Positions 1-51,807 of a DNA stretch of 51,807 nt are shown in pieces (within the stretch, counting starts at the first letter, position 1; each line of letters starts with the position of its first letter). Source of the DNA: Clostridium sp. (lineage in GTDB: Bacteria > Bacillota > Clostridia > Clostridiales > Clostridiaceae); contig NZ_JAJFUC010000052.1 in assembly GCF_021372645.1 (NCBI RefSeq), positions 1 to 51,807 on the forward strand, written 5' to 3'. A program made the translations under genes and the position numbers. The notes beneath the pieces were generated by a model, which was given only the letters and a program-made list of their open reading frames with translations, did no database searches and was not told the DNA's origin.

Positions 1-384
1 TAAATCTTCAATTACTTCATTTGAAAGATGGTCTTTACGAAATCTACTAATTGTAGCATGATCAGGTGCTTTATAGCCTTGAAGTAACCACCTGAAATTT
101 ATATCTCTTTTGCATGCTTTTTCTATTTTTCTGCTTGAATAAATATTTTGAGAATAAGCATATGATATTATTTTGAACATGATTTTAGGTTCCACTGCCG
201 GTTTTCTTCCAACGGAAGAGTACGCCTTATACAACTTTCTGTAATCTAATCCCTCCAATACATGGCTTAGCAAGCGGACAGAATCATCTTCTGGTATTAA
301 GTTTTCTAAATTTAATGGTAATATAAGTTGAAAATTATCATTAAACTCATTATAATTTTTAATGTATGATTTAGTTAGTCGCAT
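1..384 (-). CDS. IS1182-type transposase, N-terminal part (cut by window edge)
   Basis: The minus strand is open from an ATG at 384 to the window edge, giving 128 residues that begin MRLTKSYIKNYNEFNDNF. The stretch with LLSHVLEGLDYRKLY, GRKPAVEPKIMFKIISYAYS and DHATISRFRKDH is the N-terminal domain typical of IS1182/DUF772-type DDE transposases, which includes the conserved ATISRFR segment. The catalytic residues would lie beyond the window. The upstream flank (405-487) carries a hairpin and a terminal sequence that fit the IS end. Family assignment is from motif recognition; whether the element is intact cannot be judged here. Confidence 0.85.
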   Translation of the reverse strand, partial: MRLTKSYIKNYNEFNDNFQLILPLNLENLIPEDDSVRLLSHVLEGLDYRKLYKAYSSVGRKPAVEPKIMFKIISYAYSQNIYSSRKIEKACKRDINFRWLLQGYKAPDHATISRFRKDHLSNEVIEDL

Positions 385-404
385 AATTTAATTATACAAT
401 CAAT

Positions 405-432
405 GTGAGTTCTTCGGAATTCACATTTTTTT
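405..432 (+). terminator. Hairpin with TTCG tetraloop and T-run at the IS end
   Basis: GTGAGTTC (405-412) and GAATTCAC (417-424) form an 8-bp stem with one G-T wobble around a TTCG tetraloop, followed by seven T. It lies 20 bp upstream of the transposase start, inside the presumed IS, and reads toward the right. It may stop transcription that crosses the element; that role is inferred. Confidence 0.5.
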
Positions 433-445
433 ATATCAAAAAAAT

Positions 446-487
446 GAGCCGCTACAAAACTAACTTTGTTAGTTTTGCAACAGCCTC
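446..487. repeat. Terminal hairpin and inverted-repeat end of the IS element
   Basis: CAAAACTAAC (455-464) and GTTAGTTTTG (468-477) are a perfect 10-bp inverted repeat around TTT. On the minus strand the edge reads GAGGCTGTTGCAAAACTAAC, which resembles the ends of many IS1182-like elements (GGCTGTTGCAAAA). The element therefore probably ends near 487, directly against the stop codon of the neighbouring gene. The opposite end is outside the window, so a terminal repeat pair could not be checked. Confidence 0.55.
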
Positions 488-489
488 TT

Positions 490-819
490 TTAAGAGTGAA
501 CTTTATCAATAAAGGCTTCTCCTTCACCAAGTACTACAAGTTTGTAAGTAGGTTTGAGAGGTACCATATTGTATTTTTGTGATTTAGTAGTTAATCGTAT
601 ATATTGTAATCCAATTTTATTCTCATCAAAAATGAGTATATAAAGATCATTTTTATCAGAAACATTTTGAACAGTATAAAGATTATCTGATGAAAGATTA
701 AAATCACTTATGTTATAAATACCTTCCTTAAAGACATTGGATGAATTAGCAGACGTTACTTGAAGTATATTAAATGATAAACATATTAAAATTAATAATG
801 ACATAGTGAATTTTTTCAT
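490..819 (-). CDS. Small exported protein of unknown function
   Basis: This ORF encodes 109 residues. The N-terminus (MKKFTMSLLILICLSFNILQ, then VTSANSS) is a Sec signal peptide with an Ala-containing cleavage region near residues 22-24. The mature part is about 85 residues, polar, with no cysteine and no motif I recognise. A ribosome site (AGGTGG on the minus strand) lies just upstream of the ATG. The stop codon TAA at 490-492 sits at the very edge of the IS end, so the insertion may have supplied the stop and shortened the protein. It is probably secreted; the function is unknown. Confidence 0.6.
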   Translation of the reverse strand: MKKFTMSLLILICLSFNILQVTSANSSNVFKEGIYNISDFNLSSDNLYTVQNVSDKNDLYILIFDENKIGLQYIRLTTKSQKYNMVPLKPTYKLVVLGEGEAFIDKVHS

Positions 820-1041
820 TATATAACCACCTTTCTGTTGTATTTTACGTAATAACCATAATAATATTCATTATGTTACTTAGAAAATAATGATTTGTTG
901 ACAGAAAATTTTTCTTACCTTAATAAACCACGGAATTATCCTCCCTATGTAATTGCATATAATTTCATTTTATTTTATTCACATAAATATGTAAATGAAC
1001 ATAATATATAGTATCTTAATATAACTAAGGAGGAAATTTCA

Positions 1042-1464
1042 ATGGGATGTAATAATAACAAATGTAAGGAACGTTATTATAAAGAAAATACAGATGATAA
1101 AGAGTATAAAGAAAATTGCTATAAAGTAAAAAATCATAATCATGAATTTCTATCAAGTACAGATTATGCAAAGGATGATGAGTGTGTAGAACACAATCAT
1201 CGTATTGCTGGTGTGACTGGTCCTCCAATTAGATATGGTAAATCTCATGTTCACAAAGTAGAGGAGTATACAGATACTTTTGGTGATCATTTTCATAAAA
1301 TTTGTGATACTACAGGTCCAGCTCTTTATCTTCCAGATGGAAAACACATTCATTTACTAAAAGGTACAACAGGTCCTGCAGAAGAGAATAATCATACTCA
1401 TGATTATTATTTCGCTACTCTAATTGAAGATCCTACTAATGTACCTGAAGATAAAAAATGTTAA
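1042..1464 (+). CDS. YmaF-family protein (His-rich, TGP repeats)
   Basis: This ORF encodes 140 residues from an ATG preceded by AAGGAGG at 1027-1033. The sequence is rich in His pairs (HNHE, HNHR, HVHK, HFHK, HIHL, HTHD) and has repeated TGP triplets (VTGPP, TTGPA twice), the pattern of the YmaF family first named in Bacillus. The repeats occur at about 40-residue spacing, which suggests three tandem HxH-TGP units. The N-terminus is Cys/Lys-rich. The family function is not established. Metal binding or a spore/surface role is conceivable from the His pairs, but that is inference. It appears monocistronic, followed by the inverted repeat at 1531-1560. Confidence 0.75.
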   Translation: MGCNNNKCKERYYKENTDDKEYKENCYKVKNHNHEFLSSTDYAKDDECVEHNHRIAGVTGPPIRYGKSHVHKVEEYTDTFGDHFHKICDTTGPALYLPDGKHIHLLKGTTGPAEENNHTHDYYFATLIEDPTNVPEDKKC

Positions 1465-1530
1465 ATTTAAAGGTTTTGTTTAGTTTACCATGTGACTAGT
1501 TAAATAAAATTTTAAAATTAAAATAAATTT

Positions 1531-1560
1531 ATCACACTCTGTATTAGAATAGAGTGTGAT
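1531..1560 (+). terminator. Inverted repeat after the ymaF-like gene
   Basis: ATCACACTCT (1531-1540) and AGAGTGTGAT (1551-1560) are perfect 10-bp arms around a 10-base loop. The following bases are T/A-rich but not a clean T-run. This is most simply the transcript end of the YmaF gene. The right arm overlaps the only possible start (GTG 1556) of the next ORF, which argues that that ORF is not a normal gene. Confidence 0.55.
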
Positions 1561-1939
1561 TTATATATATTACGATGATGTTTATGAATATATTGGAGAA
1601 AAAATAGAAATCAAAAATAGTGATAAGAGTGATGAAAACAAACTATATTGGATAGAAATTAATTATAATATTAAGAAACTTTTGATTTGTGATAGAAACA
1701 TTTTAAAAGGAGTATCTTGGGATGAGTTAAATAATCAAAATTTAGTATTTGGTAAAGTGGTTATCATAGACGGACAAAAGTATATTCTAAGACTTCTAAA
1801 AGTTGGAGATAAAAAGAAGGATGAAGTAGATAATGAGTGGAATAGATATATAGTAAATGAAAATCAAATTCTAGGAATTCCTTTATCAACTGAAATTTTT
1901 ATTTTTGTAAGATACATTAATTACAGATTTAATAGTTAA
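1556..1939 (+). pseudogene. Fragmentary hypothetical ORF without a proper start
   Basis: The frame is open for 127 residues, but a TAG lies two codons before the GTG at 1556, there is no ribosome site, and that GTG is inside the arm of a hairpin. The segment YWIEINYNIKKLLICDRN, then VSWDELN, then VIIDGQKYILRLL and NEWNRYIVNEN, resembles clostridial hypothetical proteins that have a conserved 'NEWD..I.NE' stretch. I recall that similarity only in general terms and cannot name a family. It is best read as a decayed or truncated copy. Function is unknown. Confidence 0.4.
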
Positions 1940-1973
1940 AATAATATTATTTATAAGAGAGGTGGGATAAGAT

Positions 1974-3005
1974 ATGACATTGCATCATTATAAAAAAAAG
2001 AGATATGAAGAAGGTTTTGACGACCTTTATACTAATTCAATATTCAAGACTCAGCTTCCGAAAAATGAATTACCTGAAAAAGTTTCAAATCCTCAAGTTA
2101 TTCGACAATTGGTGTGTGACGAGCTCTTTATGGATGGAAATGCACGTCAAAACCTAGCAACATTTTGTACTACATACATTGAAGACGAAGTACGTGATCT
2201 CATGGATTTGGCAATAGATAAAAATATGATAGACAAGGATGAGTACCCGCAAACTGCTGAAATTGAGCAACGATGTGTGAATATATTGGCGAATCTTTGG
2301 CATTCACCTGAGAAAAAAGACACAATTGGATGTTCAACAACTGGATCTAGCGAGGCAGCAATGCTTGGAGGCTTAGCACTTAAATGGCAGTGGCGTAAGC
2401 GTCGTGAAGCTCAAGGAAAATCTACAAATAATCCTAACTTTGTATGTGGACCTGTACAGATATGCTGGCATAAATTTGCACGTTACTTTGATGTTGAAAT
2501 TAGAGAAATTCCGCTAATGTGTGATGAGTTAGGTATGAATCCAGATCAACTAAAAGATTATTGCGATGAGAACACAATTGGAGTAGTGGCAACTTTGGGT
2601 AGCACATTTACTGGTATATATGAACCTGTGCAGGATATAGCTAAAGCTCTAGATGTGATTCAAAATGAAACTGGATTCGATATACCGATTCACGTAGATG
2701 GAGCTAGTGGAGCATTCATTGCTCCATTTATACAGAAAAACCTCAAGTGGGATTTTTGTATTCCCAGGGTTAAATCTATTAATGCATCAGGTCATAAATT
2801 TGGTATGGCTCCACTTGGTGTTGGTTGGATCATCTGGAGGACCGTGGCAGACTTGCCTAAGGAATTAATATTTAATGTTGATTATTTAGGAGGACAAATG
2901 CCAACCTTTGCCCTAAATTTTTCACGGCCAGCTGGTCAAGTTATTGCTCAGTATTACAATTTTTTGAGATTGGGTCATGAGGGATACACAGCAATTCAGA
3001 ATGAA
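1974..3005 (+). pseudogene. gadB: Glutamate decarboxylase, 5' part (split by group II intron)
   Basis: The ORF starts at ATG 1974 behind AGAGAGGTGGG and encodes the first 344 or so residues of a PLP-dependent glutamate decarboxylase, which converts glutamate plus H+ to GABA plus CO2. The PLP lysine is K275 in [28 protein letters not shown] and HVDGASGAF are the usual cofactor-site segments. The coding sequence matches the family up to AIQN (about 3002) and then runs into foreign sequence and a stop at 3030-3032. The continuation is found at 5684-6037. Joining 1974-3005 to 5684-6037 gives about 461 residues, the normal GAD length. The intron lies in the opposite orientation, so it cannot splice out of this mRNA. 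The exact junction (3005, 3008 or 3011 all keep frame) is uncertain. Confidence 0.85.
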
Positions 3006-3055
3006 TTAGTGATAGGTAACTCTTTGAAGTAATCTCCGAGTTTTCCCCCACTCCA

Positions 3056-3087
3056 TACGGAACGTGAGACTTTCACCTCATTCCGCA
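3056..3087 (-). other. Group II intron domain V
   Basis: On the minus strand TGCGGAA-TGAGGT-GAAA-GTCTCA-CG-TTCCGTA folds into the domain V hairpin: a 7-bp lower stem, a two-base CG bulge, an upper stem with G-U pairs and a GAAA tetraloop. By my alignment the catalytic triad position reads UGC rather than the common AGC. It sits 25 bases after the maturase stop, as expected. Confidence 0.75.
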
Positions 3088-3111
3088 GTCCAACAAATTT
3101 ATATTACTTAA

Positions 3112-4947
3112 CTATATAGCTAAATTTTCTACTTGCTTTCTTAAAGAATTAACCTTTTTGAAACCTTTATCGTCTAAATTTAAGATTTTCATGTACTTTT
3201 CAATGGTTTCTTGTTTGGCACTATGAATTAGTTTATGTGCTTCTTCACATATCCAAACTAGGTTTTTATAGTCATCAGTTCCACCTAAAACTTTTGGTTT
3301 TTTATGGTGACATTCCATATTTCCTATTTCTAATTGACTTCCAGTAACATAGCATTTGCCTTGTTGCCCTGCTATCAACGAGATTCTATTATCATTATAT
3401 TCAATAGATTGTGAGTCATTGTTACTCCTTAACAAATATTCCATTAGGTGTTTGAATCCTCCTAATTTCTTGTGTATGAGTTGTCTACCTTCTACTGTAT
3501 AATTATTGATGTTTTGACTAAAGCACATTGGTGGTTTAGTTTTACATCCGTAAATAGGAAAAAGAGTTACATTCTGAATGGTTCTGATTTTACCATTGTA
3601 GTCACCGTATAATTTATTATAAGTTTCAGATTTTTTAGGTTTATCTGTAACATAATTCTTTAATCTTATATCCAAAGTTTTTGTTACTAAGAAATTGATT
3701 TCGCCAAAGTCCAAACTTACATTGGTGGCACTATTATAATAATTGTGACTACCCAGTATAATAGAGTTGAGTTTTGATACCTCTTTACTATTACAGTTCT
3801 TTTGTATTATTCTTATTTGGTCTTTTATTTTGTTAATTGTGTTTTTCTTGGCTTTATCACTCATATTACTTTGACAGACGTATTTATTTGATTTGGGTTT
3901 TACTTTGAAGGCAAAACCTAGAAATTCAGTTCTATTCTTCCTTACATTGGTTATTTTAGATTTTTCAGGACTTATATCTAAATCCAATCTTTCTTTTAAC
4001 CATTGTTTAGTTGCTTTATATATCCTTTGGGCGGTGTCGTAATCTCTACAGAAAATCTTGAAGTCATCTGCGTATCGTACTAGCATTATTTCTTTCAGTT
4101 CAGATTTTCTTATGGCTCTATATTTATTTGAATGGTCAATGTATGTTTTTCTATCAAATAGATAATTGTGTTTAGTTTCAAATGTTTCCCATTGTGAGCT
4201 AATCCACCAATCCAATTCGTTGAGTACAACATTAGATAACAAAGGACTTATTATACCACCTTGTGGCGTTCCTTTTGTTGGTATTCCTTCTCCTTGTATT
4301 TCTGATTTAAGTATTTTGCCAATTATGCTTATTAAGTTTTTATCTTGAATACCCATACTCCAGAGTTGTTTCTTTAACTTTGCATGATTTACATTGTCAA
4401 AGAACCCTTTAATATCAATATCCACTACATAATGCAAGCTATTTCTATTCATTAAGAATATACTTCTTGCTATAGCATGGTCTGTTGACCTGTTAGGTCT
4501 GAAACCATAATTATGATTATGGAATTTGGCTTCACATATTGGCTCTAATACTTGTTTTATACATTGCTGTATAATCCTATCATCCATACATGGTATCCCT
4601 AAAGGTCTAGTTTTACCATTTGATTTGGGTATTTCAACTCTACGAACACTTTTAGGATGATAATTAGCTAATTTATTTTGAAAGTAGCTAACGAATTTAT
4701 CTTTATCCCATTCTTTATAGTGAGTAATATCAAGATTATCTGTTCCCACAGTTGTTGAACCCTTATTCTTCTTGATATTTCTATAAGCTAGAAGTATATT
4801 CTCCTCCTTTGATATATATTGCATTAAGTTTCTGAATTTATAATCATTACATGACTGTTCATGTAACTTATCAAAAGTATTCTGCATTGAGTAATATTCG
4901 TTATTTCTTAGCATTTGTCGTTTCTTTAAGTCTAAGCTTTCCTTCAA
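3112..4947 (-). CDS. ltrA: Group II intron reverse transcriptase/maturase with HNH endonuclease
   Basis: This protein has 611 residues. The RT domain shows KSNGKTRPLGIPCMDDRIIQ, NYGFRPNRSTDHAI, GTPQGGIISPLLSN and the catalytic YADD at residues 292-295. The maturase (X) region follows. The C-terminus, about residues 530-590, is an HNH endonuclease (GKCYVTGSQL, ECHHKKPKVLGGTDDYKNL, HKLIH). It promotes splicing of its own intron RNA and target-primed reverse transcription into DNA. The TTG start at 4947 is chosen because GGGGG lies 10 bases upstream. An ATG twelve codons downstream is an alternative. All domains appear intact. Confidence 0.9.
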   Translation of the reverse strand: MKESLDLKKRQMLRNNEYYSMQNTFDKLHEQSCNDYKFRNLMQYISKEENILLAYRNIKKNKGSTTVGTDNLDITHYKEWDKDKFVSYFQNKLANYHPKSVRRVEIPKSNGKTRPLGIPCMDDRIIQQCIKQVLEPICEAKFHNHNYGFRPNRSTDHAIARSIFLMNRNSLHYVVDIDIKGFFDNVNHAKLKKQLWSMGIQDKNLISIIGKILKSEIQGEGIPTKGTPQGGIISPLLSNVVLNELDWWISSQWETFETKHNYLFDRKTYIDHSNKYRAIRKSELKEIMLVRYADDFKIFCRDYDTAQRIYKATKQWLKERLDLDISPEKSKITNVRKNRTEFLGFAFKVKPKSNKYVCQSNMSDKAKKNTINKIKDQIRIIQKNCNSKEVSKLNSIILGSHNYYNSATNVSLDFGEINFLVTKTLDIRLKNYVTDKPKKSETYNKLYGDYNGKIRTIQNVTLFPIYGCKTKPPMCFSQNINNYTVEGRQLIHKKLGGFKHLMEYLLRSNNDSQSIEYNDNRISLIAGQQGKCYVTGSQLEIGNMECHHKKPKVLGGTDDYKNLVWICEEAHKLIHSAKQETIEKYMKILNLDDKGFKKVNSLRKQVENLAI

Positions 4948-5683
4948 GTCTGTTAATCCCCCTTTATGGAGTTTGGCATCTCTTAGTCATACTCGAACCT
5001 TGAATATTATTTAGTATTTAATATTTCATATAAATTTGCCTTGTGGCTATTGCTCCATTTCCATTACAGAAACTTCTATGCTCATGCCACTACACTCCTT
5101 TGGATTAAGATAAGTTATATGTTATACATTTTCCTTACCAATGCTTCACCGATAGTAAAGTCTCCACATTCCAAACTTTCCTTGTTCCATTATTATTATC
5201 TTTACATATATCCGTAGGTCGTTAGTTTGAGCCTATAAGCTTGATAGTGCCTGTAACACTATATGGATTTTCATAGGCATAAAGTTTACTAATCCACACT
5301 TATTACACTTTATGTGTTATGTGCATTTCTACACATTGTATTTTTAGACCCGTACATTCCTAACTTTGTCAGTCTTTTATAAGACATACTAACCATAGAT
5401 ATTTTATAGACCTTAGCCCTATATCACTCGGTTACCTCTAACTCGGTTTTCCTCAACATGATTACTCATTTGTTAGGGTGATTTCTAAGGCGTTTTAACG
5501 AGCTTCTTACCTAAAACTATTTACTTAATTAAAGGCAAGTCGTATCCTTTGGGAAGGCATTTCAAGGCGTTACCCTATCATTCTACCTATCATAATAATA
5601 GTTCTAATTTCTGAATTTAATCAGCTAATTAGGCTAGTTTTGTAATAAACCTTCGCTTATCTTTGTCTAGCAACAAGTCACAC

Positions 5684-6037
5684 TGTGCCAATACTGCCCA
5701 GTATTTAGGAGAACAGATTAGAAAAATAGATTTATTGGAAATATTATATGATGGTCACGGTGGTATCCCCGCAGTTTGTTATACCCTAAAGGATGAAAAT
5801 GCAACTGGATTTTCACTTTACGATCTTTCTGATCGTTTGAGAATGCATGGCTGGCAAATTGCCTCCTACCCACTCCCAAGCAATCGTCAGAATATAACCG
5901 TACAACGTATTTTAATTCGTCACGGTGTTAGTCGTGATATGGTATTTTTACTCCTTCGTGATTTACGTAAGGAATTGGAGCATTTAAAGAATAACCCAGT
6001 ATTAAATTCTTTAAGCAAAGTTAGTTTCCATCATTAA
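5684..6037 (+). pseudogene. gadB: Glutamate decarboxylase, 3' part
   Basis: From TGT at 5684 the frame encodes about 117 residues (CANTAQYLGEQIRKIDLLE onward) matching the C-terminal domain of glutamate decarboxylase, including GIPAVCYTLKD, LYDLSDRLRMHGWQIASYPL, RILIRHGVSRDM and the terminal VSFHH. The C-terminal Lys/His end resembles the acid-responsive tail region of bacterial GadB. The open frame extends upstream to a TTG at 5663, but those codons belong to the intron 5' end. It has no ribosome site of its own, so it is most likely not translated. No gadC antiporter gene is nearby. Confidence 0.85.
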
Positions 6038-6099
6038 TTAAGATGCATATTCGGACTGTTATTTTCTTTGAAATGATTTATAATATTCTTAATTTGATA

Positions 6100-6180
6100 A
6101 GGAGCTGTATTAGAATTAGTTGGCTTAAATTAAATTTTTAAAATTTTAATTTCATAACATAGACTTTTGAGACAGCTCCT
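6100..6180. repeat. 81-bp inverted-repeat element (MITE-like or bidirectional terminator)
   Basis: AGGAGCTGT (6100-6108) and ACAGCTCCT (6172-6180) are perfect 9-bp arms enclosing an AT-rich, partly self-complementary core. The right edge on the minus strand reads AGGAGCTGTCTCAAAAGTC, which resembles IS terminal repeats of the GCTGTCTCAAAA type. It lies between the convergent gadB remnant and the helicase gene, so it may also end both transcripts. Confidence 0.45.
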
Positions 6181-6274
6181 CTATTTATCTAATTTAACTA
6201 CACTAATATACAATTCATCACGTTAACAATAACGAGAATATAATATAGATTAAAATGAATAAACTTATATATAT

Positions 6275-7384
6275 TTAAATTTCTACAGTTCTTCTAGGAA
6301 TTTTAAATCCAATGGTGTCTTCAATTTGTTCTAAATCTCTCATATTTTTAGGATCTATGAACATGCATGTATAACCACTTTCTCCAGCTCTACCAGTTCT
6401 ACCTATACGATGAATATAGCTTTCAACGGTTTCTGGTATATCATAGTTATAAATATGAGTTATTCCATTTATATCTAAGCCTCTTGCTGCAACATCTGTT
6501 GCAATTAAATATTGAATGTCAGCATTTCTAAAAGACTTCATTATTCGCTCTCTTTTATTTTGTGGAATATCGCTGTGTAATTTTACACAATTATAGTTGC
6601 GGGTATGTAAAATTACTTCAAGTTCATCAACTCTTCTTTTAGTTCTACAAAATATAATAGCCATAAATGGATTATCTTCATCCAATACTTTGCATAAAGC
6701 CTCTCTTTTATTTCTATCAGTAGTTTCAACTACATCTTGCTTTATGGCACTTAAAGTAACTTCTTCTTTTTTTATAGAAACAATACTTGGATCATTCATA
6801 TATCTATATGCTAATTTTTTTACAGATGAATCCATAGTTGCAGAAAAACAAAGCATTTGGCGGTTTTTAGGCATTAGCTTCATAATTGCTTCAACTTCAT
6901 TTTTAAAGCCCATTAACAGCATTTGATCTGCTTCATCTAAAATAAAAGTCTTTAATTTACTTAAATCAATTGTTTTTCTTTCTAGATGATCTAAAAGCCT
7001 ACCTGGAGTTGCAATTATTAAATGAATATTATTATTTAACTTTTTTAACTGGGATGCAATGTCTTTTCCACCATAAGTGGCTAAGATATTTACGCTTTTA
7101 GCTTCTTTAAGCTTATTAGCTTCGTTAGTTATTTGAATAGCAAGTTCTCTTGTTGGAGTTAATATGAGATCTTGAATTTCATTTGATTCTGAATTTATAT
7201 TCTCAAAAAGAGGAAGCAAAAAAGCAAGAGTTTTACCAGTTCCAGTAGCTGCTTCTGCAATTATATCTTTTCCTTCTTTTATAAGAGATATACTTTGTTC
7301 CTGAATCGGGGTAGGAGTATCAATTCCTGTACTTTTTAATATATTTATTAAATCATCACTAAGACCTAATTGTTTAAAATTCAT
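6275..7384 (-). CDS. DEAD-box RNA helicase
   Basis: This protein has 369 residues from the ATG at 7384 (MNFKQLGLSDD). That start is preferred because GAAAGG lies 10 bases upstream; the longer frame to 7402 places the ribosome site inside the gene. All superfamily 2 DEAD-box motifs are visible: Q motif (TPTPIQEQSI), I (AATGTGKT), Ia (PTRELA), Ib (TPGR), II (DEAD), III (SAT), IV (IIFCRTKRR), V (ATDVAARGLD) and VI (HRIGRTGR). The protein ends shortly after motif VI, so it lacks the RNA-binding C-terminal extension of CshA or DbpA. It should unwind short RNA duplexes using ATP, in ribosome assembly or mRNA turnover. It is transcribed alone. Confidence 0.92.
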   Translation of the reverse strand: MNFKQLGLSDDLINILKSTGIDTPTPIQEQSISLIKEGKDIIAEAATGTGKTLAFLLPLFENINSESNEIQDLILTPTRELAIQITNEANKLKEAKSVNILATYGGKDIASQLKKLNNNIHLIIATPGRLLDHLERKTIDLSKLKTFILDEADQMLLMGFKNEVEAIMKLMPKNRQMLCFSATMDSSVKKLAYRYMNDPSIVSIKKEEVTLSAIKQDVVETTDRNKREALCKVLDEDNPFMAIIFCRTKRRVDELEVILHTRNYNCVKLHSDIPQNKRERIMKSFRNADIQYLIATDVAARGLDINGITHIYNYDIPETVESYIHRIGRTGRAGESGYTCMFIDPKNMRDLEQIEDTIGFKIPRRTVEI

Positions 7385-7679
7385 ATTCTTCATACCTTTC
7401 ATATGCCTAAGATTTATAGATAACCAAGTACTAAGCAGATTTTTAGCTTTGGTATATATTAATCTAGTATTTTAATTTTAACTAAGCACTATTCTATATA
7501 ATATAGGTACTTATTTATAAAAGTCAATTAATAAAAATATTTATTTTAAAAAATAGCGTTACAAAACAATAAAATATGTTAAATTTAAATAGAAAAGCAA
7601 TATATATGTTAGTATTTGATTTTTTAAACATAACTTAATATAATTAGAGTAAAGAGAAAGGCTAAAGTATGGTGGTTTT

Positions 7680-8108
7680 ATGAAAATTTCAACAAAAGGT
7701 AGATATGGATTAAGAGCATTAATAGATATCTGTTTATATTCGTCAGCTGAAATGGTGACAGTAAAAAGTATTTCAGAAAGACAAGGAATATCAGAAAGAT
7801 ATTTAGAGCAAATATTTTCTTTACTTAGAAAAGGTGGAATAATAAATGCTAAAAAAGGAGCTCAAGGGGGATATTTTTTGGCTAAAAGCGCTAGAGAATT
7901 CACAATTGGGGATATTTTAAGTGTTTTAGAAGGAGATTTGCTTTTAATTGATGTAGAAAAAGATGAAAATGCAATAGAAAATTTTATAAGTGAAAACTTA
8001 TGGAATGTTATAAATAATAAGATAAGTTCATTTTTTAATTCTATAACTTTAGAAGATTTACTTAATGATTATAAAAATAACAATAAAGAAGATATGTATT
8101 ATATATAA
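7680..8108 (+). CDS. Rrf2-family transcription regulator
   Basis: This protein has 142 residues, starting at ATG 7680 five bases after GGTGG. The N-terminal winged helix (MKISTKGRYGLRALIDIC, SISERQGISERYLEQIF, GIINAKKGAQGGYFLA) is diagnostic of Rrf2. The usual Fe-S cysteine triplet of IscR/NsrR is absent; the only Cys is in the first helix. It is therefore closer in type to CymR-like cluster-free members, which control sulfur and cysteine metabolism through protein partners. The target is not evident from neighbours: the gene stands alone between the helicase on the other strand and the trp leader. Confidence 0.85.
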   Translation: MKISTKGRYGLRALIDICLYSSAEMVTVKSISERQGISERYLEQIFSLLRKGGIINAKKGAQGGYFLAKSAREFTIGDILSVLEGDLLLIDVEKDENAIENFISENLWNVINNKISSFFNSITLEDLLNDYKNNNKEDMYYI

Positions 8109-8336
8109 TATATTTAGGTGTATGCCATAAAGTGAGACTTTTTATGTGGAATTATATATTTTTCTATACTATGTATATGTAAAGTTATGAAGAGGCCTAC
8201 TGTTATTGTAGACTTATGTTGTTTATGTTATTTTAATACTTTTTAATATATTTTGAGATGTTTAGTAATATGTAGATCTAGTAAGCATTCTAAAGAAAAA
8301 ATATTATAATGCTTGAAATTTGATGTATTATCGGAG
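8109..8336. other. Intergenic stretch between the Rrf2 gene and the trp promoter
   Basis: This stretch is AT-rich with no open frame of note. A weak hairpin (CTAC/GTAG near 8196-8215) is the only local structure I see; it is not a convincing terminator. Confidence 0.5.
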
Positions 8337-8365
8337 TGGAAATATTTATAAAATATGCATATAAT
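8337..8365 (+). promoter_or_regulatory. Candidate promoter of the trp operon
   Basis: TGGAAA (8337-8342), a 17-base spacer and a consensus TATAAT (8360-8365) lie about 20 bases before the first T-box stem. Transcription would start near 8372. The position relative to the leader is the main support. Confidence 0.5.
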
Positions 8366-8384
8366 AAATATAAAGTTAAAGCCT

Positions 8385-8710
8385 GTGATAAGAATAGTAG
8401 ATAATAATGCTTAGTGTAAAGAGAGTTCGAAGTTGGTGAGATTCGAATACTGTAGATATTATTGAATGGGTCTTTGAGGTGACATTTTGAAATTTTTAAG
8501 AGTAGAAATGTACGGGAAGTCAGCCGTTAAAATGACAGGATATAAATTGTGAGAAGTATAAACATAACTTTATTTGTATTTTAATGCAAGAAGCATGTTG
8601 TAAAGTTTCTTTAAGTTGATAATCTCATTATTGGTATCTGATAAAGTATATACATTAGGTGGTATAACGGAATTGTAGCATTTCGTCCTGGTTAGGATGA
8701 GATGTTTTTT
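8385..8710 (+). promoter_or_regulatory. T-box riboswitch (tRNA-Trp type) with antiterminator and terminator
   Basis: The leader contains the conserved stem I start (AAGAATAGTAG), the AGAGAG...TTGGTGAGA apical stretch (8420-8445) and a candidate specifier triplet TGG at 8467-8469 (context GAA-TGG-GTC), which is the Trp codon. The T-box sequence AGGTGGTATAACG is at 8657-8669. The competing terminator is CATTTCGTCCT (8679-8689) paired with AGGATGAGATG (8694-8704), followed by six T. Uncharged tRNA-Trp would stabilise the antiterminator and allow transcription. The specifier choice is inferred from position and from the downstream trp genes. Confidence 0.85.
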
Positions 8711-8873
8711 GTTTATATTTTTTGATTAAGAAAATGTGTATTTGGGCAAATTATTTTTAGAATATATAAAAAGTTTTTCTAAGAAAAAATTTATAATTTA
8801 AAATTGCCAAAATAAATATTAATCAAAATATAAAATTATAATTGCAATGTATCACATATCTTGTATTTAAATT

Positions 8874-8930
8874 TGGGTGGCATAACGAGTCACTTCGTCC
8901 CAAAATTTTGGGATGAAGTGGCTCTTTTTT
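8874..8930 (+). promoter_or_regulatory. Second T-box antiterminator/terminator without its own stem I
   Basis: A second T-box sequence TGGGTGGCATAACG (8874-8887) is followed by a strong terminator: a long stem from GAGTCACTTCGTCCC (8887 onward) to GGGATGAAGTGGCTC (ending 8924), then six T. The 160 bases between the first terminator and this one show no AGAGAG/GGTGA stem I or specifier. The trp leader is therefore a 'partially double' T-box, in which one tRNA-sensing stem I precedes two antitermination switches. The acceptor-pairing bulge here reads UGGC, which would match a G73 discriminator. Confidence 0.75.
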
Positions 8931-8943
8931 ATATAAAAAGGAT

Positions 8944-9015
8944 GCTGATTCCTAATGTCATCAGCTAAGTTCGAGTAACCAAATCATAGATTTGGACTCT
9001 CACTTATCACTTAAG
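8944..9015. repeat. Dispersed repeat with small hairpins before trpE
   Basis: Two hairpins lie here: GCTGAT/ATCAGC (8944-8965) and CCAAAT/ATTTGG (8979-8995). From 8966 to 9015 the sequence shares TAAGTTCRAGTARCCAAAT and TTGGACTYTCACTTAT, then CACTTAAG, with 22767-22868 next to modA. It separates the second terminator from the trpE ribosome site. Confidence 0.55.
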
Positions 9016-9026
9016 GGGGAAGTTTT

Positions 9027-10418
9027 ATGATTAACATATCAAAAGAGAGTTTTAATGAAAAGAAAAAATCAGAAAATGTATTTTCTTTAATAAGCGAATT
9101 TAGGGGAGATGAAATTACTCCTATAAAAATTTTTAACGGTTTTAAAGGAAGTAGAAGGTTTATCTTTGAAAGTGGAACTAAGGAAGATTATTTTGGAAGA
9201 TATTCATTTATGGGAGAAAATCCATATAAAGAAATTTCCGGTAATGGCCAAGCAGAGATAGATGGACTTAAAAAAGAAAGTAGAATAAATTTTGATAAAA
9301 GCACTAACTCCTTTTCATTTAAAGGTGGAGCAATTGGATATATGGGATATGACTCTATACAGCTATATGAGAAAAAGCTTAATTTTAAAAATGAAGATGA
9401 ATTAAAAGTTCCAGTAATAAGATTTAATTTTTATAATCGATATATTTGCTATGATCACTTTATGCATAAGGTTTATGTTATAGATAATATTTTTAAAGAT
9501 GATACTAGAGAATATGATGAAATAATTTCTTCACAAAATGAATATATAAATAGTTTACTTTATAAGCCAACAATAACAGAACCTTCAGAACCTAAAAAGA
9601 ATATAACTTTTAAGTTCCATACTTCTGAAAAAGACTATGTTGAAAAAGTAAGGAAGGCAAAGGAACATATTTTAGCCGGAGATATTTTCCAAGTTGTATT
9701 ATCTCAAAGAATGACTTGTGAAACAGAAAAAACTCCTTTAGAAATCTATAGAAAACTTAGAGAAGAAAATCCATCTCCTTATATGTTTTTAATAGATTAT
9801 GATAATTATCAAGTTGTAGGTTCGTCACCAGAAAGTCTTGTATCAGTCATGGAGGGTAAGGCTATTACAAATCCAATAGCTGGTACAAGAAAAAGAGGAG
9901 AAACACCTGAAATAGATAGTGCTCTTGAAAAAGAACTTATGGAAGATAAAAAAGAACTTGCAGAACATGTTATGCTTGTTGACCTTGGAAGAAATGATAT
10001 AGGAAAAGTAAGTAAAATAGGGACAGTTAATGTAAGTGAATTTATGAAAGTAGAAAGATTTTCTCATGTAATGCATATAACAACTAAGGTTATTGGTGAA
10101 ATAAGAGACGAGTTAGATGGATTTGATGCTTTGGCAGCTTGTCTTCCAGCTGGAACAGTATCTGGTGCACCTAAAATAAGAGCTATGGAAATTATAGAAG
10201 ATCTTGAAGACTTTAAAAGAGGAATTTATTCTGGGGCAGTTGGATTTTTTTCATATGGCGGTAATATGGAGATGGCAATTGCTATAAGAACTCTTATATT
10301 ACAGGGTAAAACTGCTTATCTTCAAGCAGGAGCTGGAATTGTTTATGATTCAGTACCAGAAAAAGAATTTGAAGAAGTTCAAAATAAATTAATGGCTTTA
10401 AAGGAGGCTTTAAGATGA
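9027..10418 (+). CDS. trpE: Anthranilate synthase component I
   Basis: This protein has 463 residues from ATG 9027 behind GGGGGAAG. It uses chorismate and ammonia (from TrpG) to make anthranilate, the first committed step to tryptophan. The chorismate-binding C-terminal half shows FQVVLSQRM, NPSPYMFLIDYD, GSSPESLV, NPIAGTRKRG, HVMLVDLGRNDIG and GTVSGAPKIRAMEIIEDLE. The N-terminal FIFESG corresponds to the region that binds feedback tryptophan. It is the first gene of the operon and overlaps trpG by four bases (ATGA), suggesting coupled translation. Control is by the doubled T-box upstream. Confidence 0.96.
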   Translation: MINISKESFNEKKKSENVFSLISEFRGDEITPIKIFNGFKGSRRFIFESGTKEDYFGRYSFMGENPYKEISGNGQAEIDGLKKESRINFDKSTNSFSFKGGAIGYMGYDSIQLYEKKLNFKNEDELKVPVIRFNFYNRYICYDHFMHKVYVIDNIFKDDTREYDEIISSQNEYINSLLYKPTITEPSEPKKNITFKFHTSEKDYVEKVRKAKEHILAGDIFQVVLSQRMTCETEKTPLEIYRKLREENPSPYMFLIDYDNYQVVGSSPESLVSVMEGKAITNPIAGTRKRGETPEIDSALEKELMEDKKELAEHVMLVDLGRNDIGKVSKIGTVNVSEFMKVERFSHVMHITTKVIGEIRDELDGFDALAACLPAGTVSGAPKIRAMEIIEDLEDFKRGIYSGAVGFFSYGGNMEMAIAIRTLILQGKTAYLQAGAGIVYDSVPEKEFEEVQNKLMALKEALR

Positions 10419-11002
10419 TAGCTTTAATAGATAATTATGATTCATTTACATTTAATTTATATCAATATCTAAGTGAATTTACAGAAATAAAAGTTTTTAG
10501 AAATGATGAAATAACTATAGAAGAATTAAAAGAATTAAATCCAACAGGAATAGTAATTTCGCCTGGTCCTGGGGTTCCAGAAGATGCAGGGATATCAATA
10601 GAAGTAATAAAAAAACTAGGGGATAAAATTCCAATACTAGGAATATGTCTTGGACATCAAAGTATTGCTGCAGCTTACGGGGGAAAGGTAATTAGAGCAC
10701 CTGAAATTTTTCATGGTAAAACTTCAAGGATTCAAGTAAAAGGAAAAGATATTTTCGAAGGAATCCCAAGAAAGCTAGATGTAATGAGATATCACTCACT
10801 AATAGTTGAAAATAGTTCGCTTCCAAATTGTCTTGAAGTTATAGCTTCAACTGTTGAAAATAATGATATTATGGCATTTAAGCATAAAGAATATAATGTA
10901 TTTGGACTTCAATTTCATCCTGAATCAATATACACACCAAATGGGAAGCGCATGATTGGAAATTTTGTAATTAGTATTTGTAATGACAGTTTAGAAAAGT
11001 AG
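10415..11002 (+). CDS. trpG: Anthranilate synthase component II (glutamine amidotransferase)
   Basis: This protein has 195 residues and supplies ammonia from glutamine to TrpE. It is a class I amidotransferase: the catalytic Cys is in GICLGHQSIA, and the His-Glu pair is in FGLQFHPESI. The oxyanion strand is SPGPGVPEDAG. It starts inside the last codons of trpE (ATGA overlap), which fits a 1:1 complex. It is a separate protein, not fused to TrpD as in enterobacteria. The close relative PabA is an alternative by sequence alone, but the operon context decides for TrpG. Confidence 0.95.
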   Translation: MIALIDNYDSFTFNLYQYLSEFTEIKVFRNDEITIEELKELNPTGIVISPGPGVPEDAGISIEVIKKLGDKIPILGICLGHQSIAAAYGGKVIRAPEIFHGKTSRIQVKGKDIFEGIPRKLDVMRYHSLIVENSSLPNCLEVIASTVENNDIMAFKHKEYNVFGLQFHPESIYTPNGKRMIGNFVISICNDSLEK

Positions 11003-11034
11003 TATTGTATGTACAATTAAGGAGATTTATTTTA

Positions 11035-12048
11035 ATGGTAATTATAATGAAGATAACTGCTAGTGATGCAGAAATTAAAAAAGTAAAATTAATTATTGAA
11101 GGAAAAGGATTAAAAACTAATATATCTAAAGGCAAAGATTATTGTATTATTGGTGCTATTGGAGATACTTTTATAATAGATAAAGATAAATTGCAGTCTT
11201 TAAATGGAGTGGAACGAATTATGAAAGTACAAGAACCATTTAAGAAAGTAAATAGAATGTTTAATCCTGAAGATACAGTAATAAATATAAACAATTCAGT
11301 TGTTGGTGGAAATAGACTTGGAATAATTGCAGGTCCATGTTCAGTTGAAAGTGAAGAGCAGATTGTAGAAATTGCCAAAAGAGTGAAAAAAGCAGGCGCT
11401 AATTTTTTAAGAGGTGGAGCTTTTAAACCTAGAACTTCACCATATAGTTTTCAAGGTTTAGAACTTGAAGGATTAAAACTTTTAAAAATTGCAAAAAAGG
11501 AAACTGGACTTCCAATAGTAACAGAACTCATGTCAACAGATTATTTAGATGAATTCATAGAAAATGTTGATGTTATTCAAATTGGTGCTAGAAATATGCA
11601 AAATTTTGATTTATTAAAACAAATTGGTAAAAGTGATAAAACAATATTATTAAAAAGGGGTATAGCTGCCACAATTGAAGAATGGCTTATGTCAGCTGAA
11701 TATATAATGGCAGGTGGTAATAGAAATATAATTTTATGTGAAAGAGGAATAAGAACATTTGAAACAATAACAAGAAATACATTGGACTTGCAAGCTATTT
11801 CTGTAATTAAGAAGTTATCACATCTACCAATAATAATTGATCCAAGTCATGCAGGAGGATTTGCTTATTTAGTAGAACCTATGGCAAAGGCTGCAATAAG
11901 TGCAGGTGCACATGGACTTATGATAGAAGTTCATAATGATCCAGAAAATGCATTAAGTGATGGTCCACAGTCACTTACACCAGATCAATTTGATTCATTA
12001 ATGGATAAAGTAAAAAGAATTGCAGAATTTGAAGATAAACAAATATAA
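11035..12048 (+). CDS. aroF: 3-deoxy-7-phosphoheptulonate synthase (DAHP synthase)
   Basis: This protein has 337 residues and condenses phosphoenolpyruvate with erythrose 4-phosphate, the entry to the shikimate pathway. The N-terminal 70 residues form a ferredoxin-like regulatory domain of the Thermotoga type. The barrel shows IAGPCSVES, GGAFKPRTSPYSFQG, IGARNMQNF, ILLKRG, ILCERGIRTFE and IDPSHAGG. The start at 11035 is chosen because AAGGAG lies 10 bases upstream; the frame is open to a TTG at 11005 but without support. An ATG at 11047 is also possible. Its place between trpG and trpD puts precursor supply under tryptophan (T-box) control. Confidence 0.93.
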   Translation: MVIIMKITASDAEIKKVKLIIEGKGLKTNISKGKDYCIIGAIGDTFIIDKDKLQSLNGVERIMKVQEPFKKVNRMFNPEDTVININNSVVGGNRLGIIAGPCSVESEEQIVEIAKRVKKAGANFLRGGAFKPRTSPYSFQGLELEGLKLLKIAKKETGLPIVTELMSTDYLDEFIENVDVIQIGARNMQNFDLLKQIGKSDKTILLKRGIAATIEEWLMSAEYIMAGGNRNIILCERGIRTFETITRNTLDLQAISVIKKLSHLPIIIDPSHAGGFAYLVEPMAKAAISAGAHGLMIEVHNDPENALSDGPQSLTPDQFDSLMDKVKRIAEFEDKQI

Positions 12049-12142
12049 GATAATACATAACTTATGTAAGTTATGAAAGTAAAAAAAAGATAAATAAAAT
12101 AAACCAATAAGCAAATAATAAAGTTTTAAGGGGGATTAAAAA

Positions 12143-13153
12143 ATGACAATAGATAGTGCAATTAAAAAATTAGCCTTAAAGGAAGTATTAACTGAAGAAG
12201 ATGTAAGGGCTGTAATAAATCAAATCATGAGGGGCGAAGCAACATCAGCTCAAATTGGGGGATTTTTAATAGGTCTTAGAGTAAATGGGGAAACTCCAAG
12301 TCAAATTCTAGGTGCAGTTAAAGCACTTCGTGACAATCTAATTCCTGTTAAAATAGAAGATACAGCACATTTAATAGACACGTGTGGAACTGGCGGAGAT
12401 GAAGCGAAGACTTTTAATATTTCTACAGCTGTAGCAATAATTGCAGCAAGTGGAGGTGCAAAGGTTGCAAAGCATGGTAATCGTGCAGTATCAAGTAAAA
12501 GCGGAAGTGCTGATGTGCTTACAGAGCTTGGTATAAAGATTGACTTTGATGAAATCCAAAGTAAAAAGATAATTGAAGAAAATGGAATGGCATTTTTATT
12601 TGCACCAAAGTATAATGGAGCAATGAAAAATGTAGCTAAGGAAAGAAAGGAACTTGGAACAAGAACTATATTTAATTTAATAGGACCTCTTTCAAATCCA
12701 GCACCACTTACTGGACAGCTTATGGGAGTATATGATGGGGCTTTAATCGAAACTGCTGCAGAAGTATTATTAAACCTTGGATTAGAAAGAGCAATGGTTG
12801 TCTATGGTGATGACGGCTTAGATGAAATAACAACAACAACTACTACAAATGTATGTGAAGTTAAAGATGGAAAAATTATAACTTATAAATTAGATCCAGA
12901 AAAGCTTGGATTTAAGAAAGCAACATTAGAGGATATAAAAGGTGGAGATGCTAAGGAAAACTCAAAAATTATCTTAAGTGTCTTAAAAGGGGAAAAGGGA
13001 GCATCAAGAGATATAGTAGTTTTAAACAGTGGAGCTGCACTTTATGTTGCAAAACTTGCTGATTCTTTAGAAGAAGGAATAAAAAAAGCTATTGAGCTTG
13101 TTGATTCAGGCGGTGCTTTCAAAAAGTATGAAGAACTTGTAAATTTAAAATAA
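12143..13153 (+). CDS. trpD: Anthranilate phosphoribosyltransferase
   Basis: This protein has 336 residues and transfers phosphoribose from PRPP to anthranilate. The PRPP/Mg site is [17 protein letters not shown], and [15 protein letters not shown] with [15 protein letters not shown] are typical of the family. It starts with ATG 12143 behind GGGGG. The 94-base gap after aroF is the widest in the operon and has no terminator I can see. The length is normal for TrpD. Confidence 0.96.
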
Positions 13154-13182
13154 GCTACAAATTAACTAGGGGGCGATATATT

Positions 13183-13986
13183 TTGATTTTAGATGATATT
13201 ATAGCAAAGAAAAAAATTAGAGTAGACAAAAGAAAAGAAGAAATTCCTATAAAGGAATTAGAAAAACAAGCATTAGCAAAAGTTAAAGTCGAAAGAGAAT
13301 CAAATTATAAGAATCCTTTTAAAAGTGCATTAAAAAAGGAAGGCTTATCTGTAATTGGAGAATTTAAGAAGGCTTCTCCTTCAAAAGGAGTAATTGTAGA
13401 AAATTTTGATATAAAAGAAATATTAAATTATTACACTTATCTTGGAGTAGATGCATTTTCAATTTTAACTGAAGAAGATTTCTTTTTAGGATGTGATGAA
13501 TATCTTAAAGAAATAAGAAGGATTTCACATACTCCAATTCTTAGAAAAGACTTTATAATAGATTTTTATCAAATTTATGAGGCTAAGGTTTTAGGGGCTG
13601 ATGCAATATTACTTATTGTAAGTGTTTTAGGAAACAGTTTAGAAAAATTTTATAAAGAAGCAAAAAGATTTGATTTAGAACCTTTAGTTGAAGTTCATAA
13701 TAAAAAAGAGCTTGATTTAGCACTGAAATATGATTGTAAGATTATAGGAATAAATAATAGAAATTTAAAAACTTTCGATGTAGGGTTAAATACTACTAAA
13801 GAACTTATTAACATCATACCAAAAGATAAGATAGTAGTAGCTGAAAGTGGTATCATGAGCATTGAAGATTTAAAAATGATGCAAGGGTTTGGGGTTGATG
13901 GAGTTTTAATTGGAGAATTATTCATGAGAAACATAGATGATCCAGAGTTTAAAACTAAGTATAAAGAATTTAGGAACCATAACTAA
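13183..13986 (+). CDS. trpC: Indole-3-glycerol phosphate synthase
   Basis: This protein has 267 residues. It closes the ring of carboxyphenylamino-deoxyribulose phosphate to give indoleglycerol phosphate. The (beta/alpha)8 motifs present are IGEFKKASPSKGVI (substrate Lys), LRKDFIID, DAILLIVSVL, GINNRNLKTF and VAESGI (catalytic Glu). It uses a TTG start at 13183, preceded by AGGGGGCG at 13168-13175. No in-frame ATG lies near the conserved N-terminus MILDDIIAKK, so TTG is well supported. Confidence 0.95.
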   Translation: MILDDIIAKKKIRVDKRKEEIPIKELEKQALAKVKVERESNYKNPFKSALKKEGLSVIGEFKKASPSKGVIVENFDIKEILNYYTYLGVDAFSILTEEDFFLGCDEYLKEIRRISHTPILRKDFIIDFYQIYEAKVLGADAILLIVSVLGNSLEKFYKEAKRFDLEPLVEVHNKKELDLALKYDCKIIGINNRNLKTFDVGLNTTKELINIIPKDKIVVAESGIMSIEDLKMMQGFGVDGVLIGELFMRNIDDPEFKTKYKEFRNHN

Positions 13987-14010
13987 TATTTGCATATGTG
14001 AGGAATTAAT

Positions 14011-14724
14011 ATGATTCAAGTAAAAATATGTGGAATAACTAATAAACAAGAAATTGAATATTTAAATATTTTAAAGCCAGAATATGTAGGATTTGTTTTT
14101 ACAAAGAGCAAAAGACAAGTAACTGGAGAAAAGGCAAATGAATTATGTAGCAGTCTAGATAAAAGAATCAAAACTGTTGGAGTGTTTAAAGATAATTCAA
14201 TAAATGAAATTATAGATATTATTAAAGTGATACCTTTAGATATTATCCAACTCCATGGAAAAGAAGATGAAGAATTTATAAATTTATTAAAGAAAAGCAT
14301 AAATAAATCCATAGAAATATGGAAAGCAATATCTATAAGGGATATTGAAAATATAAAAAAACATATAAGAAGCAATAAACAATTAGCATATAATGAAAAC
14401 AGTAGGGATAATTTGATCGATAATTTTCTTATAGATGGAGACAATCCAGGTAGTGGTGAAACATTTTCTTTAGAGAATATAAGTGAGTACTTTAGTGAAG
14501 AACATAGGCTAGAATATGTAGATGATTGTATTTTAAAAAAATATAACTTCTTTTTAGCAGGAGGAATAACAGATGAAAATGTTATAGAAAGAATATCTAA
14601 AGCAAATCCTATTGGAGTTGATGTTTCATCAGGCGTTGAAATCATAGATGAAAATGGAGATAGAACAAAGTCTTTTGAGAAAATGAAGAGTTTAATAGAC
14701 AAAGTTAGGACAGTTAACAATTAA
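14011..14724 (+). CDS. trpF: Phosphoribosylanthranilate isomerase
   Basis: This protein has 237 residues and performs the Amadori isomerisation of phosphoribosylanthranilate. The catalytic Cys is in QVKICGIT at the N-terminus, followed by VGFVFTKSKRQV, VGVFKD, IIQLHG, LIDGDNPGSGETF and LAGGITDENV. It is some 30 residues longer than the usual 200-205: an extra, polar stretch lies between the GSGETF loop and LAGGI, and another short one before LIDGD. The stop codon falls inside a 27-bp palindrome (14713-14739). Confidence 0.93.
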   Translation: MIQVKICGITNKQEIEYLNILKPEYVGFVFTKSKRQVTGEKANELCSSLDKRIKTVGVFKDNSINEIIDIIKVIPLDIIQLHGKEDEEFINLLKKSINKSIEIWKAISIRDIENIKKHIRSNKQLAYNENSRDNLIDNFLIDGDNPGSGETFSLENISEYFSEEHRLEYVDDCILKKYNFFLAGGITDENVIERISKANPIGVDVSSGVEIIDENGDRTKSFEKMKSLIDKVRTVNN

Positions 14725-14739
14725 CTGTTAATTGTTAAC
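14713..14739. repeat. Perfect 27-bp palindrome across the trpF stop
   Basis: GTTAACAATTAAC (14713-14725), one base, then GTTAATTGTTAAC (14727-14739): perfect 13-bp arms. It contains the trpF TAA and ends 26 bases before trpB. As RNA it would form a stem with a very small loop; as DNA it is a symmetric site. There is no T-run, so it is not an ordinary terminator. Confidence 0.7.
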
Positions 14740-14764
14740 TTAATAAGAAAGGTTGGAGAAAAGA

Positions 14765-15937
14765 ATGAATGGTAAATTTAATGACTTTGGGGGACAATAT
14801 GTTCCAGAAACTGTAATGAATGCTTTAATAGAGCTTGAAGCAGCATATGAAAAGGTAATAGATGATAAGGAATTTATAGAGGAGTATATGTATTATTTAA
14901 AATACTATACAGGAAGACCAAGTCCACTTTATTATGCTGAAAACATGACTAAAGATTTAGGTGGAGCAAAAATTTATTTAAAAAGAGAAGATTTAAATCA
15001 TACAGGAGCTCATAAGATTAATAATGCATTAGGTCAAGTGCTTTTAGCTAAAAGAATGGGAAAAACTAAGGTTATAGCTGAAACTGGGGCAGGACAACAT
15101 GGAGTTGCTACAGCTACAGTTGCAGCAAAGTTTGGAATGGAATGCAAGGTATTCATGGGTGAAGAAGATATAAGAAGACAGGCGATGAATGTTAAGAAAA
15201 TGGAGCTTTTAGGTACAGAAGTAGTGCCTGTTACTAATGGTGCAGGAACTTTAAATGATGCAGTTACTGAAGCAATTAGATATTGGGGAGCAAATGTAGA
15301 AGATACATTTTACATTATAGGATCAGCACTTGGACCTCATCCATACCCAACTATGGTTAGAAATTTCCAAAGAGTTATAGGTGATGAAGCAAGAAAGCAA
15401 ATTTTAGAACTTGAAGGAAGATTACCAGACTATATTTTAGCTCCAGTAGGTGGTGGAAGTAATGCAATAGGAATATTCTATCCATTTATTAACGATAAAG
15501 AAGTTACTTTAATGGGAGTTGAAGGTGCAGGGAAGGGGCTTGAAACTGGAGAGCATGCAGCTACTATGGCGAAAAAAGAAAAGGGAATTCTTCATGGAAT
15601 GTTAAGTTATGTTCTTCAAGATAATGATGGTGGGATACTTGAAGCCTATTCAATATCAGCAGGTCTTGATTATCCAGGTGTTGGACCTGAACATGCATAT
15701 TTATGTGAAACTAATCAAGCTACTTATGTAAGTGTAACAGATGAGGAAGCAGTAAAAGATGGATTTATGTATTTAACAAAAATTGAAGGTATAATACCAG
15801 CACTTGAATCATCACATGCTATAGCATATGCTAAGAAATTAGCACCAACACTAAGTAATGATAAAATTATAATTGTAAATCTTTCAGGGAGAGGAGATAA
15901 AGATATGGATGCAGTGCTTGCATATCTAGGTGAATAA
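14765..15937 (+). CDS. trpB: Tryptophan synthase beta chain
   Basis: This protein has 390 residues and joins indole to serine using PLP. The PLP lysine is K84 in [37 protein letters not shown] and the C-terminal LSGRGDKD phosphate/cation segments are all present. The start ATG 14765 lies six bases after GGAG; the frame is open to TTG 14753, but the conserved [15 protein letters not shown] supports the ATG. It sits two bases before trpA, matching the alpha2beta2 complex. Confidence 0.96.
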
Positions 15938-15939
15938 TA

Positions 15940-16716
15940 ATGAATAGAATAGATGTATCATTTAACAAAGTAAAAGAAAATAAGGGGAAAGCTCTTATAC
16001 CGTTTGTAACATGTGGAGCAGATTTTACTATTGAAGAAACTGCTGGTTTAGTGGTTGCATTAGATAAAGAAGGAGCAACTGTAGTTGAAATTGGAGTACC
16101 ATTTAGTGATCCACTTGCAGATGGCCCTGTAATACAAAATGCATATACTAAAGCTCTTAACAATGGAACAAAACTTAAAGATGTATTTAGATGTGTGAAG
16201 TTAATAAGAGAATCTTCTGAAGTACCAATTGTACTTATGGTTTATTTTAACGTTGTATATTTCAAAGGAATAGAAGAATTTTTAAAAGAAGCAGCAAAAA
16301 ATGGAGTTGATGGTATTATAGTTCCAGATGTTCCACTTGAAGAAAGAGGAGAACTTAATAAGATTTGTGAAGAAAATGGAATTTACTTAATTCCACTTGT
16401 AGCTAGAACATCAAAAGATAGAATAGCAGCTATAACAAAAAACGCAAAAGGTTTTGTATATTGTGTTTCTACAAATGGAACCACAGGAGAAAGAACATCT
16501 TTAGATAGTGGAACTCATGAATACTTAGAAGAAGTTAAAAAGATTGTAGATATTCCAATGTGTATTGGTTTTGGAATTTCTTCAAAGGAAGTAGTAAAAG
16601 AAGTTAAAGATTATTGTGATGGGGTAATAGTAGGAAGTGCAATAGTTAAGAGAATGGCAGAAGGAAAACAATCAGTAATTGATTTTGTAAAAGACTTAAA
16701 AGCGGGATTTAATTAA
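15940..16716 (+). CDS. trpA: Tryptophan synthase alpha chain
   Basis: This protein has 258 residues and cleaves indoleglycerol phosphate, releasing indole to TrpB. The catalytic acids are in VVEIGVPFSDPLADGPVIQ (Glu and Asp) and DGIIVPDVPLEE. The phosphate loop is IGFGISSKE followed by GVIVGSAIV. It starts two bases after the trpB stop and is the last gene of the operon. Confidence 0.96.
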   Translation: MNRIDVSFNKVKENKGKALIPFVTCGADFTIEETAGLVVALDKEGATVVEIGVPFSDPLADGPVIQNAYTKALNNGTKLKDVFRCVKLIRESSEVPIVLMVYFNVVYFKGIEEFLKEAAKNGVDGIIVPDVPLEERGELNKICEENGIYLIPLVARTSKDRIAAITKNAKGFVYCVSTNGTTGERTSLDSGTHEYLEEVKKIVDIPMCIGFGISSKEVVKEVKDYCDGVIVGSAIVKRMAEGKQSVIDFVKDLKAGFN

Positions 16717-16743
16717 TAATCTAAGAATTTTAATTATTAATTA
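16710..16743 (+). terminator. AT-only inverted repeat at the end of trpA
   Basis: TAATTAATAAT (16710-16720) and ATTATTAATTA (16733-16743) are perfect 11-bp arms overlapping the trpA stop. All pairs are A-T and there is no T-run, so it is a weak candidate for the operon's 3' end. Confidence 0.35.
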
Positions 16744-16785
16744 CTGAAGACTAAAAAATATTAAATGTATTGATATTCAAGATGA

Positions 16786-16912
16786 TTGTCCATATTTCCA
16801 ATTAATACTTTTTAAATTAAGGATATGCAAACATATTGCTATTAGGTTGTGTATATATGGACAAGTATCTAATTATTGAGAGCATTAAAAAGTAGCAATA
16901 AGTATTAATGCT
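16786..16912. other. Structured intergenic region downstream of trpA
   Basis: TTGTCCATAT (16786-16795) pairs perfectly with ATATGGACAA (16855-16864), enclosing a smaller hairpin ATATG/CATAT. A second hairpin AGCATTAA/TTAATGCT (16881-16912) follows. This nested arrangement directly before the next gene could be a leader RNA, but no known riboswitch core is visible. Confidence 0.35.
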
Positions 16913-16968
16913 AGAAAATTTTAGATTTCAATGATATAATTTTTGTTGAAATGAGGTGTTTAAAACTT

Positions 16969-17271
16969 ATGGCAAAGAAAACTAGCAGAAATACAGATAT
17001 ACTACAAGAAACTAGAAACACAACTTCTCCTAAAATATATTCTTTATTAGTTAAGTTAGTAAATGACAATAGAGAAGATTTAGCAGAAGATGTTTTAAAA
17101 ATAGATTATTTATTGGCTTATACCAATACCTGTATCAAAGATAAGGATTTTAGGCAGGCAAAAGATACAATGGAAATGGTAAAGAGCAGAATATATAAAT
17201 TAATAGATAATGGCGTTAATGTTGAATATTTAATGTATCTTTATGATGGAATTAAATCTAAGATTAAATAA
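16969..17271 (+). CDS. Hypothetical helical protein
   Basis: This protein has 100 residues from ATG 16969 (MAKKTSRNTDILQETRN). The start is chosen because GAGGTG lies 11 bases upstream; the frame is open to 16951. The sequence is charged, without Cys, and predicted mostly helical (IYSLLVKLVNDNREDLAEDV, then a segment with QAKDTMEMVKSRIYKLI). No family is recognised. It is not part of the trp operon by distance, and it is followed by another small hypothetical gene in the same direction. Confidence 0.6.
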   Translation: MAKKTSRNTDILQETRNTTSPKIYSLLVKLVNDNREDLAEDVLKIDYLLAYTNTCIKDKDFRQAKDTMEMVKSRIYKLIDNGVNVEYLMYLYDGIKSKIK

Positions 17272-17410
17272 AAAAACAAAGGCAAATCAAAAACATAAAA
17301 TTTACACGATTTTTATATATTTATAGATGTATAGCAACAATAGTGTTATAATAAACTAATCTTCATTAATTTATTAATGGCTAAATAAATATGTAAAGTG
17401 AGAAACATGA

Positions 17411-17839
17411 ATGAGATTTGAAGGCTTAGAAAAAACAATAAATAAATTAGATAATGATATTGAGGCTTTAAGAAGAGTTAAACAATACTTATCAAATAAA
17501 GATGAAATCAACGAAGTTAGTGACTTATTAAATAAGGAAAGACAAGTATATGCAGATGAGTTATATTTAGGTGATGCAGTGGTTTATACAGAATGCATAG
17601 AATTTATAACGGGATTAGTAAATAAGGAATTGGGCAAGGAAGAGCAATTAGAATTATTAGAAAAAATAAAAGAAATACATGGAAGAAAATCACCAAATGT
17701 ATCTAAGAAAAGTCATGGGCTTAATGCATGGCTTAAATTTCTTGATGTTCAATGTGAGTGGATTGAACATTCAAATAGTGATTGGTCAATCTTGATTATA
17801 AAAGGATACACACCAAGAATTAATAAGTCAAATAACTAA
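17411..17839 (+). CDS. Hypothetical protein with helical N-terminus
   Basis: This protein has 142 residues. The N-terminal half reads like a coiled coil (LEKTINKLDNDIEALRRVKQ). The C-terminal half is mixed, with a Trp-rich end (LNAWLKFLDVQCEWIEH and DWSILIIKGYTPR). A weak GTGAG site precedes the ATG. I do not recognise a family. It lies between a small hypothetical gene and the palindrome at 17849-17901. Confidence 0.6.
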   Translation: MRFEGLEKTINKLDNDIEALRRVKQYLSNKDEINEVSDLLNKERQVYADELYLGDAVVYTECIEFITGLVNKELGKEEQLELLEKIKEIHGRKSPNVSKKSHGLNAWLKFLDVQCEWIEHSNSDWSILIIKGYTPRINKSNN

Positions 17840-17848
17840 ATACATATT

Positions 17849-17901
17849 AGGCATATGAAAGATAAGTTTTTGTGTTATACAAAGACTTATTTTTTCTATG
17901 G
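17849..17901. repeat. Palindromic dispersed element, copy 1 (imperfect)
   Basis: AGGCATATGAAAGATAAG at the left is matched imperfectly by CTTATTTTTTCTATGG at the right. This is the layout of the better conserved copies at 20704, 22653, 41293 and 42255 (AGGCACAT-AAAG-AAATA at one end and its complement at the other). It lies 10 bases after a stop codon. Confidence 0.45.
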
Positions 17902-17994
17902 AAAATTATAAACAAGAAATGCATTTCAATTTAATAATACCTACCCCCACGTTTTATAAGCATCTATCAAAGTTTTCAGTAACATTAACAAATG

Positions 17995-18021
17995 GTATGA
18001 CCCCTTATTTCGGGGGCATAC
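17995..18021. other. Strong hairpin between convergent genes
   Basis: GTATGaCCCC and GGGGgCATAC form a stem with one A-G mismatch around a 7-base loop. It is unusually GC-rich for this genome. There is no T-run on either side. It lies downstream of the flavin reductase gene and may end or protect that transcript. Confidence 0.4.
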
Positions 18022-18063
18022 GCATAAGTATAGTTTTTAACTTGAGTATTTAGATTAAGGTAA

Positions 18064-18570
18064 TTACTCTTTTACCAATACTTTTAATATTTCACCAATA
18101 TAAATTGTATGATAATCTTTGTCAGGATATATGGTTTCATCAAACTCTAGATTATCAAAGTTTTCTAATTTAATGTCAGTATGGCACATTTTTTTGCATA
18201 CAACAACCATTTTTGCTTCATCAAAATAAGTATTTTCTTCATCAAAAATAGGAGTTAAGTTTGCCTTTTCCACTTTGTTTACATCTCTTCCAGAAACACT
18301 TCCACAAATACTTAAAGATTTTTTATAATCTTCTTTAAAAAATGACAATGTAAATGTGTCGTTTGAATCTATAAATTGTTTTGTATAGCGACCTGGTCTA
18401 ATGTAGATTGTAGCTGAATTTTTGCCCCAGAATACACCTAAGCCACCCCAGCTTGCAGTCATGGTATTAAATTTACCTTCAGTACCTGCAGTAACTAATA
18501 GCCATTCATCACCAATAAGTGTGAAAGGATTCATGTTTAACTTTTTAATTTCAATCTCTTTAAATGACAT
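18064..18570 (-). CDS. Flavin reductase-like, FMN-binding protein
   Basis: This protein has 168 residues from ATG 18570, with GGAGGTATA just upstream. It shows the flavin reductase-like split-barrel pattern: FNTMTASWGGLGVFWGKNSA, then TIYIRPGRYTKQFI, then FTLSFF and SGRDVNKVEKANLTPIF. Such proteins bind FMN and in anaerobes often act as ferredoxin- or NAD(P)H-linked reductases of unknown substrate. It is transcribed alone. Confidence 0.85.
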   Translation of the reverse strand: MSFKEIEIKKLNMNPFTLIGDEWLLVTAGTEGKFNTMTASWGGLGVFWGKNSATIYIRPGRYTKQFIDSNDTFTLSFFKEDYKKSLSICGSVSGRDVNKVEKANLTPIFDEENTYFDEAKMVVVCKKMCHTDIKLENFDNLEFDETIYPDKDYHTIYIGEILKVLVKE

Positions 18571-18785
18571 GTATATACCTCCTTCTAATAGTTTATATTT
18601 ATTTTAAGCCTATTATAATAAAAACGCAATTATATAGTTTCCTATGGAATTATGAATATACATCAAACTACAGAATGACATCATTTTTTCATTAACATAA
18701 AATTACTCGGTGAAATATAGGAAGATTTTTAGTTGAATTCCTTGTAAAATATGTTAGTATTATAATAATTGTTGGAGGTATTACA

Positions 18786-18881
18786 ATGAAACAAGTTTAC
18801 GCACCTGGTCGCGCATTTTATATAGTGAATAATATTATGTATTTTGATTTTTTTGTATATATAAGATGTTTTTATGTCTAA
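18786..18881 (+). pseudogene. 31-residue remnant starting MKQVYAPG
   Basis: A good ribosome site (TTGGAGG, 11 bases upstream) precedes ATG 18786, and the peptide begins MKQVYAPGRAF before turning into unrelated hydrophobic residues and a stop. I recall MKQVYAPGCAL as the N-terminus of clostridial CCG-domain (Fe-S)-binding proteins; here Cys is replaced by Arg. It is most likely the stub of such a gene after deletion. A genuine small peptide is possible but less likely. The rest of 18571-19008 shows no other gene. Confidence 0.4.
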
Positions 18882-19008
18882 AAATAAAACATGATACAGA
18901 CAAGATATAATTAATTTTAATAGTTTTACATATTCATGATTAAGGAAGTGAATAAACTTCAAATATTAAACATAGTATAATGTAGAGTAACTAAAGGAGG
19001 AATAAGAG

Positions 19009-19641
19009 ATGAATTATTTACTTACTAGACTACATGATACTTTTAGGGATAAAAAAGCCTATTTTTTCATTGTGCTCATAATGTTTTGTTTGGGAATATC
19101 CTTTGGACTTTATACTGTTAAATACATGAGGGTATCAGATAAGAATGATTTAACGAACTACTTTTTTAGTTTCACTAATTCTATAGAAAATGAACCCATT
19201 AATTATGGAAATTTATTATTTGAGGTTATTAAGAAGAATATATTGATAATTGTACCTATATTTATATTAGGTTTAACTTTTTTTGGAGCTCCCATAATAT
19301 TACTTTTAGACTTATTAAAAGGGTTTACATTAGGGTATACTTTTTCTTTTATGGTAACTACTTTTGAAGGCAAGGGGATTGGACTAGCCTTAGTATCTAT
19401 TATTCCTCAAAATTTAATATATATTCCATGTTTTATAGCGTTAAGTGTGATTAGTTTATCTATGTCTACAGAAAAATTCAAAGGAAAGTTTTTTAAACGT
19501 GGAATAAATAAAGATACTTTCTTTGATGGTGTATTAAATAAGTTAATTATAATTATAATATTATTTGTAATGGGAATCTTGGTTGAAACTTATGTATCAC
19601 CGTCTCTAATAAAATTTGTGACTAAAAAATTCTATTTGTAG
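19009..19641 (+). CDS. spoIIM: Stage II sporulation protein M
   Basis: This protein has 210 residues behind AAAGGAGG. It is a multipass membrane protein: a first membrane segment at about residues 19-37 (FFIVLIMFCLGISFGLY), a pair near 75-115, another near 120-150 and a last one near 176-195. SpoIIM works with SpoIID and SpoIIP in septal peptidoglycan thinning during engulfment. The family pattern (FGAPIILLLDLLKGFTLGYT) is clear. Its neighbour is a xerD-like gene, the same order as in other Firmicutes. Confidence 0.88.
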   Translation: MNYLLTRLHDTFRDKKAYFFIVLIMFCLGISFGLYTVKYMRVSDKNDLTNYFFSFTNSIENEPINYGNLLFEVIKKNILIIVPIFILGLTFFGAPIILLLDLLKGFTLGYTFSFMVTTFEGKGIGLALVSIIPQNLIYIPCFIALSVISLSMSTEKFKGKFFKRGINKDTFFDGVLNKLIIIIILFVMGILVETYVSPSLIKFVTKKFYL

Positions 19642-19725
19642 TATAAAACATATGATAATTGAAAAAGAAGGAAAGTTGACAATTTTGTCAAATATTAATT
19701 ATAATTAATGGTATAGGAGATAATA

Positions 19726-20604
19726 ATGATAAATAGTATAAGTAATTATAAGAATTATTTGTTAGAGAGCGGTAAAAGTGAAAATACTATATACGCATAC
19801 GTAACCGATGTCAGTATATATCTTAAATTTTTAAATAAAAAAGAAATAGATTTGTATAAAAGCGATAAATTAACAATTATGTCGTATATACAAAATCTTA
19901 TAACTCAAGGGAAATCTGAAAGATCTATAAATAGAATAGTCATAAGTCTTAGAAATTTCTACTCATACTTAAAAAATGAAACTTTAATTAAGGAAGTGCC
20001 CAAAATTGAATACAAGAGCTCTAAAAATAATAGAAAATTACCACAAATTTTAACCATTGAAGAAGTAGATAAAATAATTAGAATAATTGAAAAAGATTGC
20101 TCAAAGGGAGTCCGTGATAATGCGTTATTAGAGTTAATGTATGCTACTGGAATGAAGGTTTCAGAACTCATTTCACTAAATGTAGAGGATGTTAATCTTG
20201 ATTTGAGTTTTGTAAGGTGCACAGATAATAGGCATTTTGAAAGAATAATACCTATAGGAAGAAGTGCTTGCAGGGCTATAGCAGAGTATTTAAGCATAAG
20301 GTATAAAATTGCACAATGTGGAGTATCTAATCTTTTTGTAAACTTAAATGGTAATAAACTTACAAGGCAAGGAATTTGGAGAATTGTTAAAGAATATGCT
20401 AGACAAGCAGGTATTGATAAGGACGTTAATTTAAATACCTTTAGACATTCGTTTGCAGTTCATTTACTTCAAAATGGAGCAAATGTTAGAGCTGTTCAAA
20501 AATTACTAGGAAATCAAGTTCTAACATATATGGACACATATTACGAAATAATAAACAATGATAAAATTAATTATATATATATGCATACACATCCAAGGGC
20601 TTAG
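19726..20604 (+). CDS. XerD-like tyrosine recombinase with degenerate active site
   Basis: This protein has 292 residues, full XerD length, ending HTHPRA as XerD proteins do. The N-terminal core-binding domain and C-terminal catalytic fold are recognisable (LMYATGMKVSELISLN, NTFRHSFAVHLLQNGA, VQKLLGN). By alignment to E. coli XerD the catalytic set is R148>K, K172>N, H244>N, R247 kept, H270>N, Y279 kept. Four of six key residues are changed while the frame stays open. It probably binds DNA but cleaves poorly or not at all. A second, functional XerD is expected elsewhere in the chromosome for dif resolution. Confidence 0.85.
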   Translation: MINSISNYKNYLLESGKSENTIYAYVTDVSIYLKFLNKKEIDLYKSDKLTIMSYIQNLITQGKSERSINRIVISLRNFYSYLKNETLIKEVPKIEYKSSKNNRKLPQILTIEEVDKIIRIIEKDCSKGVRDNALLELMYATGMKVSELISLNVEDVNLDLSFVRCTDNRHFERIIPIGRSACRAIAEYLSIRYKIAQCGVSNLFVNLNGNKLTRQGIWRIVKEYARQAGIDKDVNLNTFRHSFAVHLLQNGANVRAVQKLLGNQVLTYMDTYYEIINNDKINYIYMHTHPRA

Positions 20605-20703
20605 GCAATGGCATTTCTTAAATCGTTTTTATGTATGCTTTAAGTGAAAATAGGTTTAGATGAGTTTATATTATTCGAAAATAATTGTAGTAAGTAATAT
20701 ATT

Positions 20704-20761
20704 AGGCACATGAAAGAAAATAACAGACAAGTATATTGGCCTGTTATTTCTTTATGTGCCT
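20704..20761. repeat. Palindromic dispersed element, copy 2
   Basis: AGGCACATGAAAGAAAATAA (left) pairs with TTATTTCTTTATGTGCCT (right), arms of about 22 bases with two small gaps. It lies between the xerD-like gene and modC (convergent), where it could stop both transcripts. Confidence 0.75.
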
Positions 20762-20863
20762 TATTTAATGAAAGGATAAAAGCAGTAATGTGTGCTATCT
20801 TTTTTGTATATAAATAATCATATATTCAATTTACACAGTGGTTATATATTGTAAAATAATGAT

Positions 20864-21910
20864 TTAAAAATAGAATAGGCTATTTGAAGAAAATTTAAGA
20901 TTAACTATATCTTTTAAATAAAAATTTATATTATTTTTTTCAATTTTAAATTCTATAAGATTAGCTAGAGGGTTAGTGTTATTTTTCAAATAAATAGTAA
21001 ATTCAAACGGATTTTCTATAATATTATCAATTTCATAAGGGAAAGTATTAGGATTTTCACTATCTGCACATATTTCTATATTATGTGCTCTTATACAAAT
21101 ATATTGAATATTTTCAGGAACTTCATCATCAACAATATATTCATGGCCCCAATTTTCAGCATAAATAGTATATTTACCAGTTTTTTTAGCCTTTGATATG
21201 TTTTTGCAACCTGTTAAAGTTGCTTCAGCAAGAGTTTTAGGAAAATTAAATAAATCTTTCTTTTCTCGTTTTTTTAAAGATATGCCATTTTCATAAACAA
21301 TTATATCATCACAAACTCTATAAGCTTCAGCTATATCATGAGTAACAAAAATAACATTTCCACTATAATCTTTTACTATAGACATTAATTCTTTCTCTAA
21401 ATTATTTCTTAAATGTTGATCTAATGCAGAGAAGGGCTCATCTAAAAGTAAAATATCTGGAGACGTTATAAGTGCTCTAGCTAAAGCTACTCTTTGCTGC
21501 TCACCACCAGACAATTGCCAAGGATAATGTTTTTCAAGACCTCCAAGACCCAATCTTTCTACATAATCTTTGCTTAAGGATTTTTTTTGTTCTTTTTTCA
21601 TTTCAGAAATACCTATTTCAATATTATCAATTATATTCATATTAGGAAATAAAGCATAATTTTGAAAAAGATAACCTATCTTTCTTTTTTGAGGACTTAA
21701 ACTAATTGCTTTATCTGAATCAAAGAAAATTTTATCATTTACAATTATTTTTCCTTTAGAAGGAGTAACTAAACCAGATATGCATTTTAGACTCATACTT
21801 TTACCAGAGCCAGATGCTCCTAAAAAGCCTAGAACACCACTTTTATGTTCAAAATTAACCTTTAAATCAAGAGACGGAAGATGTTTTTCTATATTTACAT
21901 ATAACGACAT
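20864..21910 (-). CDS. modC: Molybdate ABC transporter ATP-binding protein
   Basis: This protein has 348 residues. The ABC ATPase domain occupies about residues 1-230: Walker A GASGSGKS, Q-loop FQNYALFPN, signature LSGGEQQRVALARAL, Walker B ILLLDEP and H-loop VTHD. The remaining 110 residues are a TOBE-like C-terminal domain, as in ModC, which senses or binds molybdate. The start ATG abuts the modB stop (one-base overlap at 21910). It energises molybdate import for nitrogenase and Moco. Confidence 0.92.
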   Translation of the reverse strand: MSLYVNIEKHLPSLDLKVNFEHKSGVLGFLGASGSGKSMSLKCISGLVTPSKGKIIVNDKIFFDSDKAISLSPQKRKIGYLFQNYALFPNMNIIDNIEIGISEMKKEQKKSLSKDYVERLGLGGLEKHYPWQLSGGEQQRVALARALITSPDILLLDEPFSALDQHLRNNLEKELMSIVKDYSGNVIFVTHDIAEAYRVCDDIIVYENGISLKKREKKDLFNFPKTLAEATLTGCKNISKAKKTGKYTIYAENWGHEYIVDDEVPENIQYICIRAHNIEICADSENPNTFPYEIDNIIENPFEFTIYLKNNTNPLANLIEFKIEKNNINFYLKDIVNLKFSSNSLFYF

Positions 21911-22587
21911 TATTTAGCCCTCCTTCCCATAAGTTTAAGCTGAATTTCTGACCAATAGTTTAATATTAAAATTAATACTAATGATAAAGTTACAATTATA
22001 ATAACCCAAAGCATAGCTTTTTGCATATCGCCGCCTTCAGCAGCAAAGAAGATAGCAAGGGGCATGGTTTGGGTTCTTTCAGGAATATTTCCAGCTACCA
22101 TTAATGTTGCACCAAACTCACCTATAGCTCTTGCAAAAGAGAGAACTAATCCACCAATAATACCTGGCATTGCTAAAGGAATAGCAATTTTATAAAAGAT
22201 TTTAAATTCACTAAGACCAAGAGTTCTAGCAGCAGAAAGGATATTAATGTCTATTTGCTCAAAAGCAGAACGTGTAGTTTTATACATCATTGGGAAAGAA
22301 ACCACTATAGCTGCAAGCACCGTAGCAGTCCAACTGAAAATTATAGACGTATTAAAGAATTCTAAAAGTTTACCTACAGGACCATTTTTCCCACAAATTA
22401 GTAATAAAAAGAAACCTACAACAGTTGGTGGAAGAATTAAAGGTAAAATAAATAATCCATCTATTATTCCTTTAGATTTTCCTTTGAAATTTGACATCCA
22501 ATAAGATATTAAAATACCGAAAAAGAATGTTATTATTGTTGCAACAGTGGCAGTTTTTATGGAAATCCATAAAGGTGTAAAATCCAT
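21910..22587 (-). CDS. modB: Molybdate ABC transporter permease
   Basis: This protein has 225 residues with about five membrane helices. The EAA loop that contacts ModC is AARTLGLSEFKIFYKIAIPL, followed by PGIIGGLVLSFARAIGEFGATLMVAGN, the hallmark of ModB/CysT permeases. It starts at ATG 22587 with GGAGGAATT upstream and is joined directly to modC. modA lies 276 bases upstream, separated by two repeat elements. Confidence 0.92.
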   Translation of the reverse strand: MDFTPLWISIKTATVATIITFFFGILISYWMSNFKGKSKGIIDGLFILPLILPPTVVGFFLLLICGKNGPVGKLLEFFNTSIIFSWTATVLAAIVVSFPMMYKTTRSAFEQIDINILSAARTLGLSEFKIFYKIAIPLAMPGIIGGLVLSFARAIGEFGATLMVAGNIPERTQTMPLAIFFAAEGGDMQKAMLWVIIIVTLSLVLILILNYWSEIQLKLMGRRAK

Positions 22588-22652
22588 ATTAATTCCTCCT
22601 TCGAAGTTATTTTAAGAAAAAATTTTTAATTTTCTAATAAATATATAACATA

Positions 22653-22708
22653 AGGCACATTCAAAAAATAAACAGAGCATCTTTGATCTGTTATTTTTGA
22701 ATGTGCCT
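22653..22708. repeat. Palindromic dispersed element, copy 3
   Basis: AGGCACATTCAAAAAATAAA (left) and TTATTTTTGAATGTGCCT (right) form near-perfect arms. It lies inside the modABC transcription unit, between modA and modB, so it may reduce transcription or stabilise the upstream mRNA and give more ModA than ModB/C. Confidence 0.75.
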
Positions 22709-22766
22709 AAATTGACAATTCTTTATTGACACTGAAAGGAAGCTCGCTCCGCATTTGTTCGTTGAG

Positions 22767-22868
22767 TAAGTTCAAGTAGCCAAATATAAAAGCTCACAGA
22801 GAAAGTTCGAAGAACGAAATGTAAAATTTCGATTCTCACTTTTTGGACTTTCACTTATCTCACTTAAG
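22767..22868. repeat. Dispersed repeat shared with the trp leader
   Basis: This element matches 8966-9015 at both ends (TAAGTTCAAGTAGCCAAAT and TTGGACTTTCACTTAT, then CACTTAAG) but carries an extra internal hairpin (CGAAAT/ATTTCG). Its right end includes the modA stop codon. Confidence 0.55.
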
Positions 22869-23670
22869 CTATGCCATAACCATATTTTTCAAAAATCTTT
22901 TTACATGTATCAGTAAATAAGAAATCTTCAAATGCTTTTGCAACATCTGGATTTTTACTAGCTTTAATTACACCTACAGGATATGTTATAGGTGAGTGCT
23001 TGTCCTCAGCAATTATCTCAATTATCTTAACATCTTTACTACTTAGAGCATCACTTTTATAAACCAATCCAACATCAGCATTTCCAGAAGTGGACCAAGC
23101 AAGTACTTCTTTTACATCTTTTCCAAAGACAAGTTTTGATGTTATAGAATCTTTAATAGCAAGCTTTGTGAAAACTTCATCAGCATATTTCCCAGCTGGA
23201 ACACTTGTAGGTTCTCCAACTGCAATCTTTTTAACTTTGTCGCTTGTTAAATCAGAAAGACCAGTTAAGGTAGTGTCTTTAGGTCCAACTAAAACTAAAT
23301 CATTTTTAACTAAATCTTTTTTAGTATTTTCAAGAAGCAAAGACTTTTCATCTAAGGCTTTCATTTGACTTTGACCAGCTGAGATGAATATATCACAAGG
23401 TGCTCCTTGTTCTATTTGTTGTTGGAGAGAACCTGATGCACCAAAATTAACAGTTAATGTTACATTTGGTTTAACTTTTTTAAATTCAGTTTGTATATCT
23501 GCCATTGCTTCTGTTAAACTAGCAGCTGCAGAAATATTTAGCTCTACTGGAGGTTCAGTAGTGGTAGTATCTTTTTGTGCAGAAGATGAATCCTTTTGAG
23601 CACCACAACCAATAATTAATACAGATAACATTAACGTTACTAAAGTGGAAAATACAATCTTGTTTTTCAT
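22864..23670 (-). CDS. modA: Molybdate-binding lipoprotein
   Basis: This protein has 268 residues. A lipoprotein signal peptide ends at LIIGC, with lipid-anchored C22, then a Ser/Thr-rich linker. The binding domain shows LNISAAASLTEAMADIQTEF, then VTLTVNFGASGSLQQQIEQG and ADVGLVYKSDAL, the ModA oxyanion pattern. It captures molybdate outside the membrane and delivers it to ModB. A repeated motif TAGTTATGTTT (23704-23719) lies 34 bases upstream of its start and may be the molybdate-responsive operator. Confidence 0.93.
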   Translation of the reverse strand: MKNKIVFSTLVTLMLSVLIIGCGAQKDSSSAQKDTTTTEPPVELNISAAASLTEAMADIQTEFKKVKPNVTLTVNFGASGSLQQQIEQGAPCDIFISAGQSQMKALDEKSLLLENTKKDLVKNDLVLVGPKDTTLTGLSDLTSDKVKKIAVGEPTSVPAGKYADEVFTKLAIKDSITSKLVFGKDVKEVLAWSTSGNADVGLVYKSDALSSKDVKIIEIIAEDKHSPITYPVGVIKASKNPDVAKAFEDFLFTDTCKKIFEKYGYGIA

Positions 23671-23703
23671 AAATAAAACCTCACATTCATAATTTTAAAT
23701 TAA

Positions 23704-23719
23704 TAGTTATGTTTAGTTA
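23704..23719. promoter_or_regulatory. Repeated TAGTTATGTTT motif, modA side
   Basis: TAGTTATGTTTAGTTA occurs upstream of modA. Near-identical copies are at 23866-23881 and 24574-24589. All three flank Mo-related genes. I propose an operator; the protein that would bind it is not in the window. Confidence 0.4.
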
Positions 23720-23865
23720 TATTAGCTACTTTTTATCATGTTTTTTATTATACTAACATTATATTAAAAAGAATGCAATATACTCATATAAATATAAACG
23801 TATTGTGAAAATTATTGATAAATTTATTTGAATATGATTATATATTAATATAGGAATGTGATGTT

Positions 23866-23936
23866 TAGTTATGTTTTATTTAAAGATCTCAAAGAGGAGA
23901 ATACAGAAATGTATGAACCTTTTTGAGATTTTTTTT
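23866..23936 (+). promoter_or_regulatory. Repeated motif plus hexaloop hairpin and terminator
   Basis: The second TAGTTATGTTT copy (23866-23881) is followed by TCTC-AAAGAG-GAGA (23887-23900), a short hairpin whose six-base loop has A at position 1 and G at position 4. The same TCTCAAA is also the 5' arm of a terminator that pairs with TTTGAGA (23922-23928), ahead of eight T. The two folds exclude each other, as in ANTAR antitermination leaders. The gene it once controlled appears to be the broken ORF at 23966; mop lies further down. Confidence 0.45.
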
Positions 23937-23965
23937 GTTTGTGTTGAAACACTATTATAAGGAGG

Positions 23966-24050
23966 AGTGAGTAAATTCAAATTTGTTACATTTTCAGGAC
24001 GCTATCTTTAGGTAAAAATTCAGTGATCTTAAAGGTTATTACTTGTTTAA
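23966..24050 (+). pseudogene. Decayed start of a P-loop GTPase gene (copy A)
   Basis: Behind AAGGAGG lies GTGAGTAAATTCAAATTTG, encoding MSKFKFVTFSG, then a stop. The DNA aligns with 28586-28669 (FVTFSGPPSSGKTSVILKVI) through several substitutions and a small deletion that destroys the P-loop. It is a second, more decayed copy of the same gene start. Confidence 0.5.
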
Positions 24051-24214
24051 TAAAGAATAAAATAGATTTGGTGCAATAATTATGGAAAAATATTTTTCAT
24101 ATTACTTCCAATATAAATTAATAATTGGTAAAATATAAAAAATATGGTTAAAAATAATATTCTAATAATATATAATCAATATTGATTATATTTAATTTTA
24201 AGGAGGAAATAATA

Positions 24215-24409
24215 ATGAAATTAAGTGCTAGGAATCAATTAGTTGGAAAAGTTGTTAAACTTAAAGAAGGTGCAGTAAATGCATTAGTAAAGATAGAAAT
24301 TGCTAAAGATATTGTAATTTCTATGGATTCTGTAAAAGAATTAGAATTAACAGTAGAATTAGATGCTACAACAGTAATTAAAGCTTCATCAGTTATCATT
24401 ATGGCTTAA
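24215..24409 (+). CDS. mop: Molbindin (Mop), molybdate-binding protein
   Basis: This protein has 64 residues from ATG 24215, eight bases after AGGAGG; the open frame extends to 24182 but lacks support. It consists of one TOBE/Mop domain: LSARNQLVGKVVKLKEGAVN, then VKIEIA and IVISMDS, ending VIKASSVIIMA. Molbindins assemble into hexamers that store molybdate in the cytoplasm, and are known from C. pasteurianum. It sits between modA and the Moco genes and should buffer Mo for nitrogenase and Moco synthesis. An AGAGAA/TTCTCT hairpin with T-run follows. Confidence 0.92.
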   Translation: MKLSARNQLVGKVVKLKEGAVNALVKIEIAKDIVISMDSVKELELTVELDATTVIKASSVIIMA

Positions 24410-24428
24410 TTTACTACAATAATACATA

Positions 24429-24467
24429 AGAGAAAGGGAATATTTCAATTTGAGACATTCTCTTTTT
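24429..24467 (+). terminator. Terminator after mop
   Basis: AGAGAA (24429-24434) pairs with TTCTCT (24458-24463), followed by TTTT. The stem is short with a long loop, but the position right after the mop stop supports it. Confidence 0.5.
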
Positions 24468-24573
24468 GAATATGCTTAAAAATAAAATAAATGATCTTGT
24501 GAAAAGTTAGGTAAACTGTATCATTATTGATAATTATTAAACTATTCCATAAACATACTTCTCAACTTAAATA

Positions 24574-24860
24574 TAGTTATGTTTTGTTAAAAAGATTTAA
24601 TATAAGATCTCAATAATGAAAATGGTGCTTGGGATGGAAAAGGCCCATATTCAAAAGTAGAAGTAGATAAATTCGAAGGAAAAGTTGAATGATATTGGAG
24701 CACCTGATGAGTTGAATGTTAGTGAATATTTAGGTGAATATAAAGTAGATATTTGTGGTATGAAAAAAGTTAATGACAATCAATAAAAGATTGAATATAC
24801 TATAAATTTATTTGATTTAGCTAAGGCAATACTAATGTCAAAGATGAATAATTAAAAATT
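24574..24860 (+). pseudogene. Third TAGTTATGTTT motif and an unidentified gene remnant
   Basis: A TAGTTATGTTTTGTTA motif is at 24574-24589. Then two frames hold what looks like one broken coding sequence: NENGAWDGKGPYSKVEVDKF, then, shifted, IGAPDELNVSEYLGEYKV with DICGMKKVND, a stop, and EYTINLFDLAKAI. The peptide character is coding-like, but frameshifts and stops interrupt it. I cannot name the family. Confidence 0.45.
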
Positions 24861-24914
24861 AATAATTGATAAATCTATGAGTCTGGTATCTGTAGATTAG
24901 GAGGGGAAATTTGA

Positions 24915-25952
24915 ATGAAAGAATCCTATAAGGAGAGATTAGAACTTTTAAAAAGTAGTGAGAGCTTTGTATTAGCTTCTATTTTTGATAGCCAAGGTTC
25001 AGCACCAAGAACAATTGGTGCAAGAATGATAATTAGAAAAGATGGGTCTATTCTAGGAACAGTTGGGGGAGGAAAAGTCGAAGCATTAGTAATTCAGCAT
25101 GGAATAGAAATATTTGATACAAAAACTACAATTCTAAAGGAATATAAATTGCAGGAAACTGAAAATAAAGGAATTGGAATGGTATGTGGTGGTGATGTCA
25201 GTATTTTAATGGAATATGTAGATAAAGAAAAAGAAGAAAATATTAAATTGTATGAAGAAGTAATAAAATGTTTTGAAAATGGAGAAAAAGCATTTATAAT
25301 TAGAAAATTTTTTTATGATGGAAATAGTATAAATTATTTATATAAAAATAAGCAAATTATTTATAGCTCAAAGGATATAGAAAAGGAAGTTATTGAAAAA
25401 TACTCAGATGCTGTACGATATAGAGATCTTATTCTTCTTAAGGAGGAAAATGCAAATGTTCTTATTGAGCCAATATGCAATTTAGGGAGATTATATATCT
25501 TTGGCGCAGGTCATGTTTCTCAAAAGCTTGCAGAACTTGCTAAGAAGATAGATTTTCTAGTTACAGTAGTAGACAGCAGGGCTGAATTTGCCAACAGAGA
25601 TAGATTTTCAACGGTTGATGATGTAGTTGTCCCTGATTCTTTTGAAGGATGTTTTGAACAACTTCCAATAGACAAAGATAGTTATATTGTAATTGTAACA
25701 AGTGGACATATATTTGATTTGACTTGTCTAAAACAGGCATTAAGAACAGATGCATATTATATTGGAATGATAGGAAGCAGAAGGAAACGTAATATTGTTT
25801 ATGAAGCACTTAAAGAAGAGGGATTTACAGTTGATGATTGTAATAAAGTTTATAATCCAATAGGCCTTGAAATTGGTTCTGAAACACCTGAAGAGATTGC
25901 AGTAAGTATTGCAGCTGAACTTATAAAGATTCGACGCGAGAGGATGATATGA
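24915..25952 (+). CDS. xdhC: XdhC/CoxI-family protein
   Basis: This protein has 345 residues behind GGAGGGG. The N-terminal XdhC/CoxI domain shows LASIFDSQGSAPRTIGARMI, GTVGGGKVEA and GMVCGGDVSIL with its conserved Cys. The C-terminal Rossmann domain shows LYIFGAGHVSQKLAELAKKI, VVDSRAEFANRDRF and YIGMIGSRRK. XdhC proteins bind Moco and help insert it, in its sulfurated or cytidylated form, into xanthine dehydrogenase-type enzymes. It overlaps the mocA remnant by four bases (ATGA). No Mo-hydroxylase gene is in the window. Confidence 0.9.
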   Translation: MKESYKERLELLKSSESFVLASIFDSQGSAPRTIGARMIIRKDGSILGTVGGGKVEALVIQHGIEIFDTKTTILKEYKLQETENKGIGMVCGGDVSILMEYVDKEKEENIKLYEEVIKCFENGEKAFIIRKFFYDGNSINYLYKNKQIIYSSKDIEKEVIEKYSDAVRYRDLILLKEENANVLIEPICNLGRLYIFGAGHVSQKLAELAKKIDFLVTVVDSRAEFANRDRFSTVDDVVVPDSFEGCFEQLPIDKDSYIVIVTSGHIFDLTCLKQALRTDAYYIGMIGSRRKRNIVYEALKEEGFTVDDCNKVYNPIGLEIGSETPEEIAVSIAAELIKIRRERMI

Positions 25953-26101
25953 AAAACTATTCTGCCATAATTCTTGCGGCAGGCTATTCTTCAAGGATGG
26001 GAGAAAGAATACATGTACTAAAAGAGCCTTTTCCTCATTATGAAGAATGTATGGAAATATTAAGATTAAGTGATGTTAAGCAAGAGACATTGAACATATG
26101 A
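25949..26101 (+). pseudogene. mocA: Shrunken mocA (molybdenum cofactor cytidylyltransferase), 50 codons
   Basis: The ORF begins MKNYSAIILAAGYSSRMGER, the nucleotide-binding start (LAAGxSxRMG) of MocA/MobA-like nucleotidyltransferases, which normally run to about 200 residues. It then passes in frame to HYEECMEILRLSDVKQETL, which reads like a C-terminal end, and stops. A large in-frame internal deletion explains this. The four-base overlaps with xdhC before it and with the mogA frame after it are both preserved, so the operon's translational layout survives although the enzyme cannot work. Confidence 0.65.
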
Positions 26102-26118
26102 AAGAGAGGGGAATGAAG

Positions 26119-26610
26119 ATGATAAAAATCGCAATATTAACTATAAGTGATAAGGGAGCTAGAGGAGAAAGAATAGATGAGACAGGGCCAGCAATTAGGA
26201 AGGAATTAGAAGAAAATGAGTATACTATAAGCTTTTATAAAATTGTTCCTGATGAAATAGAACAAATAGAAAAAGAATTAATTTATTTGTGTGATAAGTT
26301 AAAAGTTGATTTAATTTTGACCAATGGAGGTACAGGTTTTTCGAAAAGGGATGTTACACCTGAAGCAACTAAAAATGTAATAGAGAAATATGCGCCAGGT
26401 ATTGGCGAGGCCATGAGGATGAAATCTCTAGCTATTACACCAAAGGCCATGCTTTCTAGGGGGATTTCAGGAATTCGTGGGAAGACATTAATAATTAATC
26501 TTCCAGGTAGTCCTAAAGGTGCTGTAGAAAATCTTCAATTTGTATTACCAGCAATTCCACATGGTATTGCAATACTTACAGGAGAAGCTAGTGAGTGTGC
26601 GGGAAGTTAA
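26119..26610 (+). CDS. mogA: Molybdopterin adenylyltransferase (MogA/MoaB family)
   Basis: This protein has 163 residues from ATG 26119, seven bases after GAGGGG; ATGs at 26113 and 26098 are in frame, and the last overlaps the mocA remnant. Motifs are ILTISDKGARGERIDETGP, LILTNGGTGFSKRDVTPEAT, PGIGEAMR and LPGSPKGAVENL. It adenylates molybdopterin before Mo insertion. Sequence alone does not separate MogA from MoaB-type proteins, which can do the same reaction. Confidence 0.9.
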   Translation: MIKIAILTISDKGARGERIDETGPAIRKELEENEYTISFYKIVPDEIEQIEKELIYLCDKLKVDLILTNGGTGFSKRDVTPEATKNVIEKYAPGIGEAMRMKSLAITPKAMLSRGISGIRGKTLIINLPGSPKGAVENLQFVLPAIPHGIAILTGEASECAGS

Positions 26611-26715
26611 AACAAAAGAATAATGAAAAATAATTAATGATTAAGAAGGAAATTCCAAAGGAATTATAAAGTAATTTCAATCTTAATCACTAATTAAATA
26701 GTAGGAGACGGTGTT

Positions 26716-27675
26716 ATGAGAGACAAGCAAGGAAGAAATATCAATTATTTAAGAGTATCAGTGACTGACAGATGTAATTTAAGGTGCATATATTGCATGC
26801 CAGAAGAAGACATAGAAACTTTAAGACATGATGATATTCTTCGCCTTGAGGATATTTTAAAAATTGTAAAGGCAGCTGCCTCACTTGGTATTAATAAGAT
26901 AAGGTACACTGGTGGAGAACCCTTAGTAATGAAGGATATAGATAAATTAATATATGAAACTTCTAAATTGCAGGGAATAGAAGATATTGCAATAACCACA
27001 AATGGCATTTTGCTATCTGATATGGCAGAGGATTTAAAAAAATCTGGACTTAAAAGAGTTAACATAAGCTTAGATACATTAGATAAAGATAAATTTAAAG
27101 ATATTACGAGAATAGGGAATTTAGATAAAGTACTAGAAGGTATAAATAAGTGTTTATCAATTGGAATAAAACCACTAAAAATTAATACAGTTTTAATGAA
27201 AGGTATTAATGATACAGAATTTACAGATTTTTTAAATTTAGCTAAGGAAATGCCAGTAGAAATAAGATTTATTGAACTTATGCCAATCGGCGAAAGTATT
27301 AAGTTATACGAAGAAAGCAAGGTAAATTTTAAAAATATTTTGATAAGGCATCCGGAGTTAGTCCCAATCGAAAGTAAAAAGGGGACAACAGCGCAATTAT
27401 ACAAGATTCAAGGTTCAAAAGGAAAAATAGGTTTTATTAATTCTATAAGCTGCAATTTTTGTGCAGATTGTAATAAAATAAGGCTTACATCGACAGGAAC
27501 AATTAAGCCATGTCTTCATTCAAAGGAGGAAATAAATCTTAAAGAATATTTAAATAATGAAGAACTGCTTACAACAAAACTAAAATCAGCAATATTTAAT
27601 AAACCACTAGAGCATCACCTTCAAGAGGAAAGCGTTAGTAGAAGTGATAAGATGATGTATCAGATAGGAGGCTAA
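26716..27675 (+). CDS. moaA: GTP 3',8-cyclase
   Basis: This protein has 319 residues and is a radical SAM enzyme that makes the first intermediate of Moco from GTP. The N-terminal cluster motif is [12 protein letters not shown], and SAM-binding TGGEPL follows. The C-terminal second [4Fe-4S] site is [20 protein letters not shown], with a third Cys in KPCLHS. The terminal GG (MMYQIGG), needed for activity in MoaA, is present. It stands five bases before moaC in one unit with it. Confidence 0.95.
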
Positions 27676-27680
27676 AAATA

Positions 27681-28160
27681 ATGGAACTTACGCATATAAA
27701 TGAAGAAGGAAGAGCTAAAATGGTTGATGTATCTGAAAAGGTTGATACTGTACGAGAAGCAGTAGCAATTGGATATGTTTCTATGAAAAAAGAAACCCTT
27801 GAAAGAATAAAAGAAGGTACTATTTCAAAAGGCGATGTATTAGCTGTTGCTCAAGTAGGAGGAATAATGGGAGCTAAAAATACTCCACAAATAATACCAA
27901 TGTGCCATCCTATAATGATATCTGGCTGTGATATAAGCTTTAGAATTGATTTTGAAAATAATAGAATTGAAATAACTGCAACCACAAAGATTGTAGGAAA
28001 AACTGGAATTGAGATGGAGGCACTCACTGCAGTATCTACTGCAGCATTAACTATTTATGATATGTGCAAATCTATTGATAGAGAAATGATTATAAATAAT
28101 ATTATGCTTGTAAGAAAAAGTGGAGGAAAATCAGGTACATTTGAAAGGAAGGGATTATGA
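27681..28160 (+). CDS. moaC: Cyclic pyranopterin monophosphate synthase
   Basis: This protein has 159 residues and acts after MoaA. Family signatures are [57 protein letters not shown] and KSGGKSG. Its ribosome site (AGGAGG) lies inside the moaA 3' end. It overlaps the MOSC gene by four bases. Confidence 0.95.
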
Positions 28161-28588
28161 TGAGTAAAGTTATTGCAGTTAATATAAGCGATAAAAAAGG
28201 TGAAGTAAAACATCATATAGAAAAAGGTTTTTTTAGAGTTAATCATGGTCTTGAGGGGGATGCTCATGCAGGAGATTGGCATAGACAAGTAAGCTTACTT
28301 GGAATAGAGAGTATTAAAAAAATGAAAGCAGTTGGAATTGATGTTATAGCCACAGGGCAATTTGCTGAAAATATTACAACAGAAGGATTAACCTTATATG
28401 AACTTTCAGTTGGGACAAAACTTAAAATTGGAGAGGTTCTTTTGGAAGTGACACAGATTGGGAAAAAGTGTCACAAGGGGTGCAAAATTAAGGATTTAGT
28501 AGGCGAGTGTGTAATGCCAAAGGAAGGAATATTTGCTAAGGTATTAGAAGAAGGATATATTAAATCTGGAGATAATATTGAAGTATGA
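28157..28588 (+). CDS. MOSC-domain protein
   Basis: This protein has 143 residues forming a single MOSC domain: [58 protein letters not shown], and [11 protein letters not shown]. The conserved Cys (in KCHKGC) is the residue proposed to carry sulfur in MOSC proteins. It starts within the moaC stop (ATGATG, first or second ATG). In this context it probably handles Moco sulfuration or delivery. Its stop overlaps the start of the GTPase stub at 28586. Confidence 0.9.
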
Positions 28589-28669
28589 AATTTGTGACAT
28601 TTTCGGGACCACCATCGTCAGGTAAAACTTCTGTGATTTTAAAAGTTATTATATCTTTTAGATTGTAGA
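28586..28669 (+). pseudogene. P-loop GTPase stub (copy B)
   Basis: The stub has 27 codons: [20 protein letters not shown] followed by VIISFRL and a stop. It has an intact Walker A (SGPPSSGKTS) and nothing more. It overlaps the MOSC stop by ATGA, so it was once the next gene in the Moco operon. HypB/CobW-like GTPases with this start occur in Mo-hydroxylase clusters, so that is the likely origin. Confidence 0.6.
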
Positions 28670-28681
28670 TTTAACTAAATT

Positions 28682-28826
28682 AAATGGTAGAGGTATACCT
28701 AACTCGTGGGGAGAACTTTTAAATGGTTAATTTCAAAATGAAGTTGCTATACGAGGTAAAAAAGGAAAGTGTTGCGAAACAACATTGCTTGCAATATATA
28801 AAGACTATGGCATAGATGGAATTGAA
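28682..28826 (+). pseudogene. Fragment of a substrate-binding protein
   Basis: One frame reads GRGIPNSWGELLNG, stop, FQNEVAIRGKKGKCCETTLL, AIYKDYGIDGIE. This resembles the middle of periplasmic ABC substrate-binding proteins (PxSWxELL...FKNEVAIRG...LLAIYKDYG). It has no start or end and one stop, and the frame changes into the next remnant. Confidence 0.5.
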
Positions 28827-29392
28827 TTTCTATTTCTTCAGCACATTTATGGGATGGGGATACTAATGAATATAATACTGCTTTTGTTAGAAAAATGCTT
28901 CTAGGAATATCATGTTTACTTATAAATTTAGCTTATAGAAATGTTGGTTTTTATGTAGCTAAAGGAAATCCACATAAAATAAATACATGGAAAGATCTAA
29001 CTAAACAAAATATATCTATGATAAATAGGGAAAAGGGTTCTGGAATAAGAATTTTACTTGATGAAAAGTTAAGATTAAACAATATAAATAGAGAGCACCT
29101 AAATGGATATAATATAGAAAAACAATCTCATTTTGCAGTAGCAAGAGGTATTGCTAGAGGCGAAGGTGATGTTGGAATAGGAAATGAGAAGGTAGCTTGT
29201 CATTTAAGCGAAATTGATTTTATACCACTTCAAGAAGAAAGATATGATTTAGTAATTAAAGAATCAGATTTAAAATATCCAATATACAAATTAATCATAA
29301 ACACCATACAAAGTGAAGAGTTTAAAAAAGAAATTGAAGGTTTAGGTGGGTATGATTTAAAAGATATTGGTAAAATACTTGCTAAAACTTAA
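28827..29392 (+). pseudogene. C-terminal remnant of a PBP-domain (MoeA/LysR-type) protein
   Basis: From AHLWDGDTNEYNT the frame is open to 29392. The pattern HLWDG...YN...VRK, LAYRNVGFYVAKGNP, WKDLTKQNISMINREKGSGI, and VARGIARGEGDVGIGNEKVA is that of the PBP superfamily domain found at the C-terminus of MoeA-like proteins and of HTH regulators of molybdate metabolism. The N-terminal part is missing. The ATG at 28895 lies inside the domain and has no ribosome site. Confidence 0.65.
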
Positions 29393-29427
29393 ATAATAAT
29401 ATAGTATAAAATTAATAAAAGATTTTA

Positions 29428-29463
29428 GGTGCAAAGATGCAGTGATTTTACTGTGTCTTTTTT
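29428..29463 (+). promoter_or_regulatory. Hexaloop hairpin overlapping a terminator, before the anfO-like gene
   Basis: TGC-AAAGAT-GCA (29430-29441) is a hairpin with a six-base loop having A1 and G4. GATGCAGT (29436-29443) is also the 5' arm of a terminator with ACTGTGTC (29450-29457) and six T. It precedes the anfO-like ATG by about 36 bases. Only one hexaloop is seen, so an ANTAR-type role is tentative; the terminator itself is clear. Confidence 0.5.
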
Positions 29464-29498
29464 GTTATCTAAAAGTACAAATTTAAAGGAGTGATATT

Positions 29499-30107
29499 AT
29501 GAATGAAATAGCAGTATTTCTTGATGAAAAAAATGAGATAAGTTCTTTTACAGAAGCAAAGTGTGTAAATATTTTTGCTCGGGAGGAAGATTCATGGAAG
29601 GTAAAAAAAGAAATATTAGTAGAACGGACAAGTAGTGGAAAAGGAATAAAAGAAGTAAGAGAAGAGTACATCAATTTAGTAAAACAAATGGATGATTGCA
29701 AAATTGTTATAGTAACTAAAGCCTTTGGCATTCCATATAGTGTATTTTATGCAGAAGATTTTAGTGTTTGGGAATTAGAAGGAAATCCTATGAATTTTTT
29801 GAATGAAATTATAAGAAAAGAGAAAGAACAAGAGGAAGCAGAAGAAAATAAAGAAGAAATTGCAAAAAATCTTGGAGAAGGTCATTACTTTATAGATCTA
29901 ATGGAATTAGAAATATCAAATCCAGAGATGTCTTCAAAAAAAGCAATAATTCCTTATTTGAAAGAATATGATGTTAAAAAAATAGAAATTCATTGTTGCC
30001 ATGTACCACCTTGGTTAGTTAAAGAAAAAGATAGAGGAGCTATTGAACTGGATATTAAAGAGGTGAAAAAAAATGATTTCATGGTCACTATTGAAAAAAA
30101 GAATTAA
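29499..30107 (+). CDS. AnfO-family nitrogenase accessory protein
   Basis: This protein has 202 residues behind AAAGGAG. The N-terminus MNEIAVFLDEKNEISSFTEA, the segment CKIVIVTKAFGIPYSVFYAE, and a C-terminal part (EIHCCHVPPWLVKEKDRGAI) match what I know of AnfO-like proteins, first described with the Fe-only nitrogenase. A charged Glu/Lys linker sits near residues 108-130. No anfHDGK genes are in the window, so either it serves the Mo nitrogenase or its partners lie elsewhere. Family assignment is by recall, not by search. Confidence 0.65.
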   Translation: MNEIAVFLDEKNEISSFTEAKCVNIFAREEDSWKVKKEILVERTSSGKGIKEVREEYINLVKQMDDCKIVIVTKAFGIPYSVFYAEDFSVWELEGNPMNFLNEIIRKEKEQEEAEENKEEIAKNLGEGHYFIDLMELEISNPEMSSKKAIIPYLKEYDVKKIEIHCCHVPPWLVKEKDRGAIELDIKEVKKNDFMVTIEKKN

Positions 30108-30203
30108 TGTAAATAATACGTATACTAAATAAAAACTAGGTTTATGCGTATAAACTACTGAAGTTACAACTGTGTATCTTAATTTAGAATGGAGGAAAAT
30201 AAT

Positions 30204-31133
30204 ATGAAAACAATCGAAACTAAATTTGGAACTTTAAATGATGCCATTGTTGCTGGTTATTATTCCACTGGAGAAGCTGAAGAATACAGATTAGAAGAAA
30301 AAAGTGAGCTTAATATTTGGGGGTACAAGCTAATACCTTCATATGAATTTCCCGATGTAAGAAGAAAAGAATTTCCATCAGTGAAAGTTTATAAAAGTGG
30401 AAATATAAGAAGCATTTTATTAAATGACTCAACTTCTATTACAACTAAAATAGGAGTATTTGAAGTTGAAAAAATCACATTTTATGAAGATGGTCCAATT
30501 AATAGACTATTTTTGTTAGATGGTAAATTATCTGGATATTGGTCAGAGGAAGATGAATATGATTTAGCAAAACCATATAAATTTGATTTTGAATTTGCAT
30601 CTTTTGAAGCTAAGGCTATATCCCTTCATTTTTATAAAACTGAGGAGCTAAAGAGTATTACTTTGTGGCCTAAGGAAAGAGTTAATCTAAACTTAGAAGA
30701 TTATAATATTATAGGTAGAATAGGATTTTCCTTATATGAAAGTGGTAAACTCAAATCTTGTGAGCCTTTTAGACCAATTACTATAAATACGCTTATTGGA
30801 GATATAGAAGCCTATGATATTAATGCTATAGGAATTCATGGAGATGAAAATTCTCTTAATTTTTATGAAGATGGTAGGATCAAGTCACTTATTACTTCTA
30901 GAAATACAATAACAATTCATACTTTAGGTGGAGATAAAATTATTCATTCACCTAGAAAAGTCAGAATATATTCTAATAGCGAAGTGATGGATACAATAAC
31001 TTTATCTATAGAATTTATAGATGATAAAGTTATTATAGATGGTAATTATGAATATAATATTCAAGGAAATAAGTTTGAAATAAAGAACTTTGGAGAAAAG
31101 CAATTTACACTTAGTGGTGATTTGAATAAATGA
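30204..31133 (+). CDS. Hypothetical protein with repeated FYExGxlKS strands
   Basis: This protein has 309 residues from ATG 30204, eight bases after GGAGG; the frame opens at 30189, but that would bury the ribosome site. The sequence has at least five related beta motifs: VKVYKSGNIRSILL, ITFYEDGPINRLFL, LHFYKTEELKSITL, FSLYESGKLKSCEP and LNFYEDGRIKSLIT. They recall MORN/YwqK-like strands at about 45-residue spacing. There is no signal peptide and no Cys motif. It lies between anfO and the nif promoter in the same direction. Function unknown. Confidence 0.65.
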   Translation: MKTIETKFGTLNDAIVAGYYSTGEAEEYRLEEKSELNIWGYKLIPSYEFPDVRRKEFPSVKVYKSGNIRSILLNDSTSITTKIGVFEVEKITFYEDGPINRLFLLDGKLSGYWSEEDEYDLAKPYKFDFEFASFEAKAISLHFYKTEELKSITLWPKERVNLNLEDYNIIGRIGFSLYESGKLKSCEPFRPITINTLIGDIEAYDINAIGIHGDENSLNFYEDGRIKSLITSRNTITIHTLGGDKIIHSPRKVRIYSNSEVMDTITLSIEFIDDKVIIDGNYEYNIQGNKFEIKNFGEKQFTLSGDLNK

Positions 31134-31228
31134 TTTTTTTATTGATTTAGCTAAATGGGATATTTTTTTACTAAATTAATAAAAGTGTATCGTTATCATT
31201 GGAAATATCATAGAAATATGAAAAAGAG

Positions 31229-31257
31229 TTTGCAAAATCAATTTTCTATGATATGAT
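31229..31257 (+). promoter_or_regulatory. Degenerate upstream copy of the nif promoter
   Basis: TTTGCA, 17 bases, TATGAT, in a sequence (GCAAAATCAATTTTCTATGA) nearly identical to the promoter about 100 bases further on. It looks like a relic of the tandem duplication of the nif control region. Confidence 0.45.
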
Positions 31258-31329
31258 AACTTTAATAACTAAAACAAATCAACAAAAAATAGCAATATAT
31301 TACAAGTATTATAAAATTTGAAAAAATAG

Positions 31330-31358
31330 TTTACAAAATCAAAATTTTATGATATAAT
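31330..31358 (+). promoter_or_regulatory. nifH promoter
   Basis: TTTACA (31330-31335), a 17-base spacer and TATAAT (31353-31358) form a near-consensus sigma-A promoter. Transcription would start near 31365 and enter leader unit 1 at about 31390. No sigma-54 (GG-N10-GC) site is visible. Confidence 0.75.
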
Positions 31359-31388
31359 AATTAAAATGACTAAATAAAATTTAAATAC

Positions 31389-31519
31389 CTATAATTAAGA
31401 CAACGAAGTCTAAGTGTTTAACTCAAAGAAGAAGTTAAATCTTAGATTTTTTTTATTAAATGAAGGATAAAGGAGTCTAATTTATTATTACTTTAGAAAT
31501 TATATAAAATAGATTTCTT
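31389..31519 (+). promoter_or_regulatory. nifH leader unit 1: two hexaloop hairpins, each overlapping a terminator
   Basis: Module a: GAC-AACGAA-GTC (loop 31402-31407, A1/G4) shares its 3' arm with the terminator TCTAAG...CTTAGA (31409-31446), which has an inner TTTAACT/AGTTAAA stem and eight T. Module b: GGAT-AAAGGA-GTCT (loop 31469-31474, A1/G4) shares GTCTA with a weaker terminator (to about 31517) that has a poor T-run. Binding of an ANTAR-domain protein to paired hexaloops would block the terminators. The organisation is seen directly; the regulator is inferred. Confidence 0.75.
31409..31454 (+). terminator. Terminator 1a in the nifH leader
   Basis: The stem is TCTAAG/CTTAGA plus TTTAACT/AGTTAAA, followed by eight T. 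It would stop nif transcription unless hairpin 1a forms. Confidence 0.8.
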
Positions 31520-31521
31520 GA

Positions 31522-31527
31522 TATAAT
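31522..31527 (+). promoter_or_regulatory. Possible second nif -10 element between leader units
   Basis: GATATAATAATT, then AATAACTAAATAAAATTTAAAT repeats the context of the main -10 region. The -35 region (ATTATA) is poor, so activity is doubtful. It marks the junction of the tandem duplication. Confidence 0.35.
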
Positions 31528-31661
31528 AATTTTAATAACTAAATAAAATTTAAATATATATATTGCAACAAATATATTCTTCATAAAAATTAATTTACTA
31601 TTAACTGTTTTCATGAAGGTTATTTTTTACAATATATGTACCTATAATTAAGGCAACGAAG

Positions 31662-31706
31662 TCTAAGTTTTTAATTCGAAGAAGAAGTTAAACTTAGATT
31701 TTTTTT
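31662..31706 (+). terminator. Terminator 2a in the nifH leader
   Basis: TCTAAGTTTTTAA pairs with TTAAACTTAGA, followed by eight T. It excludes hexaloop hairpin 2a. Confidence 0.8.
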
Positions 31707-31728
31707 ATTAATTAAATGAAGGACAAAG

Positions 31729-31779
31729 GAGTCTAATTTCATATAACTTTAAAAGTTATATGAAATAGATTCTTTTTTT
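31729..31779 (+). terminator. Terminator 2b in the nifH leader
   Basis: GAGTCTAATTTCATATAACT pairs with AGTTATATGAAATAGATTC (one unpaired base, one wobble), followed by seven T. It is the strongest terminator of the leader. Confidence 0.85.
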
Positions 31780-31856
31780 AAAACTAAATTTTAGTTATAT
31801 TAATACATTTAAGTTATAATGTCCCAAATGGGCTTATATAAAATTTATTTAATTAA

Positions 31857-32693
<837 letters not shown>

Positions 32694-32709
32694 GATAAAA
32701 GATAACATA

Positions 32710-32740
32710 TTATATAAAAGTACTTAATGCTTTTATATAA
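32710..32740 (+). other. Hairpin between nifH and nifI1
   Basis: TTATATAAAAG (32710-32720) and CTTTTATATAA (32730-32740) are perfect 11-bp arms with a 9-base loop and no T-run. It is probably a 3' stabiliser or processing site for nifH mRNA. Confidence 0.55.
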
Positions 32741-32792
32741 GTTTAGATTTATATCTAATAACAAAATATATAATAAAAGGAGATAGAGATAT

Positions 32793-33119
32793 ATGTATAT
32801 GATTCGTGCGATAATAAGACCAGAAAAGGTTAGTACTGTACTTTCAGAATTATTAGATGCTGGGTTTCCAGAAGTAACAAAGATGGCTGTTTATGGTAGA
32901 GGAAAGCAAAAAGGAATTAAAGTTGGAGATATTCATTATGATGAACTTCCAAAAGAAATGCTTTTAATTGCAGTTAAAAATGAAGATAAAGATGATGTAA
33001 TAAAAGTTATAATGAGAAGTTCAAGAACAGGTGAAAAAGGTGCTTTTGGTGATGGTAAAATATTTGTTGCATCTGTTGAAGAAGTTTACACTGTAAGTAG
33101 TGGTAAAGCAGGATTATAA
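32793..33119 (+). CDS. nifI1: Nitrogen regulatory PII-like protein NifI1
   Basis: This protein has 108 residues. The PII fold is shown by MIRAIIRPEKVSTVLSELLD, GRGKQKGIKVGDIHYDELPK and the C-terminal GDGKIFVASVEEVYTVSSG. The T-loop differs from GlnB and lacks the uridylylated Tyr context, as in NifI. With NifI2 it blocks the MoFe protein when 2-oxoglutarate is low (known in methanogens). Its place between nifH and nifD is the diagnostic order. Confidence 0.94.
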   Translation: MYMIRAIIRPEKVSTVLSELLDAGFPEVTKMAVYGRGKQKGIKVGDIHYDELPKEMLLIAVKNEDKDDVIKVIMRSSRTGEKGAFGDGKIFVASVEEVYTVSSGKAGL

Positions 33120-33143
33120 AATTAAATTAGGAGGAATAGCTTT

Positions 33144-33527
33144 ATGAAAGAAGTTATGTGTATTATTCGTTTGAATAAAGTAAATAAAACTAAAGAAGCA
33201 CTCACAGAAGCTGGTTTCCCATCTATTACTTGCAGAAAAGTACTTGGAAGAGGTAAAAAATCTATAGATATGGCTTTAATTGAATCATATATTGAAGCAG
33301 GTGAAATACCACAATCAGCATATGGTGAAAACTTATCTGAAAGAGGTAGACTAATTCCAAAAAGACTTATTACTTTAGTAGTAAAAGATGAAGAAGTAAA
33401 AACTGTTGTAGATGCAGTAATAAATATAAATTCAACTGGTACACCAGGAGATGGAAAGATATTTATATTACCAGTAGAAGAAGTGTATAGAGTTAGAGAT
33501 GGACAAGCAGGAGAAGATGCAATTTAA
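33144..33527 (+). CDS. nifI2: Nitrogen regulatory PII-like protein NifI2
   Basis: This protein has 127 residues behind AGGAGG, the longer partner of NifI1. Motifs are MCIIRLNKVNKTKEALTEAG, GRGKKSIDM, a long T-loop (AYGENLSERGRLIPKRLITL), and GDGKIFILPVEEVYRVRDGQ. It forms a hetero-oligomer with NifI1 that senses 2-oxoglutarate and ATP. It ends 18 bases before the nifD start. Confidence 0.94.
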   Translation: MKEVMCIIRLNKVNKTKEALTEAGFPSITCRKVLGRGKKSIDMALIESYIEAGEIPQSAYGENLSERGRLIPKRLITLVVKDEEVKTVVDAVININSTGTPGDGKIFILPVEEVYRVRDGQAGEDAI

Positions 33528-33545
33528 AGCGTGGAGGTGAAGTTA

Positions 33546-35132
33546 ATGAGTAAAGTAGATAGTGTTTTAGACAAATATAGTGCTAAAGTTTACAAAAATA
33601 GAAAAAAACATATGTTAGAACTTGAGCAAGAAACTCAAGAAATAGATGCAAATAGAAGAACTATTCCAGGTATTATGACACATAGAGGATGTTGTTATGC
33701 TGGCTGTAAAGGAGTTGTTCTTGGACCTTTAAAGGATATAGTATTAATAACTCATGGACCAATAGGATGTGGATATTATTCATGGGGAACTAGAAGAAAT
33801 AAAGCAATACCACAAAACGGTGATGGAAACTTTATTCAATATTGTTTTAGTACAAATTTAAGTGATAGTGATATCGTATTTGGTGGAGAAAAGAAATTAA
33901 AACAAGCGATTAAAGAAGTTGTTGATATATTTAATCCAAAAGCTATATTCATATGTGCAACATGTCCAGTTGGATTAATTGGTGATGACCTTCCAGCTGT
34001 TGCAACTGAAACTAAAGAATTATATGGAATTGAATGTATATCATTCCCTTGTGAAGGATATAAGGGTGTATCTCAATCAGCAGGTCACCATATTGCAAAT
34101 AATAAATTAATAAAATCTGTAATCGGAACTATGGATTATACACCTAAGACTCATTCAGTTAACATTCTTGGAGAATATAACATAGGTGGTGACGCTTGGG
34201 AAATAGAAAGAATCCTTAAGAAAATAGGCTATGAAGTAGTATCTATCATGACTGGTGATTGTAGTATTGATGATATACGTAAAGCCCACACTGCAGATTT
34301 AAATCTAGTCCAATGTCACCGTTCAATTAATTATATAGCAGAAATGATGAAAATTCAATATGGAACTGCTTGGATAAAAGTTGATTTTATTGGTGTTGAT
34401 TGTACAGCTAGAACTTTAAGAGACATTGCGAAATTCTTTAATGATCCTGAGTTCACAGAAAGAACAGAAGCTGTTATAGCTGAAGAACTTGAAGATTTGA
34501 AAGATGATATGGAATATTTCAGAAGTAAATTAACTGGTAAGAGAGCAGGATTATATGTTGGAGGCTCAAGATCTCACCATTATCAAATGTTATTAAATGA
34601 TTTAGGTGTAGAAACATTAGTTGCAGGATTTGAATTTGCACATAGAGACGATTATGAAGGTAGAGAAGTAATACCAACTATAGTTGAAGATGCAGATTTA
34701 AAAAATATTGAAGTATTAGAAGTAGAAAAAATTGCAGATAAATATAGACCAGTAAAAACAGATGAAGAATTAGAAGAATTAAAGAAAGAAATTGTTAATT
34801 TAGAATATTATCCAGGTATGATGCGTGATATGAAAAAAGGTGCAATTGTAGTTGATGATTTAAATCACTTTGAAACTGAAGAATTCATCAAGCAATTAAA
34901 ACTTGATATGTTCTTCTCAGGTATCAAGGATAAATTTTCAATACAAAAAGGTGGAGTATTATCAAGACAATTACATTCTTATGATTATAGTGGACCTTAT
35001 GCAGGATTTAAAGGTGCTGTAAACTTTGGTAGAGATGTAACTATGAGTTTATATACTCCAGCATGGGGATATGTTGTAGCTCCATGGAAGAAAGAATCTA
35101 TATTAGAAGGAACATTTGGAGGTGAGGTATAA
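33546..35132 (+). CDS. nifD: Nitrogenase MoFe protein alpha chain
   Basis: This protein has 528 residues from ATG 33546, five bases after GGAGGTGA; the frame opens at GTG 33531. It holds the FeMo cofactor and half of the P cluster. P-cluster Cys are in HRGCCYAGCKG, HGPIGCGYYSW and CATCPVGLIGDDL. The cofactor Cys is in LVQCHRSINYI and the cofactor His in QLHSYDYSGPYAGF. The chain is longer than proteobacterial NifD because of an insertion around residues 385-435 (IPTIVEDADLKNIEVLEVEK region), typical of clostridial NifD. The stop overlaps the nifK ATG by one base. Confidence 0.97.
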   Translation: MSKVDSVLDKYSAKVYKNRKKHMLELEQETQEIDANRRTIPGIMTHRGCCYAGCKGVVLGPLKDIVLITHGPIGCGYYSWGTRRNKAIPQNGDGNFIQYCFSTNLSDSDIVFGGEKKLKQAIKEVVDIFNPKAIFICATCPVGLIGDDLPAVATETKELYGIECISFPCEGYKGVSQSAGHHIANNKLIKSVIGTMDYTPKTHSVNILGEYNIGGDAWEIERILKKIGYEVVSIMTGDCSIDDIRKAHTADLNLVQCHRSINYIAEMMKIQYGTAWIKVDFIGVDCTARTLRDIAKFFNDPEFTERTEAVIAEELEDLKDDMEYFRSKLTGKRAGLYVGGSRSHHYQMLLNDLGVETLVAGFEFAHRDDYEGREVIPTIVEDADLKNIEVLEVEKIADKYRPVKTDEELEELKKEIVNLEYYPGMMRDMKKGAIVVDDLNHFETEEFIKQLKLDMFFSGIKDKFSIQKGGVLSRQLHSYDYSGPYAGFKGAVNFGRDVTMSLYTPAWGYVVAPWKKESILEGTFGGEV

Positions 35133-36496
35133 TGTTAGATTTAACTCCTAAGGAAATTAAGGAAAGAACGGCCATTACTATTAATCCTAGTAAAACATGT
35201 CAACCTGTTGGTGCTATGTATGCAGCTCTTGGAGTTCATGGATGTATGCCACACAGTCATGGTTCACAAGGGTGTTGCTCATATCACAGAACAGTTTTAT
35301 CAAGACACTTTAAGGAACCAGCTATAGCAACTAGTTCATCATTTAGTGAAGGTGCTTGCGTATTTGGTGGAGGTAGTAATATAAAAACTGCTGTAAAAAA
35401 TATTTTTGATATGTATGATCCAGAAATAATTGCAGTTCATACTACATGTTTATCAGAAACTATAGGTGATGACTTAAATGCATTTATTGAAGATATAAAT
35501 ATTCCAGATGGAAAAAGAGTAATATATGCAAATACTCCAAGTTATGTTGGATCACATATTACTGGATTCTCTAATATGGTTGTAGGTTTTGTTAATAAGC
35601 TAGCAAAAACAACTGGAGTAAAGAACGGAAAAATGTGCGTAATTCCTGGATTCATTAATCCTGGTGATATGCGTGAAGTAAAGAAATTATTAAAACTTAT
35701 GGGTGTAGATTATACAATGTTACCAGATACAACTGGAGTTTTTGATGCTCCAATGACTGGCAAATATGATATGTATCCAAAGGGTGGTACAAAGATTCAA
35801 GATATAATTGAATTAGGTGACTGCGAAAAAACTTTAGCTTTAGGAAGCTTTGCTTCAGAAGCAGGAGCATCTGCTCTTGAAAAATTATACAAAGTTTCAT
35901 ACACTACATTGAACATGCCAATAGGTATTGGTTCTACAGATGATTTAATTATGGAATTAAGTAAATTTAGCAAGCAACAAGTTCCTTATGAGCTTGAAGA
36001 AGAAAGAGGACAATTAGTTGATATAATGGTAGATTCTCATCAATATTATGATGGTAAGAAAGTAGCATTATATGGAGATCCAGATATACTTATTGCATTA
36101 TCTAAGTTCTTATTAGAGCTAGGAATGATTCCTAAATATGTAATTACAGGTACTCCATCAAATGTATTTGAAAAACAAATGAAAGCTTTATATGAAGAAT
36201 TTGGTGTTGAAGGATGTATTGCTAAACAAAATGCAGATTTATTTGAATTACATCAATTAATTAAAAATGAACCAGTAGATTTATTAATGGGTGGAACTCA
36301 TGGTAAATACATAGCGAGAGCTGAAGATATTCCATTAGTTAGAGTTGGATTCCCAGTATTAGATAGATATATACATGCATATATGCCAACAGTTGGGTAT
36401 AAAGGTGCAATGAGATTGTTAGAATTAATGCTTGGTGCATTAATGGATAGACAAGATAGAGATGCTAAGGAAGAAGATTTTGAATTAGTAATGTAA
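35132..36496 (+). CDS. nifK: Nitrogenase MoFe protein beta chain
   Basis: This protein has 454 residues, the short clostridial form lacking the N-terminal extension of proteobacterial NifK. P-cluster ligands are in INPSKTCQPVGAMYAALGVH, HGSQGCCSYHR and HTTCLSETIGDDL. The start overlaps the nifD stop (TAATG), suggesting translational coupling for equal amounts. It ends the first nif block; 281 bases with a hairpin follow before nifE. Confidence 0.97.
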   Translation: MLDLTPKEIKERTAITINPSKTCQPVGAMYAALGVHGCMPHSHGSQGCCSYHRTVLSRHFKEPAIATSSSFSEGACVFGGGSNIKTAVKNIFDMYDPEIIAVHTTCLSETIGDDLNAFIEDINIPDGKRVIYANTPSYVGSHITGFSNMVVGFVNKLAKTTGVKNGKMCVIPGFINPGDMREVKKLLKLMGVDYTMLPDTTGVFDAPMTGKYDMYPKGGTKIQDIIELGDCEKTLALGSFASEAGASALEKLYKVSYTTLNMPIGIGSTDDLIMELSKFSKQQVPYELEEERGQLVDIMVDSHQYYDGKKVALYGDPDILIALSKFLLELGMIPKYVITGTPSNVFEKQMKALYEEFGVEGCIAKQNADLFELHQLIKNEPVDLLMGGTHGKYIARAEDIPLVRVGFPVLDRYIHAYMPTVGYKGAMRLLELMLGALMDRQDRDAKEEDFELVM

Positions 36497-36570
36497 GTTT
36501 TAAATAGTGTCAAATAGTATAAACCTTATAAGACATGTATAAGTAATTAAAAAATAAATAAATTCAATGG

Positions 36571-36611
36571 TTGAGCAATTGAACATGAACTAAGACATGC
36601 CAATTGCTCAA
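36571..36611 (+). other. Hairpin between nifK and nifE
   Basis: TTGAGCAATTG (36571-36581) and CAATTGCTCAA (36601-36611) are perfect 11-bp arms with a 19-base loop. There is no T-run, so it may be a processing or partial termination point between structural and assembly genes. Confidence 0.5.
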
Positions 36612-36777
36612 TTCATTAATAAATTAAGAATTTAGAATTGAGAATGTAGAATGGATTAAGAAATGCATTTATATAAGAGTTTGAAAAAATATATTTAAGA
36701 AATTATGTAAGGATTTCATCCTATATTCTGAATTCCAAATTTCTAAATTATAAATTGAAAGGGTGGTGTGTGACATT

Positions 36778-38139
36778 ATGGATAAGAAAATATCAAATTC
36801 ACTTCTTGAAGAAAGAGAAGATTTCGTATGTTTTAAGGAAGACCATAATAAAAAGTCTATGAAGTGTGATGGTGATAGTGTATCTGGATCAGTTAGTCAA
36901 AGAGCATGTGTTTATTGTGGTGCAAGAGTAGTATTAAATCCAATAACAGATGCATACCACATAGTTCATGGACCTATAGGATGTGCGAGTTACACTTGGG
37001 ATATACGAGGAAGTCTTTCAAGTGGTGATGATTTATATAGAAATAGTTTTTCAACAGATTTGCAAGAAAAAGATGTAATTTTTGGTGGAGAAAAGAAGTT
37101 AATAGCAGCAATAGAAGGGATTATGGAAAAACATAACCCTAAGTTAATTTTCGTCTATGCAACTTGCATTGTTGGAGTTATTGGTGATGATGTTAAAGCT
37201 GTTTGTAAGATGGAAGAAGAAAAATATAAAGTACCAGTTATACCAGTTATGGCACCAGGATTTTCAGGAAATAAATCTAAAGGTTATAAATTAGCATGTA
37301 ATGCACTTATGAATCTTTTTTCTAGAAATATTTTACCTAAGACAAAAGGAATTAATATGCTTGGTGATTTTAATTTAGCAGGAGAAATATGGATTGTAAA
37401 AGAGTATTTAAAGAGAATAGGAATAGAAGTAATATCGACAATCACAGGTGATTCTAGTCATGATAAATTAATAAAAGCTAGTAGTGCAAGTTTTAATGTT
37501 GTTCAATGTGCAGGCTCTATGACATATTTAGCAAAAAGGATGGAAATGGAAATGGGAATTCCTTTTGTTAAAATAAGTTTTGTTGGAGTTGAGGATAGTA
37601 AAAATTCATTACTTAGAATTGCAAGTTTATTTGGAGATGAAGAAACTTTAGCAAAAGCTAAAGCCTTTGTAAAAGAAGAAGAAGAAAAAATAATGCCTAT
37701 ACTGAATGCTTATAAAGAAAATCTTAAAGGTAAAAAAGCAGCTATATATGTAGGTGGAGGCTTCAAAGCAATTTCTTTAATAAAGCAATTTAATGAACTT
37801 GGAATAGATACAGTGATGGTTGGAACACAAACTGGAAAAAAAGAAGACTATGAAGTTATAAATAGCTTAGTTAACGATGGAACAGTTATTTTAGATGATG
37901 CAAATCCATATGAATTAGAAAAATTTATGTTAGAGCAAGATGTAGATATTTTAGTAGGTGGAGTAAAAGAAAGACCACTTGCTTACAAATTAGGAGTTGC
38001 TTTTTGTGACCATAACCATGAAAGAAAGCATCCTCTTGGAGGATTTATTGGAGCAGTTAATTTTGCAAAGGAAATAAATCTTTCAATAAATAGTCCTGTA
38101 TGGAAATATGTAAGGGAGAGTGAAGAAAATGAAGAATAG
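36778..38139 (+). CDS. nifE: FeMo-cofactor scaffold protein NifE
   Basis: This protein has 453 residues from ATG 36778 behind GGGTGGTG; the frame opens at 36763. It is a paralogue of NifD that, with NifN, receives the NifB precursor and finishes the cofactor with Mo and homocitrate. Conserved parts are SQRACVYCGARVVLNPITDA, HGPIGCASYTWDIRG, ATCIVGVIGDDV, GDFNLAGE and PLGGFIGAVNFAKEI. It overlaps the nifN-nifB start by 11 bases. Confidence 0.95.
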   Translation: MDKKISNSLLEEREDFVCFKEDHNKKSMKCDGDSVSGSVSQRACVYCGARVVLNPITDAYHIVHGPIGCASYTWDIRGSLSSGDDLYRNSFSTDLQEKDVIFGGEKKLIAAIEGIMEKHNPKLIFVYATCIVGVIGDDVKAVCKMEEEKYKVPVIPVMAPGFSGNKSKGYKLACNALMNLFSRNILPKTKGINMLGDFNLAGEIWIVKEYLKRIGIEVISTITGDSSHDKLIKASSASFNVVQCAGSMTYLAKRMEMEMGIPFVKISFVGVEDSKNSLLRIASLFGDEETLAKAKAFVKEEEEKIMPILNAYKENLKGKKAAIYVGGGFKAISLIKQFNELGIDTVMVGTQTGKKEDYEVINSLVNDGTVILDDANPYELEKFMLEQDVDILVGGVKERPLAYKLGVAFCDHNHERKHPLGGFIGAVNFAKEINLSINSPVWKYVRESEENEE

Positions 38140-40819
38140 TTATGTAAATCTGACTGTTAACCCATGCAAAATGTGTATGCCTATGGGAGTTTGCAATGCT
38201 TTATATGGAATCAAAGGTTGCATGACAATTTTGCATGGTTCACAAGGTTGCAGTACATATATTAGAAGACATATGGCAACACATTATAATGAACCAATAG
38301 ACATAGCATCTTCTTCACTTACAGAAGAAGGAACTGTTTATGGTGGAGAAAACAATTTGATTAAAGGTTTAGAAAATTTAATTAAATTATATAATCCAGA
38401 GGTTATAGGTATTGCAACAACTTGCCTTGCTGAGACTATTGGAGAAGATGTAGATAGACTTTCAAAAATATTTTATGAAAAACATCCAAAAAGTAAGGTT
38501 AAATTAATACCAATAAAATCTCCAGGTTATGGTGGAACTCAATATGGTGGATATTTCACAGCCTTGAGAGCAGTAGTAGAAAAGGTAGAAATGGAATCTG
38601 GATATAATGAAAAAATAAATATTGTTACTGGACCAATAAGTAGTGCTGATACGAGAGAACTTAAAGATATATTAAATGATTTTGGAGTTGATTATATATT
38701 ACTTCCAGATATATCTGAAAATCTAGATGGAGTTCACAGCAAAAAATATAGTAGATTGCCAGACAATGGAACAACTATAGAAGAAATTAAATATATGGGT
38801 GGTGCAAAAGCTACAATTGAACTTTCTACCTTTATTAAAGATGAACATTCTGTTGGAAGCTACTTAGAAGAAGCTTTTGGCGTTAAAAATTATAGAATTA
38901 ACATCCCAAGAGGGCTTAGAGATACAGATAAATTTTTAAAAGTATTATCTGAAGTCTCAGGAAATTCTATTCCTGAAAAATATAAAAAACAAAGAGGTAG
39001 ATATTTAGATGCTATGATTGATTCTCACAAGTATAATGCAGAAGCAAGAATAGCAATCTTTGGAGAACCTGATTTTGTATATTCAGCAGCAAGATTAGCT
39101 ATAGAAAATGGAGTAGTACCAGTACTTATTGCAAGTGGAGATGTATGCAAAAAACTTGAACCAAGTTTAAGAGATGAAGTAGATGAGCTTTCAAAGCAAT
39201 TGTTTGCAGGAGAATGCAAAATTATAGATGAAGCAGATTTTAAAGAAATAGAAAAATATGCATTGGAGCTAAAGGTAAATGTAATGCTTGGAAGTTCTGA
39301 TGGTAGAAGAATAGAGGAAAAACATAAAATACCATTAATTAGAATGGCATTCCCAATTCATGATAGGATTGGTGGACAAAGAATTTTATCTATTGGATAT
39401 GAAGGTTCATTAAATTTGAGTGATCAAATTACAAATGTAATGCTTGCAAAAACAGAAATGACTTTTAGAGAAAATTTATATAATGAATATTATAAGGAGG
39501 AGAGCGAAATGCGTGAAAACACAATTGAAGAAAAGGTGATTGAAGAAAGAAACGTAGAAATAAAATCTAGTATTAGAGAAGAAGTAGAGGAAAAAACAAA
39601 AACCCATCCATGTTTTAGTTGTGATTCTGCACATAAATATGCAAGAATGCATCTTCCTATAGCACCAAAGTGTAATGTTAGCTGTAATTATTGTTTAAGA
39701 AAATTTGATTGTGTTAATGAAAGTAGACCAGGGGTTACAACAGATGTATTATCTGCAGAAGAAGCATTTGCAAAATACAAACTTGTAAAATCTAAAATGG
39801 ATAACTTAAAGGTTGTTGGTATAGCAGGACCTGGAGATGCACTTGCTAACTTTGATGAAGTAAGAAAAACTCTTAAGTTAATAAAAGAATATAATAATGA
39901 GGTAACATTCTGTTTATCAACCAATGGTTTAATGCTTCCATTTTATGCACAAGAGTTAATTGATTTAGGCGTAACACATGTAACTGTAACAATGAATGCT
40001 ATAGACCCTAAAATAACAGCAAAAGTATATAAATTCATAGATTATTTAGGAGTTACTTATACTGGAGAAGAAGGAACTCAAATTCTTTTAAATAATCAAT
40101 TATCAGGTATTAAGTATTTAGCTGATAGAGGAATTATGTGTAAGGTTAACATCGTAATGCTTAAGGGAATTAATGATCACCATATAGAAGAAATAACTAA
40201 AAAAGTTAAAGAACTTGGGGCTGGAATAACAAATATAATGCAAATGATACCAGTTAAGGGAAGTGTATTTGAAAATATGCCACTTACAAGTAATAAAGAA
40301 ATAATGGATTTAAGAAAAAAATGTGAAGTAAATATAAAACAAATGTATCATTGCAAACAATGTAGAGCTGACGCAATTGGATTACTTGGAGATGATCAGT
40401 CTCAAAAATTTAATAAACCTATGAATGAAAATAATTCATCAGATGAAAAGCCACTAAAATTTGCAATTGCTTCAAAAAGCGGTATTGGAGTTGATATGCA
40501 CTTTGGACATGCATCAGAATTTTATATTTATGAATATAAAAATGGAGATGCAAAATATATAGAAAAAAGAGATGTAGATAAATACTGTAACGGAAAAGAA
40601 GTTTGTGATGAAGAAGAAGACAAATTTGCTAAACTATCTAAAGTTGTTTCTGATTGTGATGGAGTGCTATCACTTAGAATGGGTGATGAGCCTAAAAAGA
40701 AATTCAAGGATATGGGCATAGAAGTATTTATGACTTGCGAAACAATTGAAACAGCAGTTGTAAAAGCTGCAGAAGCTATATTAAAAGGGACAGAAGTTAA
40801 AGAAATGCTAAGAGCTTAA
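38129..40819 (+). CDS. nifN-nifB: Fused NifN-NifB (scaffold subunit plus cofactor radical SAM enzyme)
   Basis: This protein has 896 residues from ATG 38129 (GGGAGAG upstream). Residues 1-455 are NifN: NPCKMCMPMGVCNALYGIKG, HGSQGCSTYIRRH, ATTCLAETIGEDV. Residues 461-770 are NifB, the radical SAM enzyme that joins two [4Fe-4S] clusters into the 8Fe core: SCDSAHKYARMHLPIAPKCN, C515/C519/C522, VVGIAGPGDALANF, QMIPVKGS, CKQCRADAIGLL. Residues 777-896 are a NifX-like cofactor-binding domain (IGVDMHFGHASEFYIYE). NifN-B fusions are known in clostridia. A consensus ribosome site and ATG lie exactly at the NifB start (39509). Confidence 0.95.
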   Translation: MKNSYVNLTVNPCKMCMPMGVCNALYGIKGCMTILHGSQGCSTYIRRHMATHYNEPIDIASSSLTEEGTVYGGENNLIKGLENLIKLYNPEVIGIATTCLAETIGEDVDRLSKIFYEKHPKSKVKLIPIKSPGYGGTQYGGYFTALRAVVEKVEMESGYNEKINIVTGPISSADTRELKDILNDFGVDYILLPDISENLDGVHSKKYSRLPDNGTTIEEIKYMGGAKATIELSTFIKDEHSVGSYLEEAFGVKNYRINIPRGLRDTDKFLKVLSEVSGNSIPEKYKKQRGRYLDAMIDSHKYNAEARIAIFGEPDFVYSAARLAIENGVVPVLIASGDVCKKLEPSLRDEVDELSKQLFAGECKIIDEADFKEIEKYALELKVNVMLGSSDGRRIEEKHKIPLIRMAFPIHDRIGGQRILSIGYEGSLNLSDQITNVMLAKTEMTFRENLYNEYYKEESEMRENTIEEKVIEERNVEIKSSIREEVEEKTKTHPCFSCDSAHKYARMHLPIAPKCNVSCNYCLRKFDCVNESRPGVTTDVLSAEEAFAKYKLVKSKMDNLKVVGIAGPGDALANFDEVRKTLKLIKEYNNEVTFCLSTNGLMLPFYAQELIDLGVTHVTVTMNAIDPKITAKVYKFIDYLGVTYTGEEGTQILLNNQLSGIKYLADRGIMCKVNIVMLKGINDHHIEEITKKVKELGAGITNIMQMIPVKGSVFENMPLTSNKEIMDLRKKCEVNIKQMYHCKQCRADAIGLLGDDQSQKFNKPMNENNSSDEKPLKFAIASKSGIGVDMHFGHASEFYIYEYKNGDAKYIEKRDVDKYCNGKEVCDEEEDKFAKLSKVVSDCDGVLSLRMGDEPKKKFKDMGIEVFMTCETIETAVVKAAEAILKGTEVKEMLRA
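39495..39511 (+). promoter_or_regulatory. Internal ribosome site and start codon at the NifB domain
   Basis: AGGAGG (39495-39500) lies eight bases before an in-frame ATG (39509-39511, codon 461 of the fusion), at the junction of the NifN and NifB domains. It is as strong as the sites of free-standing genes here. Separate translation of NifB (436 residues) beside the fusion is plausible, and it may be the fossil start from before the fusion. Confidence 0.6.
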
Positions 40820-40843
40820 AATATTTAAGGATTTTGATATTCG

Positions 40844-40887
40844 CCTCAATTTTGTTTTTAGTTACTTATATTTCAACAAAATTGAGG
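40844..40887 (+). other. Strong hairpin after nifN-nifB
   Basis: CCTCAATTTTGTT (40844-40856) and AACAAAATTGAGG (40875-40887) are perfect 13-bp arms with an 18-base loop. No T-run follows on either strand. It is likely a processing or stabilising structure between nifN-B and the ferredoxin gene. Confidence 0.55.
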
Positions 40888-40924
40888 AAAATATAAATAT
40901 TTAATAAAAAAGGGGGCACGTAAA

Positions 40925-41233
40925 ATGATTAATTTAAAGCATCATATTTTTGTTTGTGCAAGCTGTAGAGTTAATGGAATGCAAAAGGGAATGTGTTATT
41001 CTAAAGATTCAGTAAAGGTTGTGCAAAAGTTTATGGAGGAAGTTGAAGACAGAGACCTAATAAACGAAGTAATGGTTACTAATACTGGTTGTTTGGGGGT
41101 ATGTAATAAAGGTCCTATTGTGGTTGTTTATCCAGAAGGAACTTGGTATGGAAATGTAAAAGTTGAAGATGTAGAAAGGATTGTGGAAGAACACATCGAA
41201 GGCGGAAAAGTAGTAGAAGAATTAGTTATATAA
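40925..41233 (+). CDS. Thioredoxin-fold [2Fe-2S] ferredoxin
   Basis: This protein has 102 residues behind AAGGGGG. It resembles the C. pasteurianum [2Fe-2S] ferredoxin: HHIFVCASCRVNGMQKGMCY with C11, C14 and C24, then NTGCLGVCNKGPIVVVYPEG with C56 and C60. The known ligands of that protein are Cys 11, 24, 56 and 60, all kept. The clostridial protein binds specifically to the MoFe protein, which fits its place at the end of the nif run. Confidence 0.93.
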   Translation: MINLKHHIFVCASCRVNGMQKGMCYSKDSVKVVQKFMEEVEDRDLINEVMVTNTGCLGVCNKGPIVVVYPEGTWYGNVKVEDVERIVEEHIEGGKVVEELVI

Positions 41234-41292
41234 GAAATAATAGTATTTTACATATAGATAAGAAATTAGGGTATTATTATTACACAGTTTTT

Positions 41293-41349
41293 AGGCACTA
41301 TTAAAAAAATATACTAGCATACTGACTTGTTATTTTTTTAATAGTGCCT
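41293..41349. repeat. Palindromic dispersed element, copy 4
   Basis: AGGCACTATTAAAAAAATA (left) and TATTTTTTTAATAGTGCCT (right) are perfect arms. The centre TACTAGCATACTGACTTGT is shared with copy 5 at 42255. It lies after the ferredoxin gene. Confidence 0.8.
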
Positions 41350-41381
41350 TAAATATATAATTAAATTTCAACTATAAATTT

Positions 41382-41410
41382 GAGATGTGCTTTTGTACAT
41401 CTCTTTTTTT
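41382..41410 (+). terminator. Terminator of the nifE-nifN/B-ferredoxin block
   Basis: GAGATGT (41382-41388) pairs with ACATCTC (41397-41403), followed by seven T. It is a clear intrinsic terminator on the plus strand. Confidence 0.8.
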
Positions 41411-41440
41411 AGGATGTTATCATGGACGCGTGCATATTAA

Positions 41441-41612
41441 TAACTGTAACAATGAATGCTATAAGATCTGAAATAACTGCATAAGTTTATAAATTATACA
41501 AGGGGTTACTTATACTGGAGAAGAAGGAACATAAATAAAAAAAGAGATATAGACAAATTCTGTAATGGACAAAAAGATTGTGATGAAGATGACAAATTTA
41601 CTAAACTATTTA
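41441..41612 (+). pseudogene. Decayed duplicate fragment of nifB
   Basis: 41441-41531 aligns with nifB around 39980-40078 (shared TAACTGTAACAATGAATGCT and GTTACTTATACTGGAGAAG), and 41533-41612 aligns with nifB 40555-40640 (AAAAAAGAGAT, GATGAAGA, GACAAATTT). The two pieces are joined after loss of about 475 bases and carry stops. It is a non-functional remnant of a second nifB copy. Confidence 0.75.
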
Positions 41613-41681
41613 GATATGTGGATACAATAGGCTTACTATATAAAATAGTAGTAAGATTTATATAAAAAGAGGTGCTGAAAT

Positions 41682-42125
41682 ATGGTAATTAGAAGAGCTA
41701 AAATAGATGATATTGATATTCTAGTAGAACTATTAACAACTTTGTTTACTATTGAAACAGATTTTATAATAGATAGAGAAAAACAACAAAATGGACTTTT
41801 GCTTATGTTAGAACAAAATGTGCAAGGTTGCATTATGGTAGCAGAGCGTGATAAAAAAGTTATAGGTATGTGTAGTGGACAGTTATTAGTGTCTACAGCA
41901 GAAGGGGCCTTGAAAGTAATAGTAGAGGACTTAGTGGTAGCAAGAAATGAGCGTAATTGTGGAATAGGATTAGCGCTATTGTCAGGAATTCAAAAATGGG
42001 CTATTAGCTGTGGTGCAAGTAGAATGGATCTTTTAGCTGATAAACGCAACAAGTCAGCGTTAAATTTCTATCGTCAGCATAATTGGAAGTGTACAGAAAT
42101 GATTGCTTTACACAAAAAATTGTAA
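41682..42125 (+). CDS. GNAT-family acetyltransferase
   Basis: This protein has 147 residues behind AGAGGTG. It is a single GNAT domain: MVIRRAKIDDIDILVELLTT, KVIGMCSGQL, VIVEDLVVARNERNCGIGLA (motif A, with the acetyl-CoA loop RNERNCGIG in place of RxxGxG), and NKSALNFYRQHNWK (motif B). The substrate is unknown. It is separated from the nif genes by the nifB remnant and from the next gene by a palindrome, so membership in the nif regulon is uncertain. Confidence 0.88.
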   Translation: MVIRRAKIDDIDILVELLTTLFTIETDFIIDREKQQNGLLLMLEQNVQGCIMVAERDKKVIGMCSGQLLVSTAEGALKVIVEDLVVARNERNCGIGLALLSGIQKWAISCGASRMDLLADKRNKSALNFYRQHNWKCTEMIALHKKL

Positions 42126-42254
42126 CAGTCATAATATTTAGTAATTGAAGAATATGTTTGTTTTAGAATTCCTTTTATCACTAAATCAATTTGGAATCAA
42201 GTAATTGATAAATATAAAACTATAGGTGTACTTAGTGTAAAGGATCAAATTAAG

Positions 42255-42319
42255 GGACATGAAAGAAAATAGCAAGTCAAATATACTAGCATACTGACTT
42301 GTTATTTTCTTTCATGTCC
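42255..42319. repeat. Palindromic dispersed element, copy 5
   Basis: GGACATGAAAGAAAATA (left) and TATTTTCTTTCATGTCC (right), extended by CAAGTCA/TGACTTG with one extra base. This is the longest stem of the family. It lies between convergent genes and could terminate both. Confidence 0.8.
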
Positions 42320-42403
42320 ATTATCCATTAAGTTATGGAATTAAAAAAATATGGATTTTATGATTGCATGTAGGCAGCAAAATAGTAATTACTTCTTTCT
42401 ATA

Positions 42404-43960
42404 CTAGTCAAGATCACATTTCTGTAATTCATCTATAAGTTCATCTTCCACCAATTCCATATTTGTTTTTCCGATATATCCAAATTTAATCGAATTTGAA
42501 CGTATAAAATTAACAGCTCTATAATAAGTAGCATGATCCATAAAACCAGTATAGAAAAAAACATAATCGTAATTGGATAAAATATTGGTATCAAAGGTCC
42601 CATTAAATCCTGATAAGGTTCTAAGTTCAGGATACTTTTCTCTGAATTTTCTTCTCCATTCTTTAGCTCCTCCAATAATTATTATATTTTTTCTAGCTAT
42701 ATAATAATCTAAGGTTTTCTTAGAATTAGAAGGAACATAGTTATTCTTGATTTTAAATAAATATTCTCTTAATTCATTTAGTTCATTTCTATATTTTTTC
42801 TCTGATAATAATTGATTTTCAAGTTCACTAATCCGACTTTGAAAAGCTAATATTTCATATTTATATTTTTTATTTAAATCATTTTTTTGACGGGTAAGAA
42901 CCTTATCAAATGACTCGTTCTCTTTCTCAAGTGCATCAATTTTGGTTAAAAGAGCTATTTTTTCTTTTTCAATATTAGAAAGTTCCCCTTCTAAAGAGTC
43001 TATTTTAAAAAATAAAGTTTCTTGGCTATTTTGAAAGTATAAAGTTCTAGATTTGTTATATTCGTTAATTAGAGATTTTATAAAGATACCATTAATTACA
43101 GTTTGTAGTATTACTTTTAAATCTAAATCGCCATCATTACTCTTTATATAAGATAAAAGTATTTCATCAATATTCAAAAAATTTGAATTATTAAAAAGAT
43201 GATTTATATCAAATTTATTAATAATAAACATATTTTCTAGTATAGATCCAAATTCCTCAATGACTCCAACTTCACTGTTTAAAACATCTTTATAATTGTT
43301 TAGTTTACCATATTCTCTTTTTAATAATGATTTAATTTTCTTTAATTCAGATTTATGGAGTTCTACCTCTTTATCTATTACTCTAGTTATTGGATCACAG
43401 AACTCAAAAAAATTCATATCGTCTATAATAGAGATGATAAAACCCTGATCGACAGCTTCTTCAGAACGATATATAGAAAAATAAAAATAGATTGACGAAT
43501 CCAATCGGGCCTCGACTTTTCTTGTGATTTTATCCATTTGAAGATATCTTTTAGTTAACTGACTTTTGTCATGTTTTTTAACTGCATTAAAGACCATTGG
43601 ATAAGTTTTTCTTAATAAAGTAATTATGCTATTTCTTAAATTATGATCTTTTTCAGCAATTAAGAGTATACCTAATGCTTTTCTACTCTCAATTTCTTGA
43701 TCAAGCGTACCTTCAGTCATTATAACGTGGTTGATGCAGGAAGAATTTATAGCAGCATCATAATACTTTATTTGATCAAGAAGATATAATTTATCAATAT
43801 TTTTTTTAAGTTCAACGTTTCTAATCATGGCAATACTTATATTTGCTAAAATATAATTTTTAAAAATAGATGAATCAATATGCCAGTTTTCTCCAATCAT
43901 TTTTGAAAAGTTTTCTATATTTAAATTCATTAAAAATGAATTATCTTTAATCAATTCCAT
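42404..43960 (-). CDS. Unknown protein: coiled coil plus DUF2325-like C-terminal domain
   Basis: This protein has 518 residues from ATG 43960, with AGGAGGTG upstream on the minus strand. Residues 1-300 are helical without a motif I know (TLDQEIESRKALGILLIAEK; an acidic and basic mix). About 305-405 is a coiled coil (SLEGELSNIEKEKIALLTKI, LEKENESFDKVLTRQKND). The C-terminal about 90 residues (NIIIIGGAKEWRRKFREKYP, DYVFFYTGFMDHATYYRAV) form a Rossmann-like domain similar to DUF2325, found in several clostridial proteins. It is transcribed against the nif genes that surround it. Function unknown. Confidence 0.7.
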   Translation of the reverse strand: MELIKDNSFLMNLNIENFSKMIGENWHIDSSIFKNYILANISIAMIRNVELKKNIDKLYLLDQIKYYDAAINSSCINHVIMTEGTLDQEIESRKALGILLIAEKDHNLRNSIITLLRKTYPMVFNAVKKHDKSQLTKRYLQMDKITRKVEARLDSSIYFYFSIYRSEEAVDQGFIISIIDDMNFFEFCDPITRVIDKEVELHKSELKKIKSLLKREYGKLNNYKDVLNSEVGVIEEFGSILENMFIINKFDINHLFNNSNFLNIDEILLSYIKSNDGDLDLKVILQTVINGIFIKSLINEYNKSRTLYFQNSQETLFFKIDSLEGELSNIEKEKIALLTKIDALEKENESFDKVLTRQKNDLNKKYKYEILAFQSRISELENQLLSEKKYRNELNELREYLFKIKNNYVPSNSKKTLDYYIARKNIIIIGGAKEWRRKFREKYPELRTLSGFNGTFDTNILSNYDYVFFYTGFMDHATYYRAVNFIRSNSIKFGYIGKTNMELVEDELIDELQKCDLD

Positions 43961-44237
43961 TTGGAAAACACCTCCTTAGGACAGTTGAAATTTAACATGA
44001 AATTTTGTTTGATAGGTTACAAATTATGTTATTATTAATGAAGGTGAATATAAATTTGTGTTTAAATATATTATAATGTTAATACTATTATATTGCAATA
44101 ATTTCATGGATGCTTTGTAAATAATTAATCGGATTATATAATAGATTAACAAAGGAGAAAATATTGAAGATATTTTAAGAATCTAAGATAAAGAGAAGAT
44201 ATAAAATTAAATTTATATAACAAAAATGAAAAAACTC

Positions 44238-44266
44238 TATACAAATCTTATTTTGTATGATAATAT
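44238..44266 (+). promoter_or_regulatory. nifV promoter
   Basis: TATACA (44238-44243), 17 bases, TAATAT (44261-44266). The spacing and the distance to the hexaloop leader copy the nifH promoter. Confidence 0.6.
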
Positions 44267-44306
44267 ATTAGTAATAGAATAAATATTTACAATAAAGGCA
44301 ATGAAG

Positions 44307-44353
44307 TCTAAGAATAAACTCATAAATTAGTTAATTCTTAGATTATTTTTTTT
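44307..44353 (+). terminator. Terminator a in the nifV leader
   Basis: TCTAAGAAT (44307-44315) and ATTCTTAGA (44334-44342) are perfect arms, followed by TTATTTTTTTT. Confidence 0.8.
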
Positions 44354-44363
44354 ATCGGCAAAG

Positions 44364-44414
44364 GAGCCTATTTAATATAATATTAATAGTATTATATTAA
44401 ATAAGGCTCTTTTT
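44364..44414 (+). terminator. Terminator b in the nifV leader
   Basis: GAGCCTATTTAATATAATA pairs with TATTATATTAAATAAGGCTC (one extra base), followed by five T. It ends 66 bases before nifV-omega. Confidence 0.85.
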
Positions 44415-44480
44415 ATATTTAAAAGTACTTCAATAGAATTGAAAGTTATATTAATAATATATCTGAAGAGGAGTGGAATT

Positions 44481-45395
44481 ATGGGTGAAAGAAAAATTGA
44501 AATCATAGATAAGACAATAGTTGTTTTAAAAGAAATATATGGTGATAAATTAAAGGCAAAGATTTCTAAAATAAAAGAGTTAATAAAATTACTATATATA
44601 ATAGGAAGCGATTATATAGAAATTACTCAAGAACTTTATGAAGAATTATCACCATTACCACAAAATGTAAAATTTATAATAGCTAATAATAATAGCATTG
44701 AAACTAAAAATGTTAATAAATTTTATAATAGCCTAAATAGTAAATCTAATGTATGTAACTTAAAAAATGTTAGAGTAATTGGATTAGATGATATTATTTT
44801 TTACGACTATGAAAAAATATTTTCTGAAATTATAAATATTTTAGGCGAAAACATACAAATATGCATTAAGAACAAGTATGGAGCATCTACAGCAATGAGT
44901 TTAGAGTGGATCAAACTTGGTGGAAAAAAGGTGATCACAACTTTTGCAGGAATTGGGGGGTATGCTCCCCTTGAAGAAATATTAGGTTCTATTTCTCTTT
45001 TAGAGAAAATTAAACTTCAAGGAAATCATAAACTTTTCCCAGAAGTACTTAATATCTTTGAAGATATTACAGAAAGTAAACTTCAGACCAATATGCCTTT
45101 TATAGGTAAGGATATTTTTAATGTAGAATCGGGAATTCATGTAAATGGAATTGCTAAAAATCCATGTACCTATGAACCGTATGATCCAAGTACAATAGGA
45201 AGAAAAAGAAATATTGTTATTGGTAAGCATTCAGGCGTCAATGCACTAGAGATAAAATTGAAAGAATTGAATATAACATATAATTCAAATAATTTGAAAT
45301 GTATGTTAGAACATGTAAGAAATCTTAGTACACAAAAACGAAGAGGATTAAATAATGATGAAATTCAAGAGATTTATAGAAAATGTAGTATATAA
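44481..45395 (+). CDS. nifV-omega: Homocitrate synthase, omega subunit
   Basis: This protein has 304 residues from ATG 44481 (GAGGAGTGG upstream; the frame opens at 44439). It corresponds to the C-terminal half of homocitrate/isopropylmalate synthases: GASTAMSLEWIKLGGKKVIT with FAGIGGYAPLEEIL, PFIGKDIFNVESGIHVNGIA, YEPYDPSTIGRKR and IGKHSGVNALE. Split NifV (omega plus alpha) is known in C. pasteurianum. The first 120 residues are variable. Together with alpha it makes homocitrate, the organic ligand of the FeMo cofactor. Confidence 0.93.
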   Translation: MGERKIEIIDKTIVVLKEIYGDKLKAKISKIKELIKLLYIIGSDYIEITQELYEELSPLPQNVKFIIANNNSIETKNVNKFYNSLNSKSNVCNLKNVRVIGLDDIIFYDYEKIFSEIINILGENIQICIKNKYGASTAMSLEWIKLGGKKVITTFAGIGGYAPLEEILGSISLLEKIKLQGNHKLFPEVLNIFEDITESKLQTNMPFIGKDIFNVESGIHVNGIAKNPCTYEPYDPSTIGRKRNIVIGKHSGVNALEIKLKELNITYNSNNLKCMLEHVRNLSTQKRRGLNNDEIQEIYRKCSI

Positions 45396-45510
45396 ATACC
45401 TGAGATATGAGTATATACTCCGAAATGAAGGTCATGCATTTGTTCCAGTTAGTTGTACAAATATCTTAAATTATAAGTAAGAAAGTCTATATTTGGGGAG
45501 GAAGTAAACA

Positions 45511-46278
45511 ATGAATTTACAAGAACGATTTAATGATGAAATATATATTGTAGATACAACATTACGAGATGGAGAACAAAGTGCTGGGAGAGCTTTTTCT
45601 ATAGATGAAAAGTTAGAGATTGCAAAATATATGGATGAAAATAATATATATCAAATAGAAGCGGGAATACCCGTAATGGGTGATTTAGAAAAGGAATGTA
45701 TCAAAAGAATCTTAGCTAGTAGAAAGAATTCTTTGATTTCTACCTGGAATAGAATGAATAAAAAAGATATACTTCATTCAATAGATTGTAAGCCAGATAT
45801 AATCCATATAAGTGTTCCTACTTCTGATATACAGATATATTCAAATTTGGGAAAAGATAAACTATGGGTTGAAGAAAATCTTAGAGAATGCGTATATCTT
45901 GCAAAAGATAAAGGTTATGAAGTAACCATTGGCTTTGAAGATGCTTCAAGAGCAGATATAAATTATCTTATTGATTTGTGTAAAATAGTTGGAAGTATGG
46001 ATGTTAAAAGAGTTAGATATGCAGATACAGTAGGAATATTAATGCCATCTATAATTAAAGAAGCAATTAAAACCATAATAAATAATACAGGCATAGAAAT
46101 CGAAATACATGCTCACAATGATTTTGGTATGGCAATTCCCATTTCACTTGAAGCTGTAAAAAGTGGAGCTAAATATGTGGACTGCACATTAGATGGAATT
46201 GGAGAGAGAGCAGGAAATTGCAATTTACAAGAATTTATTAAAATTTCAGATATGTTTTTAGAAAAAATAAACAATTAA
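45511..46278 (+). CDS. nifV-alpha: Homocitrate synthase, alpha subunit
   Basis: This protein has 255 residues behind GGGGAGG. It is the N-terminal catalytic barrel of the synthase: VDTTLRDGEQSAGRAFSIDE (metal Asp and Arg), EAGIPVMGD, FEDASRAD, RYADTVGIL and the metal-binding HAHNDFGMA. It condenses acetyl-CoA with 2-oxoglutarate. It is separated from omega by 115 bases, with its own ribosome site. A terminator at 46283 ends the unit. Confidence 0.95.
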   Translation: MNLQERFNDEIYIVDTTLRDGEQSAGRAFSIDEKLEIAKYMDENNIYQIEAGIPVMGDLEKECIKRILASRKNSLISTWNRMNKKDILHSIDCKPDIIHISVPTSDIQIYSNLGKDKLWVEENLRECVYLAKDKGYEVTIGFEDASRADINYLIDLCKIVGSMDVKRVRYADTVGILMPSIIKEAIKTIINNTGIEIEIHAHNDFGMAIPISLEAVKSGAKYVDCTLDGIGERAGNCNLQEFIKISDMFLEKINN

Positions 46279-46282
46279 ATAG

Positions 46283-46331
46283 AGCTGATATAAAATAATT
46301 TTAAAAATTATTTTGTGTCAGCTTCTTTTAT
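46283..46331 (+). terminator. Terminator after nifV-alpha
   Basis: AGCTGA (46283-46288) and TCAGCT (46318-46323) cap an inner AAAATAATTTTT/AAAATTATTTT stem; TCTTTTATTT follows. Confidence 0.75.
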
Positions 46332-46438
46332 TTAAATTATGATATAATTGATTAGATAAGTTATCTTTAGAAAGGTATATTTTTTAGATTTCTAAGATAT
46401 ATGAAAGAAAATAAGTATTAATTAGGTAGGTGAGCAAA

Positions 46439-46858
46439 ATGAAATTGGAAGATGAAAAGAAGTTAATTATGGATAAACTAAAAAGTGAAGAAGTGGTGAA
46501 TTTTCTTAATAAATATGATATTTCAAGTATGCTCACTTTTGGAAGTTTTAATAATGAAGATTTTACACAAGATTCAGATATAGATATTGCTATAATAGGG
46601 AAACATAAAATAGACTTAGAGGAAATATTAGAAATTGAATTATTTTTAGCAAAGTTACTTAATAAGGAAATTGATGTTATAGATTTAAAAAGCGAAAGTT
46701 TATATATTTTTTTAAAAATAAATGTATTAAACGAAGGGGAAGTTATTTATTCTAATGATGATAATTATAATTTAGAAATATTCAAAGATGAAACAGACAG
46801 GATTTATAAGGAAAATGAGAATTTTTTCTGGTTTAGAAGGAAGGATGTGTTGTCATGA
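46439..46858 (+). CDS. mntA: MntA-type nucleotidyltransferase antitoxin
   Basis: This protein has 139 residues from ATG 46439 (AGGTAGGTGAG upstream; a GTG at 46430 is in frame). The minimal nucleotidyltransferase motif is complete: G35-S36, ten residues, then D47-x-D49 (GSFNNEDFTQDSDIDI), with a third acid in KEIDVIDL. In the MntA-HepT system the antitoxin transfers AMP onto a Tyr of HepT and silences it. It overlaps the toxin gene by four bases, antitoxin first. Confidence 0.88.
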   Translation: MKLEDEKKLIMDKLKSEEVVNFLNKYDISSMLTFGSFNNEDFTQDSDIDIAIIGKHKIDLEEILEIELFLAKLLNKEIDVIDLKSESLYIFLKINVLNEGEVIYSNDDNYNLEIFKDETDRIYKENENFFWFRRKDVLS

Positions 46859-47283
46859 ATCAAGAAAGACTTGTAAAAATTATAGAAGACCTTCAAGAGT
46901 GTACTTCCGATATAGAAGAATGCATTGAAATACTACAAGGTGAGTGTGATAATAAAATTATGGTAAAGCTTTCAAAATCCAGCTTGAGGCAACTGTTCGT
47001 AAGCTTTCATACAATACTTGAAGAATTTGCATCTATAATGCTTAAGGAAATTAAAAAGTATAAAATAGGTATGACATTAAATGATAGTTTAATTGTATTG
47101 AAATCGGCACATATATTAGATGAAGAACTTTTTAATTTTCTAGAAAAATCAAGGCTACTTAGAAACAGAATTTCACATAGATATAAGGAACCAGATCATG
47201 AAGAACTAATGAACCATATATTAAAGTATAAAAGTAATTTTAAGAGAATAATACGAATAGCAAAGAAACATTTGAAAGTATAA
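46855..47283 (+). CDS. hepT: HepT-type HEPN ribonuclease toxin
   Basis: This protein has 142 helical residues. The HEPN catalytic motif is R103-NRIS-H108, and Y110 completes RX4HXY, the Tyr that is AMPylated by MntA. HepT acts as an RNase when not modified. The four-base overlap with mntA and matching sizes make this a complete, apparently intact type VII toxin-antitoxin pair. It is followed 15 bases later by the dinG-like gene, perhaps co-transcribed. Confidence 0.88.
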   Translation: MNQERLVKIIEDLQECTSDIEECIEILQGECDNKIMVKLSKSSLRQLFVSFHTILEEFASIMLKEIKKYKIGMTLNDSLIVLKSAHILDEELFNFLEKSRLLRNRISHRYKEPDHEELMNHILKYKSNFKRIIRIAKKHLKV

Positions 47284-47298
47284 AATTTAGGAGAAGAT

Positions 47299-50229
47299 AT
47301 GCTGGAAGAATTAAGTAGCATTTTAGATAATGTAATATATTTAGATATTGAAACAACTGGACTTGATGAAAATAGTTCAGAGATTATAGAAATTGGTGCG
47401 GTTAAGGTAAAAGGGGGTATTATAACTACTTATAATACCTTAATAAGACCAAGGGGACGAGTGCCCATAGGTATTTATAATCTTTGCACTGGCTTAAATG
47501 AAATGGACTTATTAAGTGCTAGAAGTTTAAATAGTATAAAACAAGAGGTTCTAGAATTTTTAGAGAATCTCCCTTTAGTGTGTCATAATTCTAACTTTGA
47601 AAGAAAATTTTTATATGTCCACATTCCAGAAATTAAAAATAAAATAATGGACTCTATGGAACTTGCGGCAATACTCGAACCATGGAGAAAGGAATTTAAT
47701 TTAGATGCTTTAGTAAAAAAAACTACTAATTTAAAAAAGAATGAATTACATAGAGGCTTAGAAGATTCAATTGATACTTTAAAAGTAGTAAATTCCCTTA
47801 TATTAAGACAATGGGCTAGGGAAGAGAAAAGCAAAAAGAAAAATAACTCTTTATATATGAGTATAATTAAGGATTATCAGTATTTAAAGAATTGGTCATG
47901 GACTAAATATTTATTAAAACCACCTTTTTTTACAGATGAAAAATATCCTTATGTGAGTTATGAAGAAAATAAAAAAGATGAAGTTGAATTAAAGAAAATT
48001 CCTATAGATTATTCACTATATGAAGGTTTACTTGAAAATGAAGAGATTTGGAATAATGGTGGAGATTTTGGATATCAATATAGAAAAGATCAAAGAGAAT
48101 TTTCAAAGAAAATCAGAGAAAATTTTGAAAAATCAGAGAGAATATTTATTGAAGCACCAACAGGTAGTGGTAAAACTTTTGCATATGTCATAATAGCAGC
48201 CATAGTAACTTATTTAAATAAGGAAAAAAAGAGAAAAGATGATGCTAGTTTTATTATATCAACTAATACAAAGGAATTGCAAAATCAACTTATTGAAAGA
48301 GATATTCCAATCATCCTTAAAAAGTTACGATTAAATGATAAATTAAATTATGGTGCTATGAAGGGCAAAGGAAATTATCTTTGTATAGAAAGGCTAAATA
48401 AATGTGAAAACTTAGAATTTGATGAAAAAGGTAATTTAACACTACTTTTTCTTAGAAGACTTTGTGAAAAGGGTAATTATGGAGATATAGAAAACATAAA
48501 TTATTCGGCACAAAAACATTTTGAATTAGATAAATATATAAATGAAATTAATTGTGATAGTGAACAATGTAAATTAGAAAAATGCACAAGACCATGTTAT
48601 TTAAGAAATAGATATAATGAGCTTCCAGAGGAGAACATAACAGTAATAAATCATTCACTACTCGCATGTTGGCCATATGCTGAAAAAAAGAAAATAAATC
48701 ATATTATAATTGATGAGGGTCATAACTTAATGGAGAAATGTTATGATTTCTTTGCAGAAGAGTTTTCTTCTTTTGAATTTCTACAGTTATTAGATATGAT
48801 AGAAAAAGGTCATCCAAGTATTATAGCTATGCTTTTAAGTCTAAATGCTAGCTATGGGTGTAGAGAAACTATAGAAAAAGATAAACTTACATATTTGGTA
48901 AATGATATTATAGTAAATATAAATATACTTATAAATGATTTTAGAAGCATGAGACTTGTTAGTGGAGAGTATAACTTTAATACTGAATTTTTTATTCCAA
49001 GAGAAGATTTAAAAGGCATCACAAAAGCCATAGGTTCTGAAATATCAGTTTTAAAGGAAAGCATATATTCCTTATATAAAATTTTAAATGATTATGTTTC
49101 TAATATTACCTTAGATGATGAAATTAATGGTGATAATGATCATAAGGGTTTATCTGATTATATTTCAAAGATTAAATCTACTTTTGATATATTAGATAAG
49201 TTCTTAGAAAATTCAGTGTTTTATGCAAAGATATTAGAAGTAGATTCAGAATATAAAGGTTTTAAACTTAAAAATGTGCCTCTAAATGTTGGTGAATTAG
49301 TTAATGAACATATGCTTAAGGATGTTAAAAGTACAACATTTTTATCAGCAACTCTTAGAATAGAAAATTCATTTAATAAAATAAAGAAACATTTAGGACA
49401 GGAAAAGGCAAAAGAATTTGTCATTCCATCAACCTTTGATTTAAAGAAAAGAACAAAGATTTTTGCATTAAATGATGTGGGAAGATATGATGAGCCATCT
49501 TATATTAAAAATGTTGCTAAATTCATATTTAATACAGCACAAAAAATAAATGGACATCTTCTCGTACTATTTAATAATAATGCAAGGAGATCAGCTGTCA
49601 ATGAAGAATTAGAATTACTTGCTAAAGGAACTAAAATAGAAGTTCATACTAACAAAAAATCTGCAGGAGCCTTAAATGATAAAAACAGGCAGGTTGTAAT
49701 ACTTGGGAGTAAAGGCTTTTTTGAAGGAATAGATGTGCCAGGAGATGCATTAAGCTGTGTTATGCTAGATAAAGTTCCTAATTATAGCCCAGAATATCCT
49801 ATTTTAAGAGCAATTACAACATATCAAAAAAAAGGATATCAAGATGTAAATTATCCTCAAGTTTGTATAAAAACTAAACAGATATATGGAAGGCTTATTA
49901 GAAGTACCTTTGATTATGGATATTTTATAATTTTAGATCCAGGTCAAAATTCATATACAATAAGAAATCTTGAAAGAGATCTTGGTGGACCTAGTATTGA
50001 AATTTCATCAACTGCAAAAATACTTTCCGAAATTCAATTTAATTATAATAATTGGAAAAGAAACAATATTAATATAATCATAAATAATATAAAGAAAAAT
50101 AATAAAAATCTTCAAGAGCAATTTAATAATGAAGCAAAGAAGCATAAGATGTTTTGGGAATTATTAAAAGTTGAAAATGAAGAATATTATTTTGAAAACA
50201 TTGATTTTCAATTAAATGGAAAAATATAA
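47299..50229 (+). CDS. dinG: DinG-family helicase with N-terminal 3'-5' exonuclease
   Basis: This protein has 976 residues. The N-terminal DEDDh exonuclease (about 10-175) shows VIYLDIETTGLDE, HNSNFERKF and HRGLEDSIDTL. The XPD/DinG helicase follows: Walker A EAPTGSGKT with K292, four Cys of an Fe-S-type insert (CDSEQCKLEKCTRPCYLRNR), DEGH box IIIDEGHNLMEK, FLSATL, and GFFEGIDVPGDALSCVMLDK near the C-terminus. Firmicute DinG with the exonuclease often lacks the cluster, but here the Cys set looks like an Fe-S ligand set. Its role is probably in DNA repair or resolving structured DNA. Confidence 0.9.
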   Translation: MLEELSSILDNVIYLDIETTGLDENSSEIIEIGAVKVKGGIITTYNTLIRPRGRVPIGIYNLCTGLNEMDLLSARSLNSIKQEVLEFLENLPLVCHNSNFERKFLYVHIPEIKNKIMDSMELAAILEPWRKEFNLDALVKKTTNLKKNELHRGLEDSIDTLKVVNSLILRQWAREEKSKKKNNSLYMSIIKDYQYLKNWSWTKYLLKPPFFTDEKYPYVSYEENKKDEVELKKIPIDYSLYEGLLENEEIWNNGGDFGYQYRKDQREFSKKIRENFEKSERIFIEAPTGSGKTFAYVIIAAIVTYLNKEKKRKDDASFIISTNTKELQNQLIERDIPIILKKLRLNDKLNYGAMKGKGNYLCIERLNKCENLEFDEKGNLTLLFLRRLCEKGNYGDIENINYSAQKHFELDKYINEINCDSEQCKLEKCTRPCYLRNRYNELPEENITVINHSLLACWPYAEKKKINHIIIDEGHNLMEKCYDFFAEEFSSFEFLQLLDMIEKGHPSIIAMLLSLNASYGCRETIEKDKLTYLVNDIIVNINILINDFRSMRLVSGEYNFNTEFFIPREDLKGITKAIGSEISVLKESIYSLYKILNDYVSNITLDDEINGDNDHKGLSDYISKIKSTFDILDKFLENSVFYAKILEVDSEYKGFKLKNVPLNVGELVNEHMLKDVKSTTFLSATLRIENSFNKIKKHLGQEKAKEFVIPSTFDLKKRTKIFALNDVGRYDEPSYIKNVAKFIFNTAQKINGHLLVLFNNNARRSAVNEELELLAKGTKIEVHTNKKSAGALNDKNRQVVILGSKGFFEGIDVPGDALSCVMLDKVPNYSPEYPILRAITTYQKKGYQDVNYPQVCIKTKQIYGRLIRSTFDYGYFIILDPGQNSYTIRNLERDLGGPSIEISSTAKILSEIQFNYNNWKRNNINIIINNIKKNNKNLQEQFNNEAKKHKMFWELLKVENEEYYFENIDFQLNGKI

Positions 50230-50264
50230 TTTATATATTAATATCAAGGGAAAGTATTTAGGTT

Positions 50265-50429
50265 ATGGTAGAAAATTTAAAACAATTGTTAAACAAATAC
50301 AGAAACACAAAGGAATATTTAGAAAGTGGATTAAAATGGTTGTCTAAGAACGAATATGCTAAATCTAAGATTAAAGTTATAAATATGATCATAAGAGATT
50401 TAGAAAAATTAGAAAAACAATTTAGTTAG
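50265..50429 (+). CDS. Small helical protein (54 residues)
   Basis: The ORF runs from ATG 50265 to TAG 50427-50429: MVENLKQLLNKYRNTKEYLE, then SGLKWLSKNEYAKSKIKVIN and MIIRDLEKLEKQFS. It is charged and helical, with no motif I recognise. The ribosome site is weak (AGGGAAAG, 12 bases upstream). It lies directly after dinG in the same direction, and the codon character matches its neighbours, so it is probably real. Confidence 0.5.
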   Translation: MVENLKQLLNKYRNTKEYLESGLKWLSKNEYAKSKIKVINMIIRDLEKLEKQFS

Positions 50430-50518
50430 TATTAAGTATAATAAACATAAGAATATTAAGTATAATAGGTTGGAAAAATTTAGATTGAATATAATTAAAG
50501 AGAATTTTTAATATAAGA

Positions 50519-50550
50519 ACCGCCTCAAAATAATGTAATTTTCAGGCGGT
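50519..50550. terminator. Strong hairpin, probable transcript end
   Basis: ACCGCCT (50519-50525) and AGGCGGT (50544-50550), with inner AAAAT/ATTTT, form a stable stem that is GC-rich for this genome. CTTCTATTT follows. It serves the dinG/small ORF side, possibly both strands. Confidence 0.6.
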
Positions 50551-50567
50551 CTTCTATTTAGTACAAT

Positions 50568-50607
50568 AAGGCATATTGACTTATTATTTTTTTTAATTAT
50601 ACCTAAT
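50568..50607. repeat. Degenerate palindromic element, copy 6
   Basis: AAGGCATA, then TTGACTTATTATTTTTTTTA, then TATACCT keeps parts of the family (the 3' half of copies 4 and 5) but the arms no longer match well. Confidence 0.35.
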
Positions 50608-50628
50608 ATTATACTAAATAATTAAGAT

Positions 50629-50943
50629 TTATTTCTTCATACATATAGCATCTTGAACATGGTCTAAACATTCACCAAATCTTTGGTAATGAACAACTTC
50701 TCTTTCTCTTAAGAATTTCAATATTTCTTTAATATCTTGTTCATCAGTTAAGTGTATTAAATTTTCATAAGTTGATCTTGCTTTTTGTTCAGCTGCCATA
50801 TCTTCATGTAAATCGGCAATTACATCTCCTTTTGCTTGTATATAAGTTGAGGTCCATGGATTTGCTTGTCCCACAATATGACGATAAATTAATGAGTTAT
50901 TATATAACTCACCTTTCGACCTTGAATTAAGTACCTTAGTCAA
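50629..50943 (-). pseudogene. Truncated manganese-catalase/CotJC-like protein
   Basis: The frame encodes 104 residues from a TTG. From QANPWTSTYIQAKGDVIADL through HEDMAAEQKARSTYENLIHL and FLREREVVHYQRFGECL it matches the C-terminal half of Mn-catalase family spore proteins (CotJC), including metal-ligand Glu/His. The first 100 or so residues of the family, with the other metal ligands, are missing; residues 1-25 (MTKVLNSRSKGELYNN) are not family-like. No good ribosome site is present. It is most likely a 5'-deleted remnant. Confidence 0.65.
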
Positions 50944-51399
50944 TTTCTATTAAGCTTGGGATATCTGAGTAATGCGAAGCATTCTCAAGCTTTTCAACTA
51001 CATAGTTAGATTTATACATTAAGTTAGAATTTGGTATAATTATTTATCTTCATTTTCACAATTAATAATATTTGGAGTTTTATAAACTAGTAATCTTAAA
51101 GCTTGCCTTTTATAGGAATCTGGATTATTTAATACAGCAGTTCTTCTAGATTACATGTTTACTTTAAATGTTAATAATATCACAAATATTTAAGTGATTT
51201 TAAAAAAATATATGAAAGATATCTGTAAACTATCTTGGAAATGTAGTATTAACGTTTTATTAAAAAAAAAAGATGTTAAAAAATTAACTATTGTAGAAAT
51301 TATGAAAACGATGTGATATTATGTTATTAAGAAATTGGTCATATCAAATTATCGTATTACCAAGACTTATATTATTTTATTTATGGAGGGGAATTTTAT
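50944..51399. other. Gene-poor stretch with coding-like scraps
   Basis: On the minus strand 51150-51040 is open (AVLNNPDSYKRQALRLLVYK, then TPNIINCENEDK, stop) without a start. Another scrap reads VEKLENASHYSDIPSLIEID near 50944-51000. Neither is a complete gene. The plus strand before 51385 is AT-rich leader for the lactate permease. Confidence 0.4.
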
Positions 51400-51807
51400 A
51401 TGAATTTATTACTTCTAGTTCTTGCATTAATTCCAATACTATTTTTAATTATTACTTTAGGGGTTCTAAAAATACCAGGATATAAGGCGTGCCCTATAGC
51501 TTTAGTATTGACGTTTATACTAGCCTTAGTTGGATTTAACATGCCGATAGTTTCTGCATTAACAGCTGCGCTTCAAGGTGTAGCAACTGCAATTTGGCCT
51601 ATAATTGTTGTTATTATAGCTGCAGTATTTACTTATAACCTATCTGTTCATACAAAAAGTATGGACAAGATCAAAACCATGCTATCAGGTGTGACTACAG
51701 ATAAGAGAATTTTAGTACTTATTTTAGCATGGGGATTTGGAGGATTTCTTGAGGGAATAGCTGGTTTCGGTACCGCAGTAGCCATTCCTGCAAGTATAAT
51801 GGCTGGT
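51400..51807 (+). CDS. lctP: L-lactate permease, N-terminal part (runs off the window)
   Basis: 136 residues are visible, from ATG 51400 nine bases after GGAGGGG. The membrane segments MNLLLLVLALIPILFLIITL, ALVLTFILALVGF, AIWPIIVVIIAAVFTYNL and GFGGFLEGIAGFGTAVAIP are the lactate permease (LctP/LldP) pattern, including the conserved EGIAGFG. It imports lactate with protons or sodium. Genes downstream, perhaps EtfAB-lactate dehydrogenase, are outside. Confidence 0.93.
   Translation, partial: MNLLLLVLALIPILFLIITLGVLKIPGYKACPIALVLTFILALVGFNMPIVSALTAALQGVATAIWPIIVVIIAAVFTYNLSVHTKSMDKIKTMLSGVTTDKRILVLILAWGFGGFLEGIAGFGTAVAIPASIMAG

Follow-up and report, generated by a model that had tools for sequence, protein, structure and literature searches.

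Antitermination of nitrogen genes by ANTAR proteins is known from Geobacter, where GnfR acts on nif. The published ANTAR target is a pair of hairpins separated by a short linker, with the second hairpin overlapping a terminator (PMC3369931). According to the same source, EutV requires A at position 1 (A1) and G at position 4 (G4) in both loops, and fails when the linker measures 3 or 14 nt or when the first hairpin (P1) is deleted. The DNA analysed here, a 51,807-nt stretch of a Clostridium sp. contig (the window), carries a nifH leader in which each six-base loop, or hexaloop, is paired with a terminator of its own and such units are stacked. To our knowledge, the way in which nitrogenase is switched on in free-living clostridia is poorly understood. 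Judging from sequence comparisons, the leader is probably a stackable single-hexaloop variant of ANTAR antitermination, run by an ANTAR protein encoded next to glnA. Among the open-access papers searched, we found no earlier report of hexaloop leaders in clostridial nif genes; clostridial nif or gln sites may be among those in the supplementary tables of PMC3369931.

Four hairpins with 4-bp stems and six-base loops precede nifH within positions 31398-31734 of the window. As claimed in an earlier sequence-only reading of this DNA, the loops are AACGAA, AAAGGA, AACGAA and AAAGGA, all with A1 and G4, so that a G4 six-base loop on a stem of three or more pairs is found in 4/4 units. In hexaloops 1, 3 and 4, the 3' arm together with loop positions 4-6 doubles as the 5' arm of a longer hairpin, which a U-tract follows. 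For instance, the 5' arm of terminator T1a takes in the 3' arm of P1a and P1a loop positions 4-6. The features are given below together with their matches to R1, a covariance model built from 27 nifH modules and searched in 68 genomes (with stricter filters) and in the window.

31229..31257, plus strand: second, upstream promoter-like site (TTTGCA, 17 nt, TATGAT; consensus 9/12), which aligns with the region of the promoter at 31330
31330..31358, plus strand: probable nifH-leader promoter (TTTACA, 17 nt, TATAAT, with TG before the -10; consensus 11/12)
31398..31411, plus strand: hexaloop P1a, agacAACGAAgtct, loop AACGAA
31405..31454, plus strand: terminator T1a, U-tract at 31447-31454, fold -14.7 kcal/mol, R1 E 2.3e-11 (training member)
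31465..31478, plus strand: hexaloop P2a, ggatAAAGGAgtct, loop AAAGGA
31472..31517, plus strand: T2a, a decayed terminator with a weak hairpin, fold -7.9 kcal/mol
31556..31640, plus strand: insert separating both units, bounded by ATATATTG and CAATATAT (basis: sequence)
31651..31664, plus strand: hexaloop P1b, aggcAACGAAgtct, loop AACGAA
31658..31706, plus strand: terminator T1b, U-tract at 31699-31706, fold -14.3 kcal/mol, R1 E 1.8e-10 (training member)
31721..31734, plus strand: hexaloop P2b, ggacAAAGGAgtct, loop AAAGGA
31728..31779, plus strand: terminator T2b, U-tract at 31773-31779, fold -20.5 kcal/mol, R1 E 3.6e-10 (training member)
31872..32693, plus strand: nifH, the first gene 3' of the leader, assigned from NifH relatives

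The U-tract of T2a is interrupted (TTTCTTGATATAAT), and the terminator script called no terminator for P2a in the nifH leader. T2a still matches R1 (E 6.8e-7); it lay outside the training set, its sister copy inside. It probably represents a dead terminator, situated at the duplication junction. Since T2a has decayed, the nifH leader holds four hexaloops and three stops, one fewer than the four that the sequence-only reading had placed before nif. The arm sharing with a terminator that it ascribed to every unit holds for loops 1, 3 and 4, the terminators of which are intact; the hairpin after loop 2 is weak. Terminator overlap is found in 3/4 hexaloop units of the nifH leader, and in 2/2 units before the nifV-type genes described below. 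The layout of one loop per terminator, unlike the textbook target, and the duplication of the pair were correctly recognised, and the overlap of the arms supports the proposed leader type, in which hexaloops would compete against terminators.

Unit a (from 31386) aligns well with unit b (from 31639) through the terminators. The duplication is unlikely to be an assembly echo because the two copies differ. The insert at 31556-31640 was considered as a small multicopy mobile element and rejected, as the genome yielded only one further match, partial and 28 bases long. In L004 (G023), a longer insert with a similar start, recognised by eye, parts the two units; the window insert has ATATATTG ends.

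Genes 3' of nifH include P-II-like genes, nitrogenase component 1 genes and a nifN-nifB fusion, as indicated by Pfam/NCBIfam matches; the nifK match is above its cut-off, and those of the P-II-like genes fall short of the curated cut-offs. The gene upstream of the leader (30189-31133) has no Pfam match. In an Rfam scan of the window, no family reached its gathering score in the nifH leader. The sole matches in the window at the gathering threshold were group II intron parts (RF02004, RF00029) at 3005-5606 on the minus strand, located around a 611-aa reverse-strand ORF. A strict terminator scan, in which three G-C pairs were required, found none in 31100-31900 because the leader hairpins are A+T-rich.

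A layout resembling that of the promoter at 31330..31358 was also seen by eye in related leaders. As a class, promoter-like sites in the leader region are not above chance (12, compared with 8.6, sd 3.3, in shuffles). A third promoter-like copy lies inside the leader at about 31515-31550, and its -35 was seemingly lost at the duplication junction, as judged by eye and from the alignment. On the 5' side of the promoters, the box TATCGTTATCATT at 31188-31200 is present in exact form in 10 of 16 related nif leaders (window included), and with one letter off in 2 more of them. The box is a possible candidate site of a DNA-binding regulator.

Among the 68 genomes of the genus that were compared, 24 have a NifH match at E 1e-80, and 16 of the 24, including that of the window, have a closely related nifH (89% identity or more). 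Among the named loci listed in a separate comparison, C. chromiireducens and C. vincentii are close to the window, with NifH identities of 99% and 88%, respectively. Conservation of the hexaloops in related nif leaders, which the sequence-only reading had set as a test, was borne out, as hexaloop modules occur in 16/16 leaders of the closely related nifH genes. Two units are arranged in series in 14/16, and G061 has three units, one of which has a 3-bp stem (by eye). Four hexaloops, representing a duplicated pair, occur in the window only among these 16 leaders. The terminator of the second unit was not called by the script in G008; the second module of L015 has no called terminator. A spacing of 351 nt separates the two units of G023.

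R1 matches at E 0.05 or better were obtained in 17/68 genomes, corresponding to the 16 nifH genomes and G032. The single, weak G032 match (E 0.017) was dropped, as no module was seen there in a second scan. The window contains a further pair of modules, as follows.

44292..44351, plus strand: nifV-type leader module 1, aggcAATGAAgtct at 44296-44309 and a terminator, fold -13.5
44352..44415, plus strand: nifV-type leader module 2, cggcAAAGGAgcct at 44356-44369 and a terminator, fold -22.4
44439..46278, plus strand: split homocitrate synthase genes (nifV type), with HCS_D2 and HMGL-like domains

Module 1 is a non-training R1 match, with E 4.9e-7 in the window search and 2.9e-5 in the genome search. 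Module 2 has a 3-bp stem featuring an A-U to G-C change; its non-training R1 match has E 0.0031 for the window and is not listed at E 0.05 genome-wide. The nifV_homocitr profile matches the split genes as two halves, each below the curated cut-off. Adjoining the nifV-type genes, a nucleotidyltransferase and HepT-like pair (46430-47283; HepT match below cut-off) resembles a toxin-antitoxin module.

Ten non-training R1 matches (E 1.5e-5 to 0.04) are located before AnfO-like genes, one of which was profile-tested (PF09582 E 1.4e-56), the other nine being assigned by likeness. Loop position 1 is T in 10/10 anfO hexaloops (L178, L179, L181-L186, L192, L193), which possibly form an affinity class. 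Three matches (E 0.0125 to 0.02), one of them in the genome of the window, precede P-II genes, two of which were profile-tested. Of four cyclodeaminase-type matches (E 0.03 to 0.046), three lie ahead of an ornithine-cyclodeaminase-like gene (one of these genes profile-tested) and L195 lies ahead of another gene. For the P-II and cyclodeaminase-like matches, which have E 0.01-0.05 per genome, a few chance matches are to be expected over 68 genomes. L180 is an R1 match with no gene close behind. Each of the weak sites before anfO, P-II and cyclodeaminase-like genes shows a hexaloop and a terminator, with one clear unit per leader.

Modules before glnA were not reported by R1 at E 0.05 and were found by scanning. 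Two are present before glnA in the genome of the window. Twenty-one stretches were treated as glnA leaders, 18 of which (own included) are followed by a GlnA-like N-terminus; L212, L213 and L216 are not, and may not be glnA leaders. Among the GlnA-like stretches, 17/18 carry a module with a called terminator, and 10/18 carry two modules. L198 (G012) has a hexaloop and no called terminator, and the first terminator call in L200 is doubtful. The arrangement of one loop per terminator, regarded earlier as an elaboration special to the nifH leader of the window, is therefore common to nif and glnA leaders of the genus, and only the duplication is seen in the window alone.

In dinucleotide shuffles of 31389-31800, a G4 hexaloop-terminator module occurred in 18/1500, with a maximum of two at once versus the three observed. 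When any loop letters were allowed, at least one module occurred in 136/1500 shuffles and three or more in 7/1500. The whole window, scanned on both strands with stems of at least 4 pairs, contains 15 hexaloop-terminator overlaps, 5 with G4 and 4 with both G4 and A at position 2 (A2). These four correspond to the three in the nifH leader and to one at 44300, before the nifV-type genes.

An unconstrained scan, accepting any loop of 4-8 bases on a stem of at least 4 pairs, the 3' arm of which starts a terminator, was run on two sets of sequences. The nif set consists of 13 non-redundant leaders of the genus, that of the window included and the near-identical L008, L009 and L012 left out. Loops of 4, 5, 6, 7 and 8 bases numbered 4, 6, 28, 9 and 4 in this set, compared with shuffled means of 0.45, 0.85, 0.5, 1.2 and 0.7. 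Six-base loops are hence 56-fold over shuffles (28 vs 0.5), and 24/28 have G4; the other sizes are 6- to 9-fold over shuffles, few with G4. The second set consists of 20 stretches upstream of ANTAR genes, 17 of which lie before a GlnA-like N-terminus. Here the loops numbered 14, 7, 35, 10 and 28, against shuffled means of 2.6, 2.0, 2.0, 2.2 and 3.1. Eight-base loops are thus also raised in glnA-type leaders (28 vs 3.1), but G4 is found in 1/28 of these as opposed to 26/35 six-base loops. The six-base G4 class stands out, though other loop sizes are raised too.

The same scan was extended to other NifH-related loci. The best 80 of 591, minus L066, L067 and L069, gave 77 loci, in each of which up to 400 nt upstream were scanned. 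They contain 32 six-base loops vs 6.8 in shuffles, 21 of them with G4 vs 1.0 in shuffles, distributed over 18 loci; the reverse-strand control gave 3 G4 loops in 3 loci. Module examples come from Acetobacterium, Propionispira, Pectinatus, Youngiibacter and Ruminiclostridium, the last with a second unit on a 3-bp stem (by eye). In the nif leader of Acetobacterium tundrae (L090), AGACTTCTTT, 27-36 nt upstream of the hexaloop stem, is the exact complement of AAAGAAGTCT in the hexaloop, and the two sequences might form an extra alternative pairing. In Youngiibacter (L102), a terminator hairpin whose start lies 75 nt before nifH carries a well-formed hexaloop at its tip (TTTGAC AATGTA GTCAAA), seen by eye.

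Stem pairing was analysed in 39 distinct 14-mers drawn from 84 modules (nifH, nifV-type, anfO, P-II, cyclodeaminase-type, glnA-type and one other). In hexaloop stems, 151/156 cells pair, compared with a mean of 137.1 and a best of 145 in 5000 column shuffles (relatedness ignored). This count is partly circular because the motif patterns prescribed some of the inner stem: the glnA, anfO, P-II and cyclodeaminase-like rows were picked by a pattern requiring A2, G4 and part of the stem. The loop-size scan therefore serves as the unconstrained test. For the glnA-type rows, the outer two pairs were not constrained by the pattern; across their ten distinct 14-mers, five have G-C and five have U-A as the outer pair, and the next pair is G-C, A-U or G-U. 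Stems of nif hexaloops taken alone show one-sided changes only, and their pairing equals that of shuffles and is uninformative. At the base of the nif-only terminators, one pair has changes on both sides, and 96.8% of the cells are paired vs 95.4% in shuffles, a value reached by 5/500 shuffles. Stem covariation is supportive rather than decisive. Loop A2 and G4 are present in all 39 distinct 14-mers, partly by selection. Position 1, A in 4/4 loops of the window leader and considered a fixed letter in the sequence-only reading, varies in the larger set (A 26, G 7, T 6). The A1 that EutV needs is hence replaced by G or T in 13/39.

The presence of an ANTAR gene in the genome, another test named by the sequence-only reading, was confirmed. 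The genome of the window has a single such gene (PF03861 E 1.7e-20), located directly 3' of glnA and followed by a gene whose start resembles that of glutamate synthase (by eye). The receiver domain of the protein is weak, PF00072 being below its cut-off. The receiver was aligned to 6wsh and 1s8n, the chains of which are annotated as response regulator and putative antiterminator, and which we take to be EutV-like and Rv1626-like, respectively. G occupies the position of the phospho-acceptor aspartate, and LSN that of the acidic pocket acids. ANTAR proteins were sought by motif at 30 loci, 5 of which gave no protein; in 24/25 the phospho-acceptor site and the acids are missing (by eye), the exception being the EutV-like protein of G024. 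The glnA-type hexaloop GARCAAAGGCGTTC is present in 29/53 ANTAR-bearing and 0/15 ANTAR-lacking genomes (Fisher 6e-5, relatedness ignored), and a backward control pattern is found in 0/68. The association provides weak support: hexaloop and gene share an operon, the comparison takes no account of relatedness, and some of the genomes that lack ANTAR are incomplete (4/15 under 85%). G061 has modules and no ANTAR match in a genome that is 70% complete.

A partner hairpin with A1, G4 and three or more pairs was searched for 2-25 nt upstream of each loop, and was found in 3/81 distinct upstream stretches vs about 8 expected (50 shuffles each). As a positive control, a 19.9-kb stretch of G024 around the EutV-like gene was used. 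Partners were found for 3/3 forward-strand G4 modules, with linkers of 4, 10 and 4 nt (eut genes recognised by eye), and two reverse-strand G4 matches in the stretch had no partner. C. paridis nif has a canonical pair, in which 8 nt separate two adjacent loops followed by a single terminator, and L112 has a hexaloop pair with a 2-nt linker. Set against the single-hexaloop leaders of the genus, these pairs and those of G024 show that both designs exist. Because the dual hairpin was searched for and is missing, the modules are not canonical ANTAR targets by the published definition; by analogy, they look as if they work like ANTAR targets. A lone hexaloop may not suffice, because published targets need two close hairpins and EutV fails upon P1 deletion (PMC3369931).

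Two alternative readings would restore a two-loop target. A single ANTAR dimer might bridge P1 and P2 across the first terminator, which would make P1-T1-P2-T2 one canonical target. The pairing of units in 14/16 nifH leaders and in the nifV-type leader fits such a bridge, as do the adjacent loops of C. paridis, but P1 and P2 lie 37 to 351 nt apart in the leaders of nifH and 186 to 362 nt apart in those of glnA, whereas EutV tolerated neither 3- nor 14-nt linkers (PMC3369931). Moreover, anfO, P-II and cyclodeaminase-like leaders hold one clear hexaloop and G061 has three units (one by eye), and we consider the bridge unlikely. Alternatively, the apical loop of the terminator could in some modules be the second hexaloop, P1 and the tip forming the target. 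Folding gives a C-G-closed [AG]A.G.. hexaloop at the tip in 11/16 nifH module-1 terminators (10/14 distinct sequences) and in 4/4 cyclodeaminase-type leaders vs 1/38 control terminators; by sequence motif alone, the figures are 13/16 and 4/4. The Youngiibacter tip, noted by eye, is of the same kind. In contrast, the tip hexaloop is present by fold in 0/62 other modules examined, among them 0/16 nifH module 2, 0/2 nifV, 0/10 anfO, 0/3 P-II and 0/30 glnA-type, and since the leaders are related, its conservation may reflect descent. The nested pair is accordingly limited to nifH first modules and the cyclodeaminase type, and cannot be a general rule; that it explains the leaders appears improbable.

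The hexaloops could also be read by another RNA-binding regulator or by a ligand. Variation at loop position 1, the missing canonical dual hairpin and the lack of an Rfam family at gathering score in the leader would agree with a reader of this sort. Published ANTAR targets nonetheless share the loop size, G4, the C-G closing pair and the overlap with a terminator, and the glnA-ANTAR operon itself carries the module, which makes such a reader rather improbable. It is highly improbable that the leader is a plain stack of terminators insulating nif from upstream transcription, with hexaloops arising by accident. Several hairpins with U-tracts do lie 3' of the upstream gene, and the promoter sites are consensus matches that as a class are not above chance. 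However, pairing is kept in the hexaloops although their 5' arm and loop positions 1-3 are not part of the terminators, and G4 hexaloops are far above shuffles.

The reading that we favour, a stackable single-hexaloop leader controlled by the glnA-linked ANTAR protein, suggests the following mechanism, in which we infer protein-RNA binding, the direction of control and the signal from what is seen of leader structure, conservation and gene set. Each unit is a short hairpin in the loop of which G4 is strongly favoured and A2 almost invariant. The hexaloop hairpin and the terminator are mutually exclusive because the 3' half of the loop, with the 3' arm, is the terminator 5' arm. When fixed nitrogen is plentiful, the terminators would form and transcription would halt before nifH. 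When nitrogen is scarce, the ANTAR protein would hold each hexaloop and the polymerase would read on. One hexaloop would serve each terminator, and stacking of units would make the off state tighter. Leaders of anfO, P-II and cyclodeaminase-like genes carry a single unit, those of glnA one or two, and those of nifV-type genes two, as is usual for nifH; the nifH leader of the window has three intact units. As the receiver has no phospho-acceptor site, the signal is probably not phosphorylation and would come from a bound partner or ligand, for which glutamine synthetase and P-II are candidates. A comparable case is AmiR, a receiver not driven by phosphorylation, on which AmiC acts by partner control. 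Whether lone hexaloops are read by an ANTAR protein that is linked to glnA and blind to phosphorylation, with the stringency of each gene set in evolution by the stacking of units, we regard as an even call. If so, one RNA-level regulator would tie nif, anfO, P-II and glnA together in the genus, and the need of ANTAR proteins for two close hairpins would have a clear exception, which a leader of 60 nt would suffice to test. Leakiness would be set by a simple and evolvable dial, the number of units in the stack.

Pelobacter carbinolicus, with which the comparison may begin, belongs to another phylum. Its predicted nitrogenase regulon is similar in that ANTAR-type RNA elements precede three nitrogenase-linked operons, and differs in that the dual-hairpin model was used and the account describes no stacked single-loop units (PMC3369931). 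NasR-nasF and AmiR-amiE also represent ANTAR antitermination of nitrogen genes, but have dual-hairpin targets and different sensors (PMC3369931). Actinobacterial ANTAR RNAs share the A1/G4 hexaloops, with some variation tolerated. In contrast to the modules described here, they are by definition dual stem-loops, with 2-25 nt in the linker, and many of them are located near the ribosome-binding site or inside genes (PMC8164766). In the EutV-eut system of Enterococcus faecalis, as described in PMC3369931, the six-base G4 loops (usually A1), the short stems with conserved closing pairs, the sharing of the hairpin 3' arm with the terminator and the nitrogen-related genes are all alike. EutV-eut features two hairpins 5-12 nt apart per terminator and is activated by a phosphorylated receiver (PMC3369931), whereas the clostridial leaders have one hairpin for each terminator, in stacked units, and a receiver without a phospho-acceptor site.
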